Positions 1-64,000 of a stretch of DNA of 64,000 nt are shown here, piece after piece. The stretch comes from Actinomadura sp. KC06 (GTDB taxonomy: Bacteria; Actinomycetota; Actinomycetes; Streptosporangiales; Streptosporangiaceae). The notes beneath the pieces are model-generated. The model worked only from the letters and a program-made list of their open reading frames with translations. It ran no database searches and was not told the DNA's origin. Each line of letters opens with the position of its first letter. The stretch's first letter is position 1. The DNA lies in contig NZ_SMKT01000032.1 of NCBI RefSeq assembly GCF_004348735.1, forward strand, positions 1 through 64,000, in the 5' to 3' direction. The position numbers and the translations under genes were made by a program.

Positions 1-1414
1 GGGTCAGGCGGCGGGCCAGGAGGCGGGCGAAGGTCAAGGCCGGGGTCACCAGCATGCCGCCGCAGAAGCTGTTGCCGCAGGTGGCGGCGGCGCCGATCAG
101 CTCGCCCAGCGCGTAGACGCCCTCCATCGGGGTGCCGTCCGTGCGGCGGACGCGCAGGTGCTCGTCGACGTCCACGCCCGCGAACGTGACGAGGGTGATC
201 GCATGGTTCTCCATCGCGAAGAACGGAGGCTCCGCGATGGGGGCGGGCAGGTGACCGCGGCCGAAATCGGCGTCGTGGCCTGACGCGACCGCCTTGTTGT
301 AGCGGTCGACAGTGTCTTCCAAGCCGGATGGGTCTATGCCCGTGAGCGCGGCCAGGCCAGCGATGGTGTCCGCCTTGTGGACGCCCGCGCGCACGCCCGC
401 CTTCGCCAGCACGTCGTCCGGGCTCCAGCCGATGACCATCGGGACGGAGTTGAGCCGTGCAGTGTCGTCGAAGACCGTCCAGAAGGTGCCGTCGGTGGAC
501 GAGGCCAGCGCGCGTTCCTTGCGGTCGATGCTGGGCTCGTCCTCGGCGACGAACCGGCGTCCGGCGCGGTCGACGTAGATCTCCCAGGGGAGGCGCTCGG
601 TGGCGACCAGCAGCGGGCGCTCGCCGAAGTACGCCCTGCCCGGCGTGGTCGGGTGCGGGAGCCCGCCGAAGGTCGGCAGGTACTGCCCGCGCCCGGCGAT
701 CGCGGCGCCCGCGTCGCGGGCGATGACCAGGCCGTCGCCGGTGGACGTCGGATGCGCGGCGCTGACCAGCGGAACGCCCTCGATCTCCTGGAACAGGACG
801 TCGTCGGACGCGAACCCGCCCGTGGCGAGGACGATCGCGGGAGCCGTCACCTCGATCTCGTCCACACCGCCGCGCAGGACCGTGACGCGCGGCGCGGCGC
901 CGGCGTGCTCGATGAGGCCGACGGCGGTGCTGCCGAGCCACAGGTCGACGCGTCCGGCGGCGATCTGCTCGTCCAGCAGCCTTTTCAGGACGGCGAGGAT
1001 GGACAGCCCGGCGTCCTTGCCGTAGTAGGTGCGGGGCACGCCGTACGGCTCGTGGCCGTAGACGAGGCGCGGCGTCTCGGGCGCGAACTCGAAGCCGAGG
1101 TCGTCCAGCCAGTCGATGGTCTCGGGCGCGTTGCGGGCGGCGAGCTCCACGAGGTCGGCGCGGGCGGTGCCGCCGCTGATCCGCTCGATGTCGGCGAGAT
1201 GCGCCTCGACGGTGTCGTCGATGCCGCGCTCGCGCTGGCGCCGGGTCCCCGCGGCGGACAGGTGCCCGCCGGTGGTGTGCAGGGTGCCGCCGATCCGGGA
1301 GTCCTTCTCGACCAGCAGCACGCGGGCGCCGCGTCCCGCCGCCTCGGCGGCGCACGGGATGCCCCCGGTGCCCGCTCCGACGATGACGAGGTCGTACCGC
1401 TGGGCCGTCGTCAC
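1..1414 (-). CDS. FAD-dependent dehydrogenase (fumarate reductase/KstD-like flavoprotein), 3' end missing
   Basis: Predicted soluble flavoprotein of the FAD_binding_2 family (fumarate reductase, 3-ketosteroid dehydrogenase and relatives), which moves hydride between a substrate C-C bond and FAD. Seen: N-terminal Rossmann motif VIVGAGTGG at residues 10-18, an acidic strand end LLVEKD, the family block GRRFVAEDEPS in the middle, and SFCGGMLVTPALT near the C terminus. The start is GTG at 1414 with GGAGGG six bases upstream. 471 codons are visible and the gene runs off the left edge with probably only a few residues missing. It is divergent from the VOC gene at 1536 across two operator-like palindromes. 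A paralogue at 46716-48128 shares the same blocks, so both probably act on related ring or enoyl substrates. The substrate is unknown. Confidence 0.85.
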   Translation of the reverse strand, partial: MTTAQRYDLVIVGAGTGGIPCAAEAAGRGARVLLVEKDSRIGGTLHTTGGHLSAAGTRRQRERGIDDTVEAHLADIERISGGTARADLVELAARNAPETIDWLDDLGFEFAPETPRLVYGHEPYGVPRTYYGKDAGLSILAVLKRLLDEQIAAGRVDLWLGSTAVGLIEHAGAAPRVTVLRGGVDEIEVTAPAIVLATGGFASDDVLFQEIEGVPLVSAAHPTSTGDGLVIARDAGAAIAGRGQYLPTFGGLPHPTTPGRAYFGERPLLVATERLPWEIYVDRAGRRFVAEDEPSIDRKERALASSTDGTFWTVFDDTARLNSVPMVIGWSPDDVLAKAGVRAGVHKADTIAGLAALTGIDPSGLEDTVDRYNKAVASGHDADFGRGHLPAPIAEPPFFAMENHAITLVTFAGVDVDEHLRVRRTDGTPMEGVYALGELIGAAATCGNSFCGGMLVTPALTFARLLARRLT

Positions 1415-1423
1415 GATCCCTCC

Positions 1424-1440
1424 GTTCCGATCATGGGAAC
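1424..1440. promoter_or_regulatory. IclR-like operator, GTTCC-N7-GGAAC
   Basis: GTTCC GATCATG GGAAC, both arms perfect. It sits 9 bp before the GTG of the left flavoprotein gene, in the divergent region with the VOC gene. Same motif as at 3803, 6667, 8803, 9426, 9481, 10849, 16805, 18385, 20776, 30404 and 38347. Assignment to an IclR protein is inference from palindrome type and the three IclR genes nearby. Confidence 0.65.
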
Positions 1441-1475
1441 GATGTTTCATTAATGCTGATATGTTGCGTGGCTTT

Positions 1476-1490
1476 AAAGGTCAGACACAA
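1476..1490. promoter_or_regulatory. FadR/GntR-like operator, GTCAGAC core
   Basis: AAAG GTCAGAC ACAA: 7-bp palindromic core with A-rich left flank, matching the GT-N3-AC core typical of FadR-subfamily GntR operators. It lies 52 bp from the IclR-like site at 1424 and 46 bp before the VOC start. The same core occurs at 3858, 10791, 18474 and 20836. Confidence 0.55.
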
Positions 1491-1535
1491 GGGCCGTCTC
1501 ACTTACTGGAATGCCGTCCCGCTGGAGGTGGTGAC

Positions 1536-2357
1536 ATGCCGCTCGGAGCCGTCGTCGAGGCCGTGGTGGGGACGCGCGATCTCGACGCGTCCATCGCCTT
1601 CCACACGCGGGCGTTCGACCTGGACGTGCTCGCCCGCGACGCGGGCGGCGCGCTCCTCGGAGGTCCGGGAGGCGACACCGGCCTGCTCCGCCTGGCCGCC
1701 GTGCCGGGGGCGCCTGAGACGCCCTCCCCCAGGCTCTGGGACGTCGGGCCGCGGCTGCTCGGCATCTACTCCCGCGACCTGGAGCGGACGGCCACCGCGA
1801 TCGACGCCGCCGGGGGCCGGTCCCGTCCGCGCGTGACCTACCCGTACGGCGCGGCGACGCTCAGCGAGTTCGTCGCGCTCGGCGCGGACGGCGTCTGGTG
1901 GACGATCCCGCGCGCCGCCACCGGGCACCGGCCGAGCCCCGCCCTGGAGGCCGACCCCGGACGGCTGCACGGCGAACTGCACACCGCGGTGATCGTCCCG
2001 GACGATCACGACGCCGCCGTCGCGTTCTTCGCCGGGGCGGGCGGCCTGGAGATCCTCTTCGAGGGCGAGATGTCGGGCGAGCCGTTCGACCGGATGACGG
2101 GCATGCCCGCGGACGCGTCCCTCCGGCTGACGTTCCTCGTCTCGTCCGGCCACCCGCCAGCCCGGCTGGAGATCATGTCGTTCGCCGGGGTGGACGCCGC
2201 GGACCGCACCGGCGGCCCGCTCGGGCTGCGCCGCCTGGTGTTCGCGTCCGACACCCCGGACGAGACCCGGAACGCCCTGCTCAAGGCCGGTGCCGTACCT
2301 CTCGGCGCGAACGCGCTGCGCGGCCCGGCCGGGATCGAGATCGAACTGCGCGGCTGA
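1536..2357 (+). CDS. Two-domain VOC (glyoxalase/dioxygenase-fold) protein
   Basis: 273 residues with two vicinal-oxygen-chelate modules: residues about 4-130 (opening VVGTRDLDASIAFH) and about 145-270 (opening LHTAVIVPDDHDAAVAFF). The family includes glyoxalases, extradiol dioxygenases, epimerases and resistance proteins; the reaction cannot be read from sequence. The start is ATG with GGAGGTG six bases upstream. It is one of four paralogous two-domain VOC genes here (others at 6699, 7880 and 37444). All share an L-x-x-E-L or R-H-x-E-L segment at the start of domain 2. It is convergent with the aldehyde dehydrogenase at 2368, with only 10 bp between them. Confidence 0.85.
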   Translation: MPLGAVVEAVVGTRDLDASIAFHTRAFDLDVLARDAGGALLGGPGGDTGLLRLAAVPGAPETPSPRLWDVGPRLLGIYSRDLERTATAIDAAGGRSRPRVTYPYGAATLSEFVALGADGVWWTIPRAATGHRPSPALEADPGRLHGELHTAVIVPDDHDAAVAFFAGAGGLEILFEGEMSGEPFDRMTGMPADASLRLTFLVSSGHPPARLEIMSFAGVDAADRTGGPLGLRRLVFASDTPDETRNALLKAGAVPLGANALRGPAGIEIELRG

Positions 2358-2367
2358 GCCGTCCCGG

Positions 2368-3783
2368 TCACGCGAACCACCAGGGCGCCCTGTCCTCCGG
2401 CGAGCGGATGAGGAAGGAGCGCTGCCGCTGGAAGCGCCGGATGGAGGCCGCGCCCATCCGCGACCCGCCGAGCCCGGACGACTTGAAGGCGTTCTTCTCC
2501 CCGTCCTGGACGAAGCCGGTGAGGGAGGCGTCGTTGACGCTGATCCCGCCCGCCTCCAGCCGCCGGCCGACCGCCAGCGCCGCCTCCGTGGTGGACGCGA
2601 ACACGGCCGCCGACAGCCCGAACTCGCTGTCGTTGGCCAGCGCCACCGCCTCGTCGTCGTCCGCGAACGGCATGACGGGCAGCACCGGGCCGAACGTCTC
2701 CTCCCGCATGACCTTCATCCCGTGGTCGACCCCGGTGAGGACGGTCGGCTCCAGGTAGGCGCCGCCGCCGAGCTCGCGGATCTCGCCGCCGCAGCGGACC
2801 GCCGCGCCGCGGGCGACGGCGTCCGCGAGATGGTCCTCGATGATCGCGATCTGCGCGGCGGAGATGATGGGGCCGAGCTCGCCGTCCGTCACGTCCGGGT
2901 AGGCGAGGCCGACCTTGCGGGCGCGCGCGACGAGCAGCTCGACGAACTCGTCGTGCACCGGCTCGGCGACGTAGACGCGTTCGATCGACATGCAGGAGTG
3001 GCCGGTGTTGACCGTCCCGCCGTAGAGGACCGCCTGCGCGGCGCGGTCGAGATCGGCGTCCGCGCGGACGATCGCGGGGTCCTTGCCGCCGAGTTCCAGG
3101 AACGCGGGGATGAACCGGGCCGCCGCGGCGGCGCCGACCGCCCGGCCGGTGCGGACGCTGCCGGTGAAGCAGACCAGGTCGACGGTGTCAACGACCGCCG
3201 TGCCCGTCGCGCCGTCGCCGTCGATGACGGTGAAGACGCCGTCCAGCTCGGGGACGGCCGCGACGCGGTCGCGCAGGACGCCGGCGAACCGCGGCGTGAT
3301 CTCGCTCGGCTTGAGCAGCACGGCGGACCCGGCGAGCAGCGCGGGGACGGCGTCGATCATCGCGAGGAGCAGCGGGAAGTTCCACGGGCTGATCGCGCCG
3401 ACCAGCGGATACGGCAGCGGGTCCTGGCGCAGCGCGATGCCCGGCATCGAGGTCGGGACGGCGTCGTCCGCGGCGAGCAGTTCCGGGGCGCGGTCGCACC
3501 AGCGGCCGAGGGACGCGACGACGCCGTCGACCTCCAGCCGGGAGACCGGCAGCCGCCCGGTGTCGTCGACCAGCGCCGCGACCATCGCGTCCGCTCCTTC
3601 GGCGATGGCGTCGCGGAGGGCGCGCAGGGCGTCGGCCCGTCCCCGCGGCCCGCGGGCATGCCAGGCGGGCTGCGCGGCGCGGGCGCGGGCCGCCGCCGCG
3701 CGGACGTCGTCGGCGCCCGCGCAAATGAGGGTGTGATCCACGCGTCCCGTGCGGGGGTCGCGCACGCCGAGCTGTCGTCCCAT
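2368..3783 (-). CDS. NAD(P)-dependent aldehyde dehydrogenase
   Basis: 471 residues, a full-length ALDH superfamily member that oxidises an aldehyde (or semialdehyde) to the acid. Seen: GAISPWNFPLLL (cofactor strand), FTGSVRTGRAVG (nucleotide-binding loop), the general-base motif LELGGKD and the cysteine loop NTGHSCMSIERV, where Cys is the predicted nucleophile; also EETFGPVLPV near the C terminus. The chosen start is ATG at 3783 because GGGAGG precedes it; an upstream in-frame extension would run through the operator at 3803. It probably serves a catabolic aldehyde made by the cluster. Two further ALDHs lie at 33710 and 35133. Confidence 0.9.
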   Translation of the reverse strand: MGRQLGVRDPRTGRVDHTLICAGADDVRAAAARARAAQPAWHARGPRGRADALRALRDAIAEGADAMVAALVDDTGRLPVSRLEVDGVVASLGRWCDRAPELLAADDAVPTSMPGIALRQDPLPYPLVGAISPWNFPLLLAMIDAVPALLAGSAVLLKPSEITPRFAGVLRDRVAAVPELDGVFTVIDGDGATGTAVVDTVDLVCFTGSVRTGRAVGAAAAARFIPAFLELGGKDPAIVRADADLDRAAQAVLYGGTVNTGHSCMSIERVYVAEPVHDEFVELLVARARKVGLAYPDVTDGELGPIISAAQIAIIEDHLADAVARGAAVRCGGEIRELGGGAYLEPTVLTGVDHGMKVMREETFGPVLPVMPFADDDEAVALANDSEFGLSAAVFASTTEAALAVGRRLEAGGISVNDASLTGFVQDGEKNAFKSSGLGGSRMGAASIRRFQRQRSFLIRSPEDRAPWWFA

Positions 3784-3802
3784 CGAAGCCTCCCGAGAAC
3801 CT

Positions 3803-3819
3803 GTTCCGCCGACAGTAAC
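3803..3819. promoter_or_regulatory. IclR-like operator (one imperfect arm)
   Basis: GTTCC GCCGACA GTAAC, 17 bp, one mismatch to the shared palindrome. It lies between the divergent ALDH (start 3783) and membrane protein (start 3885). A second GTTCC...GGAAT pair at 3823-3841 has a 9-bp spacer and may be an accessory site. Confidence 0.5.
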
Positions 3820-3853
3820 GCTGTTCCGTCTCACTCGGAATGATGGTACGAAT

Positions 3854-3868
3854 AACAGTCTGACGTTT
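3854..3868. promoter_or_regulatory. FadR/GntR-like operator, GTCTGAC core
   Basis: AACA GTCTGAC GTTT, near-perfect 15-bp palindrome 17 bp upstream of the GTG of the membrane protein gene and 51 bp from the IclR-like site at 3803. Confidence 0.55.
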
Positions 3869-3884
3869 CCCGACGGAGGGCTTC

Positions 3885-4598
3885 GTGATCGGCACGCACG
3901 GTTGGACGCTGCACAGCTGGGCGATCCTGCTGCACATCGTCCTGTTCGCCTACTGGCTGGGCGGGGACCTCGGCGTCTTCTACTCCAGCCGGTTCATCCT
4001 GAAGCCGGAGCTGTCCGCCGAGGCCCGCGGGATCGCCGTCAAGATCATGCACGTGGTCGACATGTCGCCGCGGATCTGCCTGGTGCTGTTCCTGCCGAGC
4101 GGCATCACGCTGATGGCGGCGGACGACCTCGGCCGCGACGTCTTCGGCGGCTGGCGGCTCGCCGCCGTCTGGACCCTCGCGCTGGGCTGGCTCTGGCTCG
4201 TGATCGCCGACTACCGGCGGCGTCCCGGACGGTTCGGCGTCCTCGTCCACCGGACGGACCTCGCCGTCCGCATCGGCCTCGTCGCCGCCCTCCTCGGCGC
4301 CGCCGCCTACACGTTCGCGGCGGACGAGCCGTTCGGCGTGACGTCCAACCCGAAGTGGCTCGCGGGCAAGGTCGTCGCGTACGCGCTCTGCATCGCGGGC
4401 GGCCTGATGATCCGGGTGAAGCTCCGGCCGTTCGGCGCGGCGTGGGCGACGCTGGTGAGCAAGGGCAGCGACCCGGCGGTGGAGCGCGACATCCGCGGCG
4501 CCGTCCAGGGCAGCATCCCGTACGTCCTCGCGATCTGGACGCTCGTGGTCGTCGCGGCGCTGCTCGGCGTCGTCAAGCCCGGGACGACGGCGTACTGA
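3885..4598 (+). CDS. Six-helix integral membrane protein of unknown function
   Basis: 237 residues. Hydrophobic segments lie at about 8-30, 53-73, 84-104, 118-140, 152-172 and 211-231, so about six membrane helices with short loops are predicted. The first helix contains WLGGDLGVFYSS. No catalytic or transport motif is recognised; the layout is loosely like CopD/DUF2269-type small membrane proteins, but this is not secure. GTG start with GGAGGG just upstream. The promoter region carries both regulon palindromes, so it is probably co-controlled with the divergent ALDH and may carry a substrate, electrons or a metal for the pathway. It is convergent with the IclR gene at 4617. Confidence 0.75.
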   Translation: MIGTHGWTLHSWAILLHIVLFAYWLGGDLGVFYSSRFILKPELSAEARGIAVKIMHVVDMSPRICLVLFLPSGITLMAADDLGRDVFGGWRLAAVWTLALGWLWLVIADYRRRPGRFGVLVHRTDLAVRIGLVAALLGAAAYTFAADEPFGVTSNPKWLAGKVVAYALCIAGGLMIRVKLRPFGAAWATLVSKGSDPAVERDIRGAVQGSIPYVLAIWTLVVVAALLGVVKPGTTAY

Positions 4599-4616
4599 AT
4601 GCGCGCGGAGAAGGCG

Positions 4617-5504
4617 TCAGGCGGCGCGGTGGCCGAACCGCTCCGACAGCCGCCGCACGGTCTGCAGCAGCGCGGCGGCGCAGGCCTCGGCCTCCTCGCT
4701 GAACCGCTCGACCGGCCCGCTGACGCTGATGACCGCGATCGGCCGGTCGTGCTGGTCGAGGATCGGCGCGGCCACCGACGCCGCGCCCGCCTGCCGCTCG
4801 GCGGTCGAGCGGGCGTAGCCGCGGGCCCGGATGTCGGCGATCTCGCGCCGCAGCCGCGACGCGTTCGCGATCGTCGCCGGCGTGAGCTGCTCCAGCGCGG
4901 GCTGCGCCAGGTAGTGCGCGATCTCGTCGTCGGACAGGAAGGCCAGGAACGCCTTGGACGACGCGCCCGCGTGCAGCGGGTACGGCCGGCCGAGCGTCAC
5001 CGACATGATCAGCTCGCGGCGCGGGGTGACCTGGTCGATGTAGGAGCGCGTCCAGCCGGACCTGACCGACAGCGTCGCGGTCTCCGACGTCCGCTCGGAC
5101 AGCGCGACGAGCTCGGGACGGGCGACCGTCCGGACGTCGATCCGCTCCAGATACGCCATGCCGAGCTTCATCGCGCCGATGCCGAGCGAGTAGCGGCGGG
5201 TCGCCTCGTCCAGCTCGATCAGCCCGCGCAGGCGCAGCGACGAGAGGATGCGGTGCACGGCCGCCTTCGACATGCCCAGCGCGTTCGCCACCTCGGTGAC
5301 GCCGAGCGTCGCCGACCGCTGCTCGGCGAAGAACATCAGGACGTCGGCCGCCCGTTCCACCGTGGCGATCGTCTGCCCGGACCCGGCGGTCTGGCGCGAG
5401 CCCGGCGCGGTCTCCGTGCCCTGCCCGGCGTCGGTGCCCTGCCCGGCGTCCGCGGCCTCCGGCCCGCGCGGGGAACGCTCGCTCGGCTGAGCGCTGCTGC
5501 TCAT
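4617..5504 (-). CDS. IclR-family transcriptional regulator 1
   Basis: 295 residues. Winged helix-turn-helix at about 60-125 (LGVTEVANALGMSKAAVHRI) followed by an IclR effector-binding domain containing PLHAGASSKAFLAFL. IclR proteins bind short palindromes as dimers or tetramers and release or activate on binding a small acid or CoA-pathway metabolite. The N-terminal 50 residues are a Gln/Gly/Thr-rich linker with a repeated DAGQGT segment. Start ATG 5504, preceded by GGAAGGA; an upstream in-frame extension lacks a ribosome site. It closely resembles the IclR proteins at 9872 and 36620. The region to the divergent SnoaL gene holds only weak operator-like matches (5562-5578 and 5582-5598). Confidence 0.93.
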   Translation of the reverse strand: MSSSAQPSERSPRGPEAADAGQGTDAGQGTETAPGSRQTAGSGQTIATVERAADVLMFFAEQRSATLGVTEVANALGMSKAAVHRILSSLRLRGLIELDEATRRYSLGIGAMKLGMAYLERIDVRTVARPELVALSERTSETATLSVRSGWTRSYIDQVTPRRELIMSVTLGRPYPLHAGASSKAFLAFLSDDEIAHYLAQPALEQLTPATIANASRLRREIADIRARGYARSTAERQAGAASVAAPILDQHDRPIAVISVSGPVERFSEEAEACAAALLQTVRRLSERFGHRAA

Positions 5505-5676
5505 GGACGTGGTCCTTCCCGATCCCGGCCGCCGCGCACGGCGGACGCCGGGACGATATCCGTTTCGATCAGTGTAAAACCGTTCCGTCTCCCAGGACGG
5601 TCCCGAGCGCTTCGGAAACCCTAGCCCACTCGCCGCATCATCCACGATCACGCCGCCCGATCCGGGAGGAACAGCG

Positions 5677-6123
5677 ATGAAGACTCCGCTCGCCGCCGTC
5701 GAGGACATGATCCAGGCCGTCATCGACCGCGATCTCGACGCCGTCCTGGACGCGTTCTCCAGCGAACCCGACGCCTACGTCTTCCCCGAGGGCCCGCGCT
5801 GGACGACGCGCGGCGGCGACCGCATCGAGCGGGGCTGGCGCGCGTACTTCGAGGCGCCCGTCGGGATCGACGCCTTCCGGTGGGCCGAGGGCCCGCACCT
5901 CTTCGAGAGCGACACCCTCGGCCAGGTGACCGGGGTCGTCGACTACGACGTCCACGGCGACGGCCGCGAGGGCCGGCTGCGGATGCGGATGACCTGGCTG
6001 CTGCGCCGGGAGCGGGACCGGTGGCGGGTCGTCCACGAGCACGGCTCGCAGCCGCTCGCCGACCCGTACGGCGCGGGCGACTGGTGGCCGGACGGCGCCC
6101 GCCCGCTCGGCACGGGCGCCTGA
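5677..6123 (+). CDS. SnoaL/NTF2-like protein
   Basis: 148 residues in the NTF2-like cone fold (SnoaL-like/DUF4440 group): an N-terminal helix with AVIDRDLDAVLDAFS, then RWTTRGGDRIERGWRAYF and a C-terminal strand pair (MRMTWLLRRERDRWRVVHEHGS). Family members are small isomerases, hydratases or ligand-binding proteins; no specific activity can be assigned. ATG start with GGGAGGA ten bases upstream. It lies divergent to IclR 1 and convergent with the DUF3598-like gene, and so may be the direct target of IclR 1. A second NTF2-like protein lies at 50471. Confidence 0.85.
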   Translation: MKTPLAAVEDMIQAVIDRDLDAVLDAFSSEPDAYVFPEGPRWTTRGGDRIERGWRAYFEAPVGIDAFRWAEGPHLFESDTLGQVTGVVDYDVHGDGREGRLRMRMTWLLRRERDRWRVVHEHGSQPLADPYGAGDWWPDGARPLGTGA

Positions 6124-6132
6124 CCCGGCCGC

Positions 6133-6579
6133 TCAGCCGACCTTGGACTCGTTGATGATCGTGCGCCGCACGAGGCGGTCGCCGTCCATCCAGTGCCAGG
6201 TGCGGCACTTGTGCAGCCCGTCGCGCGACAGCTGGATCAGCTCGTAGAGGTAGTTGCCGGGGTCGCTCTTGTACGACCAGGTGAGGACGATCGCCTGCCC
6301 GTCCACCTGGCTCATCTCCCCGACGATCCGGTCGTTGTCGAAGTGGCAGACGTCGCCGCGCATGCGGCCGCCGAACTCCAGCTCCTGCACCCGGCCGTCC
6401 GCCCAGGTGTAGGTGTTGACCTGGAAGATGTCGTACGAGCCGTCCTCCGGCACCCAGCAGCGCAGGTGCGAGGCGTGCCGGTCGACGACCGTCCCCGCGG
6501 CGTCGAGGTGGACGTACTCGCCCCGCCACTCCCCGAGGTGCCTGCTGCTGATCGGCATGCCCGGAACTCCGGCGCGCAT
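6133..6579 (-). CDS. DUF3598-like (calycin-type) small protein, copy 1
   Basis: 148 residues, no signal peptide. It is mostly beta strands with the pattern W-x-G-x-Y...D-R-H-x-S...Q-V-N-x-Y-T-W-A-D-G-R and ends INESKVG. This resembles the DUF3598 lipocalin/calycin-like family, whose function is unsettled (ligand binding or isomerase-like roles have been proposed). A paralogue at 19237-19689 shares these blocks and the ending INETKVG. Start ATG 6579 is chosen over upstream codons because GGAGGAGG lies immediately before it. It is divergent from the VOC gene at 6699 across the operator at 6667. Confidence 0.75.
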   Translation of the reverse strand: MRAGVPGMPISSRHLGEWRGEYVHLDAAGTVVDRHASHLRCWVPEDGSYDIFQVNTYTWADGRVQELEFGGRMRGDVCHFDNDRIVGEMSQVDGQAIVLTWSYKSDPGNYLYELIQLSRDGLHKCRTWHWMDGDRLVRRTIINESKVG

Positions 6580-6666
6580 GGGCCTCCTCCTGTCCACGGG
6601 ATCGGCCGGACGTTGACAGCCCGGCTACGCCGAGCCTAGCGTCACCGCCGTACAAATCGAAACATG

Positions 6667-6683
6667 ATTCCACATAACGGAAC
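6667..6683. promoter_or_regulatory. IclR-like operator
   Basis: ATTCC ACATAAC GGAAC, one mismatch, 16 bp before the VOC start at 6699 and upstream of the divergent calycin gene. Confidence 0.6.
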
Positions 6684-6698
6684 ATTGAGGATACCGCC

Positions 6699-7670
6699 AT
6701 GCACGACCGCTCCACGGACCCGCTGGTGGACGGCATCACCGCCGCCCTCGTCGGCGTCACCGACTTCGGCCCCCACCTGGACTTCTTCTGCGGCAGGCTC
6801 GGCTACGAGGTGGCCGCCGAAGGCGAGGTCCCGGGCCCGGTGGCCGGCGCGCTCTGGGGCACCGGCCCGTCAGGCGTCGAGGCGATCGCCCTGAGCGCGG
6901 CCGGCGCCGACACCGGGCAGATCCACCTCGTGCGGGTACCGGAACCGCTCGCCCCGGCCGTCCGCCCGCACAACCTCGACGTCGGCCTGATCGGCATCGA
7001 CATGTACGCCAAGGACATCGAGACCGCGCACGCGCAATTCGCCGAGGCGGGCATCGGCTGGTCGTCGCCGCCCGCCACCTACGCCGTGGCCGTCGGCGAC
7101 CAGGAGGTGACGGTCACCCAGGGCGTGTGCCCGGCACCCGACGGGACGGCCGTCGTGTTCGTCCAGCCCGCCGCCGCGCGCGGCACCGCCGCCTGGGACG
7201 CCGACCCCGAGCGCCTCTACACCGAGCTGACCTCGGTGGTCTGCCACGTCCCCGACGCGGACGCCGAGATCGCGTTCTGGGGGCCGGACGGCCTCGGCAT
7301 GTCCCTCTGGTACGACGTCGTGTTCTCCTCGCCGGGCTTCGACGCCGTCGCCGATCTCCCGCCGGGCACCCGGATGCGGCTGGCGTTCCTCGCCGGGGAG
7401 CGCACGGCGCGGATCGAGGTCACGTCGGCGGAGGGCGAGCACCGGGTGGACCGGCGCCCCGTCCAGCGTCCCGGCCGATCGCTCGGACACAGCGGCTGGA
7501 CGGTCCGCACCCGCGACCTAGACGCGGTCCTGGAAGCCGTCCGCCGGACCGACGGCCAGGTCACCGCCACACCGATCGAGACCGACGACCCCTTCCACGG
7601 CAAGGCCACAGCCACATCCGTGACCACACCCAACGGCATTCCGGTCACCCTCTACGAGCCGTCCTCCTGA
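6699..7670 (+). CDS. Two-domain VOC (glyoxalase/dioxygenase-fold) protein
   Basis: 323 residues, the longest of the four VOC paralogues. Domain 1 covers about 10-150 (ITAALVGVTDFGPHLDFFCGRL) and domain 2 about 170-320 (LYTELTSVVCHVPDADAEIAFW, later GHSGWTVRTRDLDAVL). The activity is not assignable: a VOC domain can support dioxygenase, lyase, epimerase or binding roles, and full metal-ligand sets are not obvious. ATG start with GAGG upstream. The operator-like palindrome at 6667 is 16 bp before the start, where a bound repressor would block transcription. It converges on the VOC gene at 7880. Confidence 0.85.
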   Translation: MHDRSTDPLVDGITAALVGVTDFGPHLDFFCGRLGYEVAAEGEVPGPVAGALWGTGPSGVEAIALSAAGADTGQIHLVRVPEPLAPAVRPHNLDVGLIGIDMYAKDIETAHAQFAEAGIGWSSPPATYAVAVGDQEVTVTQGVCPAPDGTAVVFVQPAAARGTAAWDADPERLYTELTSVVCHVPDADAEIAFWGPDGLGMSLWYDVVFSSPGFDAVADLPPGTRMRLAFLAGERTARIEVTSAEGEHRVDRRPVQRPGRSLGHSGWTVRTRDLDAVLEAVRRTDGQVTATPIETDDPFHGKATATSVTTPNGIPVTLYEPSS

Positions 7671-7879
7671 CCCGTTGCCTCGCCTCACCGCCCACGCAAC
7701 CGCACGGCCCCGCCGTGACACAGTCCCGCCGTCGAACAAACCCGGCAACCGCGCGAACCGCCCACCACGCGGACGGGCCACCGCACGAACCGGGCCCACA
7801 CAGACCGGGCCCACACAGACCAGCTGCCGCACGGACCCGGGGGGCCGGGTGGAGCGGCGGCGTGCCGCGGCCGGGTGGG
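7671..7879. other. Short intergenic stretch between convergent VOC genes
   Basis: About 210 bp without a credible gene. It contains a perfect 15-bp tandem duplication near 7793-7822 (unit CGGGCCCACACAGAC). No clear hairpin terminator was found. Confidence 0.5.
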
Positions 7880-8746
7880 TCAGGTGGTCCAGAGTTCTAG
7901 GTGGGCGCCGTCCGGGGTGGTGGCGGTGAAGGCGTGGCCGCCGCGTAGGGCGTTTTCGATGACTTCGCCGGTGTGGGCGCCGGCGGCGGTGAGGAGGGTG
8001 TGGGCGGCGTCCAGGTCTTGGACGGGGAAGACGCCCGCGTGCATGCCGGACGTGAACGACGCGTCGCCCTCCGGGAGGTCGAGGCCGGGGAAGCTGATCA
8101 GCTCGACGCGGGCGCCGCGGCCGTCCCAGAAGAGGTCCAGGACGATCTCGGCGTCCGGGTCGTCGATGCCGATCAGCGCGGCCACCGCCGGGTTGACCAG
8201 GCGCTGCGAGTAGAGCGGTTCGAGGCCGAGCCTCGTCCAGAAGGCGTGGTCGCAGCCGCGGGTGAGGTGGACGGCCGCCTGGAGCTCGGAGTGGCGCCGG
8301 GTCTCGTCGTCGTCCAGGAGGCTGGCGCGGCGGGAGTCGCCCTCGACCAGGACGACCCTGAAACCGCCGGGCCCGACGACCCCGCATTCGGCGAAGTGGC
8401 GGCCGCCGAGCTCCCAGCGGGCGACCGGGGACGGGACGCCGCCCGCGGCGACCAGTGCGGCGACGCTCGCCTCGATGTCGCGGGTGTAGACGTCGACGGC
8501 GTAGCCACCGGCGGCGACGGCCGGGGAGCCTACGGGCGCGGCGACCAGGAGCAGGCCGCCGGTGTCGGCGCCCTCCGGGAGATAGAGGACCTCCTCGGCC
8601 GGGCCGGGCAGGCCGTAGAGGGCTCCGGCGGCTGCGGGATCCAGCGTGCCGCGGCGGCGTTCGGCGAAGCCGAGGACGGACAGGAACCGCGCGCCGGCGG
8701 GGAGGTCGTGGCATCCGAGTACCGCGTACCGGGGGCTGCTGAGCAT
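7880..8746 (-). CDS. Two-domain VOC (glyoxalase/dioxygenase-fold) protein
   Basis: 288 residues. Domain 1 (about 5-135) opens YAVLGCHDLPAGARFLSVLGF; domain 2 (about 150-285) opens RRHSELQAAVHLTRGCDHAFW, with a C-terminal helix-strand LDAAHTLLTAAGAH. It is paralogous to the VOC genes at 1536, 6699 and 37444. Start ATG 8746. It is divergent from the cupin gene at 8825; the 78-bp gap carries a perfect operator-like palindrome at 8803. Substrate and reaction are unknown. Confidence 0.85.
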   Translation of the reverse strand: MLSSPRYAVLGCHDLPAGARFLSVLGFAERRRGTLDPAAAGALYGLPGPAEEVLYLPEGADTGGLLLVAAPVGSPAVAAGGYAVDVYTRDIEASVAALVAAGGVPSPVARWELGGRHFAECGVVGPGGFRVVLVEGDSRRASLLDDDETRRHSELQAAVHLTRGCDHAFWTRLGLEPLYSQRLVNPAVAALIGIDDPDAEIVLDLFWDGRGARVELISFPGLDLPEGDASFTSGMHAGVFPVQDLDAAHTLLTAAGAHTGEVIENALRGGHAFTATTPDGAHLELWTT

Positions 8747-8802
8747 GGGCGCTCTCCAGGATCGACGACCGGATTCGGCGCTGGCATACTAGCCGAAACG
8801 AT

Positions 8803-8819
8803 GTTCCGAGCTGAGGAAC
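8803..8819. promoter_or_regulatory. IclR-like operator, perfect arms
   Basis: GTTCC GAGCTGA GGAAC, immediately upstream of the cupin start (8825) and in the divergent gap to the VOC gene at 8746. Because it lies between, an upstream ATG at 8801 for the cupin is unlikely. Confidence 0.65.
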
Positions 8820-8824
8820 AGGGC

Positions 8825-9436
8825 ATGATGCTTTACCTCGATGACGTGCAACCGCTCGGCGGCGGGTCGCCGTGGCGGACGTTCACGATCCCGGGGTCCG
8901 CGCCTCCGGTGGCGCTGGTCAGGCTGGAAGTGGACCGAGGGGACGGGTCGTCCACCTCGCTGGTGCGGTTCCCTGCCGGGTGGACGCGTCCGGGGGCCGG
9001 GTACTACGGCTGCGACGAGGAGTTCGTCGTCCTGGACGGCGAACTCGAAGTCTCCGGTGTCGGATACGGGCCGGGCGACCGGGGCTGGATCCCGGCGCGC
9101 GGCACCCGGACCGATTCGCGCACGTCGACCGGGGTGACGGCGCTGGCCTGGTTCTCCGGAGTCCCGGACTGGTTCGACGGCGCGGGCGGCGCTCCGGGCG
9201 CCGTGCGGACGCCGCTGCTCACGGTCCCGATCCCGGACGGCGGTCTGCCGCTCCGCTCGGGGCGGTCCGAGGAGACCCGAGGGTATGAGCGGGTTCCGGC
9301 CTCGTTCGGGTCCGCCGCCCGTGTTCTCTGGCTCGCCGCGCCGCACGGGCCGCGCTGGACGGCGCTCGGGCCGGGCGACCCGGTCCCGCCCGGACGGACG
9401 GGCCGCGCCTTCGTCCACCTCAGGTATTCCAATTAG
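8825..9436 (+). CDS. Cupin-fold protein (DUF4437-like)
   Basis: 203 residues with a cupin core: RFPAGWTRPGAGYYGCDEEFVVLDGEL, where acidic residues replace part of the usual His pair, then GPGDRGWIPARGTRT. It is related to the larger cupins at 15559 and 45077, which share the phrase EEF/EYYVLxG. Cupins of this type may be oxygenases, isomerases or sugar-binding proteins; metal ligands look incomplete here, so binding rather than catalysis is possible. The start is ATG 8825, just after the operator; a start at 8801 would include the operator. The stop codon lies inside the next operator at 9426. Confidence 0.75.
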   Translation: MMLYLDDVQPLGGGSPWRTFTIPGSAPPVALVRLEVDRGDGSSTSLVRFPAGWTRPGAGYYGCDEEFVVLDGELEVSGVGYGPGDRGWIPARGTRTDSRTSTGVTALAWFSGVPDWFDGAGGAPGAVRTPLLTVPIPDGGLPLRSGRSEETRGYERVPASFGSAARVLWLAAPHGPRWTALGPGDPVPPGRTGRAFVHLRYSN

Positions 9437-9442
9437 CGGAAA
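9426..9442. promoter_or_regulatory. IclR-like operator, distal site
   Basis: ATTCC AATTAGC GGAAA, overlapping the cupin stop codon and 70 bp upstream of the gene at 9513. A second site follows at 9481, with 55 bp between starts (about five helical turns). Confidence 0.45.
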
Positions 9443-9480
9443 GCTGTTACAAAATGGCCTCCACGACCCGCCGTGACGTC

Positions 9481-9497
9481 GTTGCGCGCAGCGGAAC
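9481..9497. promoter_or_regulatory. IclR-like operator, proximal site
   Basis: GTTGC GCGCAGC GGAAC, one mismatch to the shared palindrome, 15 bp before the start at 9513. It pairs with the site at 9426. Confidence 0.45.
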
Positions 9498-9512
9498 ACT
9501 GGAGGACTCTGC

Positions 9513-9857
9513 ATGATCTACCTCGTCTACCGGATGAAGCTCAGCGAGCGGTCCCGCCGCAACCAGAAGGAGTTCTGGGCGTGGCTGGAGGACCGCGAGC
9601 GCTGGTTCTACCGCGATCTCCCGATGGTCAAGGAGGTCCGCTGGTACTACAGCGTGATCGGCGACGTGTACACGATCGAGAACTGGGCGGCGTTCGAGGA
9701 CGAGGCCGCGTGGGGCGAGTACCGCGCCGCGCTCGGCGGGCTGAAGTCCGACGCCGAGTGGGAGGGCGAGCGCGTCACGCAGGACGACTGGTGGGAGTTC
9801 CTCGACACGCGGATCGTCACCGACCCGCCGGTGCCCGTCGGCCTGCGCCGCGACTGA
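9513..9857 (+). CDS. Small conserved-type protein, probable dimeric alpha/beta-barrel
   Basis: 114 residues, no membrane segment. A strand-helix-strand opening (MIYLVYRMKLSERSRRN, then helix with FWAWLEDRERWFY) followed by VRWYYSVIGDVYTIENW and WGEYRAALGG suggests a ferredoxin-like dimeric alpha/beta-barrel such as NIPSNAP or monooxygenase-like proteins. No family is recognised with certainty. Rich in Trp and Tyr (about 12 and 8 per cent), suited to binding a hydrophobic ligand. ATG start with GGAGG eight bases before. It is followed 14 bp later by IclR 2, so the two are likely co-transcribed under the twin operators at 9426 and 9481. Confidence 0.75.
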   Translation: MIYLVYRMKLSERSRRNQKEFWAWLEDRERWFYRDLPMVKEVRWYYSVIGDVYTIENWAAFEDEAAWGEYRAALGGLKSDAEWEGERVTQDDWWEFLDTRIVTDPPVPVGLRRD

Positions 9858-9871
9858 GCCGGGACCCCGCG

Positions 9872-10690
9872 ATGCCCCGGCAGACCCGCGCCACCGAGCA
9901 GGCCCGCGGCGGTGAGCGGAGCGGGCAGTCGGCCTCGACGGTGGAGCGGGCGGCGGACGTGCTGGTGCTGTTCGCCGAGGCCGGCTCCCGGACACTCGGC
10001 GTCACCGAGATCGCCGACGCGCTCGGGCTCTCCAAGCCCGCCGTGCACCGGATCCTCACGTCGCTGCGCAGCCGCGGGCTCCTCCGGCTGGACGAGGAGA
10101 CCCGCAGGTACGCGCTCGGGCTGACCGCGATGCGGCTCGGCCTGGCCTACCTGGACCACATCGACGTGCGCCGCCTCGCCGCTCCGGATCTCGTCGCGCT
10201 CTCCGGCCAGACCCGGGAGACGGCGACGCTGTCCGTCCGGGCCGGGGCGCAGCGCGTGTACGTCGACCAGGTCACGCCGGACCGGGAGGTGATCATGTCC
10301 GTGTCGCTCGGCGTGCCGTTCCCGCTGCACGCGGGCGCGTCCTCGAAGGCGTTCCTGGCGTTCCTGCCGGGGCCGGAGATCGACGAGTGCCTCGCGGCCG
10401 GCCGGCTCAGCCGGCTCACCGACCGGACGGTCGTCGACCGGGACGCGCTGAGGGCCGAGCTGGCCGCGATCCGGCGGCGCGGGTACGCCCGCTCGTTCGC
10501 CGAGCGGCAGTCCGGCGCGGCGTCGGTCGCCGCGCCGGTGTTCGACCACCACGGCGTCCCGGCGGCGGTGGTGAGCGTGTGCGGGCCGGTGGAGCGGTTC
10601 CGCGGCGAGGCGGAGGCGTGCGCCGAGGCGCTGCTCGCCGTGACGGGGCGGCTTTCCGCTCTCATGGGCCACGTTACCGATCCGAGCTGA
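9872..10690 (+). CDS. IclR-family transcriptional regulator 2
   Basis: 272 residues with winged helix-turn-helix (LGVTEIADALGLSKPAVHRI) and IclR effector domain (TATLSVRAG, YVDQVTPDREVIMSVSLG, PLHAGASSKAFLAFL). It is very similar to IclR 1 at 4617, including ERQSGAASVAAPV and GPVERFRGEAEACAEALL, so the pair is a recent duplication. Start ATG 9872 is chosen because upstream sequence overlaps the previous gene in another frame. It lies directly upstream of the branched-chain-type transporter operon, whose promoter carries a perfect 17-bp operator-like site, and is a good candidate for its local regulator. Confidence 0.93.
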   Translation: MPRQTRATEQARGGERSGQSASTVERAADVLVLFAEAGSRTLGVTEIADALGLSKPAVHRILTSLRSRGLLRLDEETRRYALGLTAMRLGLAYLDHIDVRRLAAPDLVALSGQTRETATLSVRAGAQRVYVDQVTPDREVIMSVSLGVPFPLHAGASSKAFLAFLPGPEIDECLAAGRLSRLTDRTVVDRDALRAELAAIRRRGYARSFAERQSGAASVAAPVFDHHGVPAAVVSVCGPVERFRGEAEACAEALLAVTGRLSALMGHVTDPS

Positions 10691-10786
10691 CAGGCCCCGT
10701 GCCGCAACGGTTCGCGCCCGCTCCGGCGGGCGCGCCGCCACGCTCGTTATCGCAGCTCACCATGTAACAGAAACGTCATGGAGCGA

Positions 10787-10801
10787 AAAAGTCAGACCTA
10801 T
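10787..10801. promoter_or_regulatory. FadR/GntR-like operator, GTCAGAC core
   Basis: AAAA GTCAGAC CTAT. Its last base is the first base of the -35 element at 10801, a position suited to either activation or blocking of polymerase. 62 bp from the IclR-like site at 10849. Confidence 0.55.
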
Positions 10802-10828
10802 TGACACCCGTTGAGAGCGCTCTATAGC
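10801..10828 (+). promoter_or_regulatory. Sigma-70-like promoter of the branched-chain-type importer operon
   Basis: -35 TTGACA at 10801-10806 and -10 TATAGC at 10823-10828, spacer 16 bp. The -35 is a consensus match. It is flanked upstream by the GTCAGAC site (10787) and downstream by the GTTCC-N7-GGAAC site (10849). An internal GAGAGCGCTCT near-palindrome lies in the spacer. Confidence 0.6.
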
Positions 10829-10848
10829 GTCCATCTCTACGGAACCGC

Positions 10849-10865
10849 GTTCCGATAACAGGAAC
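10849..10865. promoter_or_regulatory. IclR-like operator, perfect arms
   Basis: GTTCC GATAACA GGAAC, about 15-20 bp downstream of the expected transcription start, a classic repressor position. It is also preceded by an inverted GGAAC-CGC-GTTCC at 10841-10853. Confidence 0.65.
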
Positions 10866-10883
10866 GTCCTGGCGGAGGTGCAG

Positions 10884-12074
10884 ATGCGCAGATCAGTCGT
10901 CACGGTCGCCGCGGGGCTCGCGGCGCTGGCCGTGACCGCGGCCGGATGCTCGGGAAAGGCCGCGGGTGACAAGCCGGAGCTGCAGATCGGATTGATCGCC
11001 CCGATGAGCGGGCCCTTCGCCGTGCTGGGCATCTCGCAGCAGAACTCGCTGAACGTGGAGATCGAGCGGATCAACGCCGCGGGCGGGCTGGACGGCTCCA
11101 AGCTGAAGCTCGTCGTCCGCGACTCGGCCCTCGACCCGGGCAAGGCCGTCCAGGCGGCCAACGAGCTGGCCGGGAACGACGCGGTGAAGCTGGTGGTCGG
11201 CCCGTCGCTGACCGCGTTCTACGACGCCGCCAAGGGGACCTACGAGAAGAACGCGAAGCTCAACTGCCAGCCGGCCGTCTCCACCGGCGACTTCTCCGGC
11301 CTCAAGTACGGCTTCCGCTCGCAGGACCCCTTCGCCCTCGACGCCCAGGTCGTCGTGAACTGGCTGAAGCAGGAGGGCGCGAAGTCGCTCGGCCTCGTCT
11401 ACGAGGGCGACGACACCGGCAAGAACACCGACGCGCTGCTGAAGACCCTGCTCCCCCAGGCGGGCATCGAGTACCTCGGCTGGGAGAAGAGCCGGGCCGA
11501 CGACCAGTCCCACCGCGCCTACGTCGACAAGTTCACGGACGCCGGGGCGATCATGGTGTCCAGCAGCGTCGGCGGCGCGAAGACGATGGCCGCCGCGGCG
11601 CAGTCCGGCTACAAGGGCAAGCTCGTCGGCGCCGGCTCGGGCATGCAGAACATCTCCTTCATCGAGGCCGCGGGCGACGCCGCGAAGGGCGCGGTGTTCC
11701 CCGCCGCGCTCTACGAGTACCCGACGCGCAAGCCCCGCGCGGAATGGATGCCGGGCTACCGGAAGCACATCGAGGCGATCGAGGCGAAGTACGGCAAGAA
11801 CGTCGGGCCGAAGAGCGGCGCGACGTCGCCGAAGGGCGCCGCCATCGCCGCCGACTGCCTGTTCGCGTTCGAACAGGCCGTGAAGTCGGCCAAGAGCACG
11901 GAGGCGGCCAAGCTCGCGGACGCGATCGAGAAGCTCGACGTCCCCGCGCAGCAGAGCCCGTCCGGCAACGCGATCAAGCCCGGCGACAAGCACGAGTTCT
12001 ACAGCCAGGTGCACCTCTACCAGTGGAACAAGGACGGCAAGGGCTGGTACACGGAGGAGATCAGCTCGTCGTGA
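10884..12074 (+). CDS. ABC importer substrate-binding lipoprotein (branched-chain amino acid type)
   Basis: 396 residues. A lipoprotein signal (MRRSVVTVAAGLAALAVTAAG, lipobox TAAGC with Cys near residue 22) should anchor it outside the membrane. The mature part is a Peripla_BP_6 (Leu/Ile/Val-binding) fold: LQIGLIAPMSGPFAVLG, ERINAAGGLDGSKLKLVVRDS, GPSLTAFYDAAK. In actinobacterial catabolic clusters such proteins often bind aromatic acids or other organic acids rather than amino acids. The start is ATG 10884 with GGAGGTG five bases upstream. It is the first gene of a four-gene operon ending at the hairpin at 15510. Confidence 0.92.
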   Translation: MRRSVVTVAAGLAALAVTAAGCSGKAAGDKPELQIGLIAPMSGPFAVLGISQQNSLNVEIERINAAGGLDGSKLKLVVRDSALDPGKAVQAANELAGNDAVKLVVGPSLTAFYDAAKGTYEKNAKLNCQPAVSTGDFSGLKYGFRSQDPFALDAQVVVNWLKQEGAKSLGLVYEGDDTGKNTDALLKTLLPQAGIEYLGWEKSRADDQSHRAYVDKFTDAGAIMVSSSVGGAKTMAAAAQSGYKGKLVGAGSGMQNISFIEAAGDAAKGAVFPAALYEYPTRKPRAEWMPGYRKHIEAIEAKYGKNVGPKSGATSPKGAAIAADCLFAFEQAVKSAKSTEAAKLADAIEKLDVPAQQSPSGNAIKPGDKHEFYSQVHLYQWNKDGKGWYTEEISSS

Positions 12075-12940
12075 GCGCACAGGTCTGGATCGACGGGCTG
12101 TTCGCCGGGTCGGTGTACGCGCTGGTCGCGCTGGCCCTGGCGATCGTCTTCCAGCCGACCCGGGTGATGAACTTCGCGCAGGGCGAGCCGCTCGTGCTCG
12201 GCGCGGCCATCAGCTACCAGGTGGTGGCGCTGTGGCAGTGGGGGTGGCCGGCCGCGCTGCTGGTCACGCTCCTGCTCGGCGCGGGGATGGGGCTGCTGAG
12301 CGAGCGGATGATCATGATGCCGGTGCGGCTGTCCGGCTCCCGGTACGCGTGGATCATCGCCACCCTCGCCGCGGCGATGATCTTCCAGGCGCTGTTCACG
12401 CTGCGCTACTTCGACGTGGACGCGCTCCGCCCGCGCGCCCTCGCCCCGGGCCATCTGGACTTCCTCGGGCAGCGCATCGCCTGGCAGCAGCTGCTCACGG
12501 TCGGCGTCGCGCTCACGGTGATGGCCGGGTACGACGTGTTCCTGCGGCGCACCGCGTACGGCCGCGCGATCCGGGCCGCCTCGCACGACGCGGACGCCGC
12601 CGTGATCATGGGCGTTCCGGTCCGCCGGGTGATCCTGCTCAGCTTCGTGATCGCGGCGGTGATCTGCGCGTTCGCCGGCGTGCTGGCCGCGCCGCTGCTG
12701 TTCATCGGGCCCGCGTCCGGGCTGCTGTTCACGATCAAGGGGTTCACCGCGGCGGTGATCGGCGGGGTCGGGTCGCCGCGCGGCGCGCTCGTCGGCGGGC
12801 TGGTCGTCGGGCTGCTGGACGCCGTCGTCCGCAACCTGGCCGGCGCCACGACCGGCGACTTCGTCGTGTTCGGGCTGCTGGCGCTGATCCTCGTCGCGTT
12901 CCCGTCCGGCCTGTTCGGCAAGCCCATGGAGGCGCACTGA
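12071..12940 (+). CDS. ABC importer permease (LivH type)
   Basis: 289 residues, about eight membrane helices. It opens WIDGLFAGSVYALVALALAIVF, typical of LivH permeases that form discrete substrate pores; the coupling-loop region is RAASHDADAAVIMGVPVRRV. GTG start at 12071 overlaps the previous stop (GTGA), so translation is coupled. It partners with the LivM half of the next gene. Confidence 0.9.
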   Translation: MSAQVWIDGLFAGSVYALVALALAIVFQPTRVMNFAQGEPLVLGAAISYQVVALWQWGWPAALLVTLLLGAGMGLLSERMIMMPVRLSGSRYAWIIATLAAAMIFQALFTLRYFDVDALRPRALAPGHLDFLGQRIAWQQLLTVGVALTVMAGYDVFLRRTAYGRAIRAASHDADAAVIMGVPVRRVILLSFVIAAVICAFAGVLAAPLLFIGPASGLLFTIKGFTAAVIGGVGSPRGALVGGLVVGLLDAVVRNLAGATTGDFVVFGLLALILVAFPSGLFGKPMEAH

Positions 12941-14772
12941 TGAGCGCACCGACGAAGACGGCGGCCACCGGGACGACCGTGCTGGACGCGGCGCTGCGCC
13001 GGCTGCCGATGGCCCTGACCGCCGTGGCGGCCGTGATCCTGCTCGCCTGGCCGTCGATCACCGACTTCTACAGCTACAACGCCTCGTACTACAACGGGCT
13101 CGTGGCGTCCGCCGCGATCAGCGCGATCCTGACGATCTCGCTGAACCTGTCGATGGGGTTCGGCGGGCTGCTGTCGATGATGCACACCGGCATGCAGCTG
13201 CTCGGCGGGTACGCCGTCGCGTACGTGACCGTCGAGTCGGGGCTGCCGTGGCCCGCGGGGGTGGCGCTCGCGATGCTGCTCGGCGCCGTCTTCTCCGGCC
13301 TGGTGCTGATGATCAGCCTGCGCGCCACCTACCTGTACTTCGGCATGATCACGCTCGCCGCCAACCTGATCGTGGTGGAGGGCGGCAAGGCGTGGGACGG
13401 GGTCACCGGCGGCGTCAACGGCATCGTCGGGGTCGCGCCCGGCGGGCTGTCGAAGGTCCAGTTCTACTACGTGACGCTCGCCGCGCTGGTGATCGTGTAC
13501 GTCGTCCAGCGCAACGTGGTCCGCAGCGGCGTCGGGCGCGCGATGATGGCGGTCAAGGAGAGCCCGGACACGGCCGCGGCCATGGGCATCCGGCCGGTCC
13601 GCACCAAGGTGCTCGTGTTCACGCTGTCCGGCGCGATCGCCGGGCTGTCGGGCGGCCTGTACGCGCTGCAGCTCGGCTTCATCAACCCCGACGTCGGCAT
13701 CCTCGACAACGGCCTGGTGTTCTTCGTCGGCCTGTTCCTCGGCGGCATCGGCACCCTCGCCGGGCCGGTGCTCGGCGTCGCGGTCATCGCCGCCGTCGTC
13801 GAGCTGATCAAGGACCATGCCCGGTACACGACGCTGTTCCTCGGCTGCACCCTGCTGCTCGCGATGATGCTCGTCCCGAAGGGCCTGGTCGGGACGTGGC
13901 GGAGCACCCGGTTCGGCCGCCCGCCCGAGGGCGAGGACCGCGAGCCGTCCGGCGCGCTGCCCGAGTCGGTGCTGCCCGGCGCCGTCGACCCGGAGGTCCC
14001 GGCGCTCGAGGGGCGCGGGCTCGTCAAGCACTTCGGCGGCGTCAAGGCCGTCGACGGCGTCGACGTCTCCGTCGCCGCGGGCAGCGTGCACGGGATCATC
14101 GGGCCGAACGGGTCCGGCAAGTCCACCACCGTCGCGTGCCTCACGCGGTTCCACCAGGCGGACGCCGGGGAGGTGCTGATCTGCGGCGAGCCCGCGCCGG
14201 GCCGCCCGCACGCGGTGGCCGAGCGGGGCGTCACCCGCGTCTTCCAGGCGCCGCATCTGTTCGCGCAGCAGAGCGTTCTCGACAACGTGCTCGCCGGGAT
14301 GCGCGGGCGCGAGAAGTACGGGCTGCCGTCGGCCGTCCTGCGGCTGCCGCGCTACCGGCGCCGCGAGGCCGCGTCCCGCGCGGAGGCGGCCGCGCTGCTC
14401 GCGTTCGCCGGGCTGTCCGGACGCGCCGAGCAGCCCGCCGGGTCGCTGTCGCACGGGCAGAAACGCCTGCTGGAGGTGGTGCGGGCGGTCGCGTCCGGGC
14501 CGCGCGTGCTGATCCTGGACGAGCCCGCCACCGGGCTCGTCCCCGCCGAGATCGACGCGCTCGCCCGGCTGTGCCGCGCGTTCCGCGACCACGGCCTCGC
14601 CGTCGTCCTGATCGAGCACAACATGGACTTCGTCATGGACGTGTGCGACGAGCTCACCGTGATCGACAGCGGCAAGGTCATCGCGTCCGGCCCGCCCGCG
14701 GACGTCCGCTCGGACCCCGCCGTGCTGGACGCCTACCTCGGCCGCCCCGACCTGGTGGAGGACCTGACATGA
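12940..14772 (+). CDS. ABC importer fusion: LivM-type permease plus LivG-type ATPase
   Basis: 610 residues. Residues about 20-320 are a LivM-like permease (several hydrophobic helices, IGTLAGPVLGVAVIAAVVELI). After a charged linker (about 325-350) comes a LivG-like ATPase with Walker A GPNGSGKST at about 388, signature LSHGQ at about 502, Walker B LILDEP at about 524 and the switch region LIEHNMDFV. Usually these are separate proteins; LivM-LivG fusions are known but uncommon. Start ATG 12940 overlaps the preceding stop (TGATG) and the end overlaps the next ATG. Fixed 1:1 stoichiometry of permease and ATPase is implied. Confidence 0.9.
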   Translation: MSAPTKTAATGTTVLDAALRRLPMALTAVAAVILLAWPSITDFYSYNASYYNGLVASAAISAILTISLNLSMGFGGLLSMMHTGMQLLGGYAVAYVTVESGLPWPAGVALAMLLGAVFSGLVLMISLRATYLYFGMITLAANLIVVEGGKAWDGVTGGVNGIVGVAPGGLSKVQFYYVTLAALVIVYVVQRNVVRSGVGRAMMAVKESPDTAAAMGIRPVRTKVLVFTLSGAIAGLSGGLYALQLGFINPDVGILDNGLVFFVGLFLGGIGTLAGPVLGVAVIAAVVELIKDHARYTTLFLGCTLLLAMMLVPKGLVGTWRSTRFGRPPEGEDREPSGALPESVLPGAVDPEVPALEGRGLVKHFGGVKAVDGVDVSVAAGSVHGIIGPNGSGKSTTVACLTRFHQADAGEVLICGEPAPGRPHAVAERGVTRVFQAPHLFAQQSVLDNVLAGMRGREKYGLPSAVLRLPRYRRREAASRAEAAALLAFAGLSGRAEQPAGSLSHGQKRLLEVVRAVASGPRVLILDEPATGLVPAEIDALARLCRAFRDHGLAVVLIEHNMDFVMDVCDELTVIDSGKVIASGPPADVRSDPAVLDAYLGRPDLVEDLT

Positions 14773-15500
14773 CCGCGCTGCTGGAGATGGCCGGGATCCG
14801 TGCCGGGTACGGGGGCGTCCGGGTGCTGGACGACGTGGCCGTGACGGTCGGGGAGGGCGAGTTCGTCGTCCTGCTCGGCCCGAACGGCGCCGGGAAGAGC
14901 ACGACGCTGAAGGTCCTGTCGGGCCTGCTCAAACCGTCCGCGGGGACGGTGTCCTTCGCGGGCGCGGACATCACCCGCGTCCCCGGATGGCGGCGCACCG
15001 GGCTCGGCATCGGGCACGTCCCCGAGGGCCGGCGGATCTTCCCCGACCACACGGTGCTGGAGAACCTCCAGCTCGGCGGCTTCTCGCGGCGCCGCGACCG
15101 GGCCCGGACGCAGCGGCTGATGGACGAGGCGCTGGAGCTGTTCCCGCGCCTCGCCGAACGCCGCGACCAGGCGGGCGGCACGCTGTCCGGCGGCGAGGCG
15201 CAGATGCTCGCGATCGCCAGGGCGCTGATGAGCGAGCCGAAGCTGCTCGTCCTGGACGAGCCGTCCCTCGGCCTGGCCCCGCTCAAGGCGGCCGAGCTGT
15301 TCTCCTACATCAAGCGGCTGCACGCCGAACGCGGGATCTCGGTGCTCCTGGTGGAGCAGCTGGCGCTGATCGCGCTGCGGCTGGCCGACCGCGCCTACGT
15401 CTTGGAGCGGGGCCGCATCGGCCTTTCCGGGACGGCCGCCGAAGTGGAGGCCGACCCGATGGTCAAGACGCTCTACCTCGGCGGTGAATCCGCCGCCTGA
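14769..15500 (+). CDS. ABC importer ATPase (LivF type)
   Basis: 243 residues with Walker A GPNGAGKST at about 37-45, Q-loop region GIGHVPEGRRIFPDHTVLENL, signature LSGGEAQML and Walker B LLVLDEPSLGLAP. The VPEGR motif is typical of LivF. Start ATG 14769 overlaps the stop of the fusion gene. It ends nine bases before a perfect 16-bp hairpin at 15510, closing the operon. Confidence 0.92.
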   Translation: MTALLEMAGIRAGYGGVRVLDDVAVTVGEGEFVVLLGPNGAGKSTTLKVLSGLLKPSAGTVSFAGADITRVPGWRRTGLGIGHVPEGRRIFPDHTVLENLQLGGFSRRRDRARTQRLMDEALELFPRLAERRDQAGGTLSGGEAQMLAIARALMSEPKLLVLDEPSLGLAPLKAAELFSYIKRLHAERGISVLLVEQLALIALRLADRAYVLERGRIGLSGTAAEVEADPMVKTLYLGGESAA

Positions 15501-15509
15501 ACCGCATAA

Positions 15510-15545
15510 GGGAAATGCCCGGGCCGAACGGCCCGGGCATTTCCC
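15510..15545. terminator. Strong hairpin terminator, probably bidirectional
   Basis: Perfect inverted repeat: 16-bp arms (15510-15525 and 15530-15545) around a GAAC loop, opening GGGAAATG and closing CATTTCCC. It lies between the convergent importer operon and the cupin gene at 15559. No long U-tract, but high-GC actinobacterial terminators often lack one. Confidence 0.85.
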
Positions 15546-15558
15546 TGCGGAGCGCGTG

Positions 15559-16791
15559 TCACATGCCGTCGCCGTTCCAGCGTCCCGCGCTGCGGCTGCG
15601 GACGGGGCGGCTGGACAGGATCGGCGCCGGAATGGGGTCGCCCTTCTGCCAGCTCCGGCCCGCGCCCCAGACGTGCGCCTGCTCGTCGGTGCGGTCGGCG
15701 GGGTGTTCGAGGGACGCGGGCTCGGCGCCCCAGTCGGCCTTCAACGCGTCATCGTGATCGTGGTCGTGATCGTGATCATGGTCGTGTCCGTGGCCGCCCT
15801 GGAGGCGGGCGGCGTCCATGGCCTTCGCGATCGCGAGGAGGCTCTTGTCGGTGCCCGTCCCGTGCTGGACGTAGTCCTCGTCGATCTCCCCCTGCTCGCG
15901 CTGGTAGCGCACGGACGCCTGGAGGTCGGCCAGGTCCCGGTCGCTGCGTCCGGGGCTCCCGGCGCCCAGGTCGTGCGCCGACATCGACCAGCGCAGCCGG
16001 GACTCCCCCGGCCCCCAGTTGATCGCCTCGCCGCCCCAGCGGACCCATTCGCTCTGCGTGTACCAGTTGAACAGCTCGCCGTCGGAGCGCAGCAGCCACG
16101 TCGCGCCGCCCTCCATGCTGGTGAAGTGGCCGTGCTTCACGCGCGCCGGACGGAAGAAGTACGTGCCGAGGTCCAGCGTCCCGAAGTTGTACTCCATGTG
16201 CCCCTGGACGGTGTACGCCTCCTCGTAGCACGGGTGGTGCGCGAGGCGGTGGTCGGTCCAGCCCTCCTGGGCGTGGACCAGCCGCGTGTAGAAGCCGGTC
16301 ACCGGGTCGACGTGCAGGTACTTGATGAACAGGCCGGGCATGGGGCCGGGGTTCGGCACCGCGTCCCACTTCATGGCCTCGGAGTCGACGACGAGGACGT
16401 CCTCGCGAGCGCCCTCCCAGCGCGGCGCGTTCGTGTTCTCGACGGGGTCGAACCCGGCGTCGCCGTACTCGCGGTAGTGCAGCAGCCGGGTGCCCTCGCG
16501 GAACGTGATGGCCTCCGTCGGGACGCCCTTCGGCGCGTAGACGTAGCCGCCCTTGCCGATCTCCCTGCCGCCGTAGGTCATCGACCCTTCGAGCACGTAG
16601 TACTCGGTGTTGGCGTGGTGGATGCCGGGGCCGCGGCCCCAGTCGGTGTGGAAGTCGACGCGGAGCGAGCAGGAGCCGTCCTCCTCGTCGACCGACAGCC
16701 GGCGTTCGCTGGCCCGGCCCTCGCCGCCGGCGAGTTCGGCGCCGTGCCAGATGTAGTCGGCCTCCTGGATGAGTTCGACATGGGGTCGCAA
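15559..16791 (-). CDS. Two-cupin protein with a His-Asp repeat (DUF4437-like)
   Basis: 410 residues. A first cupin (about 45-105; GIHHANTEYYVLEGSMTYGG, with a His pair) and a second (about 185-245; HHPCYEEAYTVQGHMEYN) are followed by a long C-terminal tail. That tail holds an alternating His-Asp run of about 15 residues (after GGHGH, near residue 335), a likely divalent-metal (Zn, Ni, Co) binding or loading tract. The start is TTG at 16791: no ATG or GTG is in frame at this point and GAGGTG lies upstream. It is upstream of nothing on its strand and so ends at the hairpin at 15510. Oxygenase, isomerase or metal-storage roles are possible. Confidence 0.82.
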   Translation of the reverse strand: MRPHVELIQEADYIWHGAELAGGEGRASERRLSVDEEDGSCSLRVDFHTDWGRGPGIHHANTEYYVLEGSMTYGGREIGKGGYVYAPKGVPTEAITFREGTRLLHYREYGDAGFDPVENTNAPRWEGAREDVLVVDSEAMKWDAVPNPGPMPGLFIKYLHVDPVTGFYTRLVHAQEGWTDHRLAHHPCYEEAYTVQGHMEYNFGTLDLGTYFFRPARVKHGHFTSMEGGATWLLRSDGELFNWYTQSEWVRWGGEAINWGPGESRLRWSMSAHDLGAGSPGRSDRDLADLQASVRYQREQGEIDEDYVQHGTGTDKSLLAIAKAMDAARLQGGHGHDHDHDHDHDHDDALKADWGAEPASLEHPADRTDEQAHVWGAGRSWQKGDPIPAPILSSRPVRSRSAGRWNGDGM

Positions 16792-16804
16792 GGAAGAGCA
16801 CCTC

Positions 16805-16821
16805 TTTCGGTATTCGGGAAT
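16805..16821. promoter_or_regulatory. Weak IclR-like operator
   Basis: Read on the minus strand: ATTCC CGAATAC CGAAA, matching one arm well. It is 14 bp before the TTG of the cupin gene, between it and the acyl-CoA synthetase stop. Confidence 0.35.
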
Positions 16822-16852
16822 TCGAACGGAGCCGATGGGGCGGGGCCGGTGG

Positions 16853-18370
16853 TCAGCGGTCGCGCAGTTCGCGTTTGAGGACCTTGCCGGCGGCGTTGCG
16901 GGGAAGGACGGGCAGGAACTCGACGGTGCGCGGCACCTTCGGGCCGGACAGCCTCTCCCGGCAGTGCGCGTCCAGCGCGTCCGCGGTGACGGACGCGCCG
17001 GGCCGGACGACGACGTACGCGGCGACGCGCTCGCCCCAGCGCTCGTCCGGCAGCCCGACGACGGCGCAGTCGGCGACGCCGAGGAAGGCGGCGATGACGT
17101 CCTCGACCTCGCGGGGCGCGATGTTCACCCCGCCGGAGATGATCATGTCCTTCTTCCGGTCGACGACGTAGACGAAGCCGTCCTCGTCCCGGACGACGAT
17201 GTCGCCGCTGGCCAGGAACCCGTCATCGGTCGTGCAGGCGGCGGTGGCCGCGTCGTCGTGCAGGTAGCCGTTCATCAGGAACGGCGAGCGGCTGAACAGC
17301 TCGCCGCGCTCGCCGGGCCCGGCGGGCTCGCCCGCGTCGTCCACGACGCGGAGCTCCGTCATGTACCAGGGCAGGCCGACCGAGCCGGTGCGGGACGCGT
17401 CGTCCGGGCGGCAGTTGGTCACGATGCCCGCCTCCGTCGACCCGTACAGCTCGTGGACGCCCGCGTGCGGGAACGTCTCCGTCACCCACTCCTTCAGCAC
17501 GGCGGGCAAGGCGGCCGCGTTGAAGTAGAGGGTGTCGAGGCTGGACGCGTCGTGCCGCCCGGCCGCGCCGGACTCGCGGAGCGTCTGCGCGTGGGTCGGG
17601 ACGAGGAACGCCGACTGCGCCCGGTGCCGCTCGGCCAGGACGAGCATGTGCTCCGGGTCCCATTTCGGCAGCATGACGACGGTGCCGCCGGCGACGACGG
17701 GCGCGTAGTCGAAGACCATCCCGGCGCCGTGGTACATCGGCGCGACGGCGAGGCTGACCCGGCGGGCGCCGAGGCCCCACTCCATCGCGGACAGGTAGCA
17801 CATGAGCGTCCGCGCGCGGTGGCTGCTGAGGACGCCCTTGGGCTTCCCGGTCGTCCCGGACGTGTAGTACAGGCAGCACGGGTCGTTCTCGTCCACGGGC
17901 GCCATCGGGTCGGCGGCGGACGCGGATTCGAGCGCCTTGTCGTAGTCGTAGGAGGCCATGCCGTTCGTGCCGCTCCCGCCGCCTGCGCCGATCCGGAGGA
18001 CGACGTCCATCGGGACCGGCGGCTCCTCGTCGGAGATGTGGGCGCGGGCCTGCGAGTGCTCCAGGATGTAGGCGGTCTCGGGCTCGGTGAGGCGCGTCCC
18101 GAGCGGGACGAGCACCAGGCCCGCCTTGGCCGCGGCGGCGATGATCTCGGGGAATTCCAGCCGGTTGCCGAGCCGGACGGCGCAGCGGTCGCCCGGCCGC
18201 AGCCCGCGCGCGAGCAGCGCCTGCGCGAGCCGGTTCGCCCGCTCGTCCAGGGCCCGGTAGGTGAGGGTCCGCTCCCCCTCGACGACGGCCACGGTGTCCG
18301 GCGTGGCGGCGGCGAACTCGCGCACGCCCCCGGCCATCGAGAGCGGCGCGCCTCCCCGGCGGAGTGCCAC
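16853..18370 (-). CDS. AMP-forming acyl-CoA synthetase
   Basis: 505 residues, ANL superfamily: activates a carboxylic acid to its CoA thioester through an acyl-adenylate. Seen: phosphate loop YYTSGTTGKPKGV, adenine-binding YGSTEAG, the hinge region VYVVDRKKDMIISGG and the catalytic-lysine tail NAAGKVLKREL. The acid is not known; it probably feeds the CoA-ester operon at 20895. The start is GTG 18370, with GGAGG seven bases upstream; a longer reading frame crosses the operator at 18385. It is divergent from the GntR gene, and the gap holds both regulon palindromes. Confidence 0.92.
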   Translation of the reverse strand: MALRRGGAPLSMAGGVREFAAATPDTVAVVEGERTLTYRALDERANRLAQALLARGLRPGDRCAVRLGNRLEFPEIIAAAAKAGLVLVPLGTRLTEPETAYILEHSQARAHISDEEPPVPMDVVLRIGAGGGSGTNGMASYDYDKALESASAADPMAPVDENDPCCLYYTSGTTGKPKGVLSSHRARTLMCYLSAMEWGLGARRVSLAVAPMYHGAGMVFDYAPVVAGGTVVMLPKWDPEHMLVLAERHRAQSAFLVPTHAQTLRESGAAGRHDASSLDTLYFNAAALPAVLKEWVTETFPHAGVHELYGSTEAGIVTNCRPDDASRTGSVGLPWYMTELRVVDDAGEPAGPGERGELFSRSPFLMNGYLHDDAATAACTTDDGFLASGDIVVRDEDGFVYVVDRKKDMIISGGVNIAPREVEDVIAAFLGVADCAVVGLPDERWGERVAAYVVVRPGASVTADALDAHCRERLSGPKVPRTVEFLPVLPRNAAGKVLKRELRDR

Positions 18371-18384
18371 GACACCACCTCCGT

Positions 18385-18401
18385 GTTCCGTAAATCGGAA
18401 T
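18385..18401. promoter_or_regulatory. IclR-like operator
   Basis: GTTCC GTAAATC GGAAT, 14 bp before the acyl-CoA synthetase start, in the divergent gap with the GntR gene. GAGTTCCG follows at 18403 as an extra half-site. Confidence 0.6.
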
Positions 18402-18469
18402 TGAGTTCCGATGAGCGTTATCGGAGAGCTTGCCGGGTGGTCCCGGCGCCCGTCAATGCCCTCCGGACA

Positions 18470-18484
18470 GAAAGTCTGACGTTT
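18470..18484. promoter_or_regulatory. FadR/GntR-like operator at the GntR gene's own promoter
   Basis: GAAA GTCTGAC GTTT, 17 bp before the GTG of the GntR regulator. This is the expected position for autoregulation and the best link between this motif and that protein. Confidence 0.6.
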
Positions 18485-18501
18485 ACCGGTACGATGGCCG
18501 G

Positions 18502-19230
18502 GTGACCGCCGAGAGAGCACCCGACCGGCGTGCGCCCGCGTACGCGGAGATCGCCGCCAGCCTGCGCGACCGCATCATCGCCGGGGAGTTCAAGCCCGGC
18601 GACCGGCTCCCGATCGAGCCCGTGCTGTCCGCCGAGCACGGGGTCAGCCGGAGCACGGTCCGCGAGGCGCTGCGGCTGCTGGCCAGCCAGAACCTCGTCA
18701 CCACCACGCGCGGCGTCGCGGGCGGCAGCTTCGTCGCCTACCCGCGGCCCGACCAGATCACCGAGTACCTCGCGACCAGCCTCAACCTGCTCACCCTGGA
18801 CACCCGGATCACGGTCGACCAGCTGCTGGAGATCCGCGAGATGCTGGAGGTCCCGGCCGCCGGGCTCGCCGCGCTGCGCGGCGACGAGAAGGGCCTGGCC
18901 GAGTTGCGCGAGTCGCTGTTCGACCCGAGTGCCCTCGACCCGGCCGAGACCTTCGCGCCGAACCGGCACTTCCACGGGGTGCTGCTGAAGATGGCGGGCA
19001 ACCCGTTCCTGGAGGTGGTGACGCAGCCGGTGTTCCGCGTCCTCAACGAGCGGTTCCTGCGGGAGAACGCGCCCGCCAGGTTCTGGTACGGCGTCGACCA
19101 CGACCACCGCGAGATCCTGTCCCGGATCGAGGCGCGGGACGAGGCGGGCGCGCGCGAGGCGTGCCACGCCCACCTGGAGAACCTCCGCGAGACCTACACG
19201 TCCATCGACCGCACCCGCCTCGGCGACTGA
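18502..19230 (+). CDS. GntR-family regulator, FadR subfamily (FCD domain)
   Basis: 242 residues. Winged helix-turn-helix at about 15-80 (AYAEIAASLRDRIIAGEFKP; SRSTVREALRLLASQNLV) then an all-helical FCD ligand domain with His residues in NRHFHGVLLK, DHDHREILSRI and CHAHLENLRE, the usual metal/effector ligands. FadR-type proteins bind palindromes with a GT-N3-AC core and respond to carboxylic acids or acyl-CoAs. The GTG start lies 17 bp after such a palindrome (18470); the Shine-Dalgarno is weak, so it may be leaderless. It probably represses itself and the other four promoters with this motif. Confidence 0.92.
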   Translation: MTAERAPDRRAPAYAEIAASLRDRIIAGEFKPGDRLPIEPVLSAEHGVSRSTVREALRLLASQNLVTTTRGVAGGSFVAYPRPDQITEYLATSLNLLTLDTRITVDQLLEIREMLEVPAAGLAALRGDEKGLAELRESLFDPSALDPAETFAPNRHFHGVLLKMAGNPFLEVVTQPVFRVLNERFLRENAPARFWYGVDHDHREILSRIEARDEAGAREACHAHLENLRETYTSIDRTRLGD

Positions 19231-19236
19231 GCTCCC

Positions 19237-19689
19237 TTATCCGACCTTCGTCTCGTTGATGAGGGTGCGCTGGAAGCAGACGCCGTCCCTGATCCACTGC
19301 CAGACGCGGTTGCGGCGCGTGCCGTCCTCGCTGAGATGGATCAGCTCGAACAGCCGCAGGTCCTCGCCCTCGGCCTTGTAGATCCAGTTCAGGTAGATGA
19401 CGCGGTCGTCCAGCTCCCAGAACTCGCCGCGCAGCCGCTCGGTGTCGAACGTGCAGCGGCCGGCGCCCTGGTAGACGCCGGGGAACACCCGCGTCTCGGT
19501 GCGTCCGTCCGCCCACGTGTACTCGTTGACCTGGTGGTAGTCGTGCTCGCCGTCCACGGGCAGGGTGCAGGTCAGCAGCGAGTCGTGCCGGTCGGTGACC
19601 TCGCCTTCGGCGTCGACGTAGGTGTAGGTGCCCTTCCACTTGCCCTCGTGCCTGGCGAGCAGCGGCATCTCTTCGCGGATCGATCCCAT
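19237..19689 (-). CDS. DUF3598-like (calycin-type) small protein, copy 2
   Basis: 150 residues. Same pattern as the protein at 6133: W-K-G-T-Y-T-Y, TDRHDS, QVNEYTWADGR, FELIHLSEDG, ending INETKVG. Beta-rich, no signal peptide, so probably a cytoplasmic ligand-binding barrel. ATG start 19689. It is 18 bp downstream of the nitrilase-family gene on the same strand, so the two are likely one unit under the operator at 20776. It is convergent with GntR. Confidence 0.75.
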   Translation of the reverse strand: MGSIREEMPLLARHEGKWKGTYTYVDAEGEVTDRHDSLLTCTLPVDGEHDYHQVNEYTWADGRTETRVFPGVYQGAGRCTFDTERLRGEFWELDDRVIYLNWIYKAEGEDLRLFELIHLSEDGTRRNRVWQWIRDGVCFQRTLINETKVG

Positions 19690-19707
19690 GGTTTCCCTTC
19701 GGTCTGT

Positions 19708-20742
19708 TCAGCGGGCCTGGTGGAGGCGGTCGATCGACTCCTGCTGCCTGCGGGCGAACCAGGCGCGTTCGGGCGGGCGTCCGTCCAGCCCGTTCGGGCG
19801 CTCCACGTCGTGCCGGGCGTACTCGTCCGCCCAGAGGCCCGGCTTGACGCGCGACAGCAGGTTGCCCATGCCGGGACGGGCCCGGTTGCGGCGCAGCGCG
19901 GCGAGGTCGAGCTCGGCGTAGGCGACGACGCTCTCCCCGCCCGCGGCCTCGGCGAGCACCCGTCCCTCGAAGTCGAGGATCTGCGACCCGCCGGACGTCG
20001 AGTCGCCGGGGATCGGGATGCCGTGCAGGCCGCCGCTGTTCGCCGACACGACGTAGGCGAGGTTCTCGACGGCGCGGGCGCGGCGGCCGATCGCCTTCGG
20101 GGTGAGCGCCGGGCTCGTTGCCTCGGACGTCGAGTGGCAGAACACCTCGGCGCCGCGCAGCGCGAGCGCGCGGGCCAGCTCGGGATAGAGGATCTCCTCG
20201 GACGCGATACAGGCGAGGTTCCCGATCTCGGTGCGGGCGACGGGGAGCACCGCGTCCATGCCGTAGAGGTCGAGGTAGCGGTCCCAGACGTCGTACGGGG
20301 ACGGCGAGTACAGCGAATGCAGGCGCCGGTAGCGCAGCACCGTCTCGCCGGACGGGTCGATCACGAAGGACGCCTGGAAGTACAGGCCGGGGAAGTTCGG
20401 GTCGCTCTCGTAGGCGTTGCCCGACAGGAACAGCTCCTCGCGGACGGCGACGGCGGCGAGCGCCTCGTACTCGGGGCCGTCCGGGGAGAGCGCGGCCATG
20501 TCGCGCCAGCGCTCGATGGGCTCGCCCATCGGGAAGCCGCTGAGGACGTACTCCGGCAGCACCACCAGCCGCAGGTCAGCCCCGACCCAGCGTTTCGCGG
20601 CGGCGACCTCGCCGCCGATTCGTGCGATCGCCGCGGTCATGGCGTCCCGCGCCTCGGCCGGCGGCAGCCCGTTCACGGCTCGCGTCCGCGTCTGCAGCGC
20701 GAGGGCCCGGTACGCGGGATCCGCGGTCTGCGGCTGGTTCAC
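19708..20742 (-). CDS. Nitrilase-superfamily (carbon-nitrogen hydrolase) protein
   Basis: 344 residues. The nitrilase fold normally uses a Glu-Lys-Cys triad to hydrolyse nitriles, amides or carbamoyl groups. Glu is present in VLPEYVLSGF (about 64) and Cys in GNLACIASEEILYPE (about 178), but the catalytic Lys position reads RYRRLHSLYSP (about 139-140), an Arg. Either the Lys is elsewhere or the enzyme is altered. GTG 20742 is preferred over ATG 20760 because GGGAGGTGGGAGGAC sits directly before the GTG. It probably heads a two-gene unit with the calycin gene; both regulon palindromes lie upstream. Confidence 0.82.
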   Translation of the reverse strand: MNQPQTADPAYRALALQTRTRAVNGLPPAEARDAMTAAIARIGGEVAAAKRWVGADLRLVVLPEYVLSGFPMGEPIERWRDMAALSPDGPEYEALAAVAVREELFLSGNAYESDPNFPGLYFQASFVIDPSGETVLRYRRLHSLYSPSPYDVWDRYLDLYGMDAVLPVARTEIGNLACIASEEILYPELARALALRGAEVFCHSTSEATSPALTPKAIGRRARAVENLAYVVSANSGGLHGIPIPGDSTSGGSQILDFEGRVLAEAAGGESVVAYAELDLAALRRNRARPGMGNLLSRVKPGLWADEYARHDVERPNGLDGRPPERAWFARRQQESIDRLHQAR

Positions 20743-20775
20743 GTCCTCCCACCTCCCCATCCATGTCGGAACGCC

Positions 20776-20792
20776 GTTACGCTAAGCGGAAT
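20776..20792. promoter_or_regulatory. IclR-like operator
   Basis: GTTAC GCTAAGC GGAAT, two mismatches in the arms, centre GCTAAGC palindromic. In the divergent gap between the nitrilase gene and the CoA-ester operon. Confidence 0.5.
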
Positions 20793-20831
20793 GCGAACGG
20801 CCACGCAAGGGGTCCGAGGGGTTGACGCCAT

Positions 20832-20846
20832 AAAAGTCTGACCTTT
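20832..20846. promoter_or_regulatory. FadR/GntR-like operator, near-perfect
   Basis: AAAA GTCTGAC CTTT, best of the five. It lies just downstream of TTGACG (20822-20827), inside the probable promoter of the 11-gene CoA-ester operon, where binding would occlude polymerase. Confidence 0.6.
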
Positions 20847-20894
20847 AGGTTCGGGAGAGCCCCTGCGGCAGGGGCGCATCCGAGGAGGTGCGGC

Positions 20895-21413
20895 TTGACC
20901 GTCCACGAGGCCCAGATCGGCCGGTACTACGAGGACTTCGCCGTCGGCGACGTGTTCCGGCATCCGCTCGGCCGGACCATCGGCGAGAGCGACAACACCT
21001 GGTTCACGCTGCTGACGCTGAACACGAACCAGAACCACTTCAACGCCGACTTCGCCGGGCGCTCCCCCAGCGGCAGGATCATCGTGAACTCGGGGCTGAC
21101 GGTCGCGCTCGTGCTCGGCCTGTCGGTGCTCGACGTCAGCCAGAACGCGCTGCTCAACCTCGGCTGGACGGACATCCGGCTCACCCACCCGGTGTTCGTC
21201 GGCGACACCGTCTACGCCGAGTCGCTGATCACCGAGATGCGCGAATCGGGGTCGCGGCCCTACGCGGGCATCATCACCGCCCGCACCCGCGGCCTGAACC
21301 AGGACGGCGACGAGGTCGTCTCCTGGACGCGCACCGTCATGGTCTACAAGCGGGACGCGCCGCACGACAAGAACTACTTCCCCGAGGCCAAGACCGGGCC
21401 GCTGACGGCATGA
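20895..21413 (+). CDS. MaoC-family hydratase
   Basis: 172 residues, hotdog fold. Opening GRYYEDFAVGDVFRHPLGRTI and the helix segment NHFNADFA followed by GRIIVNSGLTVALVLGL are typical of single-domain MaoC hydratases such as mesaconyl- or itaconyl-CoA hydratases. It would add water across an alpha,beta-unsaturated acyl-CoA. TTG start with GGAGGTG seven bases upstream. First gene of an operon of 11 genes with 4-bp (or 1-bp) overlaps throughout; the presence of a CaiB CoA-transferase and a CitE lyase in the same operon makes a C4-C5 dicarboxyl-CoA substrate plausible. Confidence 0.88.
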   Translation: MTVHEAQIGRYYEDFAVGDVFRHPLGRTIGESDNTWFTLLTLNTNQNHFNADFAGRSPSGRIIVNSGLTVALVLGLSVLDVSQNALLNLGWTDIRLTHPVFVGDTVYAESLITEMRESGSRPYAGIITARTRGLNQDGDEVVSWTRTVMVYKRDAPHDKNYFPEAKTGPLTA

Positions 21414-22393
21414 GGATCACCTACGGGCCGTGGGGCGAGACCCTCGCCGAGCTGGTCGCCGCCGCCCGCGCGGCCGAGGAGGCAGGGGCGGACGCGGTGT
21501 GGGTGCCCGAGCTGCACCGCAGCGCGACGGTCCAGGCGGCGGCCGTCGCCGCGGGCACCGAGCGCGTCCGGGTGGGCACGGCGATCGCGCTGGCGTTCAC
21601 CCGCAGCCCGATGACCACCGCGCTGGAGGCGCTCGACCTGGCCGAGCTGTCCGGCGGACGGTTCGTCCTCGGGCTCGGATCCGGCGTGCGGCGGCTCAAC
21701 GAGGACTGGCACGGCGTCCGCTGGGAGCGGCCCGCCGCGCGGCTCCGCGAGACCGTGGCGATCATCCGGCACTTCGCCGCGCACGCCGCGTCCGGCGCGC
21801 CGATGACCGTCGAGGGCGAGCTGGCGAGCCTGCGGGTGCGCGGCTACCAGCGGCCGTTCCCCGCCGTCCCGTTCCCGGTGTACCTGGCGGGGATGGGGCC
21901 GGTGATGACGAGGCTGGCCGGGGAGATCGCCGACGGCTGGATCTCGCACGAGCTGTGCTCCCCCGCGTGGCTCCGGGAGCGGGCGCTGCCGCTGCTGCGT
22001 CCGGGCGTGGACGCCGTCGTGTCGGCGGCCTGCTCGATCGACCCGGACCCGGCCGAGGCGCGCCGCCGCGCGGCAGGGCTCGCCGGGTTCTACGCCTCGG
22101 TCCGCACCTACGCCGACTTCTTCGCCTTCCACGACCTGGCCACCGAGCAGGAGAAGGTCGTCGAGGCGTTCCGCGGCGGCACCGGGGCGGATGGCCTCGC
22201 CGCCGCCGTGCCGGACCGGATGGTCGACGCGCTCACCCTCTCCGGCACCGCCGACCAGGTGGCCGAGCGCATCGCGGCCTACGACGGCCACGCCACCACG
22301 ATCAAGCTGACTCCCCCCACCCACGGGCTCGCGCCCGCCGAGACCCGGGTGGCGCAGGCCCGGATCATCGAACTGATCAAGGAGCTGGCATGA
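21410..22393 (+). CDS. LLM-class (luciferase-like, probably F420-dependent) oxidoreductase
   Basis: 327 residues. TIM-barrel LLM features: AARAAEEAGADAVWVPELH, VRVGTAIALAFTRSPMTTA, LSGGRFVLGLGSG and GYQRPFPAVPFPVYLAG. The family uses F420 or FMN for hydride transfer or Baeyer-Villiger-type oxygenation; F420 is common in actinobacteria. It overlaps both neighbours by 4 bp (ATGA). A substrate oxidation or enoyl reduction step in the pathway is inferred. Confidence 0.88.
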   Translation: MRITYGPWGETLAELVAAARAAEEAGADAVWVPELHRSATVQAAAVAAGTERVRVGTAIALAFTRSPMTTALEALDLAELSGGRFVLGLGSGVRRLNEDWHGVRWERPAARLRETVAIIRHFAAHAASGAPMTVEGELASLRVRGYQRPFPAVPFPVYLAGMGPVMTRLAGEIADGWISHELCSPAWLRERALPLLRPGVDAVVSAACSIDPDPAEARRRAAGLAGFYASVRTYADFFAFHDLATEQEKVVEAFRGGTGADGLAAAVPDRMVDALTLSGTADQVAERIAAYDGHATTIKLTPPTHGLAPAETRVAQARIIELIKELA

Positions 22394-23619
22394 GGCCGCT
22401 GGAGGACGTGCGGATCGTCTCGCTGGAGCAGTACGGCGCGGGACCGTTCGGCTCGCTGCACCTGGCCGACCTCGGCGCCGAGATCATCAAGATCGAGGAC
22501 CCGCGGACGGGCGGCGACGTCGGACGCTACGTCCCCCCGTACGCCGAGGGCGAGGACTCGCTGTTCCACGAGGCGTTCAACCGCAACAAGCGGTCGGTGT
22601 CGGTCGATCTGTCCACCGAGGCCGGGCGGACGGTGTTCGAGGAGCTGGTGCGGGTCTCCGACGCGGTCTACTCGAACCTGCGCGGCGACGTCCCGGCCAA
22701 GCTCCGCATCACCTACGACGACCTGAAGCACCTCAACCCGCGGATCGTGTGCTGCTCGCTGACCGGGTTCGGGATGACCGGGCCGCGATCTAAGGAACCC
22801 GGCTACGACTACATCCTGCAGGGCCTCGCCGGGTGGATGGACCTGACGGGCGAACCGGACGGGCCGCCCGCCAAGTCCGGGCTCTCGCTCGTCGACTACT
22901 CGGGCGGATACGTGGCGGCGCTGTCGATGATCGCCGCCCTTCACGCGGCCAGGCGCGACGGCATCGGCATGGACTGCGACGTCTCGCTCTACGACACGGC
23001 GATCTCGATGCTGACGTATCCGGGGGTGTGGCATCTGAACGCGGGGTTCGCGCCGTCGCGGACGCGGCATTCGGCGCACCCGTCGCTGGTGCCGTTCCAG
23101 AACTTCCGCGCCAAGGACGGCTGGCTCGTCGTCGGCTGCGCGAAGGAGAAGTTCTGGCGGCGGCTCACCGCCGTCCTGGATCGTTCCGACCTGGCGGACG
23201 ACCCGCGCTTCGCCACGTTCGCCGACCGGCAGCGCAACGCCGCCGACCTCCTCGCCCTGCTGGAGCCGCTGTTCCTCGACCGGACGGTCGCGGAATGGCT
23301 GGAGCCGCTGTACGCCGCGTCCATCCCGTGCGCGCCGGTCAACGACGTCGCCGCCGCGCTCGCGGAGCCGCACACCGCCGCCCGCGGCCTCGTCGTGGAG
23401 ACCGAGCACCCGCGCTACGGGACGCTGAAGAACCTCGCCTCTCCGGTGCGGGCGGGCTCCGAGCCGCCCGCCTACCGGCGCGCCCCGCGGCGCGGCGAGG
23501 ACCTCGCGCACGTCACGTCCGAGGTGCTCGGCCTCACCGGGGAGCGCGTCGCGGAGCTGGCCGCGGCCGGGGCCTTCGGCCCGGAGCAGGCGGCGACCGG
23601 GCCGGAGCCGGCGGCATGA
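22390..23619 (+). CDS. CaiB/BaiF class III CoA-transferase
   Basis: 409 residues. Opening LEDVRIVSLEQYGAGPFGSLHLADLGAEIIKIE and NRNKRSVSVDL are class III signatures; the predicted nucleophilic Asp lies in GYDYILQGLAG. It moves CoA between two carboxylic acids through an aspartyl-CoA anhydride. It may activate the pathway acid with succinyl-CoA or another donor. Overlaps the LLM gene and the MmgE/PrpD gene by 4 bp each. Known itaconate pathways pair such an enzyme with a MaoC hydratase and a CitE lyase, both present in this operon. Confidence 0.92.
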   Translation: MRPLEDVRIVSLEQYGAGPFGSLHLADLGAEIIKIEDPRTGGDVGRYVPPYAEGEDSLFHEAFNRNKRSVSVDLSTEAGRTVFEELVRVSDAVYSNLRGDVPAKLRITYDDLKHLNPRIVCCSLTGFGMTGPRSKEPGYDYILQGLAGWMDLTGEPDGPPAKSGLSLVDYSGGYVAALSMIAALHAARRDGIGMDCDVSLYDTAISMLTYPGVWHLNAGFAPSRTRHSAHPSLVPFQNFRAKDGWLVVGCAKEKFWRRLTAVLDRSDLADDPRFATFADRQRNAADLLALLEPLFLDRTVAEWLEPLYAASIPCAPVNDVAAALAEPHTAARGLVVETEHPRYGTLKNLASPVRAGSEPPAYRRAPRRGEDLAHVTSEVLGLTGERVAELAAAGAFGPEQAATGPEPAA

Positions 23620-24947
23620 CGGTCGCGTGCGAGCTGGCGGAATGGGCGCTCGGGCTCGGCGTCGAGGACGTCCCCGAGGCCGTGCGGCACGCCGCCGTCC
23701 GGCACGTCCTGGACGGCCTCGGCTGCGCCGTCGCGGCGGCCCGGCGCGGCGCGGCGGACCCGGCTGTCCGGACGGCGCGCGAGCTGGGGGGCGGGCGTCC
23801 CGAGGCGACGATCATCGGCCAGCCGCCGAGCGCGGCGCGCGTGACGCGCGCGGAGGCCGCGTTCGCGAACGGCGTGCTGATGCACGCGCTCGACTTCGAC
23901 GACACGCACGCGGGCGGGCTCGTGCACGCGTCCGCGCCGGTGGTCCCGGTCGCGCTCGCGGAGGCCGAGGCGCTCGGGCGCACCGGGTCCGACCTGCTGC
24001 TGGCGGCCGTGGCCGGGCTGGAGACCGTGTGCCGGCTCGGCGCCGCCGCCCCGCACGGATTCCACGCCCGCGGCCTGCACGCCACCGCCGCGTGCGGGGT
24101 TCTGGCAGCGGCGCTCACCGCGTCCCGGCTGCGGGGCCTGACCGTCGCCGAGACCGTCGACGCGCTCGGCATCGCGGGCAGCCAGGCGGGCGGGCTGCTG
24201 GAGTTCCTCAACACGGGCGCGTCCACGAAGCAGCTGCACCCGGGGTTCGCCGCGCGGGGCGGGGTGCTCGCCGCGTCCCTCGCGTCGCACGGCGCGTCCG
24301 GGCCCGGCTCGGTCGTCGAGGGCGAGTACGGGTTGTACGGGGCGCTGCTCGGCCGCCGCGTCCCGCCGGCGGCGGTCCTGGACGGGCTCGGCGAGCGCTG
24401 GGAGCTGACCCGGATCACCGTCAAGCCGTATCCCGCCTGCCAGCTCATGCACGCCCAGCTCGACGCCGCCCGCGAGTTCCACGGCAAGGACGTCGCGAGC
24501 ATCACCGCCGAGGTGCACCCCGACGCCGCGTCCATCGTCTGCGGGGACGGCAAGGAACGTCCGCGCACGTCCTACGACGCCAAGTTCAGCCTGCCGTGGA
24601 GCGTCGCCGCGATGGTCGTCGACGGGACGGTGACCGCCGCGACCTACGACGAGATCGACCGTCCCGACGTCCTGGCCCTCGCCGCCCGCGTCGGGACGGA
24701 GGTCGTGGCGTTCGGCGGCGCCGCCGCCGACCAGCCGGGACGGCTGCGCGCCGTCACCCGCGACGGCAAAGAGATCCGCGCCGAGGTGCCCCGCAGCGGC
24801 GGCGGCCCGGACGATCCGGGCATCGACGCGCTCGTCTGGGACAAGGCGCTCGCCAACATCGGCTCCCCCGGCAGCGTCGATCGGATCCTCGCCCTGCCCG
24901 GCCTCACCACGATTCAGCCGCTGCTCAAGGCCCTGGAGGAACAGTGA
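23616..24947 (+). CDS. MmgE/PrpD-family protein
   Basis: 443 residues. N-terminal all-helical domain with EAAFANGVLMHALDFDDTHAGG, the family active-site region, and QLHPGFAARGG; C-terminal domain with TRITVKPYPACQLMH-like segment (VKPYPACQ). The family covers 2-methylcitrate dehydratase and cis-aconitate decarboxylase (itaconate-forming), plus many uncharacterised members. The exact reaction is not readable. Its placement between a CoA-transferase and RidA-like genes suggests a free-acid dehydration, decarboxylation or isomerisation step. Confidence 0.9.
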   Translation: MTVACELAEWALGLGVEDVPEAVRHAAVRHVLDGLGCAVAAARRGAADPAVRTARELGGGRPEATIIGQPPSAARVTRAEAAFANGVLMHALDFDDTHAGGLVHASAPVVPVALAEAEALGRTGSDLLLAAVAGLETVCRLGAAAPHGFHARGLHATAACGVLAAALTASRLRGLTVAETVDALGIAGSQAGGLLEFLNTGASTKQLHPGFAARGGVLAASLASHGASGPGSVVEGEYGLYGALLGRRVPPAAVLDGLGERWELTRITVKPYPACQLMHAQLDAAREFHGKDVASITAEVHPDAASIVCGDGKERPRTSYDAKFSLPWSVAAMVVDGTVTAATYDEIDRPDVLALAARVGTEVVAFGGAAADQPGRLRAVTRDGKEIRAEVPRSGGGPDDPGIDALVWDKALANIGSPGSVDRILALPGLTTIQPLLKALEEQ

Positions 24948-25978
24948 CGATACGGCTGCCCGCGTTCGCCGGGACGATCGGCGGCGCCTACGAGCGGGCG
25001 TTCGCCGAACTTGCCGCGGCCGGCACGGCGCCCGGCGACGTCGTCCACGTCGTGGAGTACGCGACCGCGACCGCGCTCGGTGCGTATCCGGACGTCGAGG
25101 CCGCCCGCCGCGCGGCGCTCGGCGGCCACCGCGCGCCGGTCGCGACGGTGGCGGTGGAGGCGCTGCCCGGCGGCGAGGACCTGTCCGTCGAGCTGACCGC
25201 GTATCCGGGCGGCGGCGAGCTGATCGAGGCCGCGCCCGACGACGGCATGCACCGCGGCAGCCTCCGGATCGCGGGCGGGATCGTCTACCTGCCCAGCATC
25301 CACCCGCGTGGCGGCGACTTCCGCGCGCAGTACCGGCAGTGCCTGGAACAGGCCGCCGACCTGCTGAAAGCGGCCGGGCTGGGGCTCGGCTCGCTCGTCC
25401 AGACGACCGACTACACGGCGAGCGCGACCCGCGCCGAGTACCCGCGCTGCGGGCGTCCGCGCAAGGAGCTGCTCGGCACCGAGGACGGCGTGTTCCCCGG
25501 CGCGGCGGGCATCATCGTCGACCAGCCGGTCATGCCGGGCGCGATGGTGTCGCTGGACGCGATCGCGTCCACGGCGAAGCTCCGGACGGTCAACCCGGGC
25601 TGGAAGCGGTACGACACCCTCACCTACAAGCCCGGCGTCGCGGCGGGCGACACCCTGTTCATGTCGGGCTTCGGCGCGCTCGAACCCGCCACCCAGAAGG
25701 GCATCTTCGACGGCGACCTGCCCGCGCAGGCGGAGTACACGTACGCGTCCATCGCGGCGACGCTCCGCGAGGCGGGGCTCGGGGACCGGCCGCCGTACGG
25801 GAGCGTCGTCCGGCTCGTGGAGTACATCACCCCGGACGCGGTGGGCGGCTACGACGAGATCGCCGAGATCCGCGCGAAGTACTTCGGCGACGCGCCCGCG
25901 CTGACGTCGGTGGTGTGCTCGGCGCTGCTGCGCCCCGACTTCCTCATCGAGGTCGTGCCCACGGCGGTGCTCCCATGA
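24944..25978 (+). CDS. Triple RidA/YjgF-like protein
   Basis: 344 residues that divide into three RidA-like units of about 105-120 residues: about 1-88, 95-205 and 210-344. Each has the helix plus strand pattern (AFAELAAAGTAPGDVVHVVEY; CLEQAADLLKAAGLGLGSLVQTTDY; ASIAATLREAGL...VVRLVEYI). The catalytic Arg of RidA deaminases (in PAR near the end of the domain) is not visible in any unit: the matching positions read RAPVATV, FPGAAGI and PALTSVV. It may therefore be a structural or binding protein, or use another chemistry. A single RidA is about 130 residues and trimeric, so this could be a one-chain trimer. GTG start overlaps the previous stop. Confidence 0.8.
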   Translation: MTIRLPAFAGTIGGAYERAFAELAAAGTAPGDVVHVVEYATATALGAYPDVEAARRAALGGHRAPVATVAVEALPGGEDLSVELTAYPGGGELIEAAPDDGMHRGSLRIAGGIVYLPSIHPRGGDFRAQYRQCLEQAADLLKAAGLGLGSLVQTTDYTASATRAEYPRCGRPRKELLGTEDGVFPGAAGIIVDQPVMPGAMVSLDAIASTAKLRTVNPGWKRYDTLTYKPGVAAGDTLFMSGFGALEPATQKGIFDGDLPAQAEYTYASIAATLREAGLGDRPPYGSVVRLVEYITPDAVGGYDEIAEIRAKYFGDAPALTSVVCSALLRPDFLIEVVPTAVLP

Positions 25979-26466
25979 GCCTGCTGACCGACGAGATGAA
26001 GGCGCTGATCGGGCGCGAGGTCGTCTACACGGCTCCTGAGGAGCTCGGGCGCGCGTCCATCCGCTACTTCGCCCAGGCCGTCGGCGACCACAACCCGCTG
26101 TACACCGACGACGCGTACGCGCGCGAGCACGGGTACGACGGCGTGGTCGCCCCGCCGACGCTGATCTTCGAGACGAACCAGTACGCCGGGCTCGCCAGGG
26201 ACGACGACGGTTTCGCCGGGCATTCCTGGCATCTCGACGTGCCGGGGACGCGGCTCGTCCGCGGCGGCAACTCCTACGCGTTCCACCGCCCGGTCCGCCC
26301 GGACGACGTCATCACCGCGACCTGGCGGATCAGCGACATCACCGAACGGGTCAACGGCCGGGGGCAGGCGATGCTCGTCGTCACCTCGGCCGCCGAGTAC
26401 ACCGACCAGCGCGGCGAGCCGCTCGCGACCAACGAGGAGACCCTGATCTACGTGGAGATCACATGA
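25975..26466 (+). CDS. MaoC-type hydratase, N-terminal-domain type subunit
   Basis: 163 residues, hotdog fold of the MaoC_dehydrat_N group. The active-site loop is YFAQAVGDHNPLYTDDAYA, with the catalytic Asp in GDHNP; VVAPPTLIFE follows. Such subunits normally pair with a second MaoC-like protein to form an (R)-specific enoyl-CoA hydratase, as in steroid side-chain degradation. The next gene is exactly such a partner, with a 4-bp overlap. Confidence 0.88.
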   Translation: MSLLTDEMKALIGREVVYTAPEELGRASIRYFAQAVGDHNPLYTDDAYAREHGYDGVVAPPTLIFETNQYAGLARDDDGFAGHSWHLDVPGTRLVRGGNSYAFHRPVRPDDVITATWRISDITERVNGRGQAMLVVTSAAEYTDQRGEPLATNEETLIYVEIT

Positions 26467-26867
26467 CCGGCGTGGCGGTGGGAGACGCCGTCCCGGAGCT
26501 GGTCCGGCGCTTCGAGCTGGCCGACATGGTCGCCTACGCGGGCGCGACCTGGGACTGGCACCGCATGCACTACGACCCCGCCTTCCTGGAGCCCCGGAAG
26601 CTGCCCGCCCCCGTCGTGGACGGCCAGGTGTTCGGCGCGCTGCTCGCCGAGCAGGTCCAGGACTGGCTGGGGCCGTCCGCGCGGCTGACGAAGATGCGGT
26701 TCCGGTTCAAGAACCTGGTCTTCGCGGACGAGACCGTCCGCTGCACCGGCGTCGTCACCGGCGTCGACGGCGGCCTGCTCACCATCGAGCAGAAGGTCGA
26801 GGTCGTCCAGGACGACGGCGGCGGACGCGTCGCCGTCGCGCCCGCGGGCTGCGAGGTCCGGCTGTGA
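26463..26867 (+). CDS. MaoC-type hydratase, small partner subunit
   Basis: 134 residues, hotdog fold: FELADMVAYAGATWDWHRMHYDPAFL (catalytic-type Asp and His in DWHRMHYD) and VVDGQVFGALLAEQVQDWLG. It is the short subunit expected to dimerise with the protein from 25975. ATG overlaps the previous stop; the end overlaps the GTG of the thiolase-like gene. Confidence 0.85.
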   Translation: MTGVAVGDAVPELVRRFELADMVAYAGATWDWHRMHYDPAFLEPRKLPAPVVDGQVFGALLAEQVQDWLGPSARLTKMRFRFKNLVFADETVRCTGVVTGVDGGLLTIEQKVEVVQDDGGGRVAVAPAGCEVRL

Positions 26868-28006
26868 CCGTGGCGATCGCGGGCGCGGCCGAGTCCGACC
26901 TCGGCGTGACGGGCGCGTCGATCCTGCGGCTGCAGGCGCAGGCGGTCACCCGTGCGCTGGCCGACGCCGGTCTCGCGCTCGCCGACGTCGACGGCATCGC
27001 CACGACCGGCGTGTCCCGCTTCTCCGCCACGCAGATGGCCGACTACCTGGGCATCCGTCCGTCCTGGACGGACTCGACGTTCGCGGGCGGCTCGGCGTTC
27101 GAGATGTTCGTGGCGCGGGCCGCGCAGGCGATCGACGCGGGGCAATGCGAGACCGTGCTGATCACGTTCGCGTCCAACCAGCGGTCGGCCCGGTCCCGTT
27201 CGCTCGGTGGAGTCGCCGACGCGCACACCCCGGAGGCGATCTTCGAGGCGCCGTACGCGCCGCTGTACCCGATCTCGTACTACGCGATGGCCGCGCAGCG
27301 CTACCTGCACGCCTACGGCGCGAAGCGGGAGCAGCTCGCCGAGGTCGCGGTCGCCGCCCGCGAGTGGGCGCTGCTGAACCCGAAGGCGTTCCGCTACGGG
27401 AAGGGCCCGCTCACCACGGACGACGTGCTCGACGCGCCGATGGTGTCGACGCCGCTGACCGCCGCGGACTGCTGCCTCGTCACCGACGGCGGCGGCGCCG
27501 TCGTCGTCACCTCCCTGGACCGCGCGCGGGACCTGCGCCGCCCGCCCGTCATCGTCCTCGGGTACGGCGAGTCGGCCACCAACACCAGCATGACCTCGGC
27601 GGACGACCTGCTCCGCCCCGGCTCGTTCGACTCCGGGCGGCGCGCGTTCGCGATGGCGGGGCTCGACCCGTCCGACGTGGACGTCACCGAGGTGTACGAC
27701 TCCTTCACGATCACCGTGCTGCTGACGCTGGAGGGGCTCGGGTTCTGCGCGCCCGGCGAGGCCGCGTCGTTCGTCGAGAGCGCGCGGATCCGGCCCGGCG
27801 GCGGCTTCCCCCTCAACACCAACGGCGGCGGCCTGTCGTACTGCCATCCCGGCCAGTACGGGCTGCTGCTGCTGATCGAGGCCGTCCGGCAGCTGCGGGG
27901 CGAGTCCGGCGACCGGCAGGTCCCGGACGCGGAGATCGCGCTCGCGCACGGCACCGGCGGGATCCTGTCCAGCCACGCGACCGTCCTGCTGGGGGTGGAC
28001 CGGTGA
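26864..28006 (+). CDS. Thiolase-like protein (SCP-x/Ltp2-like), probable retro-aldol lyase subunit
   Basis: 380 residues, thiolase superfamily. The usual nucleophilic Cys segment reads STFAGGSAFEMFV with no Cys. Conserved late motifs are present: EVYDSFTITVLL and NTNGGGLSYCHPGQYG, both carrying Tyr. In the actinobacterial Ltp2-type aldolases, Tyr residues in these motifs act instead of Cys to cleave a beta-hydroxyacyl-CoA. Pairing with a DUF35 protein (next gene) is a hallmark of that enzyme class. So C-C cleavage without thiolysis is the favoured role; a classical thiolase is less likely. GTG start overlaps the preceding gene. Confidence 0.85.
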   Translation: MTVAIAGAAESDLGVTGASILRLQAQAVTRALADAGLALADVDGIATTGVSRFSATQMADYLGIRPSWTDSTFAGGSAFEMFVARAAQAIDAGQCETVLITFASNQRSARSRSLGGVADAHTPEAIFEAPYAPLYPISYYAMAAQRYLHAYGAKREQLAEVAVAAREWALLNPKAFRYGKGPLTTDDVLDAPMVSTPLTAADCCLVTDGGGAVVVTSLDRARDLRRPPVIVLGYGESATNTSMTSADDLLRPGSFDSGRRAFAMAGLDPSDVDVTEVYDSFTITVLLTLEGLGFCAPGEAASFVESARIRPGGGFPLNTNGGGLSYCHPGQYGLLLLIEAVRQLRGESGDRQVPDAEIALAHGTGGILSSHATVLLGVDR

Positions 28007-28362
28007 TCGAGGACGACTGGTGGGAGGCCACCCGGGAGCGGCGCCTCCTCGTCCAGCGGTGCTCGTGCGGGCACGCGCAGCACTACCCGCGCGACCTGTG
28101 CACCCGCTGCGGCGGGACGGACCTGGCGTTCGCCGAGGCGTCCGGACGCGGCAGCGTCGACTCGTTCACCGTCGTGCACCGCGCGCCGTCCCCGGACGTC
28201 GAGACCCCCTACGTCATCGCCCGGGTCAGGCTCGCCGAGGGCCCGATCGTGCTCACCCGGCTGGCCGGCCCCGGCCCGTGGACCTGCGACGACCCCGTCC
28301 GGCTCGGCTGGCGCCCGCTCCCGGACGGCCGCAACCTCCCCATATTCGTCAAGGACGCCTGA
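28003..28362 (+). CDS. DUF35 OB-fold/zinc-ribbon partner of the thiolase-like protein
   Basis: 119 residues. The N-terminal zinc ribbon is QRCSCGH...DLCTRCGG with four Cys, then an OB-fold (GSVDSFTVVHRAPSP; PYVIARVRLAEGP). DUF35 proteins bind the acyl-CoA and gate the active site of Ltp2-like aldolases. GTG start inside the end of the thiolase-like gene gives coupled translation and 1:1 stoichiometry. Confidence 0.9.
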   Translation: MIEDDWWEATRERRLLVQRCSCGHAQHYPRDLCTRCGGTDLAFAEASGRGSVDSFTVVHRAPSPDVETPYVIARVRLAEGPIVLTRLAGPGPWTCDDPVRLGWRPLPDGRNLPIFVKDA

Positions 28363-29516
28363 TGGACTTCGAACTCACCGAAGAGCAGCGGCTCTTCCGC
28401 GACACGCTCCGCGACTTCGTCGACCGGGAGATCCGTCCCGTGGTCCACGAGTGGGAGGCGACCGACCGGTACCCGACCGAGATCGTGGAGAGGATGAAGG
28501 GGCTCGGGCTGTTCGGGCTCACCGTCCCGGAGGAGTACGGCGGGCTCGGCGCCGACATGGTCTCCTTCGCGCTCGTCTTCGAGGAGATCTCCAAGGGCTG
28601 GATGGGCATCGCCGGCATCCTCGGCAGCCACTCGCTGTCCTGCTGGATGATCGCCCGGCACGGCACCTCCGAGCAGAAGGAGCGCTTCCTGCCCGACCTC
28701 GCCGCCGGGCGCCGCCGCACCGGCATCGGCCTCACCGAGCCGGGCGCGGGCACCGACCTGCAGGGCATCGCGACCGTGGCCCGCCGCGACGGCGATCACT
28801 ACGTGGTCGACGGCCGCAAGACGTGGATCACGAACGCCCGGCACGCCAGCCCGCTGCCCGTCCTGGTGAAGACGGACCCGGCCACGACGCCCGCGCATCG
28901 CGGCATGTCCGTGCTGCTCGTCGAGGACGGCTTCGAGGTGCTGCGCGACCTGCCGAAACTCGGCTACAAGGGCACCGAGTCGTGCGAGCTGGTGTTCGAC
29001 GGCGTGCGCGTCCCCGCCGCGAACCTGCTCGGCGGCGTCGAGGGGCGCGGCATGCAGCAGGTCCTGTCGGGGCTGGAGACCGGGCGGATCAACATCGCCG
29101 CGCGCTCGCTCGGCATCGCCCAGGCCGCCTACGACGAGGCGCTGCGGTACGCGGCGCAGCGCGAGGCGTTCGGGCGGCCGATCCACGACTTCCAGGCCGT
29201 CCAGCTCAAGATCGCCGACATGGCGATCAAGGTGCAGGCGGCGCGGCTGCTGGTGTACTGGGCCGCGTCCCGCGCCGACGCCGGCGACCGCGTCGACATG
29301 CAGGCGGGCATGGCGAAGACGTTCGCCAGCGAGGCCGCGATCGACTGCGCGCTCGCGTCGATGCAGATCCACGGCGGATACGGGTACTCCAAGGAGTTCG
29401 CCGTCGAGCGCCTCTACCGGGACGCGCCGCTCATGAGCATCGGCGAAGGCACCAACGACATCATGCGGACCGTCATCGCCAAGGCCCTGACGTCGGGCAA
29501 GGAGAGCATCGGATGA
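28362..29516 (+). CDS. Acyl-CoA dehydrogenase
   Basis: 384 residues, full length. FAD-dependent alpha,beta-dehydrogenation of an acyl-CoA. Seen: GLTVPEEYGGLGAD, the flavin motif GIGLTEPGAGTDLQG, KTWITNARHAS, QAVQLKIADMA and the C-terminal block YRDAPLMSIGEGTNDIM, whose Glu (in GEGTN) is the usual catalytic base. Unlike the heteromeric alpha2beta2 dehydrogenases of steroid side chains, it is encoded alone and is probably a homotetramer. ATG overlaps the DUF35 stop by one base. Confidence 0.93.
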   Translation: MDFELTEEQRLFRDTLRDFVDREIRPVVHEWEATDRYPTEIVERMKGLGLFGLTVPEEYGGLGADMVSFALVFEEISKGWMGIAGILGSHSLSCWMIARHGTSEQKERFLPDLAAGRRRTGIGLTEPGAGTDLQGIATVARRDGDHYVVDGRKTWITNARHASPLPVLVKTDPATTPAHRGMSVLLVEDGFEVLRDLPKLGYKGTESCELVFDGVRVPAANLLGGVEGRGMQQVLSGLETGRINIAARSLGIAQAAYDEALRYAAQREAFGRPIHDFQAVQLKIADMAIKVQAARLLVYWAASRADAGDRVDMQAGMAKTFASEAAIDCALASMQIHGGYGYSKEFAVERLYRDAPLMSIGEGTNDIMRTVIAKALTSGKESIG

Positions 29517-30334
29517 AGACGGCGCTGTACGTCCCCGGCGACCGTCCGGACCGGCTGGACAAGGCGCTGCGGTCCGGCGCCGACCAGCTGATCGTCGACC
29601 TGGAGGACGCGGTCCCGGTGGCGGCGAAGGAACGCACCCGCGCGGCCGTCGCCGGGTGGCTGCGCGCCCTGCCCGCGGAGCGTCCGCTCGTGACCGTCCG
29701 GATCAATCCGGGCGGCCTCGGGCATGCGGACGTCCGCGCCCTCGCCGGGCCTGGCCTGGACGGCGTCCTCGCCGCAAAGACCGAGACCGCCGATGAGATG
29801 CACGCGCTGGACGGCGTCCTCACGGCGGCGGGGATGCCGGAGCTGCCCGTCGTCCCGCTGCTGGAGTCGGCGGCGGCCGTCTTCGCGGCCCCGGCGATCG
29901 CCGCCGCGCCGCGCGTCACCGGCCTCCAGCTCGGTGAGGCGGACCTGGCCGCCGACCTCGGCGTCACCCCGTCCCCGGACGGGTCGGAGCTGCTCTGGGC
30001 CCGCTCCCAGATCGTCGCAGCGTGCGCCGCCGCCGGGCTGAGCCCGCCGCTCGCGCCCGTCTCCACCGAGTTCCGCGACCTGGACGCCTTCCGCGCGACG
30101 ACCGAGCGCCTCAAGCGCCTCGGCTTCCGCGGGCGCGCCTGCATCCATCCCGCTCAGCTCCCGGTCGCCGCCGGGGTCTTCACGCCGTCGCCAGCCGAGC
30201 TGGAACGCGCCCGGACGCTCGTCGCCGCCTACGAGTCGAGCCTGGCGGCGGGGTCCGGCGTCCTCGTCGGCGACGACGGCCGCCTCGTGGACGAGGCGGT
30301 GGTCCGCGCCGCCCGCCGCCTGCTGCTCACCTGA
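29513..30334 (+). CDS. HpcH/HpaI-fold CitE-like lyase
   Basis: 273 residues. CitE-type TIM barrel: LYVPGDRPDRLDKALRSGAD, VDLEDAVP (Mg-binding region), TVRINPGG, VVPLLESA (Glu ligand) and GEADLAADLG. Family members cleave or form citryl-, citramalyl-, malyl- or beta-methylmalyl-CoA. Here it would split a beta-hydroxy acyl-CoA into acetyl-CoA (or pyruvate) and a smaller unit. Last gene of the operon; the next start is 110 bp away behind another operator. Confidence 0.9.
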   Translation: MKTALYVPGDRPDRLDKALRSGADQLIVDLEDAVPVAAKERTRAAVAGWLRALPAERPLVTVRINPGGLGHADVRALAGPGLDGVLAAKTETADEMHALDGVLTAAGMPELPVVPLLESAAAVFAAPAIAAAPRVTGLQLGEADLAADLGVTPSPDGSELLWARSQIVAACAAAGLSPPLAPVSTEFRDLDAFRATTERLKRLGFRGRACIHPAQLPVAAGVFTPSPAELERARTLVAAYESSLAAGSGVLVGDDGRLVDEAVVRAARRLLLT

Positions 30335-30403
30335 GCCGTCAGGGATGTACATCGGGGCATTTCGATTGTTAAGGTCACATCACACCACAATCGTGGAACA
30401 CAT

Positions 30404-30420
30404 GTTCCGCTGAGCGGACC
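30404..30420. promoter_or_regulatory. IclR-like operator
   Basis: GTTCC GCTGAGC GGACC, one mismatch, palindromic centre, 24 bp before the methyltransferase start at 30444. A GGAAC-ACAT-GTTCC inverted pair (30395-30408) overlaps it. Confidence 0.6.
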
Positions 30421-30443
30421 ACATCGGATGGAGGGGTCGGTCC

Positions 30444-31511
30444 ATGGGTCCTGGGTCAGGTCCGAGTGAGGCGGCGCCGCGCGGGCGGCTCGGCACGATG
30501 ACGGCGATGCCGGGGTTCGACGACGAGAGCCACCTCGACTTCGTCGAGGGGCTGCGCCGCTTCACGCTGGCGGAGATCAACCCCGTGGCGGCCGAGGCGG
30601 TCCGGGAACGGGTCGCCGAACGGCGTCCGGAGAGCCTGGACGACCTGCGCGCCGCCGCCGAGTCCGTGCCGCTGGTCGGCCTGCGGAATCGGCTGCTGCG
30701 CTCCACCCAGGACATGAACTGGGCGCGGGTGACGGCCGCCTACGAACGGCTGCGCCCCGCGCTGGAGGCGGAGCTGGACGACGCCGCCGGACGCGGTCCC
30801 GGCCGCCTCGAACTCGCCAATGACTGGGAGCACCCGGCCTACTCCGCCGACGTCCACTTCCACCGCCAGCCCGGCGGTTACCACGACGAGCCGCTCGCCG
30901 GATACGTCTACCACTACGGGACGAAGGTCTTCCACCTCGGGACCAACGACCGCGACGAGGCCAAGATCGCCCGCGCCCATGCGGTGCCCGGGCCCGCCGA
31001 CGGGTCCGTGGCGCGCGTCCTGGACATCGCCTGCTCCATCGGGGCCATGACCGTGGCGTTCAAGGACCGCTGGCCGGACGCGGAGGTGTGGGGCGTCGAC
31101 TCCGCCGCGCCGCTGCTGCGGTACGCGCACGCGCGCGCCGTCCGGCTCGGCGCCGACGTCGTCTTCTCCCAGCGGCTGGCCGAGGACCTGCGCTTCCCCG
31201 ACGGCTCCTTCGACGTCGCCTACCTCGGCACGATCCTGCACGAGGTCCCCTGGGAGATCGCGCTGCGCGCGGTCGCGGAGGCGCGGCGCGTGCTGCGGCC
31301 CGGAGGCGTCCTCGTCGTCCACGAGATGCGCCAGCCCGACGCCCCGCCCGAGCCGTGGGCGACCTACGACCGCGACTTCGACACCCGCTTCAACGGCGAG
31401 CCGTTCGCGTTCCGGTTCGTCCACGGAGGGATCGGCGCCGAACTGGAGCGGCTGTTCTCGACGGTGGAGTTCACCAACGGCCGGACGGCGACGTGGGTGT
31501 GCACGGCATGA
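30444..31511 (+). CDS. Class I SAM-dependent methyltransferase with N-terminal extension, copy 1
   Basis: 355 residues. Residues about 1-185 are a helical region of unknown function including DVHFHRQPGGYHDEPL and YHYGTKVFHLGTNDRDE. The Rossmann methyltransferase follows: motif I VLDIACSIGAMT at about 192, acidic VWGVDSA, LRFPDGSFDVAYLGTILHEVP and EARRVLRPGGVL. A second protein with the same layout lies at 43784. The methylated substrate is unknown. ATG start, GGAGGGG about ten bases upstream. It overlaps the following small gene by 4 bp, as does the second copy with its own small gene. Confidence 0.85.
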   Translation: MGPGSGPSEAAPRGRLGTMTAMPGFDDESHLDFVEGLRRFTLAEINPVAAEAVRERVAERRPESLDDLRAAAESVPLVGLRNRLLRSTQDMNWARVTAAYERLRPALEAELDDAAGRGPGRLELANDWEHPAYSADVHFHRQPGGYHDEPLAGYVYHYGTKVFHLGTNDRDEAKIARAHAVPGPADGSVARVLDIACSIGAMTVAFKDRWPDAEVWGVDSAAPLLRYAHARAVRLGADVVFSQRLAEDLRFPDGSFDVAYLGTILHEVPWEIALRAVAEARRVLRPGGVLVVHEMRQPDAPPEPWATYDRDFDTRFNGEPFAFRFVHGGIGAELERLFSTVEFTNGRTATWVCTA

Positions 31512-31786
31512 CCCAGGAGAAGGACACCTGGCGGGTGGACGGCCCGCAGCCGCTCGGCGCCTTCGTCGGCGAGGGCGTCAACGACCAGCTCATGCACATC
31601 AGCGTCCAGCTCGCCGCCGAGCTGTGGGTGACACGGCGCCGCCTGGCCGCGCTGGAGTCCCAGCTCGTGGCAGGTGGCGTGGTCACATCGCCGGACGCGC
31701 TCGAACCGGACGACGGCGACCCCGCCGCCGCCCGTGCGGAGCGGGACGCCTTCATCCGGCGCGTCTTCGGCGGACTGACCGCGTGA
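31508..31786 (+). CDS. Small helical protein paired with methyltransferase copy 1
   Basis: 92 residues, no recognised family. A central amphipathic helix, likely coiled coil: VNDQLMHISVQLAAELWV then TRRRLAALESQLVAGG. The C-terminal half is charged and Asp/Ala rich (LEPDDGD...AFIRRVFGGL). It resembles the small protein at 44805 (DQL...ELAAQL...RVRELERRLG), which also follows a methyltransferase. A subunit or specificity partner of the methyltransferase is inferred. ATG overlaps the preceding stop, and its own stop overlaps the next GTG. Confidence 0.7.
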   Translation: MTQEKDTWRVDGPQPLGAFVGEGVNDQLMHISVQLAAELWVTRRRLAALESQLVAGGVVTSPDALEPDDGDPAAARAERDAFIRRVFGGLTA

Positions 31787-32508
31787 CGGTCCGCGTCGGG
31801 ATCGTGGTGCCGTCCGCGAACCCCACCGTCGAGCCCGAGACCCGGCGGCTGCTGCCGCCGGGCGTCGTCCCGTACGTCGCGCGGATGGCGGCGCCGCGCG
31901 GCCTGGACCTGCGCGCCCGCCTCGACTGGTACCGGGACAACGCCGGGGAGGCGATCGAGACCCTGTCCGGGCTCGACCTGGCCGCCGTCCTCGTCGCCTG
32001 CACCGGCGCGACCTACCGCCTCGGGCCGGACGGCGACCGGCAGTGGTCGGACGCGCTCGCGCAGCGGTCCGGCGTCCCCGTCGTCACCTCGGCGGGCGGC
32101 CTGGTCCGCGCGCTGCACACCGCCGACATCCGCCGCGTATCTGTCGTTTCGCCGTACCCGTCTTGGCTCACCGACGAGTGCGCGGGGTTCTGGCGTGCCG
32201 CCGGGATGAAGGTGGACGTGCACGAGATCAAGGGCGGCCGTCCGATCTACGCCACGGGCGCCGACGACGTCCGCGACGCGATGCGGGCCGCACTGGACTC
32301 CGGCACGGCCGGGCCGGGGCATGCCGCCGTGGTCGCGGGGACCGGTGCCGCCAGCCTCGACGTGCTGGACGAGCTGACCCCGTCCAGTTCACTACTGCTG
32401 TCGTCCAACCTGGCCGGGACGTGGGCACTGGTGCACGCGGCGGACGCGCCGTCCGCGCTCACATCCGCGACGGGAGCGCTCGCCCGGCTCACCGAGGAGG
32501 CCGGATGA
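31783..32508 (+). CDS. Asp/Glu racemase-superfamily protein (maleate isomerase/arylmalonate decarboxylase-like)
   Basis: 241 residues. Opening VGIVVPSANPTVEPE is the maleate isomerase/arylmalonate decarboxylase signature. The first catalytic Cys is present in VACTGATY (about 73); the second Cys position reads VVAGTGAAS (about 186), a Gly. Racemases and maleate isomerases use both Cys; arylmalonate decarboxylase keeps only the second. A protein with only the first might be a decarboxylase or isomerase of opposite geometry. GTG start, 4-bp overlap with both neighbours. Confidence 0.83.
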   Translation: MTVRVGIVVPSANPTVEPETRRLLPPGVVPYVARMAAPRGLDLRARLDWYRDNAGEAIETLSGLDLAAVLVACTGATYRLGPDGDRQWSDALAQRSGVPVVTSAGGLVRALHTADIRRVSVVSPYPSWLTDECAGFWRAAGMKVDVHEIKGGRPIYATGADDVRDAMRAALDSGTAGPGHAAVVAGTGAASLDVLDELTPSSSLLLSSNLAGTWALVHAADAPSALTSATGALARLTEEAG

Positions 32509-33713
32509 CCGCGCCCGTGATCGTCGTCGGGGCGGGGCCGGTCGGCCTGGCCGCCGCGCTCGCCCTGGCCGCCGAGCAGGTGCCGGTCACCGTGCTGGAG
32601 GCCGAGCGGGCCGGGGTCGGCAAGGAATGGCGCGGCTCGACGCTGCACCCGCCGACCCTCGCGCTGCTCGACCGGATCGGCGCCGCCGCCGACGCCGTCG
32701 CGCACGGGGTCCGGGTGGACCGGCTCCAGTTCCGCGACCTCCAACTGCCCGACCGCGCCACCTTCTCCTACAGCGTGCTGGAGGGCCGGACGCCGTTCCC
32801 GTTCCGCGTCCAGTACGAGCAGTACAAGCTGCTGCGGCTGCTGCGCGAGCTGGCCGAGGCGTCCCCGCACGTGGACCTGCGCCACGAGCACCGCGTCACC
32901 GGGCTGACCGGCGCGGACGACGGGGCGGCGGACGCGACCGTGACGCTGGCCGACGGCACGCGCCTGACCGGGCCGTACGTCGTCGCCGCCGACGGTGCGC
33001 ACAGCGCGCTGCGCAAGCTCGCCGGGATCGGCTTCCCCGGCGACACCTACCCGTCGCAGAGCCTGGTCGCCGCCACGCCGTTCCCCTTCGAGGACGTCGT
33101 GGACGACCTCGGCCCCATCTCCTATTGGAGCGGTCCCAACGGGCGGCTGTCACTCATCCGCACCCCGGACGTGTGGCGCGTCGCAACCAGCACCACGGTC
33201 GACGCCGCCGCGTCCGCCGAAGGGACCGGCGGGACCCACCCCGAACTGGCCGCCGCCCTCGACCTGCTCGTCGGGGATCGGAGCTGGGCCGCGAACCCGC
33301 TCCAGCAGCATCAGCTGTACCGCAGCCACCAGCGGGTGGCCGACCGGTTCCGCGCCGGCCGGCTGCTGCTGGCGGGCGACGCCGCCCACCTGTCCAGCAC
33401 GACCGGCGGGATGGGGCTGAACTCCGGCGTCCACGACGCGTTCGACCTCGCCGCCCGGCTCGGCCCCGCGCTGCGGGCGGGCGGCGACGGCGAGGCCGAG
33501 GCGGGCGCGTACGCCGCCGCCCGCCGGGATGCCGCCGTCCGCGTCGTCCAGCCGGCGACCCGGACCGTCCGCGCGGGCGTCGACGCGACCGGCCGGGACG
33601 CCCGCCTCGCGCGCCTCCGGGATCTGGCCGCGACCGCCGCCGACCCGGCGGCGGCACTCCGCCACGTGAGCGCCATGAGCATGCTCGACGCAGTCGAAGG
33701 AGCGAGCCGTTGA
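32505..33713 (+). CDS. Group A FAD-dependent monooxygenase
   Basis: 402 residues. N-terminal VIVVGAGPVGLAAALALA (GxGxxG), FAD/NADPH motif YVVAADGAHSALRK (DG motif) and C-terminal LLLAGDAAHLSSTTGGMGLNSGVHD (GD motif). This is the aromatic-hydroxylase type (PHBH/MhpA-like): NAD(P)H- and O2-dependent hydroxylation. The substrate is unknown, probably a ring acid or phenol. Shorter than three-domain phenol hydroxylases. It overlaps both neighbours, so is co-translated with the racemase-like and ALDH genes. Confidence 0.9.
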   Translation: MTAPVIVVGAGPVGLAAALALAAEQVPVTVLEAERAGVGKEWRGSTLHPPTLALLDRIGAAADAVAHGVRVDRLQFRDLQLPDRATFSYSVLEGRTPFPFRVQYEQYKLLRLLRELAEASPHVDLRHEHRVTGLTGADDGAADATVTLADGTRLTGPYVVAADGAHSALRKLAGIGFPGDTYPSQSLVAATPFPFEDVVDDLGPISYWSGPNGRLSLIRTPDVWRVATSTTVDAAASAEGTGGTHPELAAALDLLVGDRSWAANPLQQHQLYRSHQRVADRFRAGRLLLAGDAAHLSSTTGGMGLNSGVHDAFDLAARLGPALRAGGDGEAEAGAYAAARRDAAVRVVQPATRTVRAGVDATGRDARLARLRDLAATAADPAAALRHVSAMSMLDAVEGASR

Positions 33714-35131
33714 CCGCCGTCCTGTCGCCGATCACGGGCGAGCTGATCGAGGACGTCCCCGCGACGACGCCGAGCGGCCTGGACGCCGTCCTCCGCGCCG
33801 CCGAGGACGCCGCGCCGCGCTGGCGGGACGTACCGGCGTCCGAGCGCGGCCGTCTTCTGGTGGAGGTCGGCCGCCGGATGCGGGCGCGCGCCGCCGAGAT
33901 CGCCGAGCTGGAGACGCTGAACACCGGCAAGCTGCCGGCCGACACGCGCCGCGAGGCCGAGCGGGCGGCCGCGTGCTTCGAGTACTACGGCGGCTGGGCG
34001 GACAAGGCGCACGGCACGGTCGTGCCGGTCTCGGGCCCGTTCCACACCTACACGACGCGCGAGCCGTACGGGGTGGTCGCGGGCATCATCCCGTGGAACG
34101 TCCCGTACTTCTTCGCCGCGAAGAAGATCGCGCCCGCGCTGGCGTTCGGGAACGCCGTCGTCCTCAAGCCCGCCGCCGAGACCCCGCTGACCGCGCTGCT
34201 CCTCGGCCGGATCGTCGCCGAGGTCCTCGCCGAGGCGGGGCATCCGGAGAGTGTCGCGCAGGTCGTCCACGGCGGCGGAGACCTCGGCCGCGCGCTCGTC
34301 GAGGACCCGCGCGTCCGGCTGGTGGTGTTCACCGGCTCGGACGCCACCGGCGCCCGGGTCGGCGCCGCCGCGGCCGCGCACTTCGCCCCGTCCGCGCTCG
34401 AACTGGGCGGCAAGTCCCCTCAGCTCGTGTTCGCCGACGCCGACCTGGACGCCGCGGCGGACGGGATCGTCGAGGGCTTCACCGGGTCGTGCGGGCAGAT
34501 GTGCATCGCCGGATCGCGCCTGTACGTGCAGCGCGAGGCGTTCCCCGACGTCCTGGACCGCGTCGCGCGGCGCGTCGAGAAGCTGCGCGTCGGGGACCCG
34601 CGCGTGCCCGGCGTCCAGGTCGGGCCGCAGGTCACCGCCGCCCAGGCCGCCAAGACCCGCGCGTTCGTCGGTGACGGCGCCGCGCGGGGCGCGCACATCG
34701 TCGCCCAGGCCGCGACGCCTGACGAACCTGAGCTGGCGGGCGGCAACTGGGTCGCGCCGACCGTTTTCAGCGGCGTCGCCGCCGGGGACCCGCTGCTCAC
34801 CGAGGAGGTCTTCGGGCCGGTGCTGTGCGCTGAGCCGTTCGACGGCGAGGACGACGCCGTCCGCCTCGCCCACGACACCCGGTTCGGGCTCGGCGCGGGC
34901 GTGTGGACCGGCGATCCGGGGCGGGCCCACCGCCTCGCCGGCGCGCTCCGCGTCGGGACGGTCTGGGTGAACACGTACCGCGTCCTGTCCGACCTGGTGC
35001 CGTTCGGCGGGGTCGGCGCGTCCGGGTACGGGCGCGAGGGCGGGACCGACGCCGTCCACCTCTACACCTGGACCAAGAGCGTGTGGCTCTCCACCTCCCC
35101 CGGCGTGCCCGCCGGTTACCGGAAGGAGTGA
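33710..35131 (+). CDS. Aldehyde dehydrogenase
   Basis: 473 residues, complete ALDH. Seen: GIIPWNVPYFFAAKK, FTGSDATGARVG, the base motif LELGGKSPQ, cysteine loop GSCGQMCIAGSRL, EEVFGPVLCA and PFGGVGASGYGREGG. It is of the betaine-aldehyde/semialdehyde type and oxidises an aldehyde with NAD+. TTG start at 33710, supported by AAGGAG seven bases upstream and the overlap with the preceding stop (TTGA). Confidence 0.92.
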   Translation: MTAVLSPITGELIEDVPATTPSGLDAVLRAAEDAAPRWRDVPASERGRLLVEVGRRMRARAAEIAELETLNTGKLPADTRREAERAAACFEYYGGWADKAHGTVVPVSGPFHTYTTREPYGVVAGIIPWNVPYFFAAKKIAPALAFGNAVVLKPAAETPLTALLLGRIVAEVLAEAGHPESVAQVVHGGGDLGRALVEDPRVRLVVFTGSDATGARVGAAAAAHFAPSALELGGKSPQLVFADADLDAAADGIVEGFTGSCGQMCIAGSRLYVQREAFPDVLDRVARRVEKLRVGDPRVPGVQVGPQVTAAQAAKTRAFVGDGAARGAHIVAQAATPDEPELAGGNWVAPTVFSGVAAGDPLLTEEVFGPVLCAEPFDGEDDAVRLAHDTRFGLGAGVWTGDPGRAHRLAGALRVGTVWVNTYRVLSDLVPFGGVGASGYGREGGTDAVHLYTWTKSVWLSTSPGVPAGYRKE

Positions 35132-35132
35132 G

Positions 35133-36614
35133 ATGCGTCCCGCACTCGCGCCCGAGATCGCGCACCGCGACGGCGTCTTCGTGGACGGGAAGGTCGTCCC
35201 GGCACGGTCCCGCGCGGTGGTCGAGGTCGTCTCGCCGTCCGACGGGACGGTCGTCGGGAGCGTCCCGGACGGGTCCGCCGCCGACGTGGACGCGGCCGTC
35301 GCGTCCGCCCGCGCCGCCTTCCAGGACCCGCGCGGCTGGCGGAGCTGGGAGCCCGCGGACCGCGCCGCCGCGATGGAGCGGCTCGCCGACCTGGTCCAGG
35401 AGCGCGACGCCGAGCTGACCGTCCTGCTCGCCCACGAGATCGGGCGCCCGGTCGGCGGCGCGCCCGGACGCGCGAACCGCGCCTCGGAACTGCTGCGCTA
35501 CTACGCGGCGATGGCCCGCTCGCTCGTCGTGGACGAGCTGCGCCCGGTCCCCGAACCGCGGGGCCCGGGCAGCGTCAGGCGGTCGATCGTGCGGCGCGGC
35601 CCGCGCGGGGTGACGGCGGCGATCGTGCCCTACAACGGGACGCTCCCCATGGGCATGTACAAGATCGGACCGACCCTCGCGCTAGGCGGTACGGTGGTGC
35701 TGAAACCGCCACCTCAGGCACCGCTGGAGGCCTTCCTGTTCGCCGAGTGCGCCGCCGCGGCCGGTCTTCCTCCGGGCGTCGTCAACGTGGTCACCGGCGG
35801 GCGCGAGACGGGTGAGGCCCTCGTCGGGCATCCGGGCGTCGACATCGTCGGGTTCACCGGCTCGTCCGAGGCGGGACGGCGCATCGCCGCACGCTGCGCC
35901 GAGACGCTCACTCCCGTGGTCCTCGAACTCGGCGGGAAGTCCGCCGCCGTCCTGCTGGACGACGCCGACCTCGACCGCTTCGCCGCGGCGCTCCCCTTCC
36001 TCGCCTACACCTTCAGCGGGCAGAACTGCTTCATCCAGAGCCGCGTCATCGTCCCGCGCCCGCTGCTCGCGGAGGTCGCCGACCGCGTCGCCGCGGTGTC
36101 GGAGTCGCTGCCCGTCGGCGACCCGTTCGACCCCGCGACCCGGCTCGGCCCGCTCATCTCGGCCGCGCACCGCGACCGCGTCGAGGGGCTGATCGCGTCG
36201 GGCCTGGCCGAGGGCGCCCGGCTGGTGTCCGGCGGGAAGCGTCCGCCCGATCTGGACGCCGGGTTCTACCTGACGCCCGCCGTGCTGACCGACGCGCGCA
36301 GCGGCATGCGGATCTGCCAGGAGGAGGTCTTCGGGCCCGTGGTGACGCTCATCCCCGCCTCCGACGAGGACGAGGCCGTCGCCATCGCGAACGACACCGA
36401 TTACGGCCTGGCAGGCTCGGTGTGGAGCGCCGACGAGTCCCGCGCCCTCGCCGTGGCGGCGCGCCTGGACACCGGAACGGTCGGCATCAACGGGTTCGGC
36501 TTCAACACCGCCGCGCCGTTCGCGGGACGCCGGTCGAGCGGGCTCGGCACGGAACTCGGGCCCGAGGGGTTCGAGGCGTATGTCCAGTACCAGAGCTTCC
36601 ACATGGTGGGGTGA
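35133..36614 (+). CDS. Aldehyde dehydrogenase
   Basis: 493 residues, complete ALDH, moderately related to the preceding one. Seen: AAIVPYNGTLPMGMYKIG (Tyr-Asn instead of the usual Trp-Asn), GFTGSSEAGRRIA, LELGGKSAAV, cysteine loop YTFSGQNCFIQSR and EEVFGPVVTL. The start is ATG one base after the previous stop, with GGAAGGAG before it. Two adjacent ALDHs suggest either successive aldehyde oxidations or a hetero-oligomer. Confidence 0.92.
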   Translation: MRPALAPEIAHRDGVFVDGKVVPARSRAVVEVVSPSDGTVVGSVPDGSAADVDAAVASARAAFQDPRGWRSWEPADRAAAMERLADLVQERDAELTVLLAHEIGRPVGGAPGRANRASELLRYYAAMARSLVVDELRPVPEPRGPGSVRRSIVRRGPRGVTAAIVPYNGTLPMGMYKIGPTLALGGTVVLKPPPQAPLEAFLFAECAAAAGLPPGVVNVVTGGRETGEALVGHPGVDIVGFTGSSEAGRRIAARCAETLTPVVLELGGKSAAVLLDDADLDRFAAALPFLAYTFSGQNCFIQSRVIVPRPLLAEVADRVAAVSESLPVGDPFDPATRLGPLISAAHRDRVEGLIASGLAEGARLVSGGKRPPDLDAGFYLTPAVLTDARSGMRICQEEVFGPVVTLIPASDEDEAVAIANDTDYGLAGSVWSADESRALAVAARLDTGTVGINGFGFNTAAPFAGRRSSGLGTELGPEGFEAYVQYQSFHMVG

Positions 36615-36619
36615 ACGGG

Positions 36620-37447
36620 ATGTCCACTGTGCGCGTCAACGACGGCGCCGGCAGCGCCGAACCGGTCAAGGGGCAGACGGTCACGGGAATCGACAGGGTT
36701 CTCGACATCCTCATCTTCCTCGGCGAGGCGGAGCAGCCCACGCTCGGCGTCACCGAGATCGCCGAAGGGCTCGGGCTGTCCAAGGCGGTCGTGCACCGCG
36801 GCCTGACGAGCTGCCGCGCCAAGGGCTTCATCACGTTCCATCCGTCGACGCGCCGGTACAGCCTCGGCCCGCGGATCGTCAGCCTCGCGCTCGGCTACCT
36901 CGACCGCATCGACATCCGCGCCGAGGCGCGTCCGGTCCTCACGCGCCTGTCGCAGGAGACCCAGGAGACGGCGACGCTCTCCACCCGCTCGGGCTGGCAC
37001 CGCGTCTACGTCGACCAGGTCACCCCCGACCGCGACGTGAAGATGATGGTGCAGCTCGGTGCGGCGTTCCCGCTGCACGCGGGCGCGTCGTCCAAGGCGT
37101 TCCTGGCGTTCCTGGATCCCGCCGAACGCGAGCAGTACCTGGCGTCGCAGCCGATGAGCAAGCTGACCGGCAACACCATCACCCAGCCGCCCACACTGCG
37201 CGACGAGCTGGCCCACATCGCCGAGGTCGGTTACGCGATCTCCTTCGGCGAGCGGGATCCGAGCGCGGGCTCGGTGGCCGCGCCGGTGTTCGGGCCCACC
37301 GGGGCGCCGCTCGCCGTGATCTCGATCGCCGGTCCGCTGGAGCGGTTCCGCGGGGAGGTCGACCGGCTGGTGGAGCTGCTGCAGGAGGCCGCCGCGACCC
37401 TGACCGAACGGGTCGGCGGACGGCCCGACGGCGCGTCCCCGGAATGA
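36620..37447 (+). CDS. IclR-family transcriptional regulator 3
   Basis: 275 residues. Winged helix-turn-helix (LGVTEIAEGLGLSKAVVHRG) and effector domain (RVYVDQVTPDRDVKMMVQLG, PLHAGASSKAFLAFL, GPLERFRGEVDRLVELL). The last turn of the recognition region reads VVHRGL rather than AVHRIL as in IclR 1 and 2, so its DNA preference may differ slightly. Start ATG 36620; an in-frame GTG at 36611 is possible. It is translated inside an operon after the ALDHs and before a VOC gene. Confidence 0.92.
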   Translation: MSTVRVNDGAGSAEPVKGQTVTGIDRVLDILIFLGEAEQPTLGVTEIAEGLGLSKAVVHRGLTSCRAKGFITFHPSTRRYSLGPRIVSLALGYLDRIDIRAEARPVLTRLSQETQETATLSTRSGWHRVYVDQVTPDRDVKMMVQLGAAFPLHAGASSKAFLAFLDPAEREQYLASQPMSKLTGNTITQPPTLRDELAHIAEVGYAISFGERDPSAGSVAAPVFGPTGAPLAVISIAGPLERFRGEVDRLVELLQEAAATLTERVGGRPDGASPE

Positions 37448-38232
37448 TCGCGTCCGTCACCGTCGTCACCGCCGACCTGGACGCCGCCGTCTCCGCGTAC
37501 CGGGACGGCGTCGGTCTGGAGCCGGGCTCTGAGCAGCGGACGTCCGGCGCCCCTCTCCCCGGGCTGGACGGGCGCCGCTCAGTCGTCCTGTCCGGCACCG
37601 GAACGGGCGGCGTGGTCCACGTCGTGGAGCTTCCGGGCGCGCGGACGCCCGAGCCGCTCACGACGCTCGGCTGGGCCGCCGCCGAGATCCTCGTGGCCGA
37701 CGCGGACGAGGCGACCGAGCGGGCCCGCGCCGCCGGGTTGCGCGTCCTGGCCGAGCCGCGTCCGGTCGGGGCGGGCGGCGGGCTGCGGGCCGTGCAGGTC
37801 GCGGGCCCGGCCGGGGAGGCGCTCTATCTGACGCAGGTCGACCGCGCCCCGGCGGGATTCATCTTGCCGCGCCCTCGCGGGCCGGTGGGCCCGGTGTTCA
37901 TCGCCGTCCTCGCGGCCGGCGATCTGGAGACGGCGCGCGGTGCGCTGGAGGCCCGGCTGCCCACGCGGCGGGTGACGGACCATCCGCTGCCGGTCCGGGC
38001 GCTGAACGCGCAGCTCGGCCGTCCGGCCGGAACGCTCCACCGCATCAGCACGCTCCAGCTTCCAGACCGCTGCGCCGTGGAAGTCGATCAGTATCCCGTG
38101 GACGACCCGGCCGTCCGGGCCCGGAGATCTCCGCACGACGGCGGGATCGTCGCCGTCACGCTGCGCGGGGATGGTCCGGGAAAAACGTGGACCGTTCCGG
38201 GCGCGGGCGGCGCGCTGATGGCGTGCGCCTGA
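37444..38232 (+). CDS. Two-domain VOC (glyoxalase/dioxygenase-fold) protein
   Basis: 262 residues. Domain 1 opens IASVTVVTADLDAAVSAYRDGVG, domain 2 about residue 140 with PVGPVFIAVLAAGDLETAR. More diverged than the other three VOC paralogues and lacking the L-x-x-E-L segment. Start ATG 37444 overlaps the IclR stop. Last gene of the unit beginning at 30444. Function unassigned. Confidence 0.82.
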   Translation: MIASVTVVTADLDAAVSAYRDGVGLEPGSEQRTSGAPLPGLDGRRSVVLSGTGTGGVVHVVELPGARTPEPLTTLGWAAAEILVADADEATERARAAGLRVLAEPRPVGAGGGLRAVQVAGPAGEALYLTQVDRAPAGFILPRPRGPVGPVFIAVLAAGDLETARGALEARLPTRRVTDHPLPVRALNAQLGRPAGTLHRISTLQLPDRCAVEVDQYPVDDPAVRARRSPHDGGIVAVTLRGDGPGKTWTVPGAGGALMACA

Positions 38233-38297
38233 TCCGCCCGCGCCGCCGCTCTGCGTAATTCTGGTCTGTTACCTGCATGTTTCTTCTTTTCGAACCC

Positions 38298-38325
38298 TTG
38301 ACACTGTGCCGGACGTCAATCTACC
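38298..38325 (+). promoter_or_regulatory. Sigma-70-like promoter of the oligopeptide-type importer operon
   Basis: -35 TTGACA at 38298-38303 and weak -10 TCTACC at 38320-38325 (spacer 16). The surrounding 38270-38365 is notably AT-richer than the genes. A GTTCC half-site (38326-38330) directly follows the -10. Confidence 0.45.
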
Positions 38326-38346
38326 GTTCCACTGAGCGATTTTATT

Positions 38347-38363
38347 GTTCCGTTCAGTGGAAC
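38347..38363. promoter_or_regulatory. IclR-like operator, perfect arms
   Basis: GTTCC GTTCAGT GGAAC, about 20-40 bp downstream of the promoter and 15 bp before the GTG of the substrate-binding lipoprotein. An upstream half-site GTTCC-ACTGAGC (38326) shares the arm and centre of the other sites. Confidence 0.65.
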
Positions 38364-38377
38364 AAATGGAGGGCCTG

Positions 38378-39910
38378 GTGGGCAGAAGCATTGCAGTGCG
38401 GGGCGGCATGGCCCTCGTCCTGGGAATGGCGGCGCTCAGCGCCTGCGGCGGCTCCGGGACCGCCGGCGCGCAGACGCTGAAGATCGGTGTCGACTCGCTT
38501 CCGGCGTCCCAGGGCAACCCGTTCAACTCCGCGGTCTCCCCCGGCATCTACACCTACGCCGCGATCTACGACCCGCTGACGTTCGTGGACGACACCGGCC
38601 AGGTGAAGCCGTGGCTGGCGACCGAATGGAAGAACACCTCCGACACCACATGGACTTTCACGCTCCGTGACGGCGTCGAGTTCTCCAACGGCGAGAAGCT
38701 GACGGCCCAGGGCGTCGCGGACGTCGTGAACTTCCTGAAGCAGAATCCCGAGGCCAAGCGGTCGGTCGTGTCCAACGACCTGGCGACGGTCAAGTCCGCC
38801 AAGGCGGCCGACGCGAAGACGGTCGAGATCACCACGGCCGTCCCTGACCCGGTGCTGCCGAACAAGGTGACCGAGCTGATGATCCCGGCGCCGAAGGCCC
38901 TCGCCGCGGGCGGCGTGAAGGGCATCGCCGCCAAGCCGGTCGGGACGGGACCGTTCCAGGTCAAGAACTGGGGCGGCAACAAGATCACCCTCACCGCGTT
39001 CGAGAAGTCCTGGCGCGCGCCGAAGGAGGCGGGCCTGGAGATCCAGGCGATGCAGGACCCCGCCTCCCGGCTGCAGGCCCTGCAGTCCGGCCAGGTGGAC
39101 CTCATCACCGGCGTCTCGCCCGACCAGGTCGACCAGATGAAGGGGTCGATCCAGGCGGAGGTCAACCCGGGCAACCAGGTCATGTCGCTGGCGTTCCGCA
39201 CCGTCAAGGGCAAGGACCCGGTCGATTCGCCGCTCACCGACAAGAAGGTCCGGCAGGCCCTCAACTACGCGGTGAACAAGCAGGCGATCACCGACAACCT
39301 GCTGCTCGGCAAGGCCAAGCCGGTCGGCCAGGGCCCGACGGAGAAGGTGCGCGGCCACAACCCGGACGTGCAGGCGTACCCGCACGACCCCGCCAAGGCC
39401 AAGGCGCTGCTGACCGAGGCCGGGCACCCGAAGGGCTTCGCGATGAGCGCGGACGTCGTCGTCGGCGCCTTCCCCGGAGACGCCGACATCTACCAGTCGG
39501 TCAAGCAGGATCTCGCCAAGGTCGGCGTGAACCTCACGCTCAACCAGATGACGTTCCCGACATGGCTGCAGAACTACACGGGCAACACCTGGAAGACGCA
39601 GGCGTTCGGCCTCTCCTGGAACGCGCTGCCCACCATGGACGCGGGCCGGGCCATGACCAACTTCACCTGCCTGCGCCCGTCGACGTTCTTCTGCGACAAG
39701 CCGACCGCCGACCACCTCTCGGCCGCCCTCACCGACATGGACGGGCAGAAGCGCGACGAGCAGCTCCGCAAGGTCGTCGCCGAGATGCACGACAACCCGC
39801 CGGCGCTGTTCCTGGTGCACCAGATCACGATCGTCGGCAAGTCCTCGTCCCTTGAGGGCGCCAAGGACAACAACCGCTTCTTCCGCTACGACCAGATGGC
39901 CAAGAAGTGA
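38378..39910 (+). CDS. ABC importer substrate-binding lipoprotein (oligopeptide/SBP_bac_5 type)
   Basis: 510 residues. Lipoprotein signal with lipobox LSAC (MGRSIAVRGGMALVLGMAALSACG). Mature SBP_bac_5 fold: YDPLTFVDDTGQVKPWLATEW, WTFTLRDGVEFSNGEKLTAQ, KPVGTGPFQVKNW and VRQALNYAVNKQAI. Such proteins bind peptides, but also nickel, opines, sugars or other organics. GTG 38378 is chosen with GGAGGG upstream; ATG 38366 is also in frame, but an upstream TTG (38345) lies in the operator. First gene of a five-gene importer operon. Confidence 0.92.
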   Translation: MGRSIAVRGGMALVLGMAALSACGGSGTAGAQTLKIGVDSLPASQGNPFNSAVSPGIYTYAAIYDPLTFVDDTGQVKPWLATEWKNTSDTTWTFTLRDGVEFSNGEKLTAQGVADVVNFLKQNPEAKRSVVSNDLATVKSAKAADAKTVEITTAVPDPVLPNKVTELMIPAPKALAAGGVKGIAAKPVGTGPFQVKNWGGNKITLTAFEKSWRAPKEAGLEIQAMQDPASRLQALQSGQVDLITGVSPDQVDQMKGSIQAEVNPGNQVMSLAFRTVKGKDPVDSPLTDKKVRQALNYAVNKQAITDNLLLGKAKPVGQGPTEKVRGHNPDVQAYPHDPAKAKALLTEAGHPKGFAMSADVVVGAFPGDADIYQSVKQDLAKVGVNLTLNQMTFPTWLQNYTGNTWKTQAFGLSWNALPTMDAGRAMTNFTCLRPSTFFCDKPTADHLSAALTDMDGQKRDEQLRKVVAEMHDNPPALFLVHQITIVGKSSSLEGAKDNNRFFRYDQMAKK

Positions 39911-40914
39911 CGGACACGGCATCCGTCCCGGCCGCCGCGGGCACCTCCGCGGCGGCCGGGGCGCCGGTCCGCAAAGGGGGACGGGCCGGCAGCCTGGCCC
40001 GGATGCTCGCGTCCCGGCTGGCCCAGCTCGTGGTGCTGCTGTTCGCGGTGTCGACCCTGCTGTTCTTCCTGCTGCGCCTCACCGGCGACCCGGCGACGAC
40101 GCTGGCCGGGCAGGACGCCACCCCGGACCAGGTGGCGGCGGTCCGGGAGCAGTACGGCCTGGACGAGCCGCTCGCCCAGCAGTACGCCACGTTCATCGTC
40201 CGCGCCGCGCAGCTCGACTTCGGGACGTCCGTCCAGTCCGGCGCGGACGCGCTCACCGAGGTGCTGAACCGGCTGCCCGCCACGCTCCAGCTCGCGATGC
40301 TGGCGGTGCTGCTCAACATGCTGATCGCGATCCCGCTCGGCGCGTGGATCGGCGCGCGCCCCGAGGGCCGCGCGCAGTCGGCCGCCTCCGGGCTCGTCTT
40401 CATCGGCCAGGGCATGCCCGGCTACGTCGTCGGGCTCGTGCTCATCCAGATCTTCGCCGTCCAGCTCGGGCTGCTGCCGAGCATCGGCAACGCCACGGCC
40501 TCGGCGGCGATCCTGCCCGCGGTGTCGCTCGCGGCGTTCCTCGTCCCGCGGCTGACCCGCGTCGTGTCGGCCAACGTCGCCGAGACCATGGACGAGGACT
40601 TCGTCCGGACGGCCCGCGCCGCCGGGGCGTCCAGGCGCACCGTCATCCTCCGGCACGTGCTGCCGAACGCCCTGCTCGGCGCCGCCGCGCTCGTCGGCAC
40701 CCAGCTCGCGATCCTGGTCTCCGGCGCGCTGATCATCGAGGTCATCTTCGCGTGGCCGGGCCTCGGCGCGCTGATGATCGACTCGGTGCGGCAGCTCGAC
40801 TTCCCGATCGTGCAGGCCGCCGTGTTCACGATCGCGGGCCTGGTGTTCCTGACGAACACCGCCACCGACGCGCTGCTCGGCGTCCTCGACCCGCGGCTGC
40901 GGGGGCGGCGATGA
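39907..40914 (+). CDS. ABC importer permease (DppB/OppB type)
   Basis: 335 residues; about six membrane helices after a 35-residue Ala/Gly-rich N terminus. Features: TLLFFLLRLTGDPATTLAG (DppB start), DEDFVRTARAAGASRRTVILRHVLPNAL (EAA loop that contacts the ATPases). GTG overlaps the SBP stop by 4 bp. Confidence 0.93.
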   Translation: MTDTASVPAAAGTSAAAGAPVRKGGRAGSLARMLASRLAQLVVLLFAVSTLLFFLLRLTGDPATTLAGQDATPDQVAAVREQYGLDEPLAQQYATFIVRAAQLDFGTSVQSGADALTEVLNRLPATLQLAMLAVLLNMLIAIPLGAWIGARPEGRAQSAASGLVFIGQGMPGYVVGLVLIQIFAVQLGLLPSIGNATASAAILPAVSLAAFLVPRLTRVVSANVAETMDEDFVRTARAAGASRRTVILRHVLPNALLGAAALVGTQLAILVSGALIIEVIFAWPGLGALMIDSVRQLDFPIVQAAVFTIAGLVFLTNTATDALLGVLDPRLRGRR

Positions 40915-41795
40915 CGGCGGTCCGGGAGGCCCCGCGCGGGCTCGTGCGGCGCCGGCTCGCCCCCCGGCGGCCGGGCGCGGAGTCGGCGCGGCTGATCGCG
41001 GGCCTCGGCATCGCGGTCGTGCTCGTCGGCGGGACGCTCGTCGCGCTGCTGTTCGGCGGCATCACCGACGTGAAGACCGGCGTCGAGTCGCGGCTGCTGT
41101 CGCCCGGCGAGGACGGCCACCTGCTCGGCACCGACGGCGTCGGCCGCGACCTGCTGACCTGGACGATCGCCGGGTTCGGCTGGACGGCGTCGGTCGCCGC
41201 CACCGCCGCGTGCATCGTCACCGTCATCGGCCTGACGCTCGGCGTCCTCGCCGGGTCGACCACCGGCTACGTCCAGGCCGCGATCTCCCGCGTCATCGAC
41301 GTGTGCCTGTCGCTGCCCTACCTCGTCATCGCGGTCGCGGCGATGGCGGCGGTCGGCCGCGGGTTCCTGCCGCTGTCGATCACTCTCGGCGTCGTGGGCT
41401 GGCCCATCTTCGCCCGCGTGATCTACGCCGAGACGCGCGGGCTGATGCAGCGCGAGTACGTCCGCGCGGCGCGGCTCCTCGGCGTGACGCGGCCCCGCAT
41501 CCTGATCGCGCACGTCCTGCCCGGCCTGCGGCACACGATCATGGTGATGTGGGCGTTCGTGTTCGCCGACCTGCTGGTCGCCGAGAGCGGGCTGTCCTTC
41601 CTCGGCATCGGCGCGCCGCTCGGCTCGCCGTCGCTCGGCAACATGCTGTCCGAGGGCCGCCAGCATCTGGTCGGGTCGCCGCTGCTGGTGCTCGTGCCCG
41701 CCGCCGTCATCGTCCTGGCCGTGACCGCCGCCAACCTCGTCGGCGACGGCATGGCCGCCCGCAGCAGGGCGCGGCTGAAGTCGGTGGGCCCGTGA
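40911..41795 (+). CDS. ABC importer permease (DppC/OppC type)
   Basis: 294 residues, about six membrane helices. LLGTDGVGRDLLTWTIAG is the DppC signature; the EAA loop is REYVRAARLLGVTRPRILIAHVLPGL. ATG overlaps the DppB stop. It forms the translocation pore with the preceding permease. Confidence 0.93.
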   Translation: MTAVREAPRGLVRRRLAPRRPGAESARLIAGLGIAVVLVGGTLVALLFGGITDVKTGVESRLLSPGEDGHLLGTDGVGRDLLTWTIAGFGWTASVAATAACIVTVIGLTLGVLAGSTTGYVQAAISRVIDVCLSLPYLVIAVAAMAAVGRGFLPLSITLGVVGWPIFARVIYAETRGLMQREYVRAARLLGVTRPRILIAHVLPGLRHTIMVMWAFVFADLLVAESGLSFLGIGAPLGSPSLGNMLSEGRQHLVGSPLLVLVPAAVIVLAVTAANLVGDGMAARSRARLKSVGP

Positions 41796-42778
41796 CAGCC
41801 GCGCCCGTCGAACCGAGAGAGCAGACGATGGACGAAGCCCTGCTCGACGTGGACGGCCTCTCGGTCGTCCACGACGGCGGCACCCGGATCGTGCAGGACG
41901 TGTCGTTCCGCCTCGGACGCGGCGAGATCCTCGGGCTCGTCGGCGAGTCCGGGTCGGGCAAGTCCCTCACCGCGCTCAGCCTGATCGGGCTGCTGCCGCC
42001 GGGCCTGACGCGGACCGGGACCGTCCGGCTCGGCGGCGAGGACCTCACCGGACGCTCCGAGAAGCAGCTGGAGCGCGTCCGCGGGTCGCGGATCGGCATG
42101 GTGTTCCAGGACCCCATGACCGGGCTGAACCCGGTGCGCCGGATCGGGTCGGTGCTGGTGGAGACGATCCTGCGGCACCAGGACGTGTCCCGCGCCGCCG
42201 CCCGAGAGAAGGCCGTCGAGGCGCTCGCCGCGGTCGGCGTCCCCTCGCCGGGCGACCGCGTCCGGGCGTATCCGCACCAGCTCTCGGGCGGCCTCCGGCA
42301 GCGCGCGATGATCGCGCTGGCGCTGATCAACGAGCCGTCGGTCATCCTCGCCGACGAGCCGACCACCGCGCTCGACACCACCATCCAGGCGCAGATCACG
42401 CAGCTCATGCGGGACCAGATCCAGGCGCGCGGCGCGTCGATGATCCTGATCACGCACGATCTCGGCGTCGCCACCGAGCTGTGCGACCGCGTCGCGGTCA
42501 TGTACGCGGGCGGCGTCGTGGAGGAGGGCCCGACCCGCGAGCTGCTGCGGCGCCCGCGCCACCCCTACACGGCGGCGCTGCTGGCGGCGGCGCCGAACTT
42601 CGACCGGACGCGGACGCTCGCCGCGATCTCCGGCGCTCCGCCGTCGCCGTTCGCCCGCCCGGACGGCTGCCCCTTCCACCCGCGGTGCGAACGCGCGCAG
42701 GACGCCTGCCGCACGGAGGAACCCGTCCTGACCGTGTCCGGTTCGCACCGCCTGGCCTGCTGGAACCCCCATGACTGA
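41792..42778 (+). CDS. ABC importer ATPase (DppD/OppD type)
   Basis: 328 residues. Walker A GESGSGKS at about 51-58, signature LSGGLRQR at about 164, Walker B VILADEP at about 181, switch His in LITHDLG. The C-terminal extension with CPFHPRCERAQDAC (four Cys) is the OppD-type Fe-S/zinc-binding tail. GTG 41792 overlaps the permease stop; ATG 41828 is an alternative start. Confidence 0.92.
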   Translation: MTAAPVEPREQTMDEALLDVDGLSVVHDGGTRIVQDVSFRLGRGEILGLVGESGSGKSLTALSLIGLLPPGLTRTGTVRLGGEDLTGRSEKQLERVRGSRIGMVFQDPMTGLNPVRRIGSVLVETILRHQDVSRAAAREKAVEALAAVGVPSPGDRVRAYPHQLSGGLRQRAMIALALINEPSVILADEPTTALDTTIQAQITQLMRDQIQARGASMILITHDLGVATELCDRVAVMYAGGVVEEGPTRELLRRPRHPYTAALLAAAPNFDRTRTLAAISGAPPSPFARPDGCPFHPRCERAQDACRTEEPVLTVSGSHRLACWNPHD

Positions 42779-43787
42779 CGCGCCCGCGGCCGGCCCGCAC
42801 ATGACCGGTAAGGACCGGCCCATCATGGAGATGTCCGGCGTCTCCGTCCGGTTCCCGGTCGGCGGGCGGACGCTCACCGCGGTCGACGACGTCTCGCTGG
42901 CGCTGTATCGGGGGCAGACGCTCGCGCTCGTCGGCGAGTCCGGATCGGGCAAGTCCACGGCAGCGACCGCGCTGATGCGCGCCACGTCCCCGCAGACCGG
43001 GCGGATCACCTTCGACGGACGCGACATCACCCACATGCCCGAGCGGCGGCTGCGCCCGCTGCGCCGCCACTTCCAGATGATCCTCCAGGACCCCTACGCC
43101 AGCCTCGACCCGCGCATGACCGTCGACCGGATCGTCGCCGAGCCGCTGCGCGCCCACGGGTTCGGGACGCGAGAGCAGATCCGCGCCCGCGTCGCGGAGG
43201 TCCTCGGCCAGGTCGGGCTCCCGGAGTCGGCCGCCGGCCGCTACCCGGCGCAGTTCTCCGGCGGGCAGCGGCAGCGGATCTCGATCGCCCGCGCGCTCGC
43301 CGCCCGGCCCTCGGTGATCGTCGCGGACGAGCCCGTGTCCGCCCTCGACGTGTCCATCCAGGCGCAGATCGTCAACCTGCTCGGCGAGGTGCAGAGGACC
43401 GACGACCTGGCGTTCCTGCTGATCGCGCACGACCTGTCGCTCGTCCACCACATCTCCGACCGCGTCGTCGTGCTGTACCTCGGGCGGGTGCTGGAGGAGG
43501 GGCCGACGACGTCGGTCGTGGCGTCGCCGCAGCACCCGTACACAGCGGCGCTGCTGTCAGCGACGCCGACGACCGACGAGCGGCCGCGGGAACGGATCGT
43601 GCTGTCGGGCGACCCGCCGTCGCCGATCGACCGGCCGTCCGGGTGCGTGTTCCACACCCGGTGCCCGGTCGCGCGGGACGTGTGCGCGACCGACGTGCCG
43701 CCGCTGACGGTGTCCGGGGAACGCTCGGTGGCCTGCTTCTTCCCCGGCGAGGTGGATTCCGGACTCGGCCTTGAGGAGGCCCGATGA
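42771..43787 (+). CDS. ABC importer ATPase (DppF/OppF type)
   Basis: 338 residues. Walker A GESGSGKST at about 55-63, signature FSGGQRQR, Walker B VIVADEP, HTRCPVARDVC tail with Cys residues. Pairs with the preceding ATPase. The start overlaps the DppD stop by 8 bp; the end overlaps the methyltransferase ATG by 4 bp, so the importer and the methyltransferase module are one transcription unit. Confidence 0.92.
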   Translation: MTDAPAAGPHMTGKDRPIMEMSGVSVRFPVGGRTLTAVDDVSLALYRGQTLALVGESGSGKSTAATALMRATSPQTGRITFDGRDITHMPERRLRPLRRHFQMILQDPYASLDPRMTVDRIVAEPLRAHGFGTREQIRARVAEVLGQVGLPESAAGRYPAQFSGGQRQRISIARALAARPSVIVADEPVSALDVSIQAQIVNLLGEVQRTDDLAFLLIAHDLSLVHHISDRVVVLYLGRVLEEGPTTSVVASPQHPYTAALLSATPTTDERPRERIVLSGDPPSPIDRPSGCVFHTRCPVARDVCATDVPPLTVSGERSVACFFPGEVDSGLGLEEAR

Positions 43788-44812
43788 ACGACGTCGCACG
43801 CCGCGCGCGGGTGGACTTCGCGCTCGCGCTCCGCCGCCAGTGGGCCGGATCGCTGTATCCGGCGCTCGTCGGTCAGGCGGGCGCGGACCCGGACCGCGCG
43901 TCCGTCCACGCGGCGCCGGTGTACCCATGGTTCGCGTGGCTGGAGCGGTCCGCGCAGAAGATGCTGTGGCGCGCGGTGGAGGAGGCGGTCGACGCGACCG
44001 ACGCGGCCGGCGCCGAGGACGCCCTGTCCGCGTCCGCACCCGGCCTGGAGCTGAACCCCGACCTGCGGCTGCCCGCCTGGTACACCGACGTGGACATCCA
44101 CATCCAGCCCGGCGGCATCTGGCGCGCCGACCGCGACGCCCTGGTGTACGAGGCGGGCGCCAAGCTCGTGATGCTGGGTGAGAACGACGACTACGCGTTC
44201 CACACCCTGTTCACCGACACCGCCGTCCCCGACCGGCCGTACGAGCGGATCGTGGACCTCGGCTGCGGGTTCGGCAAGAGCACCCGGCCGTTCAAGCGGC
44301 GCTGGCCGGACGCCGAGGTGATCGGCGTCGACCTGTCCGCGCCCGTGCTGCGGCTGGCCGCGCGCCGGACGGCAGGGCTCGGCATCCGGTACGTCCAGGC
44401 CGACGCCGCTGACACCGGGCTGCCGGCGGGCTCGGCGGACCTCGTCACCGCGACGATGCTCGTCCACGAGCTGCCGCCTCCGGTGATCGCCGGCGTGCTC
44501 GCCGAGGCCGCGCGCGTCCTCGCCCCGGGCGGGCTGCTGCGCGTCCTGGACTTCCACCCGACGGGCGACGTCGTCCGCGACCTCGCGCTGGTCGAGCACG
44601 GCGACCGCAACAACGAGCCGTACCTGCCGATGCTGTTCGGCACCGACTGCCTCGCCCTGTGCGCGGACGCCGGGCTCGCGGACGCGCGCTGGGTCGCGTT
44701 CGACGAGCGCGGCGCCGGGCGCCTGGAGACGACGCGATGGCCCGACCGTGCCGAATGGCACTTCCCCTGGGCCGTCCTGGAAGCACGCAAGCCGGAGGAC
44801 GCCCGTGCCTGA
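43784..44812 (+). CDS. Class I SAM-dependent methyltransferase with N-terminal extension, copy 2
   Basis: 342 residues. The N-terminal 150 residues include DVDIHIQPGGIWRADRDAL and GAKLVMLGENDD, clearly matching the layout of the protein at 30444. Motif I is IVDLGCGFGKST at about 155, followed by VIGVDLSAPVLRL, LPAGSADLVTATMLVHELP and EAARVLAPGGLL. The methyl acceptor is unknown. It overlaps the ATPase gene upstream and the small gene at 44805 downstream. Confidence 0.85.
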   Translation: MNDVARRARVDFALALRRQWAGSLYPALVGQAGADPDRASVHAAPVYPWFAWLERSAQKMLWRAVEEAVDATDAAGAEDALSASAPGLELNPDLRLPAWYTDVDIHIQPGGIWRADRDALVYEAGAKLVMLGENDDYAFHTLFTDTAVPDRPYERIVDLGCGFGKSTRPFKRRWPDAEVIGVDLSAPVLRLAARRTAGLGIRYVQADAADTGLPAGSADLVTATMLVHELPPPVIAGVLAEAARVLAPGGLLRVLDFHPTGDVVRDLALVEHGDRNNEPYLPMLFGTDCLALCADAGLADARWVAFDERGAGRLETTRWPDRAEWHFPWAVLEARKPEDARA

Positions 44813-45074
44813 CATCGAGCCCCTGCCCCCCGTGCCGGAACTCCGCGCACTCGGCTCCGCCCAGGTGGACCAGCTCGCGGCCATGGTGTTCGAGCTGGCC
44901 GCGCAACTGCACGAGGAACGCGCGCGGGTGCGCGAACTGGAGCGGCGGCTGGGGGTGCCGTCCGGCGCCGACCTGACCGAGGAGCTGAACCGGTCGATCG
45001 CGCGGCTGCTCGCCATCGCCGCCGAACGCGACGACGCCCGCGCGCCTCTCCACGCCGACCGGACGGGGAGCTGA
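44805..45074 (+). CDS. Small helical protein paired with methyltransferase copy 2
   Basis: 89 residues. After a Pro-rich start (PLPPVPELR), a long amphipathic helix VDQLAAMVFELAAQLHEERAR then VRELERRLG, with heptad-like Leu, suggests a coiled coil. It resembles the small protein at 31508 in position, size and the DQL...LAA-L...L-E-x-x-L pattern. The GTG start is inside the end of the methyltransferase gene; GGAGGAC lies before it. Confidence 0.7.
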   Translation: MPDIEPLPPVPELRALGSAQVDQLAAMVFELAAQLHEERARVRELERRLGVPSGADLTEELNRSIARLLAIAAERDDARAPLHADRTGS

Positions 45075-45076
45075 CC

Positions 45077-45925
45077 GTGGGACGCCCGTTCATCGAGTTC
45101 ATCCAGTCGCAGGCCCTGCCGTGGCAGGACGGCCTCTACGGCCGGAACGACCCTGGAATCGACAGCAAACTGCTCAGCCTGGACGAGGAGACCGGCGCGT
45201 CCAGCCTCCTCGTCCGCTACCCGGCCGGGTATACGCGCGGGGAGGGCGTCCATCATCTGGACGTGGACGAGGAATTCCTCGTCCTGCACGGTTCGCTGAC
45301 CGTCTCCGGCGTCGAATACGGCAAATACTCCTACGCGCATTTCCCCGCCGGGACGAACACGTCCGGTGTCGCGTCCCGGACGGGCGCCGTGGTGCTCGCG
45401 TTCTTCTCCGGCGAGCCGCGGTTCCGCGACGGCGAGGCCCCGGCCGGGATGCTCGACGAGCGCCGCCTCGTCACCAAGGTCGACGGGTTCGCCGGGGAGT
45501 GGGGCGGCAACTTCCATCCGACGTTCCCGCCCGGCGCGGGCCGCAAGTGGCTGCGCCGCGACCCGGTCGACGGCGAGGAGACGTGGCTGCTCGGCACGAT
45601 GCCGCTGCGGTCGGGCCGCAAGCCGGAGAAGCACCCGGTCGTGGAGGAGATGTACCTGCTGGCCGGGGAACTCGCCGGCCCGCTCGGCCTGATGCGCGCG
45701 GGCTGCTACTTCTGGCGCCCGCCGGAGGAGTGGCACGGCCCGTTCGGCTCCCCCACCGGCAACCTCATGCTGTTCCGCACCAAGGGCGGCCCGCTCAGCA
45801 CCGTCTACACCGAGCACGACGTCGACTTCACCTGGACGCCCGAGCACCGCCCGATCCTGCCGCCCGACCTGGCCGCCTACGGCGCCGAACCCCTCCCGGA
45901 CCAGCCCGGCTGCCTGTGCTTCTGA
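45077..45925 (+). CDS. Two-cupin protein (DUF4437-like)
   Basis: 282 residues. First cupin: VRYPAGYTRGEGVHHLDVDEEFLVLHGSL (HH pair and E as metal ligands); second cupin: KPEKHPVVEEMYLLAGEL and YFWRPPEEWHGPFGSP (His, Glu, His set). Most complete metal-ligand sets among the three cupins in the window, so this is the best candidate for a catalytic Fe or Zn enzyme (dioxygenase or hydrolase). GTG start 2 bp after the small gene. It overlaps the next ATG by one base. Confidence 0.83.
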   Translation: MGRPFIEFIQSQALPWQDGLYGRNDPGIDSKLLSLDEETGASSLLVRYPAGYTRGEGVHHLDVDEEFLVLHGSLTVSGVEYGKYSYAHFPAGTNTSGVASRTGAVVLAFFSGEPRFRDGEAPAGMLDERRLVTKVDGFAGEWGGNFHPTFPPGAGRKWLRRDPVDGEETWLLGTMPLRSGRKPEKHPVVEEMYLLAGELAGPLGLMRAGCYFWRPPEEWHGPFGSPTGNLMLFRTKGGPLSTVYTEHDVDFTWTPEHRPILPPDLAAYGAEPLPDQPGCLCF

Positions 45926-46719
45926 TGGACGGGCCGAGGGTGGAGCGCCGGCTCGTCCGCACGCCGGAGGGGTACGTCCACCTGCGCGCCACGCCCGGCG
46001 ACGGCCCTGACCTGCTGCTCCTGCACCAGGTGCCCGCGTCCGGACGGCTGTGGCTGCCGGTGATGCGGGAGCTGGCGCGGCTGCCGTGCGTCGCGCCGGA
46101 CATGCTGAACCTCGGCGAGTCCGACGCCACGTCGCGCCCGCTGAGCCTCTCCGAACACGCGGGGCTGCTGTGGGAAGCCGTCCAGGAGGCGCGTCCCGGG
46201 CCGAAGGTCGTCGTCGGCCACCACACCGGCGCGGCGCTGGCGGCGGTCATGGCGGCCGAGCATCCGGACAGCGTCGTGGGCCTCGGTCTCGTCGGGTACC
46301 CGGCGTACTTCGACTGGCGGACGAAGCTGTTCAAGTACGAGCGGCTGAATCCGGTGCCCGCCACACCCGAGGGCGTCGCGGACGTGTGGCGGTTCATGGC
46401 CCGCGCGTTCACCGAGGGCGCCGACCCTGATCTGGTGTTCGACGCCTTCGCCGACCGCGTCCGGGCCGGGCGCGTCTGGTACGAGGGCTACGTGGCCCTT
46501 TGGAACACGGACCTGCGCTCCGTCCTGGCCGGGGCGAGGTCGCCGGGGCGTCCGACGGCCGTCGTCGCACCGGACGGCGACGCGCTGTCGGCGCTGGCCG
46601 ACGAGGTCGGGCACGTCCTCGACGCGCCCGTCACCCGCATCCCGGGCGGGACGTTCGTCCTCACCGAAGACCCGGCGGCGCTCGCGGCCGTCGTGCGCGA
46701 CCTGTGGAGGAGCCTGTGA
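45925..46719 (+). CDS. Alpha/beta-hydrolase-fold protein with altered catalytic residues
   Basis: 264 residues, alpha/beta-hydrolase fold: LLLLHQVPASGRLWLPVMREL (oxyanion-loop region), nucleophile elbow KVVVGHHTGAALA and cap region. The elbow G-x-Nuc-x-G reads G-H-H-T-G, so His100 sits where Ser/Asp/Cys is expected, and the usual late His (GHF) reads PGGTFVLTEDP. It may be non-hydrolytic or use unusual chemistry. ATG overlaps the cupin stop; the end overlaps the flavoprotein GTG. Confidence 0.8.
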   Translation: MDGPRVERRLVRTPEGYVHLRATPGDGPDLLLLHQVPASGRLWLPVMRELARLPCVAPDMLNLGESDATSRPLSLSEHAGLLWEAVQEARPGPKVVVGHHTGAALAAVMAAEHPDSVVGLGLVGYPAYFDWRTKLFKYERLNPVPATPEGVADVWRFMARAFTEGADPDLVFDAFADRVRAGRVWYEGYVALWNTDLRSVLAGARSPGRPTAVVAPDGDALSALADEVGHVLDAPVTRIPGGTFVLTEDPAALAAVVRDLWRSL

Positions 46720-48128
46720 CACCGCCGGCGCACGTCATCGTCGGTGCGGGAGCGGCCGGCATGATGGCCGCGCTCACCGCCGCCGAGCGCGGGGTGCCGG
46801 TCCTCGTCCTGGACGCCGCCGACGCGGTGGGCGGGTCGCTGAACATCTCGTCCGGGCAGCTCAGCGCGGCCGGGACGCTGCTCCAGCGACGGCGCGGCAT
46901 CGTCGACTCGCCGGACGCGCACTACGCCGACATCATGCGCATCAGCGAGAACACAGCCGACCCGACGCTCGTGCGCCTCGCCGTCGACAACGCCGCCCGG
47001 ACGCTGGACTGGCCGACCGAGAACGGCATGGAGTTCATGCCGGACCACCCCGTCGAAGGGTTCGCGCATGAGCCGTACACGGTGGCGCGCTATTACTGGG
47101 GCCCCGATTTCGGCCGCTCAATCCTGCAAATACTGCGGAAGGCATTCGACGCGCAGGTCACCGCGGGCCGCATCACACTGTCGCTGAACACGAAACTCAT
47201 CGGGCTCGTCATGTCCGGCCGCCGCGTGACGGCCGTGACGGCGACGGCTCCGGACGGTGAGCGCACCTACCCGGCGTCATCGGTACTGCTGGCGACCGGC
47301 GGCTACAACGCCAATCCCGAGTTGTTCCACGAACTGAGCGGGCGCCCGGCCTACGGCGCCAATTCCTACCCGTACAACACCGGCGGCGGACTGGAGGCGG
47401 CACGCCGCGCCGGAGCGGCGCTGCGCGGCCACGAGAACTACCTGAGTTCGTTCGGCGTGGTGATGGACCGTCCGGGACTCGGCGCGAAGCTGGAATTCCG
47501 CCACATCCACCACCCGCAGGACCGCCCGCCCTGGGAAATCTACGTCAACACCGAAGGCCGCCGGTTCGTGGCCGAGGACGAGCCGAGCGTCAACGCACGC
47601 GAGCACGCCCTCTTGGACCAGCCCGAGCTGCGCCGCTATGTCGTGTTCGACGCCCGGGTCCTGCGCGAATCCCCACCGATGATCAGCGGCCGGACCAACC
47701 ACGAACTGCGCGACCTGTTCGACGTCCACCCGATGTTCACCAGCGCCCCCACACTGGACGGCCTCGCCGCGAAAACCGGACTGCCAGCCCCCGCGTTGGC
47801 CGAGACCGTCGCCGAATACAACACGACACTCGACTCCGGACGGCCTGACCCGTTCGGACGGCGGCACCGGCCGACCCGGATCGACGAAGGGCCGTTCTAC
47901 GCCATCCGCGTCCAGGGAGCATCGGTGACCAGCACCGTCGGCCTCGCCGTCGACTCCGATCTGCGTGTCCTCGACGCCACCGGCGAGCCGTTCACGAACC
48001 TCAGCGCGGCCGGCGAACTGCTGGGTTCCGGACAGCTCATGGGCAAATCATTCTGCGGCGGAATGATGGCGACACCCGCATTGACGCTGGGCCTCCTCTA
48101 CGGAGAAGGATTGTCCGCTCACGCGTAG
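46716..48128 (+). CDS. FAD-dependent dehydrogenase (fumarate reductase/KstD-like flavoprotein)
   Basis: 470 residues, complete. N-terminal VIVGAGAAGMMAALTAAERG, VLDAADAVGGS, block GRRFVAEDEPSVNARE and C-terminal GKSFCGGMMATPALTLGLL. Same architecture as the partial protein at 1-1414; both keep SGQLSAAG / GGHLSAAG near residue 45-50. It likely oxidises or reduces a C-C bond of the pathway substrate with FAD. GTG start with GGAGGAG just upstream, overlapping the hydrolase-like gene. Last gene of the long unit from 38378. Confidence 0.9.
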   Translation: MTPPAHVIVGAGAAGMMAALTAAERGVPVLVLDAADAVGGSLNISSGQLSAAGTLLQRRRGIVDSPDAHYADIMRISENTADPTLVRLAVDNAARTLDWPTENGMEFMPDHPVEGFAHEPYTVARYYWGPDFGRSILQILRKAFDAQVTAGRITLSLNTKLIGLVMSGRRVTAVTATAPDGERTYPASSVLLATGGYNANPELFHELSGRPAYGANSYPYNTGGGLEAARRAGAALRGHENYLSSFGVVMDRPGLGAKLEFRHIHHPQDRPPWEIYVNTEGRRFVAEDEPSVNAREHALLDQPELRRYVVFDARVLRESPPMISGRTNHELRDLFDVHPMFTSAPTLDGLAAKTGLPAPALAETVAEYNTTLDSGRPDPFGRRHRPTRIDEGPFYAIRVQGASVTSTVGLAVDSDLRVLDATGEPFTNLSAAGELLGSGQLMGKSFCGGMMATPALTLGLLYGEGLSAHA

Positions 48129-48154
48129 GTTCCTTTCGCGAGGCGGCATGGGTA

Positions 48155-48808
48155 TCAAGCCGCGGAGGTCTCCGCCGGGGCGCGGTCCTCGGGGTTGAGG
48201 GCCAGGAACGCCACCGCGGCCAGGGCTCCCCCGGCCAGGTCGGCCAGCAGCCAGATCCAGAGCTTCGTCCAGGCGAACACGCCCATCGTCGCCGCGCCGG
48301 TGGCGACCGCGGGGTTGAACGCTCCCCCGGAGACGCCGCCCACCGCGAAGGCGCCGGCCGCCACGGTGAACCCGATGGCCAGCCCGTAGAAGCTGTTGTC
48401 CGGGTGGTCCCGGCTGGTGGCCACGTTGAGGACGACGTAGGCGAGCGCGAGGGTGAACACCGCCTCGGCCAGGAGCGCCGTCCCGAGCGCGCGGCCGGAC
48501 GGCGACAGCTCCGCGATCTCGCCCGGATCCACCACGTACCGGGCGGCGATGGCGGCGACGACGCCCGCGATGAGCTGGGCCGCCCAGTAGGCGGCGGCGT
48601 CCGTCCAGCGGATCCGGCCGCGCAGGAGCACCGCCAGCGTCACCGCCGGGTTGTAATGGGCCCCGGAGATGTGCCCGCCCGCGTACACCATGACCATCAG
48701 CACCGCGCCGATGGCCAGCGGGGCGAACGGAGCCTTCGCCAGGACGGTGCAGCCCACGGTGAAGACCAGGAAGAATGTGCCGATGAACTCCGCGACGTAA
48801 CTACGCAC
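48155..48808 (-). CDS. MIP-family channel (aquaporin-like)
   Basis: 217 residues, six membrane helices plus two half-helices. The two NPA boxes are HYNPAVTLA and GGAFNPAVATG. The second NPA in water and glycerol channels is normally followed by Arg (NPAR), part of the selectivity filter; here it is Val. Selectivity may therefore be for uncharged or larger solutes. GTG start with GGGAGGT upstream. It is divergent from the redox genes at 48978 and likely not part of the catabolic regulon. Confidence 0.88.
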   Translation of the reverse strand: MRSYVAEFIGTFFLVFTVGCTVLAKAPFAPLAIGAVLMVMVYAGGHISGAHYNPAVTLAVLLRGRIRWTDAAAYWAAQLIAGVVAAIAARYVVDPGEIAELSPSGRALGTALLAEAVFTLALAYVVLNVATSRDHPDNSFYGLAIGFTVAAGAFAVGGVSGGAFNPAVATGAATMGVFAWTKLWIWLLADLAGGALAAVAFLALNPEDRAPAETSAA

Positions 48809-48977
48809 AATCGACCTCCCAAAGTCTGGGAAATGGCAATTAACCCCCTAGCGCCTTGAGCCTGTCACTTTGCTCGATCTCTGCGGAGGATCGCCGTCCT
48901 TACGGGCTGATTACGGACAGGCGGACGTTATCTCTTCGTAAGAACCGGGAACCGCGCCGTCCATTAGCGTGACCCGC

Positions 48978-49529
48978 ATGAAGAAGGCGCTCGCGATCGT
49001 GATCAGTGCGGTGTCGCTCCTCGCCGGATGCGGGGGCGCCGGCGATGAGACGACCGCCGTCGAACCGACGGCCTCCGCGTCCCGGAGCCCCGCTGCGCAG
49101 AGCCCTGCGGGCCAGGACGCGCCCCAGACGCTGCGGTTCAAGGGCGAGACGCTCGCCGGTGACGCCTTCGACGGCACAAGTCTGGCGGGCAAGCCCGTGG
49201 TGTTCTGGTTCTGGGCCCCCTGGTGCCCCAAGTGCCTCGCCGAAGGCCCCGATGTCGCCAAGGTCGCCGAGAAATTCAAGGGCAGGGTCTCCTTCGTCGG
49301 CATCGGAGGGCTGGAGAAGGACAAAGGCCGATTGCGCGCCTTCGTCTCCCGGACGGGCACCGAGAACCTCACCCACCTGGACGACCGGACCGGCAAGGTG
49401 TACTCCCATTTCAAGGTGACCTCGCAGTCGTCCTTCTTGTTCATGAAGCCCGACGGGACGACGAGCAAAGACTCCGGACCGCTCGGGGAGTCCGAGCTGA
49501 ACCGGCACGTCGGCGAACTCCTCGGCTGA
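48978..49529 (+). CDS. Thioredoxin-like lipoprotein (DsbE/MPT53-like)
   Basis: 183 residues. Lipoprotein signal MKKALAIVISAVSLLAGCG (lipobox LAGC), Ser/Ala-rich linker, then a thioredoxin fold with WAPWCPKCLAEGP (CxxC = CPKC) and the cis-Pro loop region VTSQSSFLFMKPDG. Extracytoplasmic disulfide exchange (oxidation or reduction of secreted proteins) is expected. Start ATG 48978. The CcdA-like gene follows 7 bp later, as in the Mycobacterium MPT53-Rv2877c pair. Confidence 0.88.
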   Translation: MKKALAIVISAVSLLAGCGGAGDETTAVEPTASASRSPAAQSPAGQDAPQTLRFKGETLAGDAFDGTSLAGKPVVFWFWAPWCPKCLAEGPDVAKVAEKFKGRVSFVGIGGLEKDKGRLRAFVSRTGTENLTHLDDRTGKVYSHFKVTSQSSFLFMKPDGTTSKDSGPLGESELNRHVGELLG

Positions 49530-49536
49530 CCGGTCG

Positions 49537-50376
49537 ATGGAGGAGATCTCGCTCGCGCTGGCCGCCGGGCTGGTGGCGGCGTTCAACCCGTGCGGCTTCG
49601 CGCTCCTGCCGTCCTACCTGACGCTGCTGATCGCCGCGCCCGGGGCGGGCGGCGTCTGGCGGGCGCTGCGGCTGTCGGCCGCGATGACCGCGGGGTTCGT
49701 TACTGTCTTCGGCGCCTTCGGCCTGCTGATCTCGGCGTTGACGAGCTCGATCCACCAGTACCTGCCCTGGGTCACCATCGTGATGGGCCTGGTCTTGGTC
49801 GCGCTCGGCGGATGGCTGGTGACCGGGCGGGAACTGATGCTCCGGCTGCCGCGCCTCCAGGCGGGCGGGCTGTCGGGTTCGCTGGCCGGGCTGTACGGAT
49901 ACGGCGCCTCGTACGCCGTCGCGTCCCTGTCCTGCACGATCGCACCGTTCCTGGCCGTCACCGGGCTGGTGTCCGACGGGACGGGCATCGTCGCCGGGCT
50001 GGCGGCGTTCGCCGCGTACGGCGTCGGCATGGGCCTGGTCGTGGGGTTCCTGTCGATGCTGGTGGCGCTGGCGCACGACGCCGCCGTGGCGCGCACCCGC
50101 CGGATCCTGCCGTACGTCTCCCGCGTCAGCGGTGCCCTGCTGCTCCTGGCCGGGGCCTACGTCGCCTACTACGGCTGGTACGAGACACGCGTCAACGCGG
50201 GCGCCGAGGCCGACTCCCCCGTCGTCCGGACCGCCACCGAGATCCAAGGCGCATTGTCCGACTGGATCGACCGGATCGGAATCTGGTGGATCGCCGCCGC
50301 CTTCGGCGTCCTCACGGCCGGAACGGTGACGGCCCGCAGCCTATGGCGCCACCACCGCTCAACCCGTCCAGGGTGA
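49537..50376 (+). CDS. ccdA: CcdA/DsbD-like membrane electron transporter
   Basis: 279 residues, six membrane helices. The two redox Cys lie in FNPCGFALLPSYL and AVASLSCTIAPFLAV, in helices 1 and 4 as in CcdA. It passes electrons from cytoplasmic thioredoxin to the partner lipoprotein at 48978. A C-terminal tail of about 60 residues contains one more hydrophobic helix (WWIAAAFGVLTAG). Likely co-transcribed with the preceding gene. Confidence 0.9.
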   Translation: MEEISLALAAGLVAAFNPCGFALLPSYLTLLIAAPGAGGVWRALRLSAAMTAGFVTVFGAFGLLISALTSSIHQYLPWVTIVMGLVLVALGGWLVTGRELMLRLPRLQAGGLSGSLAGLYGYGASYAVASLSCTIAPFLAVTGLVSDGTGIVAGLAAFAAYGVGMGLVVGFLSMLVALAHDAAVARTRRILPYVSRVSGALLLLAGAYVAYYGWYETRVNAGAEADSPVVRTATEIQGALSDWIDRIGIWWIAAAFGVLTAGTVTARSLWRHHRSTRPG

Positions 50377-50470
50377 GTCGGGTCGCCACCCGCGTGAAGT
50401 CAGCCGTCCTCAGCGTGGCGCCCGGCGCCACGCCGTTCACCGGGCTCTACCGGGCGCGGATCACCCCTGA

Positions 50471-50908
50471 CTACGAGGTGGAGTGAGGGATGGCCTGGAT
50501 GAAATCGTCGAGTGCGCCGCGGCGGCGGGCTGAAGAAATGTGGTCGATGTAGTCGCGGGAGGCGACGATCTCTCCGTCGCGGACGCGGAGGACGAATATG
50601 CACGGCACCCGGAATGGTTCCCCGGTCTCGGTCGTCCCGCGGTAGGCGAACTCGGCGACGATGACTTCCGGATCCGCGGTCTCGTGCACGATGATGTCGG
50701 CCGGTTCCTGGCGGGGAGGCGGCAGGCTTTTGCCGGCCGCGAAGTGCTCGCGCAGTTCTTCGCGGGTGCGCATCGGCCCGTCTTCGAACGGCGAGAACGG
50801 ATGCTCGACGCGGGTCTGCTCCGCGTACAGGTCGGGCAGCTCGTCCCAGCGGCCTTCCGAGACTCCCCACACGAGCTCGAGGAACACCTCGCGAGGACTG
50901 GGCGCCAT
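50471..50908 (-). CDS. SnoaL/NTF2-like protein
   Basis: 145 residues, NTF2-like: PREVFLELVWGVSEGRWDELPDLYAEQTRVEHPF, then REELREHFAAG and VPCIFVLRVRDGEIVASRDYIDH, a typical ketosteroid-isomerase-like strand order. Role not assignable. ATG 50908 with GGGAGGG upstream. It is divergent from the TetR gene with a palindrome between, so is probably its target. Confidence 0.85.
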   Translation of the reverse strand: MAPSPREVFLELVWGVSEGRWDELPDLYAEQTRVEHPFSPFEDGPMRTREELREHFAAGKSLPPPRQEPADIIVHETADPEVIVAEFAYRGTTETGEPFRVPCIFVLRVRDGEIVASRDYIDHISSARRRGALDDFIQAIPHSTS

Positions 50909-50947
50909 GATCCCTCCCGATGACACGGTAGGCTTCCGAAGTGGAGA

Positions 50948-50963
50948 CTCCGAATATACGGAG
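50948..50963. promoter_or_regulatory. TetR-type operator
   Basis: CTCCG AATATA CGGAG, 14 of 16 bases palindromic, flanked on both sides by the direct repeat GTGGAGACT (50941 and 50964). It lies in the 67-bp gap between the divergent NTF2-like and TetR genes, so autorepression and control of the neighbour are expected. Confidence 0.6.
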
Positions 50964-50975
50964 TGGAGACTTCGG

Positions 50976-51539
50976 ATGTCAATGGAACCCACGCGCGCCG
51001 ACGCCCGCGACAACCGGGCCCGGATCCTGGAAGTGGCGGAGGACGTGTTCGGCAAGGGCGGCTCGGCGGCCTCCACCGAGGAGGTCGCACGGCTCGCCGG
51101 AGTCGGCATCGCCACCGTCTTCCGCCATTTCCCGACCAAGCGGGTGCTGGTGGAAGCGGTTCTGGTGAAGCATTTCGACCGCCTGTGCGGGGAGGCGCGG
51201 GGCCTCGCCGATTCGGCCGATCCGGGCCGGGCGTTCTTCGATTTCTTCCGCCGGCTCGTGGCGGACGCCGCGGGCAAGCTCGCCATCATCGAGGCGTTCA
51301 CCGACGCGGGCGGCGACGCCGAGGGCAGAGCGGCCCAGGGGCCGCGCGACCTCCGCGAGGCCGTCGGCGTCCTGCTCGGTCGGGCCCAGGACGCCGGGGC
51401 GGTCCGGGCGGACGTCCGCCTGGACGAGGTCTACGCGCTCCTCGTCGGCGCCTCCCGCGCCGCCGCCCACCTCCGCCTGGACGAGCCGGTCCGCTCCCGC
51501 GCGCTCGGGATCATCTTCGACGGCCTCGCCCCGCGCTGA
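50976..51539 (+). CDS. TetR-family transcriptional regulator
   Basis: 187 residues. N-terminal helix-turn-helix: NRARILEVAEDVFGKGG, TEEVARLAGVGIATVFRHF (recognition helix) and PTKRVLVEAVL. C-terminal helical ligand domain. ATG 50976 begins 12 bp after the palindrome at 50948. The inducer is unknown. Confidence 0.92.
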   Translation: MSMEPTRADARDNRARILEVAEDVFGKGGSAASTEEVARLAGVGIATVFRHFPTKRVLVEAVLVKHFDRLCGEARGLADSADPGRAFFDFFRRLVADAAGKLAIIEAFTDAGGDAEGRAAQGPRDLREAVGVLLGRAQDAGAVRADVRLDEVYALLVGASRAAAHLRLDEPVRSRALGIIFDGLAPR

Positions 51540-51553
51540 CGCCCGACCACTCG

Positions 51554-51709
51554 TCAGTCGCGGAGCAGCCGCCACACGGTGAGGGCGAGCCTGGCCCGCG
51601 TCAGGCCCGCGGGCTCGGTGAGGTCGGCGCCCAGGGTCCGTCCGATCTGTTCGAGGCGGCGGGCGACGCTGCTGTGGTGCAGGTGGAGCTGGTCTGCGGT
51701 GTCGCGGCG
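51554..51709 (-). pseudogene. C-terminal fragment of a PucR/CdaR-type regulator
   Basis: The minus strand encodes about 50 residues typical of the PucR C-terminal helix-turn-helix: TADQLHLHHSSVARRLEQIG, then LTRARLALTVWRLL and a stop. No start codon or upstream domain exists; the frame stops matching at about 51709. On the opposite strand, 51711-51758 encodes QIAELGAALRRALAD plus stop, like the tail of another protein. Two gene ends are therefore fused tail to tail, a deletion or recombination scar. Confidence 0.6.
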
Positions 51710-51773
51710 GCAGATCGCCGAACTCGGCGCCGCCCTGCGCCGTGCCCTGGCCGACTGAGCCCGGCCGCGCTCG

Positions 51774-52862
51774 TCAGGGGGCCGGGGCGGTGAAAGTCAG
51801 CGCGCGGGCCGGGTTCTCCACCATGATCTTGTGGACGGCCTCGTCCGGAACCCCGAGGCGCCGGAGCGCCGGCAGGAAATGGTCGGGGATGTAGCTGTAG
51901 CCCTGCCCGCCGTAGCGCTTGAGCTGGATCTTCTGGCAGACGTCGTGACCGAGCAGGATCTGCCCGGAGTACCCGTCCTCCACCAGGTCCGCGATGCCGC
52001 GGGCCATCTTGTGGTCGCCGAGCAGCACGAGATGGCCCCACGGGCTGCCCGGCGAGGCCAGGAAGTCGAACTCGATGAAGACGCCCCGCGCGAGCACCCG
52101 CCGCGCGAAGGGCAGGTCGACGGCCAAGGTCCCGGCGTGGCCGATGACGACGTTGGACGGGTCCGCGCCCTCCTCGTCCAGGATGTCGAGGACCGTGAAC
52201 TTCTCCTCGCCGACCCCGCCCACATGGAACGTGATCGGAGCGCCGGTGATGCGGCTCGCCCGCCCGGCGGCCCGGACGCTCTTGAGCTCGCCGGACGTCA
52301 GCGGCGCGCACTCCGCGCCGACCTCGCCGATGATCCCGGCGTGGATCCCGGTGCCGTCGGCGCCGTCCACGATGTCGCGGACGATCACGGCGGTGAGGTC
52401 GTCGACGGTCCGCTCGTCCATGTCGGGCGGGTGGAAGGTCGGCGTGTACCAGCCGGCGCCCATCACGATGTGGAGCCCGCTCGCCCGCGACATCCGCCGC
52501 AGCGAGCCGGGATCGCGGCCGATGCCGAGGTTGGTCACCTCCACGACCGTCCCGCCGCCGGCGCGCTGGAACTCGCGCACCTCCGCGAGCATCTCGTCGA
52601 AGTCCGCGAGGACGTCGTTGTCCGCGTTGACGGCCCCGTGCCTGGTGCGGGCCAGGTTGGCGAGGGTGAGCGGTTCCCGCGCCTGCGGGGAGTCCTCGCC
52701 CGGACGCAGCGCGTGGGCCGGACGGCGCAGGTCGACGAAGAGGTGCTCGTGCATGAGCGTCGGGCCGAGGGCCGAAGGATCGACCGGCCCGGTGACCGTG
52801 AGCACCTGACCGGCGAGGTCGGGAACGGCCGACGGCAGGTCCATCGGCTTCATCCGCTTCAT
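51774..52862 (-). CDS. Phosphotriesterase-family metal hydrolase (lactonase-like)
   Basis: 362 residues, TIM-barrel amidohydrolase superfamily. Metal ligands are visible: HEH (38-40, in TLMHEHLF), Glu180 (IGEVGAE, in place of carboxylated Lys, as in PTE-related proteins), His213 (TFHVGG), His242 (IGHAG) and Asp307 (LLGHD). The family includes lactonases and aryl/phosphotriesterases. Start ATG 52862 overlaps the stop of the upstream paralogue by 4 bp, so the two are co-translated. Confidence 0.88.
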   Translation of the reverse strand: MKRMKPMDLPSAVPDLAGQVLTVTGPVDPSALGPTLMHEHLFVDLRRPAHALRPGEDSPQAREPLTLANLARTRHGAVNADNDVLADFDEMLAEVREFQRAGGGTVVEVTNLGIGRDPGSLRRMSRASGLHIVMGAGWYTPTFHPPDMDERTVDDLTAVIVRDIVDGADGTGIHAGIIGEVGAECAPLTSGELKSVRAAGRASRITGAPITFHVGGVGEEKFTVLDILDEEGADPSNVVIGHAGTLAVDLPFARRVLARGVFIEFDFLASPGSPWGHLVLLGDHKMARGIADLVEDGYSGQILLGHDVCQKIQLKRYGGQGYSYIPDHFLPALRRLGVPDEAVHKIMVENPARALTFTAPAP

Positions 52863-53920
52863 CCGCGGCCCTCCGTCATGGTCAGCCAGCGGCGCGGATT
52901 CGACTCCGTGAGGGTGCTCAGCAGGGCTTCGTCCGCCCCCAGATACCCCAAGTAGGGGACGAACTGCTCGGCGACGAAACCGTATCCGCCGCCGCCGAAC
53001 GCCTTGAGGTCGATCTTGCGGGCGACGCGAGGCGACAGCAGGATCTGCTCGGCGTGGCCGCGCTCGGCGAGGTCCAGGACGGCGGCGGCGACGTCCTGGT
53101 CGTCGACCTCGCGGTTCACGGTCGGGAGGCGGCCGAGCCCGTCGAACTGCAGGAACACGCCGCGATCGGCGAGCCGGGCGAGGGCGTCGGCGTCGGTGGC
53201 GAGCCCGTCGCAGTGCCCGACGGCGACGCGGCCGAGGCCGGCGCCGGACGCGTCCATCAGGTCGAGGAGCCCGTGCGTGGCGGCCGCCGTCGCGGCGCGG
53301 TCGATGAGCACGGGGGCCCCGGTGCGCCGGGCGGCGTGCGCGACGGCGGCGACCAGGACGCGGTCGGCGGGACGATCGGGGTCCAGCCCCTCGATCTCAC
53401 CGATGACGCCCGCCCGGACGCCGTCCACGCCCTCACGGAGTTCACCGATGATCTCGGCGGTGAGGCTCTCGACCGTCCTGTCCGCGAGTCCGGGCGTCCG
53501 GGACGGGGAGTATCCGCCGCACCCCATCACCACGGCGACCCCGGTCGCCCGGGCGAGGTCGGCCAGCACCCGCGGCGCGCGGCCGAGGTCGGCGCCGGTC
53601 ACCTCGACGACGGCACCGCCGCCCAGGGCGGCGAAGTCGGCGAGCTCGGGACGGACGTCCGCCGCCGTAAGCCGCCGGTCGTCCCGGTTCAGCGCGCCCA
53701 GGGCGAGCGCGCCGAGCAGCTCCATGCTCACAGGCTCCTCGTCCACGCCTGCCTCGAAGACGCCGTTCGCGCCGCCTTCGGAGAGACCGTTCGCGTCGGC
53801 TTCGGAGAGGCCGTTCAGGTCGCTGACCAGGTGGACGGAGGTGACCGTGTGCCCGAGGGAACGCGGATCGACAGGCCCGGTGACGGTCACGACCTGTCCG
53901 GTCGCGCTCGGTGCGCTCAT
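52859..53920 (-). CDS. Degenerate phosphotriesterase-family paralogue, probably non-catalytic
   Basis: 353 residues from ATG 53920 (in-frame GTG codons upstream to 54025 are possible). It aligns along its length with the protein at 51774 (GQVVTVTGPVDP, VVEVTG, GEIEGLD, GAPVLID, VAVGHCDGLA, EQILLSPR). Only three of six metal ligands remain: His38 becomes Ser, His213 becomes Asp, Asp307 becomes Arg; His40, Glu180 and His242 equivalents stay. It also carries an insert of three 8-residue repeats (NGLSEADA type) at about 36-59. An obligate partner or regulator of the active paralogue is inferred. Confidence 0.8.
   Translation of the reverse strand: MSAPSATGQVVTVTGPVDPRSLGHTVTSVHLVSDLNGLSEADANGLSEGGANGVFEAGVDEEPVSMELLGALALGALNRDDRRLTAADVRPELADFAALGGGAVVEVTGADLGRAPRVLADLARATGVAVVMGCGGYSPSRTPGLADRTVESLTAEIIGELREGVDGVRAGVIGEIEGLDPDRPADRVLVAAVAHAARRTGAPVLIDRAATAAATHGLLDLMDASGAGLGRVAVGHCDGLATDADALARLADRGVFLQFDGLGRLPTVNREVDDQDVAAAVLDLAERGHAEQILLSPRVARKIDLKAFGGGGYGFVAEQFVPYLGYLGADEALLSTLTESNPRRWLTMTEGRG
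53747..53815. repeat. 24-bp in-frame tandem repeat inside the degenerate phosphotriesterase gene
   Basis: Two near-identical 24-bp units and a diverged third (for example CCGTTCGCGCCGCCTTCGG then CCGTTCGCGTCGGCTTCGG), encoding NGLSEADA, NGLSEGGA, NGVFEAGV. The unit length is a multiple of three, so copy number can change without a frameshift. Confidence 0.75.
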
Positions 53921-54276
53921 CTCACGGATAGGCTGGTCGTCATTCCCGGGCTCCACGCCGGTCAATGTATCGATCACCGTCCGCAGGCCCTCTTGTGTTT
54001 CACCGCACGCTAGTTGACGTTCCACGCACGCCGACCGGCCCGCGCCTGCCGCCCGACGTGTTTGGCCTCATCCGGAATCGGACCGGATGGCATGGCGTAG
54101 TCAGGCTAAGGCAGAATGAAAGTTGCATCGCGGCCAACCCGCTTGATCCATTCGGCGACGTTTCGGCCCGAATGAATGCGTCAACCCCGCGTGTCACACT
54201 GGCGGGAACTGACCTGATACGGCCGCTCAACCCGTTCTGACTGGCGGCACTTCTGCTGTTAGGCGATCCTGACGGC
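53921..54276. other. Intergenic region between divergent phosphotriesterase-like and TIR genes
   Basis: About 356 bp, AT-richer than its surroundings at 54100-54260. Open frames here have no family resemblance and no ribosome site. It must hold the promoters of both units, but no convincing -35/-10 pair or palindrome was seen. Confidence 0.5.
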
Positions 54277-56823
54277 GTGAGCACGACCGACGACGCAGGT
54301 CGGAAGAGATTCTTCATCAGTTACGCCGGACCTGACCGGCTGTGGGCCGAGTGGATCGGCTGGCAGCTCGAACAGGCGGAACACGATGTGGAACTCGATG
54401 TGTGGGACTGGGGACCGGGCGAGAACTTCGTGCTCCGCATGGACCAAGCGCTGCGTTCCGCAAACCAGGTGCTCGCCCTTTTCTCCGCGTCGTACTTCGA
54501 GCAGGACCGTTTCACGACCGATGAGTGGACGTCCACAATCGCGATCAAGGAGTACGGCCCGCGGCTGGTGCCGGTACGGATCGAGAACCTTCCCAGGGAG
54601 AGATTCCCCGCCGCGTTGCGGGCGATGACGACGCTCGACCTCTTCGGTCTGGAGGAGGACCAGGCGCGACGCCGTCTGCTGGAGCTCGTGGAGCAGCCCG
54701 GGCACCCCGCGAGCAGCCCGGTCTTCCCCGGCCCAGGGCGCAGCGGCGTCCCGCGCGGGCTGGGGCCGCGGCTGCCCGGCGCCGGGCCGCAAGTGTGGCG
54801 GGTCCCCGCTCGAAACGCGTCCTTCGCCGGACGGGACTCGCTGCTCGTGGAGATTCGCGAAGCGTTGACCGTGTCGATCAGCGGAGTGGTAGTCCTCTAC
54901 GGCGGAGGCGGTTTCGGAAAGACGCAGACAGCGATCGAGTACGCGCACCGATTCGCCTCGGACTATGACGCCGTTTGGGTCATCGATGCCGAGCAGAGCG
55001 AATTGATCACTGGTCAGCTGGCGGCGCTGGCGACCGAGTTGGACGTGCGAGCGCCGGTGACCGATCAGACGGTCACCGCCCACCGCGCTTTGGCGGAGCT
55101 GCACAAATCGGAGAGATGGCTGCTGGTCTTCGACAATGCTGAAGATCCGGCGGAGATAATCGACTATCTTCCCGGCGGGCGCGGGCACGTGCTCATCACG
55201 TCCAGAAATTCAGCGTGGGCCGAAGCTGGTACCCGTATCGCGGTAGAAGTGTTCACGCGCGAAGAATCCGTGCGGCTTCTGCATAACCTCGTCCCCCGTC
55301 TGTCGCCCAGTGAGGCCGCGCACCTGGCGGAAATTCTCGGGGATTTGCCGCTGGCGCTCGTCCAGGCCGCCGGTGTCCTCGCCAGCGGGGTGACCGTGGC
55401 CCAGTACGAGCGTTCCTTGGAGGCTCATGCCACGGAGGTGCTCAGCCGCGGGCGGCCGATCTCGTATCCCGCGTCGCTCGCCGCCGCGACGTCCCTCGCG
55501 CTGGAACGGCTCGCGGCGGCCAGGGCCGGCGGCGAGACGGTGATCCGGGCCTGTGCCTATCTGGCGTCCGAGCCGATTCCGGCCGCCTGGTTCTACGCGT
55601 CGCCGCGGTCGGCGGGCGAGGACCTCGCGGACGCGCTGGAGGCGCTTCCGGCGGGCGTCCTCAAGGTCAGCCGGGCCTTCGAGGCCATCACGCGCTACGG
55701 CCTGGCGCGCATCGACCGCAACGAGCTGCGCCTGCACCGCCTCACCGCCGCCGTCATCCGCGATCAGACGCGGGCGCAGCGTGCGGCGTACCAGGCGGTC
55801 ATCGCCGGGCTCCTCGTCGCGGCCGAGCCGAGGACGACCGACAAGCCGGAGACATGGCCGGACTGGGCCGTCCTCGTCCCGCACGTCCTGAGCCAGGATC
55901 CCGCGACGAGCCCTCATGATCCGCTCCGCCTGCTGGCGACCGGCGTCGTCCGCTATCTGGTCTCGAGCGGGCAGACTCAGACGGCGCTTCCCGTCGCGGA
56001 GCATTTCTATGCGTGTTGGCAGGAGGCCCTCGGCCCGGACCACGCGACCTGCCTGGAAATAAGCATGCAGCTGGCCTACGTCTATCAGCGGCTCGGCTTG
56101 TACGCGAAGTCTCAGCGGCTGAACGAGGACTGCCTGGCACGGTGCCGCCGCATTCTCGGCCCGGACGACCCGCGGACGCTCAAGGCGGCCACCGACCTGG
56201 CCACGGACCTCTACGCGCTGGGGGCGGCGGAAAGAGCGTGCGCCTTGAACGAGGAGACGTTCCGCCGCAGCACGGAGGTGTTGGGGGAGAATGCGCGCTC
56301 CACCCTCGGTGTCGCCTACAACTTCGCCATCGACCTGTACACCCTGGGCGACCTCGGCACGGCCCGCGCGATGGTGGAGGAAATCCACGGACGGCGCCGC
56401 GAGGTGCTGGGCGTCGAGCATCCCGATACGTTGAACTCGGCGGGCATCATGGCGGGCCACTTGAGCGAGTCGGGGCAGGTGGAGGCGGCGCGCACCCTGG
56501 CGGAGGACACTCTTGAAATGTGCCGCCGCGCCTTGGGCGAGGACCATCCGCAGACGCTGCTCGTGGCCAGAAGCCTCGCCCTATATCTGCGGCAGCTTCA
56601 CGAAACGGAGGAGGCCCGGCGCCTGGAGGACGAGACGTTGGAGCGCTACCGCGTCGTGCTCGGGGAGGAACACCCGGACACCGCGGCCATGGCCGAGCGG
56701 GTCGCCGTCCATCGAAACGAGGGCGGCGCGGGAAACGGTGAGGCGATCGACCGGAAGGAAGCCGGCCGGGAAGCGTGGAATCACGAACTCATGCAGCTCT
56801 ACAGGGCTTTTCGCCTACTGTGA
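54277..56823 (+). CDS. TIR-NB-ARC-TPR protein (STAND NTPase)
   Basis: 848 residues. TIR domain about 10-130: KRFFISYAGPDRLWAEWIG, LDVWDWGPGENF, and Glu in FTTDEWTS (about 83), the site of the catalytic Glu of TIR NADases. NB-ARC about 185-450: P-loop GGGGFGKTQ at 208-216, Walker B WLLVFDN at about 282, LITSRN sensor and GDLPLAL. TPR array about 560-820 with five or so 42-residue repeats of the LGxxHPxTL kind. In bacteria this layout occurs in immune (anti-phage) sensors and in regulators. GTG start without a strong ribosome site. No cognate partner gene is evident, so it may be a single-gene system. Confidence 0.9.
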   Translation: MSTTDDAGRKRFFISYAGPDRLWAEWIGWQLEQAEHDVELDVWDWGPGENFVLRMDQALRSANQVLALFSASYFEQDRFTTDEWTSTIAIKEYGPRLVPVRIENLPRERFPAALRAMTTLDLFGLEEDQARRRLLELVEQPGHPASSPVFPGPGRSGVPRGLGPRLPGAGPQVWRVPARNASFAGRDSLLVEIREALTVSISGVVVLYGGGGFGKTQTAIEYAHRFASDYDAVWVIDAEQSELITGQLAALATELDVRAPVTDQTVTAHRALAELHKSERWLLVFDNAEDPAEIIDYLPGGRGHVLITSRNSAWAEAGTRIAVEVFTREESVRLLHNLVPRLSPSEAAHLAEILGDLPLALVQAAGVLASGVTVAQYERSLEAHATEVLSRGRPISYPASLAAATSLALERLAAARAGGETVIRACAYLASEPIPAAWFYASPRSAGEDLADALEALPAGVLKVSRAFEAITRYGLARIDRNELRLHRLTAAVIRDQTRAQRAAYQAVIAGLLVAAEPRTTDKPETWPDWAVLVPHVLSQDPATSPHDPLRLLATGVVRYLVSSGQTQTALPVAEHFYACWQEALGPDHATCLEISMQLAYVYQRLGLYAKSQRLNEDCLARCRRILGPDDPRTLKAATDLATDLYALGAAERACALNEETFRRSTEVLGENARSTLGVAYNFAIDLYTLGDLGTARAMVEEIHGRRREVLGVEHPDTLNSAGIMAGHLSESGQVEAARTLAEDTLEMCRRALGEDHPQTLLVARSLALYLRQLHETEEARRLEDETLERYRVVLGEEHPDTAAMAERVAVHRNEGGAGNGEAIDRKEAGREAWNHELMQLYRAFRLL

Positions 56824-56837
56824 CCGACAGGACTGCG

Positions 56838-57401
56838 TCATATTTGGCCTTTGACGATCGCCCAGCGCTCGTGATCCATCCATCTGCCATTGATCTTGAT
56901 AAAGTTCGGTGAGTATCCTTCTTTCCGGAACTGTAATCTCTTGACCAGGTTGAGGGACTTGAAATTCGCCGGCTGAATGTCGGCCTCGACGCGATGCAGG
57001 CCCAGATCGGTGAACGCGTAGTGGAGCAGCAACCGTAGCCCTTCGGTCATGTAACCGTGTCCGGTACCGGACACGAAAGCCCCGTAGCCGATGACCCCGC
57101 GCTGGTACGGCCCGCGGACGATCTCGTTAATGTTGACGAACCCGACCATGGCCTTCGTGGCCAGCAGGCAGAGCACGAACCCGTCCGCGGCGACTTGATC
57201 GAATCGCTTGATGTACCTGTCGAACTCGTCCGCGGTCTTCGGAGCCAGGATCCAGGGACGGAAGTGCGACTCGCTCCCCCGCGCCAGTTCGACAAAGGCG
57301 TCCTGATCGATGGCGGCGACCCTGCGGAGCCCCACTCTCTCCCCGCAGCGAAGGAAAAGATCCTCCGCCTCCTCCGTCGCGCTATGTGTCCTGATGCTCA
57401 C
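56838..57401 (-). CDS. GNAT acetyltransferase (RimJ/RimL type)
   Basis: 187 residues. RimL-like order: LRRVAAIDQDAFVELARGSE, MVGFVNINEIV, GYGAFVSGTGHGYMTEGLRLLLHYAF (acetyl-CoA loop region), LHRVEADIQPANFKSLNLVKRL and KINGRWMDHERW. N-terminal acetylation of a protein or acetylation of a small amine. Codon use is less GC-biased than the neighbours, suggesting recent transfer. Start GTG 57401 is chosen; TTG 57425 and GTG 57413 are alternatives. Confidence 0.88.
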   Translation of the reverse strand: MSIRTHSATEEAEDLFLRCGERVGLRRVAAIDQDAFVELARGSESHFRPWILAPKTADEFDRYIKRFDQVAADGFVLCLLATKAMVGFVNINEIVRGPYQRGVIGYGAFVSGTGHGYMTEGLRLLLHYAFTDLGLHRVEADIQPANFKSLNLVKRLQFRKEGYSPNFIKINGRWMDHERWAIVKGQI

Positions 57402-57570
57402 GATTGGAGAGTACACCTCTACCAAAGATCACGCACTGGCCGGAAGAGCCAAAGCGTCCCGGTCTAATCGCCTGCCATCCGTCGAGTGCGCGGACATTTA
57501 TGGACGCTCTAGTGGATCAGGCACAAGGCCGTCATCGACTCCCCCATGGGTGCGCCATCAAACGCCCCGA

Positions 57571-57586
57571 ACCGTCAGAAGACGGT
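57571..57586. terminator. Small hairpin downstream of the tRNA-like element
   Basis: ACCGTC AGAA GACGGT, perfect 6-bp stem with a 4-base loop. It lies 4 bp beyond the 3' end of the tRNA-like remnant on the minus strand, where tRNA terminators usually sit. No T-tract. Confidence 0.35.
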
Positions 57587-57589
57587 CGC

Positions 57590-57669
57590 GGACGCGCTCG
57601 GGATTCGAACCGGAACCCCTATGCCCAGGGCCAACAGGATGCTCAACAAAGCCATTTACCACGATCGTC
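57590..57669 (-). pseudogene. Degenerate tRNA-like sequence (possible attachment-site scar)
   Basis: On the minus strand a T-arm (GGTTCGAATCCC) is followed by a 3' acceptor-like GCGCGTC, which pairs 5 of 7 with GACGATC at the 5' side. An anticodon-like loop TTGGCCC (would read GGC) has a weak stem. The T-stem has one C-C mismatch, the D-arm is poor, and no CCA follows. It is probably a decayed tRNA or an att remnant and not a working gene. Confidence 0.35.
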
Positions 57670-57787
57670 GCAACACAGATCGTCCGACCCCGCGGTTGCT
57701 CTCCTGCAGCACCATGCCCGCGCAATCAGGGGTCCTGTGTCGCATCAAAAGCTTGACCGGTAAATGGCGGCCAGATACCGCCGGCCC

Positions 57788-57930
57788 GCTGAGGCCGACG
57801 GGATCGCCCGCGCCGGGATCGCGCGGACGTTCCAGACGCCGCTGATCCCCAGCGGCATGACCACCAGAACTTCGTCGCGGCGGGCCGCTACATCTCGCAT
57901 CGGCCGCCGCTGAGGCCGAGCGCTGCTGGG
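57788..57930 (+). pseudogene. Frameshifted fragment of a LivG-type ABC ATPase
   Basis: The plus strand reads IARAGIARTFQTPLIPSG (57803-57856), the strongly conserved LivG segment, then, after a frame change near 57862-57867, NFVAAGRYISHRPPL, which continues the normal LivG alignment. No P-loop, signature or Walker B. It is the middle of an ABC ATPase left after deletion. The rest of 57402-58146 holds no intact gene. Confidence 0.6.
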
Positions 57931-58146
57931 GCTGAGTGCCGCCGCGTTGGCCGTGCGGCTGCATCGGAACGTCCACGGGCTGGACCCGACTCCAGGGGTG
58001 CACGGCCTCACCCGGCGCGCTCAGGAGCGCGGCCTTGGTTGAGCCACCCGGAGGACTTTGCGTGCTGTGCGGGTCTCGGGTAGCAGTTTCGAGATCACTC
58101 ATCGGCGGGATGCGGGTTCGACCGGCCCGCGAGAAGGGTGAATCCC

Positions 58147-59409
58147 ATGACACGCACCGCAGCACGCCTCACCGCCGGCCTGGCGGCCGCCGCAGCGATC
58201 ACCACCGCCGCCGGTGTCGGCGCCGGGCCCGCCGCCTCGGCGACCTCTCTCGACCGTCCCACCCTCACCCACCAGGCCGCCGCGCGAGGACATCTGGTCT
58301 CCGCGACCCATCTCCGAACCATGTCCGCAGACCAGGTGCGCGCGTGGCTGGCGACGGAGGACTTCGACGACTCGTCCGTCCGGTACGGCGTGGACACCTA
58401 CCGCCTCGTCTACCGGACGATTGACACCCGCGGCCGCGCGACCACGGCCAGCGGCCTCCTCGTCCTGCCCCGCGGCGGCGACCGCAGGCTCCAGACGGTC
58501 TCTTTCACGCATGGAACGGAGATCTACAAGCCGGACGCACCTTCGACGTCCGGCGACGTCTGGGGCCCCGGCCCGGCCGTCACCTACGGCGCCGCCGGTT
58601 TCGCCGCAGTGGCTCCCGACTACCTCGGTCTCGGCAAGGGCCCGGGCCTCCATCCCTGGAAGCATGTGCCGTCCGAGGTCTCGGCGGCGCTCGACATGCT
58701 CCGCGCAGCGCGGCAGTTCGTGCCGCGCACCGGACGCGTTCTGAACGGTGAGGTGCTGGCCACCGGGTTCTCGCAGGGCGCCTCGTCCGCCCTCGGCCTG
58801 GCCCGCGCGCTGCAGGAGGGCGCCGACCCTCGCTTCGGAATCCGCGCGGTCGCCCCGATCAGCGGCGCCTACGACTTCGAGGGCGCCGAACTCCCCGCCC
58901 TGCTGAAGGGCGACGTGCCACCGGAAGTCGCCGCCGTCTACGTCTCCTACCTCTTCACCGCGTGGAACCGGATTCACGGCGGCCTCTACGAGACGCCGTC
59001 GGACGTCTTCCAGGAGCCTCACGCGAGCCGCGTCGAGAAGCTCTTCAACGGCACCACCCCGGGGCCGGACGTGGTGGACGCCCTGCCGGACACACTCGGC
59101 GACCTCCTCACGCGGCGCGGCCTCGCGATGCTGCACCGTCCGTCCGGCACGTTCGCCGAGGCCCTGCGCGTGGACGCCGAGGTCTGCACCGCCTGGACGC
59201 CCCGCGTCCCGATCCGCCTCTACAAGATCGCCGACGACGAGCAGGCCACGACCGTCAACACCGACCACTGCGCCGCTCGGCTCCGCGAGCGCGGTGTCAA
59301 CGCTCCCGTCATCGACGTGGGCGACACCCTCTACGGCGGTTCCCGCCACCTCGGGTCCAATGTCGCAGGCACCGCTCAGATCATCCGCTGGTTCACCACG
59401 CTCAAGTGA
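58147..59409 (+). CDS. Secreted alpha/beta-hydrolase (lipase/esterase-like)
   Basis: 420 residues. Sec-type signal peptide about 1-35 ([20 protein letters not shown]...ASA). Catalytic Ser in [14 protein letters not shown] (about 205), Asp probably in [12 protein letters not shown] and His in [22 protein letters not shown] and [15 protein letters not shown] resemble actinobacterial secretory lipases. An extracellular esterase is likely. Start ATG 58147 with GAAGG upstream; GTG 58138 is in frame but less likely. Confidence 0.87.
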
Positions 59410-59429
59410 AAGCAGAATCGCCTGTGACG

Positions 59430-59690
59430 TGCGCTTGACGGCGGTGAACCAGTGTTCCAGGCGGGCCGCGATGCCGTCCGCGAGCGCCGCGGGCTCGTCG
59501 CCGCCGACCCAGGCGTACATGCGGACGCGGTCGCGCACAGGGCCGCCGAGCAGCGAATACACCGGGACGCCGCAGGCTTTGCCGGCGATGTCCCACAGCG
59601 CCTGGTCCAGTCCCGCGTGCGCGCTGGACAGCACCGGCCCGGCGGCAACGCGGTCGGGGACGCGGCGCGCAACGGCGACCAGGGCAACGG
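59430..59690 (-). pseudogene. N-terminal fragment of an enolase-superfamily (MR/MLE, galactonate dehydratase-like) gene
   Basis: The minus strand encodes [40 protein letters not shown] and [18 protein letters not shown], then WFTAVK, the end of the N-terminal capping domain of mandelate racemase-type dehydratases. No barrel domain or catalytic residues follow; the frame runs into the 3' end of the lipase-like gene. Truncated remnant. Confidence 0.6.
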
Positions 59691-59808
59691 ATCATCACGG
59701 CAGTGCGGAGGCCGACGAGTGGAACCCAATGGAAGCATCCGTGAGGGGGTAGACCGAATAAGTCGTCCGCGGAAGTGGGATATTCCGCTGTCCCCGAATC
59801 CGCCCGGG

Positions 59809-60261
59809 TCAGCGTTGTTTGCCCTGGCTGAGCGTGTCCACCGATTTGGCGATTCGCCGTTGCCGGGTCTGTTCGGTCTTGGCGCCCTCGATCTGCAGCA
59901 CGTGATACCGCTGGTTACTGTACGACAGGCCATTCCAGGTCTGCTGCGCCGCCGGTTCAGCGGCCAGTGCCTGCGCGAAGTCTTCGGGAACCTCGACCAC
60001 CCGTGGCTCGGTGTCCAATTCGAGAGCGACCTCGGTCTCGTCTCCCGCCTCGACGCCGGCCTTGGTCCTGTTCTCGGCGGCCAGCGGCAGCATGTACCGG
60101 TCGCCGTAGACGGCGACCGTGCTGCGGTAGCTGTGGGCACCGATGGTCACTTTCACCTTCGGCTTCTTGCCCGCCCCCAGCTGTTCGACAACGCCGGCCG
60201 GAACCTCGAAACCGGTCGCGGTCTTACCGCCCAGTTCGATCGTGGTCCGAAACTTCACCAT
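59809..60261 (-). CDS. YdeI/DUF1905-like protein
   Basis: 150 residues. N-terminal DUF1905-like barrel (KFRTTIELGGKTATGFEVPAGV, SYRSTVAVYGDRYMLPL) and a C-terminal YdeI-type helical part (RVVEVPEDFAQALAAEP...TWNGLSYSNQRYHV, then RRIAKSVDTLSQGKQ). Family members are linked to stress or peptide resistance in other bacteria, but the mechanism is unknown. ATG start with GGGAGGACG upstream. It is a monocistronic gene. Confidence 0.85.
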   Translation of the reverse strand: MVKFRTTIELGGKTATGFEVPAGVVEQLGAGKKPKVKVTIGAHSYRSTVAVYGDRYMLPLAAENRTKAGVEAGDETEVALELDTEPRVVEVPEDFAQALAAEPAAQQTWNGLSYSNQRYHVLQIEGAKTEQTRQRRIAKSVDTLSQGKQR

Positions 60262-60705
60262 CTTGCGTCCTCCCGATCAGCCCATTCACAGAAGCACACC
60301 GCCGTCCAACAGCGCAACAGAACAAGGCTGGACGCGGCCCATGCCCGCGACGGTTGCCGAACTGTGAACGCGCCGCACCCTCATCGCCGTCGCCCACGCT
60401 CAGGAGGTGTTCAGCAAGCGAGCCCACCCACCTGCCGGGGTACCAGCACGGACGACTCAGACGTACAGGGTGGGCCAGTCGATGAGCTCTTGGGTGTGGC
60501 GTCGACCATCCGGCTCTCGATCAGGTCCAGGTCAAAGTCGACCGCAACGATCGGCGCGGTCGTGGCCCGGCGGCGCGTGTGTCGGGCGTGCGGCGCGGTC
60601 CTCTGGTGGGTGAGTTCGGCGCGCTGAGCGTTCGAGAAGGGACGTGACGCACGCGCCAGGGCCGGGCTCACTCCACGGGGATTGCGGGTGCTGTTCGGCG
60701 TTGGG
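60262..60705. other. 444-bp region without a recognisable gene
   Basis: No open frame with a start, ribosome site and family resemblance. On the minus strand near 60460-60560 a codon-like stretch reads VAVDFDLDLIESRMVDAT without a start, possibly a gene remnant. The region probably contains the promoter of the YdeI-like gene. Confidence 0.4.
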
Positions 60706-61617
60706 TCAATCCCACTCCCAGCGCATTCCGTGGTAACCAGCGTCGAGGCCGAAATCAAGGTAGTGAACGCTGTTGTACAGGGACAGCCGCAGTTGTGTTC
60801 TGTCTTGCAGTGGGGTTCGGCCGTCTGGCCGCCACACGCGGTAGCAGCGCGTCGGGACGGCCTCGGGGTGGAACCGGATATCAAGCATGAATTGATGCAT
60901 CGGGATGCGGAATGCGCGTCCGTCACCGGTCATGGGCGGTCCGGATTCGTCGAACGTGAAGGTGTACTCCAGCAGGTAGGTCTCGCCCTTGGCGAGCGGG
61001 TGGTCGAAGAGGAGTTCGGTAGCGATCGCGCCGACGGCATCGGTTCGCGTCCGGCCGAAGCGGCATCCTTCGGCGATGCGCGCAGAAGGCAGGAGGCCAT
61101 GTTGGTGGCTGTAGACGGCGATCCAACGGTCGGCGCCGCGCTGCCGGGCCTGGAACACCATGCGAGTCCGGGTCTGGAGAAGTTGCCCGTTCCGTCCCAG
61201 CAGGTACTGGCTGTGCAGGCTCAGGCCGACCATTTGGCCGTTGGTCCGGGTACCGATGGCGTCCACCAGCCCCTTGACGCGGGGCTGCTCGCACAGCTCG
61301 TCCAGTGGGAGTTGTGGTGCCGAGTCTCGAGCCTTCGTCTTCAGGAGCGTCAGTAGGGAATGACGTGGAAGTCCCAGGATCTCCTCAAGCCCCCGGACGG
61401 CTTTCAGAGAATCGGCGCGCTCAGGTCTGTTGCGGCCACGTTGCCAATGACTGAGGCACGCAACGCTGACCGGACTGCCCAGCGCTTGCAGTCGGCGGCT
61501 CAGTGCTTCCAGGCTGAGCCCTCTTGCCTGAATCGCTGCCTTGAGCGCCTGATCGAACGGCCCGGCAGGGACAATCTGGAGAGGATCGTCCTCAGTGAGT
61601 GTGGGGACACTGCGCAT
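60706..61617 (-). CDS. XRE-type helix-turn-helix regulator with unknown C-terminal domain
   Basis: 303 residues. N-terminal HTH about 22-75 (ALKAAIQARGLSLEALSRRL...VACLSHWQRGRNRP), typical of XRE/Cro proteins common in actinobacteria. Residues about 130-303 form a beta-rich domain with Trp, Tyr and His (MVFQARQRGADRWIAVYSHQ; YLLEYTFTFDESGPP; RCYRVWRPDGRTP) and no known enzyme motif. It is a known actinobacterial layout of unknown effector. ATG start 61617. Confidence 0.82.
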   Translation of the reverse strand: MRSVPTLTEDDPLQIVPAGPFDQALKAAIQARGLSLEALSRRLQALGSPVSVACLSHWQRGRNRPERADSLKAVRGLEEILGLPRHSLLTLLKTKARDSAPQLPLDELCEQPRVKGLVDAIGTRTNGQMVGLSLHSQYLLGRNGQLLQTRTRMVFQARQRGADRWIAVYSHQHGLLPSARIAEGCRFGRTRTDAVGAIATELLFDHPLAKGETYLLEYTFTFDESGPPMTGDGRAFRIPMHQFMLDIRFHPEAVPTRCYRVWRPDGRTPLQDRTQLRLSLYNSVHYLDFGLDAGYHGMRWEWD

Positions 61618-62268
61618 TTTTTCTTCTTCGGAATAACCCCGACCTGTACTTGCAGGCGATGACGTCCGAACCCGACACGCGTGCCGACGTCGCGCGCGAC
61701 CAGGTCGAGCAGCGGCGAGCTCGTCGGCGACCCTGCACGTCCGCAGCCTCGATCCCGGACGAGACCGAGCGGCCCTCCGGTGCGGTTAGGCGGCACCCCG
61801 GCGGCTCCTCCTCGAGATCAGCAGCCGCTCACCCAGCCGCCGACCAGACGGCCAAGCAGAATCACCGAGACGTCGTTCGGTACGCCGGATTCGACGCACG
61901 GATGTTCGTCGGGTCGTTCCCGGCGGTCGGCCGTCCAGACTGGTGGCGCTCTGGGGACGGCGACGTGGCGACCATCCATCCTCGCTGCTTCCTCTACTCG
62001 TGCGATGCCACGACCAATTCGGCGATGGCGCCACCACGATGGGACGCGGCAAGCGAGGTATCAATCCGGAGAACTCTAGGTGGCCCTACCTATTTCGGCC
62101 GTTCATCGTGACCGCCACATCGGTGGCGTCCGGTCTGTCGCCGGTCGCTGAGACCCGACTGGCACGTGGCGGCAGCGCTACCGACCGCATCGAGCGCCGC
62201 CGACGGATAGCCGAGCACACGGCGCGTGGCGTCAGCCGATCGGTCGAGGGTTGGACGAAGCACGAGGG
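61618..62268. other. 651-bp region without a recognisable gene
   Basis: Neither strand shows an open frame with a plausible start and a known fold. Base composition is lower in GC than the left part of the window. It may be decayed DNA between the XRE and DUF574 genes. Confidence 0.4.
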
Positions 62269-63120
62269 TCAAGGCTTGCGGAGCACTCCGCCGAATTCTC
62301 TGGCGAGTTCGCGTTCGGTCGATGCGCCGATATCGGACTGCAAGGCCGGATCGACCGGGTCCAGTGGCGGCTGCGTGGGATCGGGACGCCAGTCCATGAC
62401 GTTGACCATTCCTGGTTCGACCGGTTCCAATCCGCTCACGAATGCCTTGACCTGGTCGGGAGTCCGGCTTCTCCATTTCATGCCGACACTGTGCATGATC
62501 GCGGTGAACTCGTCGGCCGTCTGCTGGTCGGCGCCGACGAATTGGGACAGCGCGACGTAGCTTCCGGAAACCAGCGCGTCCGTGATGGTGCCGATGGTGT
62601 GCCGAGCCATCTCATCGTCGGGGATCGAGTGCGGAACCGACAAGAACAGGGCGGCGACCGGCTGCGTGAAGTCGATGATGCGTCGCACCTCAGGATGATC
62701 GAGCACCTCGTCGGGCTTGGTCATGTCCTGTGCGATCACCGTGGTGTACTCGTTTTCGGCCAGCACGGCCCGGCCATGCGTCAAAACGATGGGGTCGTTG
62801 TCGACATAGACCACGTGTGCGTCCGGCCGGAACTGTTGCGCCACCTGGTGCACGTTGTGCTGGGTGGGCAATCCGCTGCCCAGGTCGAGAAACTGCGAGA
62901 TCCCGGCGTCTCTGGCCAGGAATCGAACCACCCGATAGAGGAAAAGCCGGTTGGCCCGCGTCGCGTCGAGAGCCTCGGGGAACCTCGCGTTAATCGCCCG
63001 GACGGCGGCGCGATCAACGGCGTAGTTGTCCTTGCCGCCGAGTCCGTAATTGTACATTCGCGCGGGCGTCGGAACGTCAACCGAGAACTTCGCGGAATAC
63101 GAGGGATCGTCCGTTGACAC
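62269..63120 (-). CDS. DUF574-type SAM-dependent methyltransferase
   Basis: 283 residues. Signature PARMYNYGLGGKDNYAVDR, motif I FLDLGSGLPTQHNVHQVA, VVYVDNDPIVLTHGRAVL, and C-terminal MVNVMDWRPDP. This family is almost restricted to actinobacteria; substrates are mostly unknown. Start GTG 63120 is chosen because GGAG lies seven bases upstream; GTG 63132 is also in frame. Confidence 0.9.
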   Translation of the reverse strand: MSTDDPSYSAKFSVDVPTPARMYNYGLGGKDNYAVDRAAVRAINARFPEALDATRANRLFLYRVVRFLARDAGISQFLDLGSGLPTQHNVHQVAQQFRPDAHVVYVDNDPIVLTHGRAVLAENEYTTVIAQDMTKPDEVLDHPEVRRIIDFTQPVAALFLSVPHSIPDDEMARHTIGTITDALVSGSYVALSQFVGADQQTADEFTAIMHSVGMKWRSRTPDQVKAFVSGLEPVEPGMVNVMDWRPDPTQPPLDPVDPALQSDIGASTERELAREFGGVLRKP

Positions 63121-63479
63121 CGCAGACTCCACATCGTCCAAGCCAGGCTTACCGAGCGCGGGAATCCTACCGGCGCAACGGCCGAGGGGGAAGACCACTC
63201 GGAGCGACGCAAGCCACACGTCAACCGGGTCGCGGCGCCCGTCCCGCAACTGCTCCCGGGACGACGAGCAGGTCAGGGTCAGTTCGATTCTGCCTCTCCG
63301 ACGCATCCTCAAACAGTCCGCACGGGCTCGGGGACAGGGCCCAACTACTTACGCAGATTGCTTTCGAGAATTGGCAGCAGGGACAGGCGCCAGCGAGGCG
63401 CCCCCGTCAACCTCAGCTGCCGATGCTCGACGTCATCGGGTGATAACGCGTCCACCCAGGAGAGGCACAAGGAAGGTTG

Positions 63480-63513
63480 CAGGTCGACCGCATCGGCAGG
63501 TCGACCGCATCGG
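63480..63513. repeat. 17-bp perfect tandem duplication
   Basis: CAGGTCGACCGCATCGG occurs twice head to tail (63480-63496, 63497-63513). It lies in the 521-bp gene-less stretch 63121-63641, in which no gene was recognised. Confidence 0.85.
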
Positions 63514-63593
63514 CTCGACGAGAGATTTCCTCCAAGAGATTTCGCTGGACGATGATGGTCTCGGTTCATGAGCCCGTCGTCCGAAAGCGGCTC

Positions 63594-63628
63594 AGAGGCC
63601 GGTTCCGAACGCGCCGGAACCGGCCTCT
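63594..63628. terminator. Hairpin terminator downstream of the S1 protease gene
   Basis: Inverted repeat with 14-bp arms (63594-63607 and 63615-63628; AGAGGCCGGTTCCG and its complement) and a 7-base loop. It lies 14 bp beyond the protease stop codon. Confidence 0.8.
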
Positions 63629-63641
63629 TTGAGCCTGAGGG

Positions 63642-64000
63642 TCAGCTGACTTCGGCGCCGAAAGCCTCGAGCGGCTCGCTCACCGGCTGGAAGAAGGTGA
63701 CGCCACCGGACTGACAGTCGCCTGAGCCGCCCGAGGTGAGGCCCAGAGCGGTGCTTTCGCTGAACAACGGCCCGCCACTGTCACCCGGTTCCGCGCAGAC
63801 GGTCGTCTGGATCGCTCCGGTGACGGTGCCTTCGGGGTAGTTCACCGTTGCGTTGGTGGCGGTGACGGTGCCGTCGCGGAGGCCGGTGGTGCTGCCGCTG
63901 CGCGTAACGCGCTGGCCGACCACGGCCTCACCGGCTTCGGTGATGTCCTGCGACTGGCCGTTGTACAGGTTGACAGCGCCTTCCCCGGCCTCTTCCGCCT
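63642..64000 (-). CDS. S1-family serine protease (streptogrisin-like), N terminus outside the window
   Basis: About 119 C-terminal residues. Seen: [36 protein letters not shown] with the catalytic Ser in GDSGGP, and [21 protein letters not shown] (substrate pocket and disulfide Cys). These match chymotrypsin-like streptogrisins/alpha-lytic proteases secreted by actinobacteria. The His and Asp of the triad, propeptide and signal lie beyond the right edge. It ends at the hairpin at 63594. Confidence 0.9.

Follow-up and report, generated by a model that had tools for sequence, protein, structure and literature searches.

An overlapping gene pair of Actinomadura and relatives encoding an intact phosphotriesterase-family hydrolase and a ligand-degenerate, possibly partnering relative

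Known phosphotriesterase-family proteins and the gene pair

Enzymes of the phosphotriesterase (PTE) family, studied as homodimers, serve as a standard model for detoxification and for how enzymes evolve. The SsoPox and SisLac lactonases are described as homodimers with an interface near the active site and a dimer pivot at residue 34 (PMC3468530), and dimer formation in PTE-like enzymes has been suggested to be important for activity (PMC7084321). Another member, PTER, is reported to hydrolyse N-acetyltaurine (PMC11374699). Dead subunits are described for other enzymes. The aspartate transcarbamoylase of P. aeruginosa is reported to need an inactive dihydroorotase-like subunit (PMC7053772), and in trypanosomatids a dead paralogue activates the enzyme in the AdoMetDC/prozyme and deoxyhypusine synthase systems (PMC5201418, PMC3663545). 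A sequence-only reading of the DNA described here had remarked that such catalytic/non-catalytic pairs are known elsewhere but not for the PTE family, and the titles listed by our searches of the open-licence literature agree, with none reporting an active/dead pair in this family. As far as these searches show, a PTE-family enzyme paired with a dead paralogue is new.

We analysed a stretch of 64,000 nucleotides of Actinomadura sp. KC06 (contig NZ_SMKT01000032.1, positions 1 to 64,000), hereafter the window. It contains two overlapping PTE-family genes, whose products we call D (upstream) and C (downstream). Their features are as follows.

52859-53920, minus strand: D, putative PTE-family pseudoenzyme of 353 aa, first (upstream) gene of the pair (PF02126 match and ligand alignment)
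51774-52862, minus strand: C, predicted canonical PTE-family metallohydrolase of 362 aa, second (downstream) gene (PF02126 match and ligand alignment)
52859-52862, minus strand: start/stop overlap of D and C, 4 bp, ATGA (read from the sequence)
53837-53839, minus strand: Ser28 of D, replacing the first His of HxH (alignment)
53300-53302, minus strand: Asp207 of D, replacing the third ligand His (alignment)
53027-53029, minus strand: Arg298 of D, replacing the ligand Asp of beta8 (alignment)
53754-53823, minus strand: in-frame repeat of a 24-bp unit, 2.9 copies, in the loop after HxH of D (repeat search of the sequence)
53048-53107, minus strand: D residues 272-291, a candidate contact surface chosen by block conservation, with a predicted helix at 274-292

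Both proteins match PF02126 (curated cut-off, 22.4 bits) over almost its entire length: C scores 219.9 bits over profile positions 1-297 of 298, and D, scored from the longer open reading frame 52859-54025, 164.9 bits over positions 2-298. The start of D at 53920 agrees with the proteins of close relatives, which start at the equivalent alignment position. Of the ligands expected for a catalytic PTE-type binuclear metallohydrolase (HxH, a bridging Glu/Lys, His, His and Asp), C has the complete set (H38, H40, E180, H213, H242 and D307), and D has S28, H30, E175, D207, H236 and R298 at the same positions. The sequence-only reading had thus described exactly the Ser, Asp and Arg at three of the six ligand positions of the upstream protein and the complete set of the downstream one. 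The repeat insert that it had noticed in the upstream protein is also real, an 8-residue unit repeated in frame. Read by eye in an alignment of the D proteins, this insert occurs only in the window and in A. soli, and the loop that holds it varies from 12 to 34 residues across 20 D proteins (23 residues in 20/20 C). We therefore regard the insert as a detail of one lineage.

The closest solved relative of C is 3k2g, a 'resiniferatoxin-binding, phosphotriesterase-related' protein of Rhodobacter sphaeroides (238.7 bits), and PTER (9efa/9efb) scores 212.1 bits against C, a likeness of overall similarity. 3k2g also heads the sequence matches of D (158.4 bits), but unlike D, it keeps all six ligands when aligned with C. 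The names of the 3k2g and PTER entries give no pointer to a dead partner. The two AlphaFold models of the pair, built from 13 sequences, are too poor to locate a contact surface (mean pLDDT 59.0 and 60.1), and a fold search with the low-confidence D model returned PTE-family structures first, with 3k2g at the top. By analogy with known members of the family, the likeliest substrate of C would be an ester, a lactone or an N-acyl amide. SsoPox and SisLac have the same PTE-family fold as C and D, but consist of two identical active subunits. In the P. aeruginosa complex, unlike in the C/D pair, the two partners are not paralogues of each other. The trypanosomatid pairs are other enzymes of eukaryotic hosts with complexes shown by experiment, whereas a C:D complex is proposed from sequence.

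Just upstream of the pair, in the divergent orientation, lies a gene (54277-56823, plus strand) for an 848-aa protein with TIR, NB-ARC and TPR regions by Pfam, possibly a defence or signalling gene.

Distribution, arrangement and origin of the pair

Of 297 genomes of the order, separate searches with D and with C picked out an identical set of 18 with orthologues, when the best 5-6 candidates per genome were scored there and in the class. These are the window's own genome, 8 others of its genus and 9 from five other genera. The C orthologues are at least 71% identical to the window's protein in the 17 unbroken copies (that of A. sp. KC216 runs off its contig), and the next match in these genomes falls to 42%. 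Five further genomes carry the pair: A. rubrisoli (G924), A. chibensis (G921), G923, G928 and G465. Other carriers include A. soli (G278), A. sp. KC216 (G294), A. syzygii (G261) and A. roseirufa (G241). Within the genus, 13 of the 65 genomes searched have it. The pair of G465, the one addition from 394 genomes of the class, belongs to another family of that class, and its C and D are 64% and 38% identical to those of the window; no other pair was found in the 22 genomes of its family, which are also the 22 of its order. The carriers of the pair, some of them soil actinobacteria, span seven genera and two families. Beyond the class, 296 genomes of the phylum gave a single 40% match (G737, of a different class), and every match to C among 200 plasmid records was below 60% identity. 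In G737 we observed two PTE-family genes facing each other on opposite strands about 1.8 kb apart (L095 5650-6696, plus, and 8493-9524, minus).

The sequence-only reading had proposed a search for other adjacent pairs with the same ligand losses. We found 22 others, with C intact and D degenerate in all that were read. A D orthologue without C was not found in the 297 genomes of the order or the 394 of the class among the best 5-6 candidates per genome. A profile of 19 D proteins, including those of the window and G465, was also run on the 394 class genomes; only these two D proteins stood well above the rest, at 554.8 and 400.2 bits, and the next scores (286.4 and 271.6 bits) belong to their own C partners.

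In 23/23 pairs D and C share a strand with D upstream, and the D stop and C start overlap as ATGA or GTGA in 22 of them, including the ATGA of the window. The overlap itself was thus read correctly in the sequence-only reading, while the matched amounts of the two proteins that it drew from the overlap are no strict consequence; the usual inference would be translational coupling. The exception is G284, a draft of 960 contigs, in which C is frameshifted and D is nearly intact. This C gene (L050) shows a GVIG/GEVG repeat run and frame changes around the bridging Glu, from either an assembly error or real breakage. In A. roseirufa (600 contigs) D is split: residues 260-353 precede an intact C, and residues 6-201 stand at the end of another contig. 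By eye, this D fragment (L057 5380-5560) is joined directly to the apparent start of a DnaE-type gene, and the contig may therefore be chimeric.

We then examined the surroundings of the pair. No family besides C and D was found in more than 4 of 21 loci by our own gene calls, with the two contigs of A. roseirufa counted apart. An alpha/beta hydrolase gene follows C in four loci (G125, G211, G199 and G205), and the two of these that were scanned are both Abhydrolase_3. Operon context as a clue to the substrate was dropped, because no gene is common to all loci. The 26 nearest relatives outside C and D have no second PTE gene within their loci of about 4 kb, a few of which are shortened by contig ends.

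C and D are probably sisters, and the pair is likely to have originated by an old tandem duplication. They group together at 90/93 in a tree with the solitary protein S (see below) and its intact relatives as outside rows. In the first tree, constraining C and D together improved the likelihood by 3.94 log units over the free search, and the grouping is not rejected (p-AU 0.60). The evolutionary distances of C and D correlate at r 0.91 over 153 pairs, as is largely expected from co-inheritance alone, and the rate of D is about 2.3 times that of C. We also considered whether the pair had moved horizontally; the genus changes 4 times on either tree where 3 would be the fewest possible, too weak a signal for such a claim.

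Ligand loss and selection in D

C reads HHEHHD in 22/22 proteins (the 20 aligned plus G923 and G928), and the six ligands are likewise intact in 26/26 of the best-scoring relatives outside the pair. None of the 22 D proteins read has a complete set, with between one and five ligands lost in each. Among the 20 aligned D proteins, one ligand is lost in 6, two in 2, three in 7 and five in 5; the D proteins of G923 and G928 have each lost five. This alignment omits the incomplete D of G241 and C of G284, and the long branches R_L003 and R_G737a. The third ligand His is missing from all 22, being replaced in the 20 aligned proteins by Asp (11), Arg (3), Ala (2), Glu (2), Ser (1) or Gly (1), and the second His of HxH is kept in 20/20.

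It is conceivable, though rather improbable, that D retains enzymatic activity, as a hydrolase with one metal or an altered site that performs a second step. Four of the 20 D proteins (the G125, G211, G221 and G185 type) keep five ligands and differ from the canonical set by His to Asp alone. Asp is able to bind metal, and these four may still do so. However, the other 16, as well as those of G923 and G928, have a non-acidic residue at the third His or further losses, up to the five of six ligands counted above. The residual ligand set also differs among relatives, as expected for a disused site.

The rest of the protein is better kept than the site. At 42 non-ligand columns conserved in C and the 26 relatives, D keeps 84% on average, compared to 53% at the 6 ligand columns. 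The dN/dS ratios from 9 chosen species pairs, some sharing species, are 0.31-0.55 for D and 0.09-0.25 for C, with D higher in 9/9 comparisons. No internal stop occurs in the 20 aligned D proteins. Thus, D is under purifying selection, and the dN/dS values and open frames led us to reject D as a decaying pseudogene. Decay of D as a duplicate that the operon carries with it would agree with its faster evolution, its variable loop and the split copy in one draft, but this selection, the preserved non-ligand positions and the persistence of the pair in its seven genera and two families make it highly implausible.

When 18 pairs are compared by blocks of 20 residues, conservation is lower in D than in C everywhere except in D272-291 (0.83 vs 0.72 in C) and D235-254 (0.63 vs 0.62), with equal values at the extreme C-terminus. 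At 0.21, the same as D139-157, the loop after HxH belongs to the most variable blocks of D, and only the N-terminus is lower at 0.11. D also has invariants of its own: R231 and R264 in 20/20 proteins, and R208 and D238 in 19/20 (G465 being the exception). Some of these directly follow barrel strands, on the catalytic face. Their apparent clustering on that face is a post hoc idea, drawn without a control.

A solitary degenerate protein and the possible role of D

We found a second degenerate PTE protein, named S, whose gene (G000:C27 851-1837, minus strand; locus L003) is the third of the PTE family in the genome that the window comes from. It keeps HxH and the Glu, while the third His is Tyr, the fourth His is Gln and the Asp is Gly. 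Orthologues of S, two of them fragmented, are present in 65/65 genomes searched in the genus at 68-98% identity, and S is apparently core to the genus. Loci with S include L003, L122-L151 and L159-L163. The ligand strings of 35 S proteins read HHEYQG in 31, HHEYRG in 2, HHERRG in 1 and HHEHRG in 1, and no PTE gene stands beside S in any of these 35 loci (about 3-7 kb each). The nearest relatives of S, about 51-53% identical, have intact ligands in 3/3 cases. D and S as one clade are rejected by 81.8 log units (p-AU 4.7e-5), and on these trees D and S are independent ligand losses. As read from the alignments, the genus keeps two ligand-degenerate PTE lineages, one paired and one alone; S resembles D in being conserved and degenerate, but differs in its retained HxH and in having no adjacent PTE gene. 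At an E-value of 1e-10, PF02126 matches nothing but S in three genomes (G151, G095 and G103), and the ligands were read in the first of these. Thus, a dead PTE protein need not have an adjacent live partner, and a degenerate one can persist without a live one. The sequence-only reading had taken a degenerate member that stands alone or decays as evidence against its proposal. In the genomes searched, none of the D orthologues found stands alone or contains an internal stop, whereas S, a different protein, is degenerate and solitary.

We favour, at a probability of roughly one half, the explanation that C and D are an operon unit in which D is kept as a non-catalytic partner, probably a tandem duplicate, that most likely binds C. 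The two genes would form a stand-alone bicistronic operon with products acting as one unit. C, presumably a binuclear metallohydrolase of the 3k2g/PTER-like branch of the family, would provide the only complete active site. D would be translated first, coupled to C, and would most likely replace one copy of the PTE homodimer by binding C. It might stabilise, activate or regulate C, in a stoichiometry that we can only infer. Since the family homodimer interface is near the active site and the dimer has been suggested to matter for activity, a dead half could tune the live half. On the other hand, the loop after HxH, where we presume that pivot residue 34 of SsoPox and SisLac falls by their numbering, is the one whose length varies among the D proteins, which argues against a simple subunit swap. 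The frameshifted C beside a nearly intact D in G284 and the split D of A. roseirufa also count against a partner role, both coming from drafts of 600-960 contigs. The solitary state of S lowers our confidence in a C:D heteromer and raises it in a function of D on its own.

In that alternative, which we consider possible but doubtful, D has been neofunctionalised as a substrate or product binder or a sensor that works beside C without binding it, and the coupling only ensures co-expression. The persistence of S alone with degenerate ligands in the same genus would then be another instance of this trend. The faster evolution of D fits as well, and its own invariants, R231 included, could be those of a remodelled pocket. 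However, the co-occurrence in 18/18 genomes, together with the fixed gene order and overlap, seems tighter than a shared pathway usually needs.

A stronger form of the partner explanation, which we judge unlikely, makes D an obligate prozyme: C would be inactive or unstable alone, and the vacated face of D would bind an effector that switches C on. The catalytic face of D would then have been re-fixed with the new invariants R264, R208 and D238. If true, the PTE family would have its first obligate heteromer of an active and a dead subunit, and the natural D variants would record the stepwise loss of a metal site, with S as a further, solitary dead lineage in the genus.

Whichever role D has, its losses of one, two, three or five ligands by species, beside an intact C, would allow the origin and role of a pseudoenzyme subunit to be measured. 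S in the same genus offers a ready comparison for what solitary dead PTE proteins do.

Adjacent PTE-family pairs of another kind were observed in G402, G473 and G587 (L116 8594-10669, L117 and L118), from two other families. The matches lie 22-26 bp apart, and by eye both members have HEH, Glu, His, His and Asp. These pairs of two intact members count against the partner explanation. At a contig end in G465:C37 (L119 8673-10458) there are also two near-identical tandem PTE-family genes, which represent either a recent duplication or an assembly artefact.
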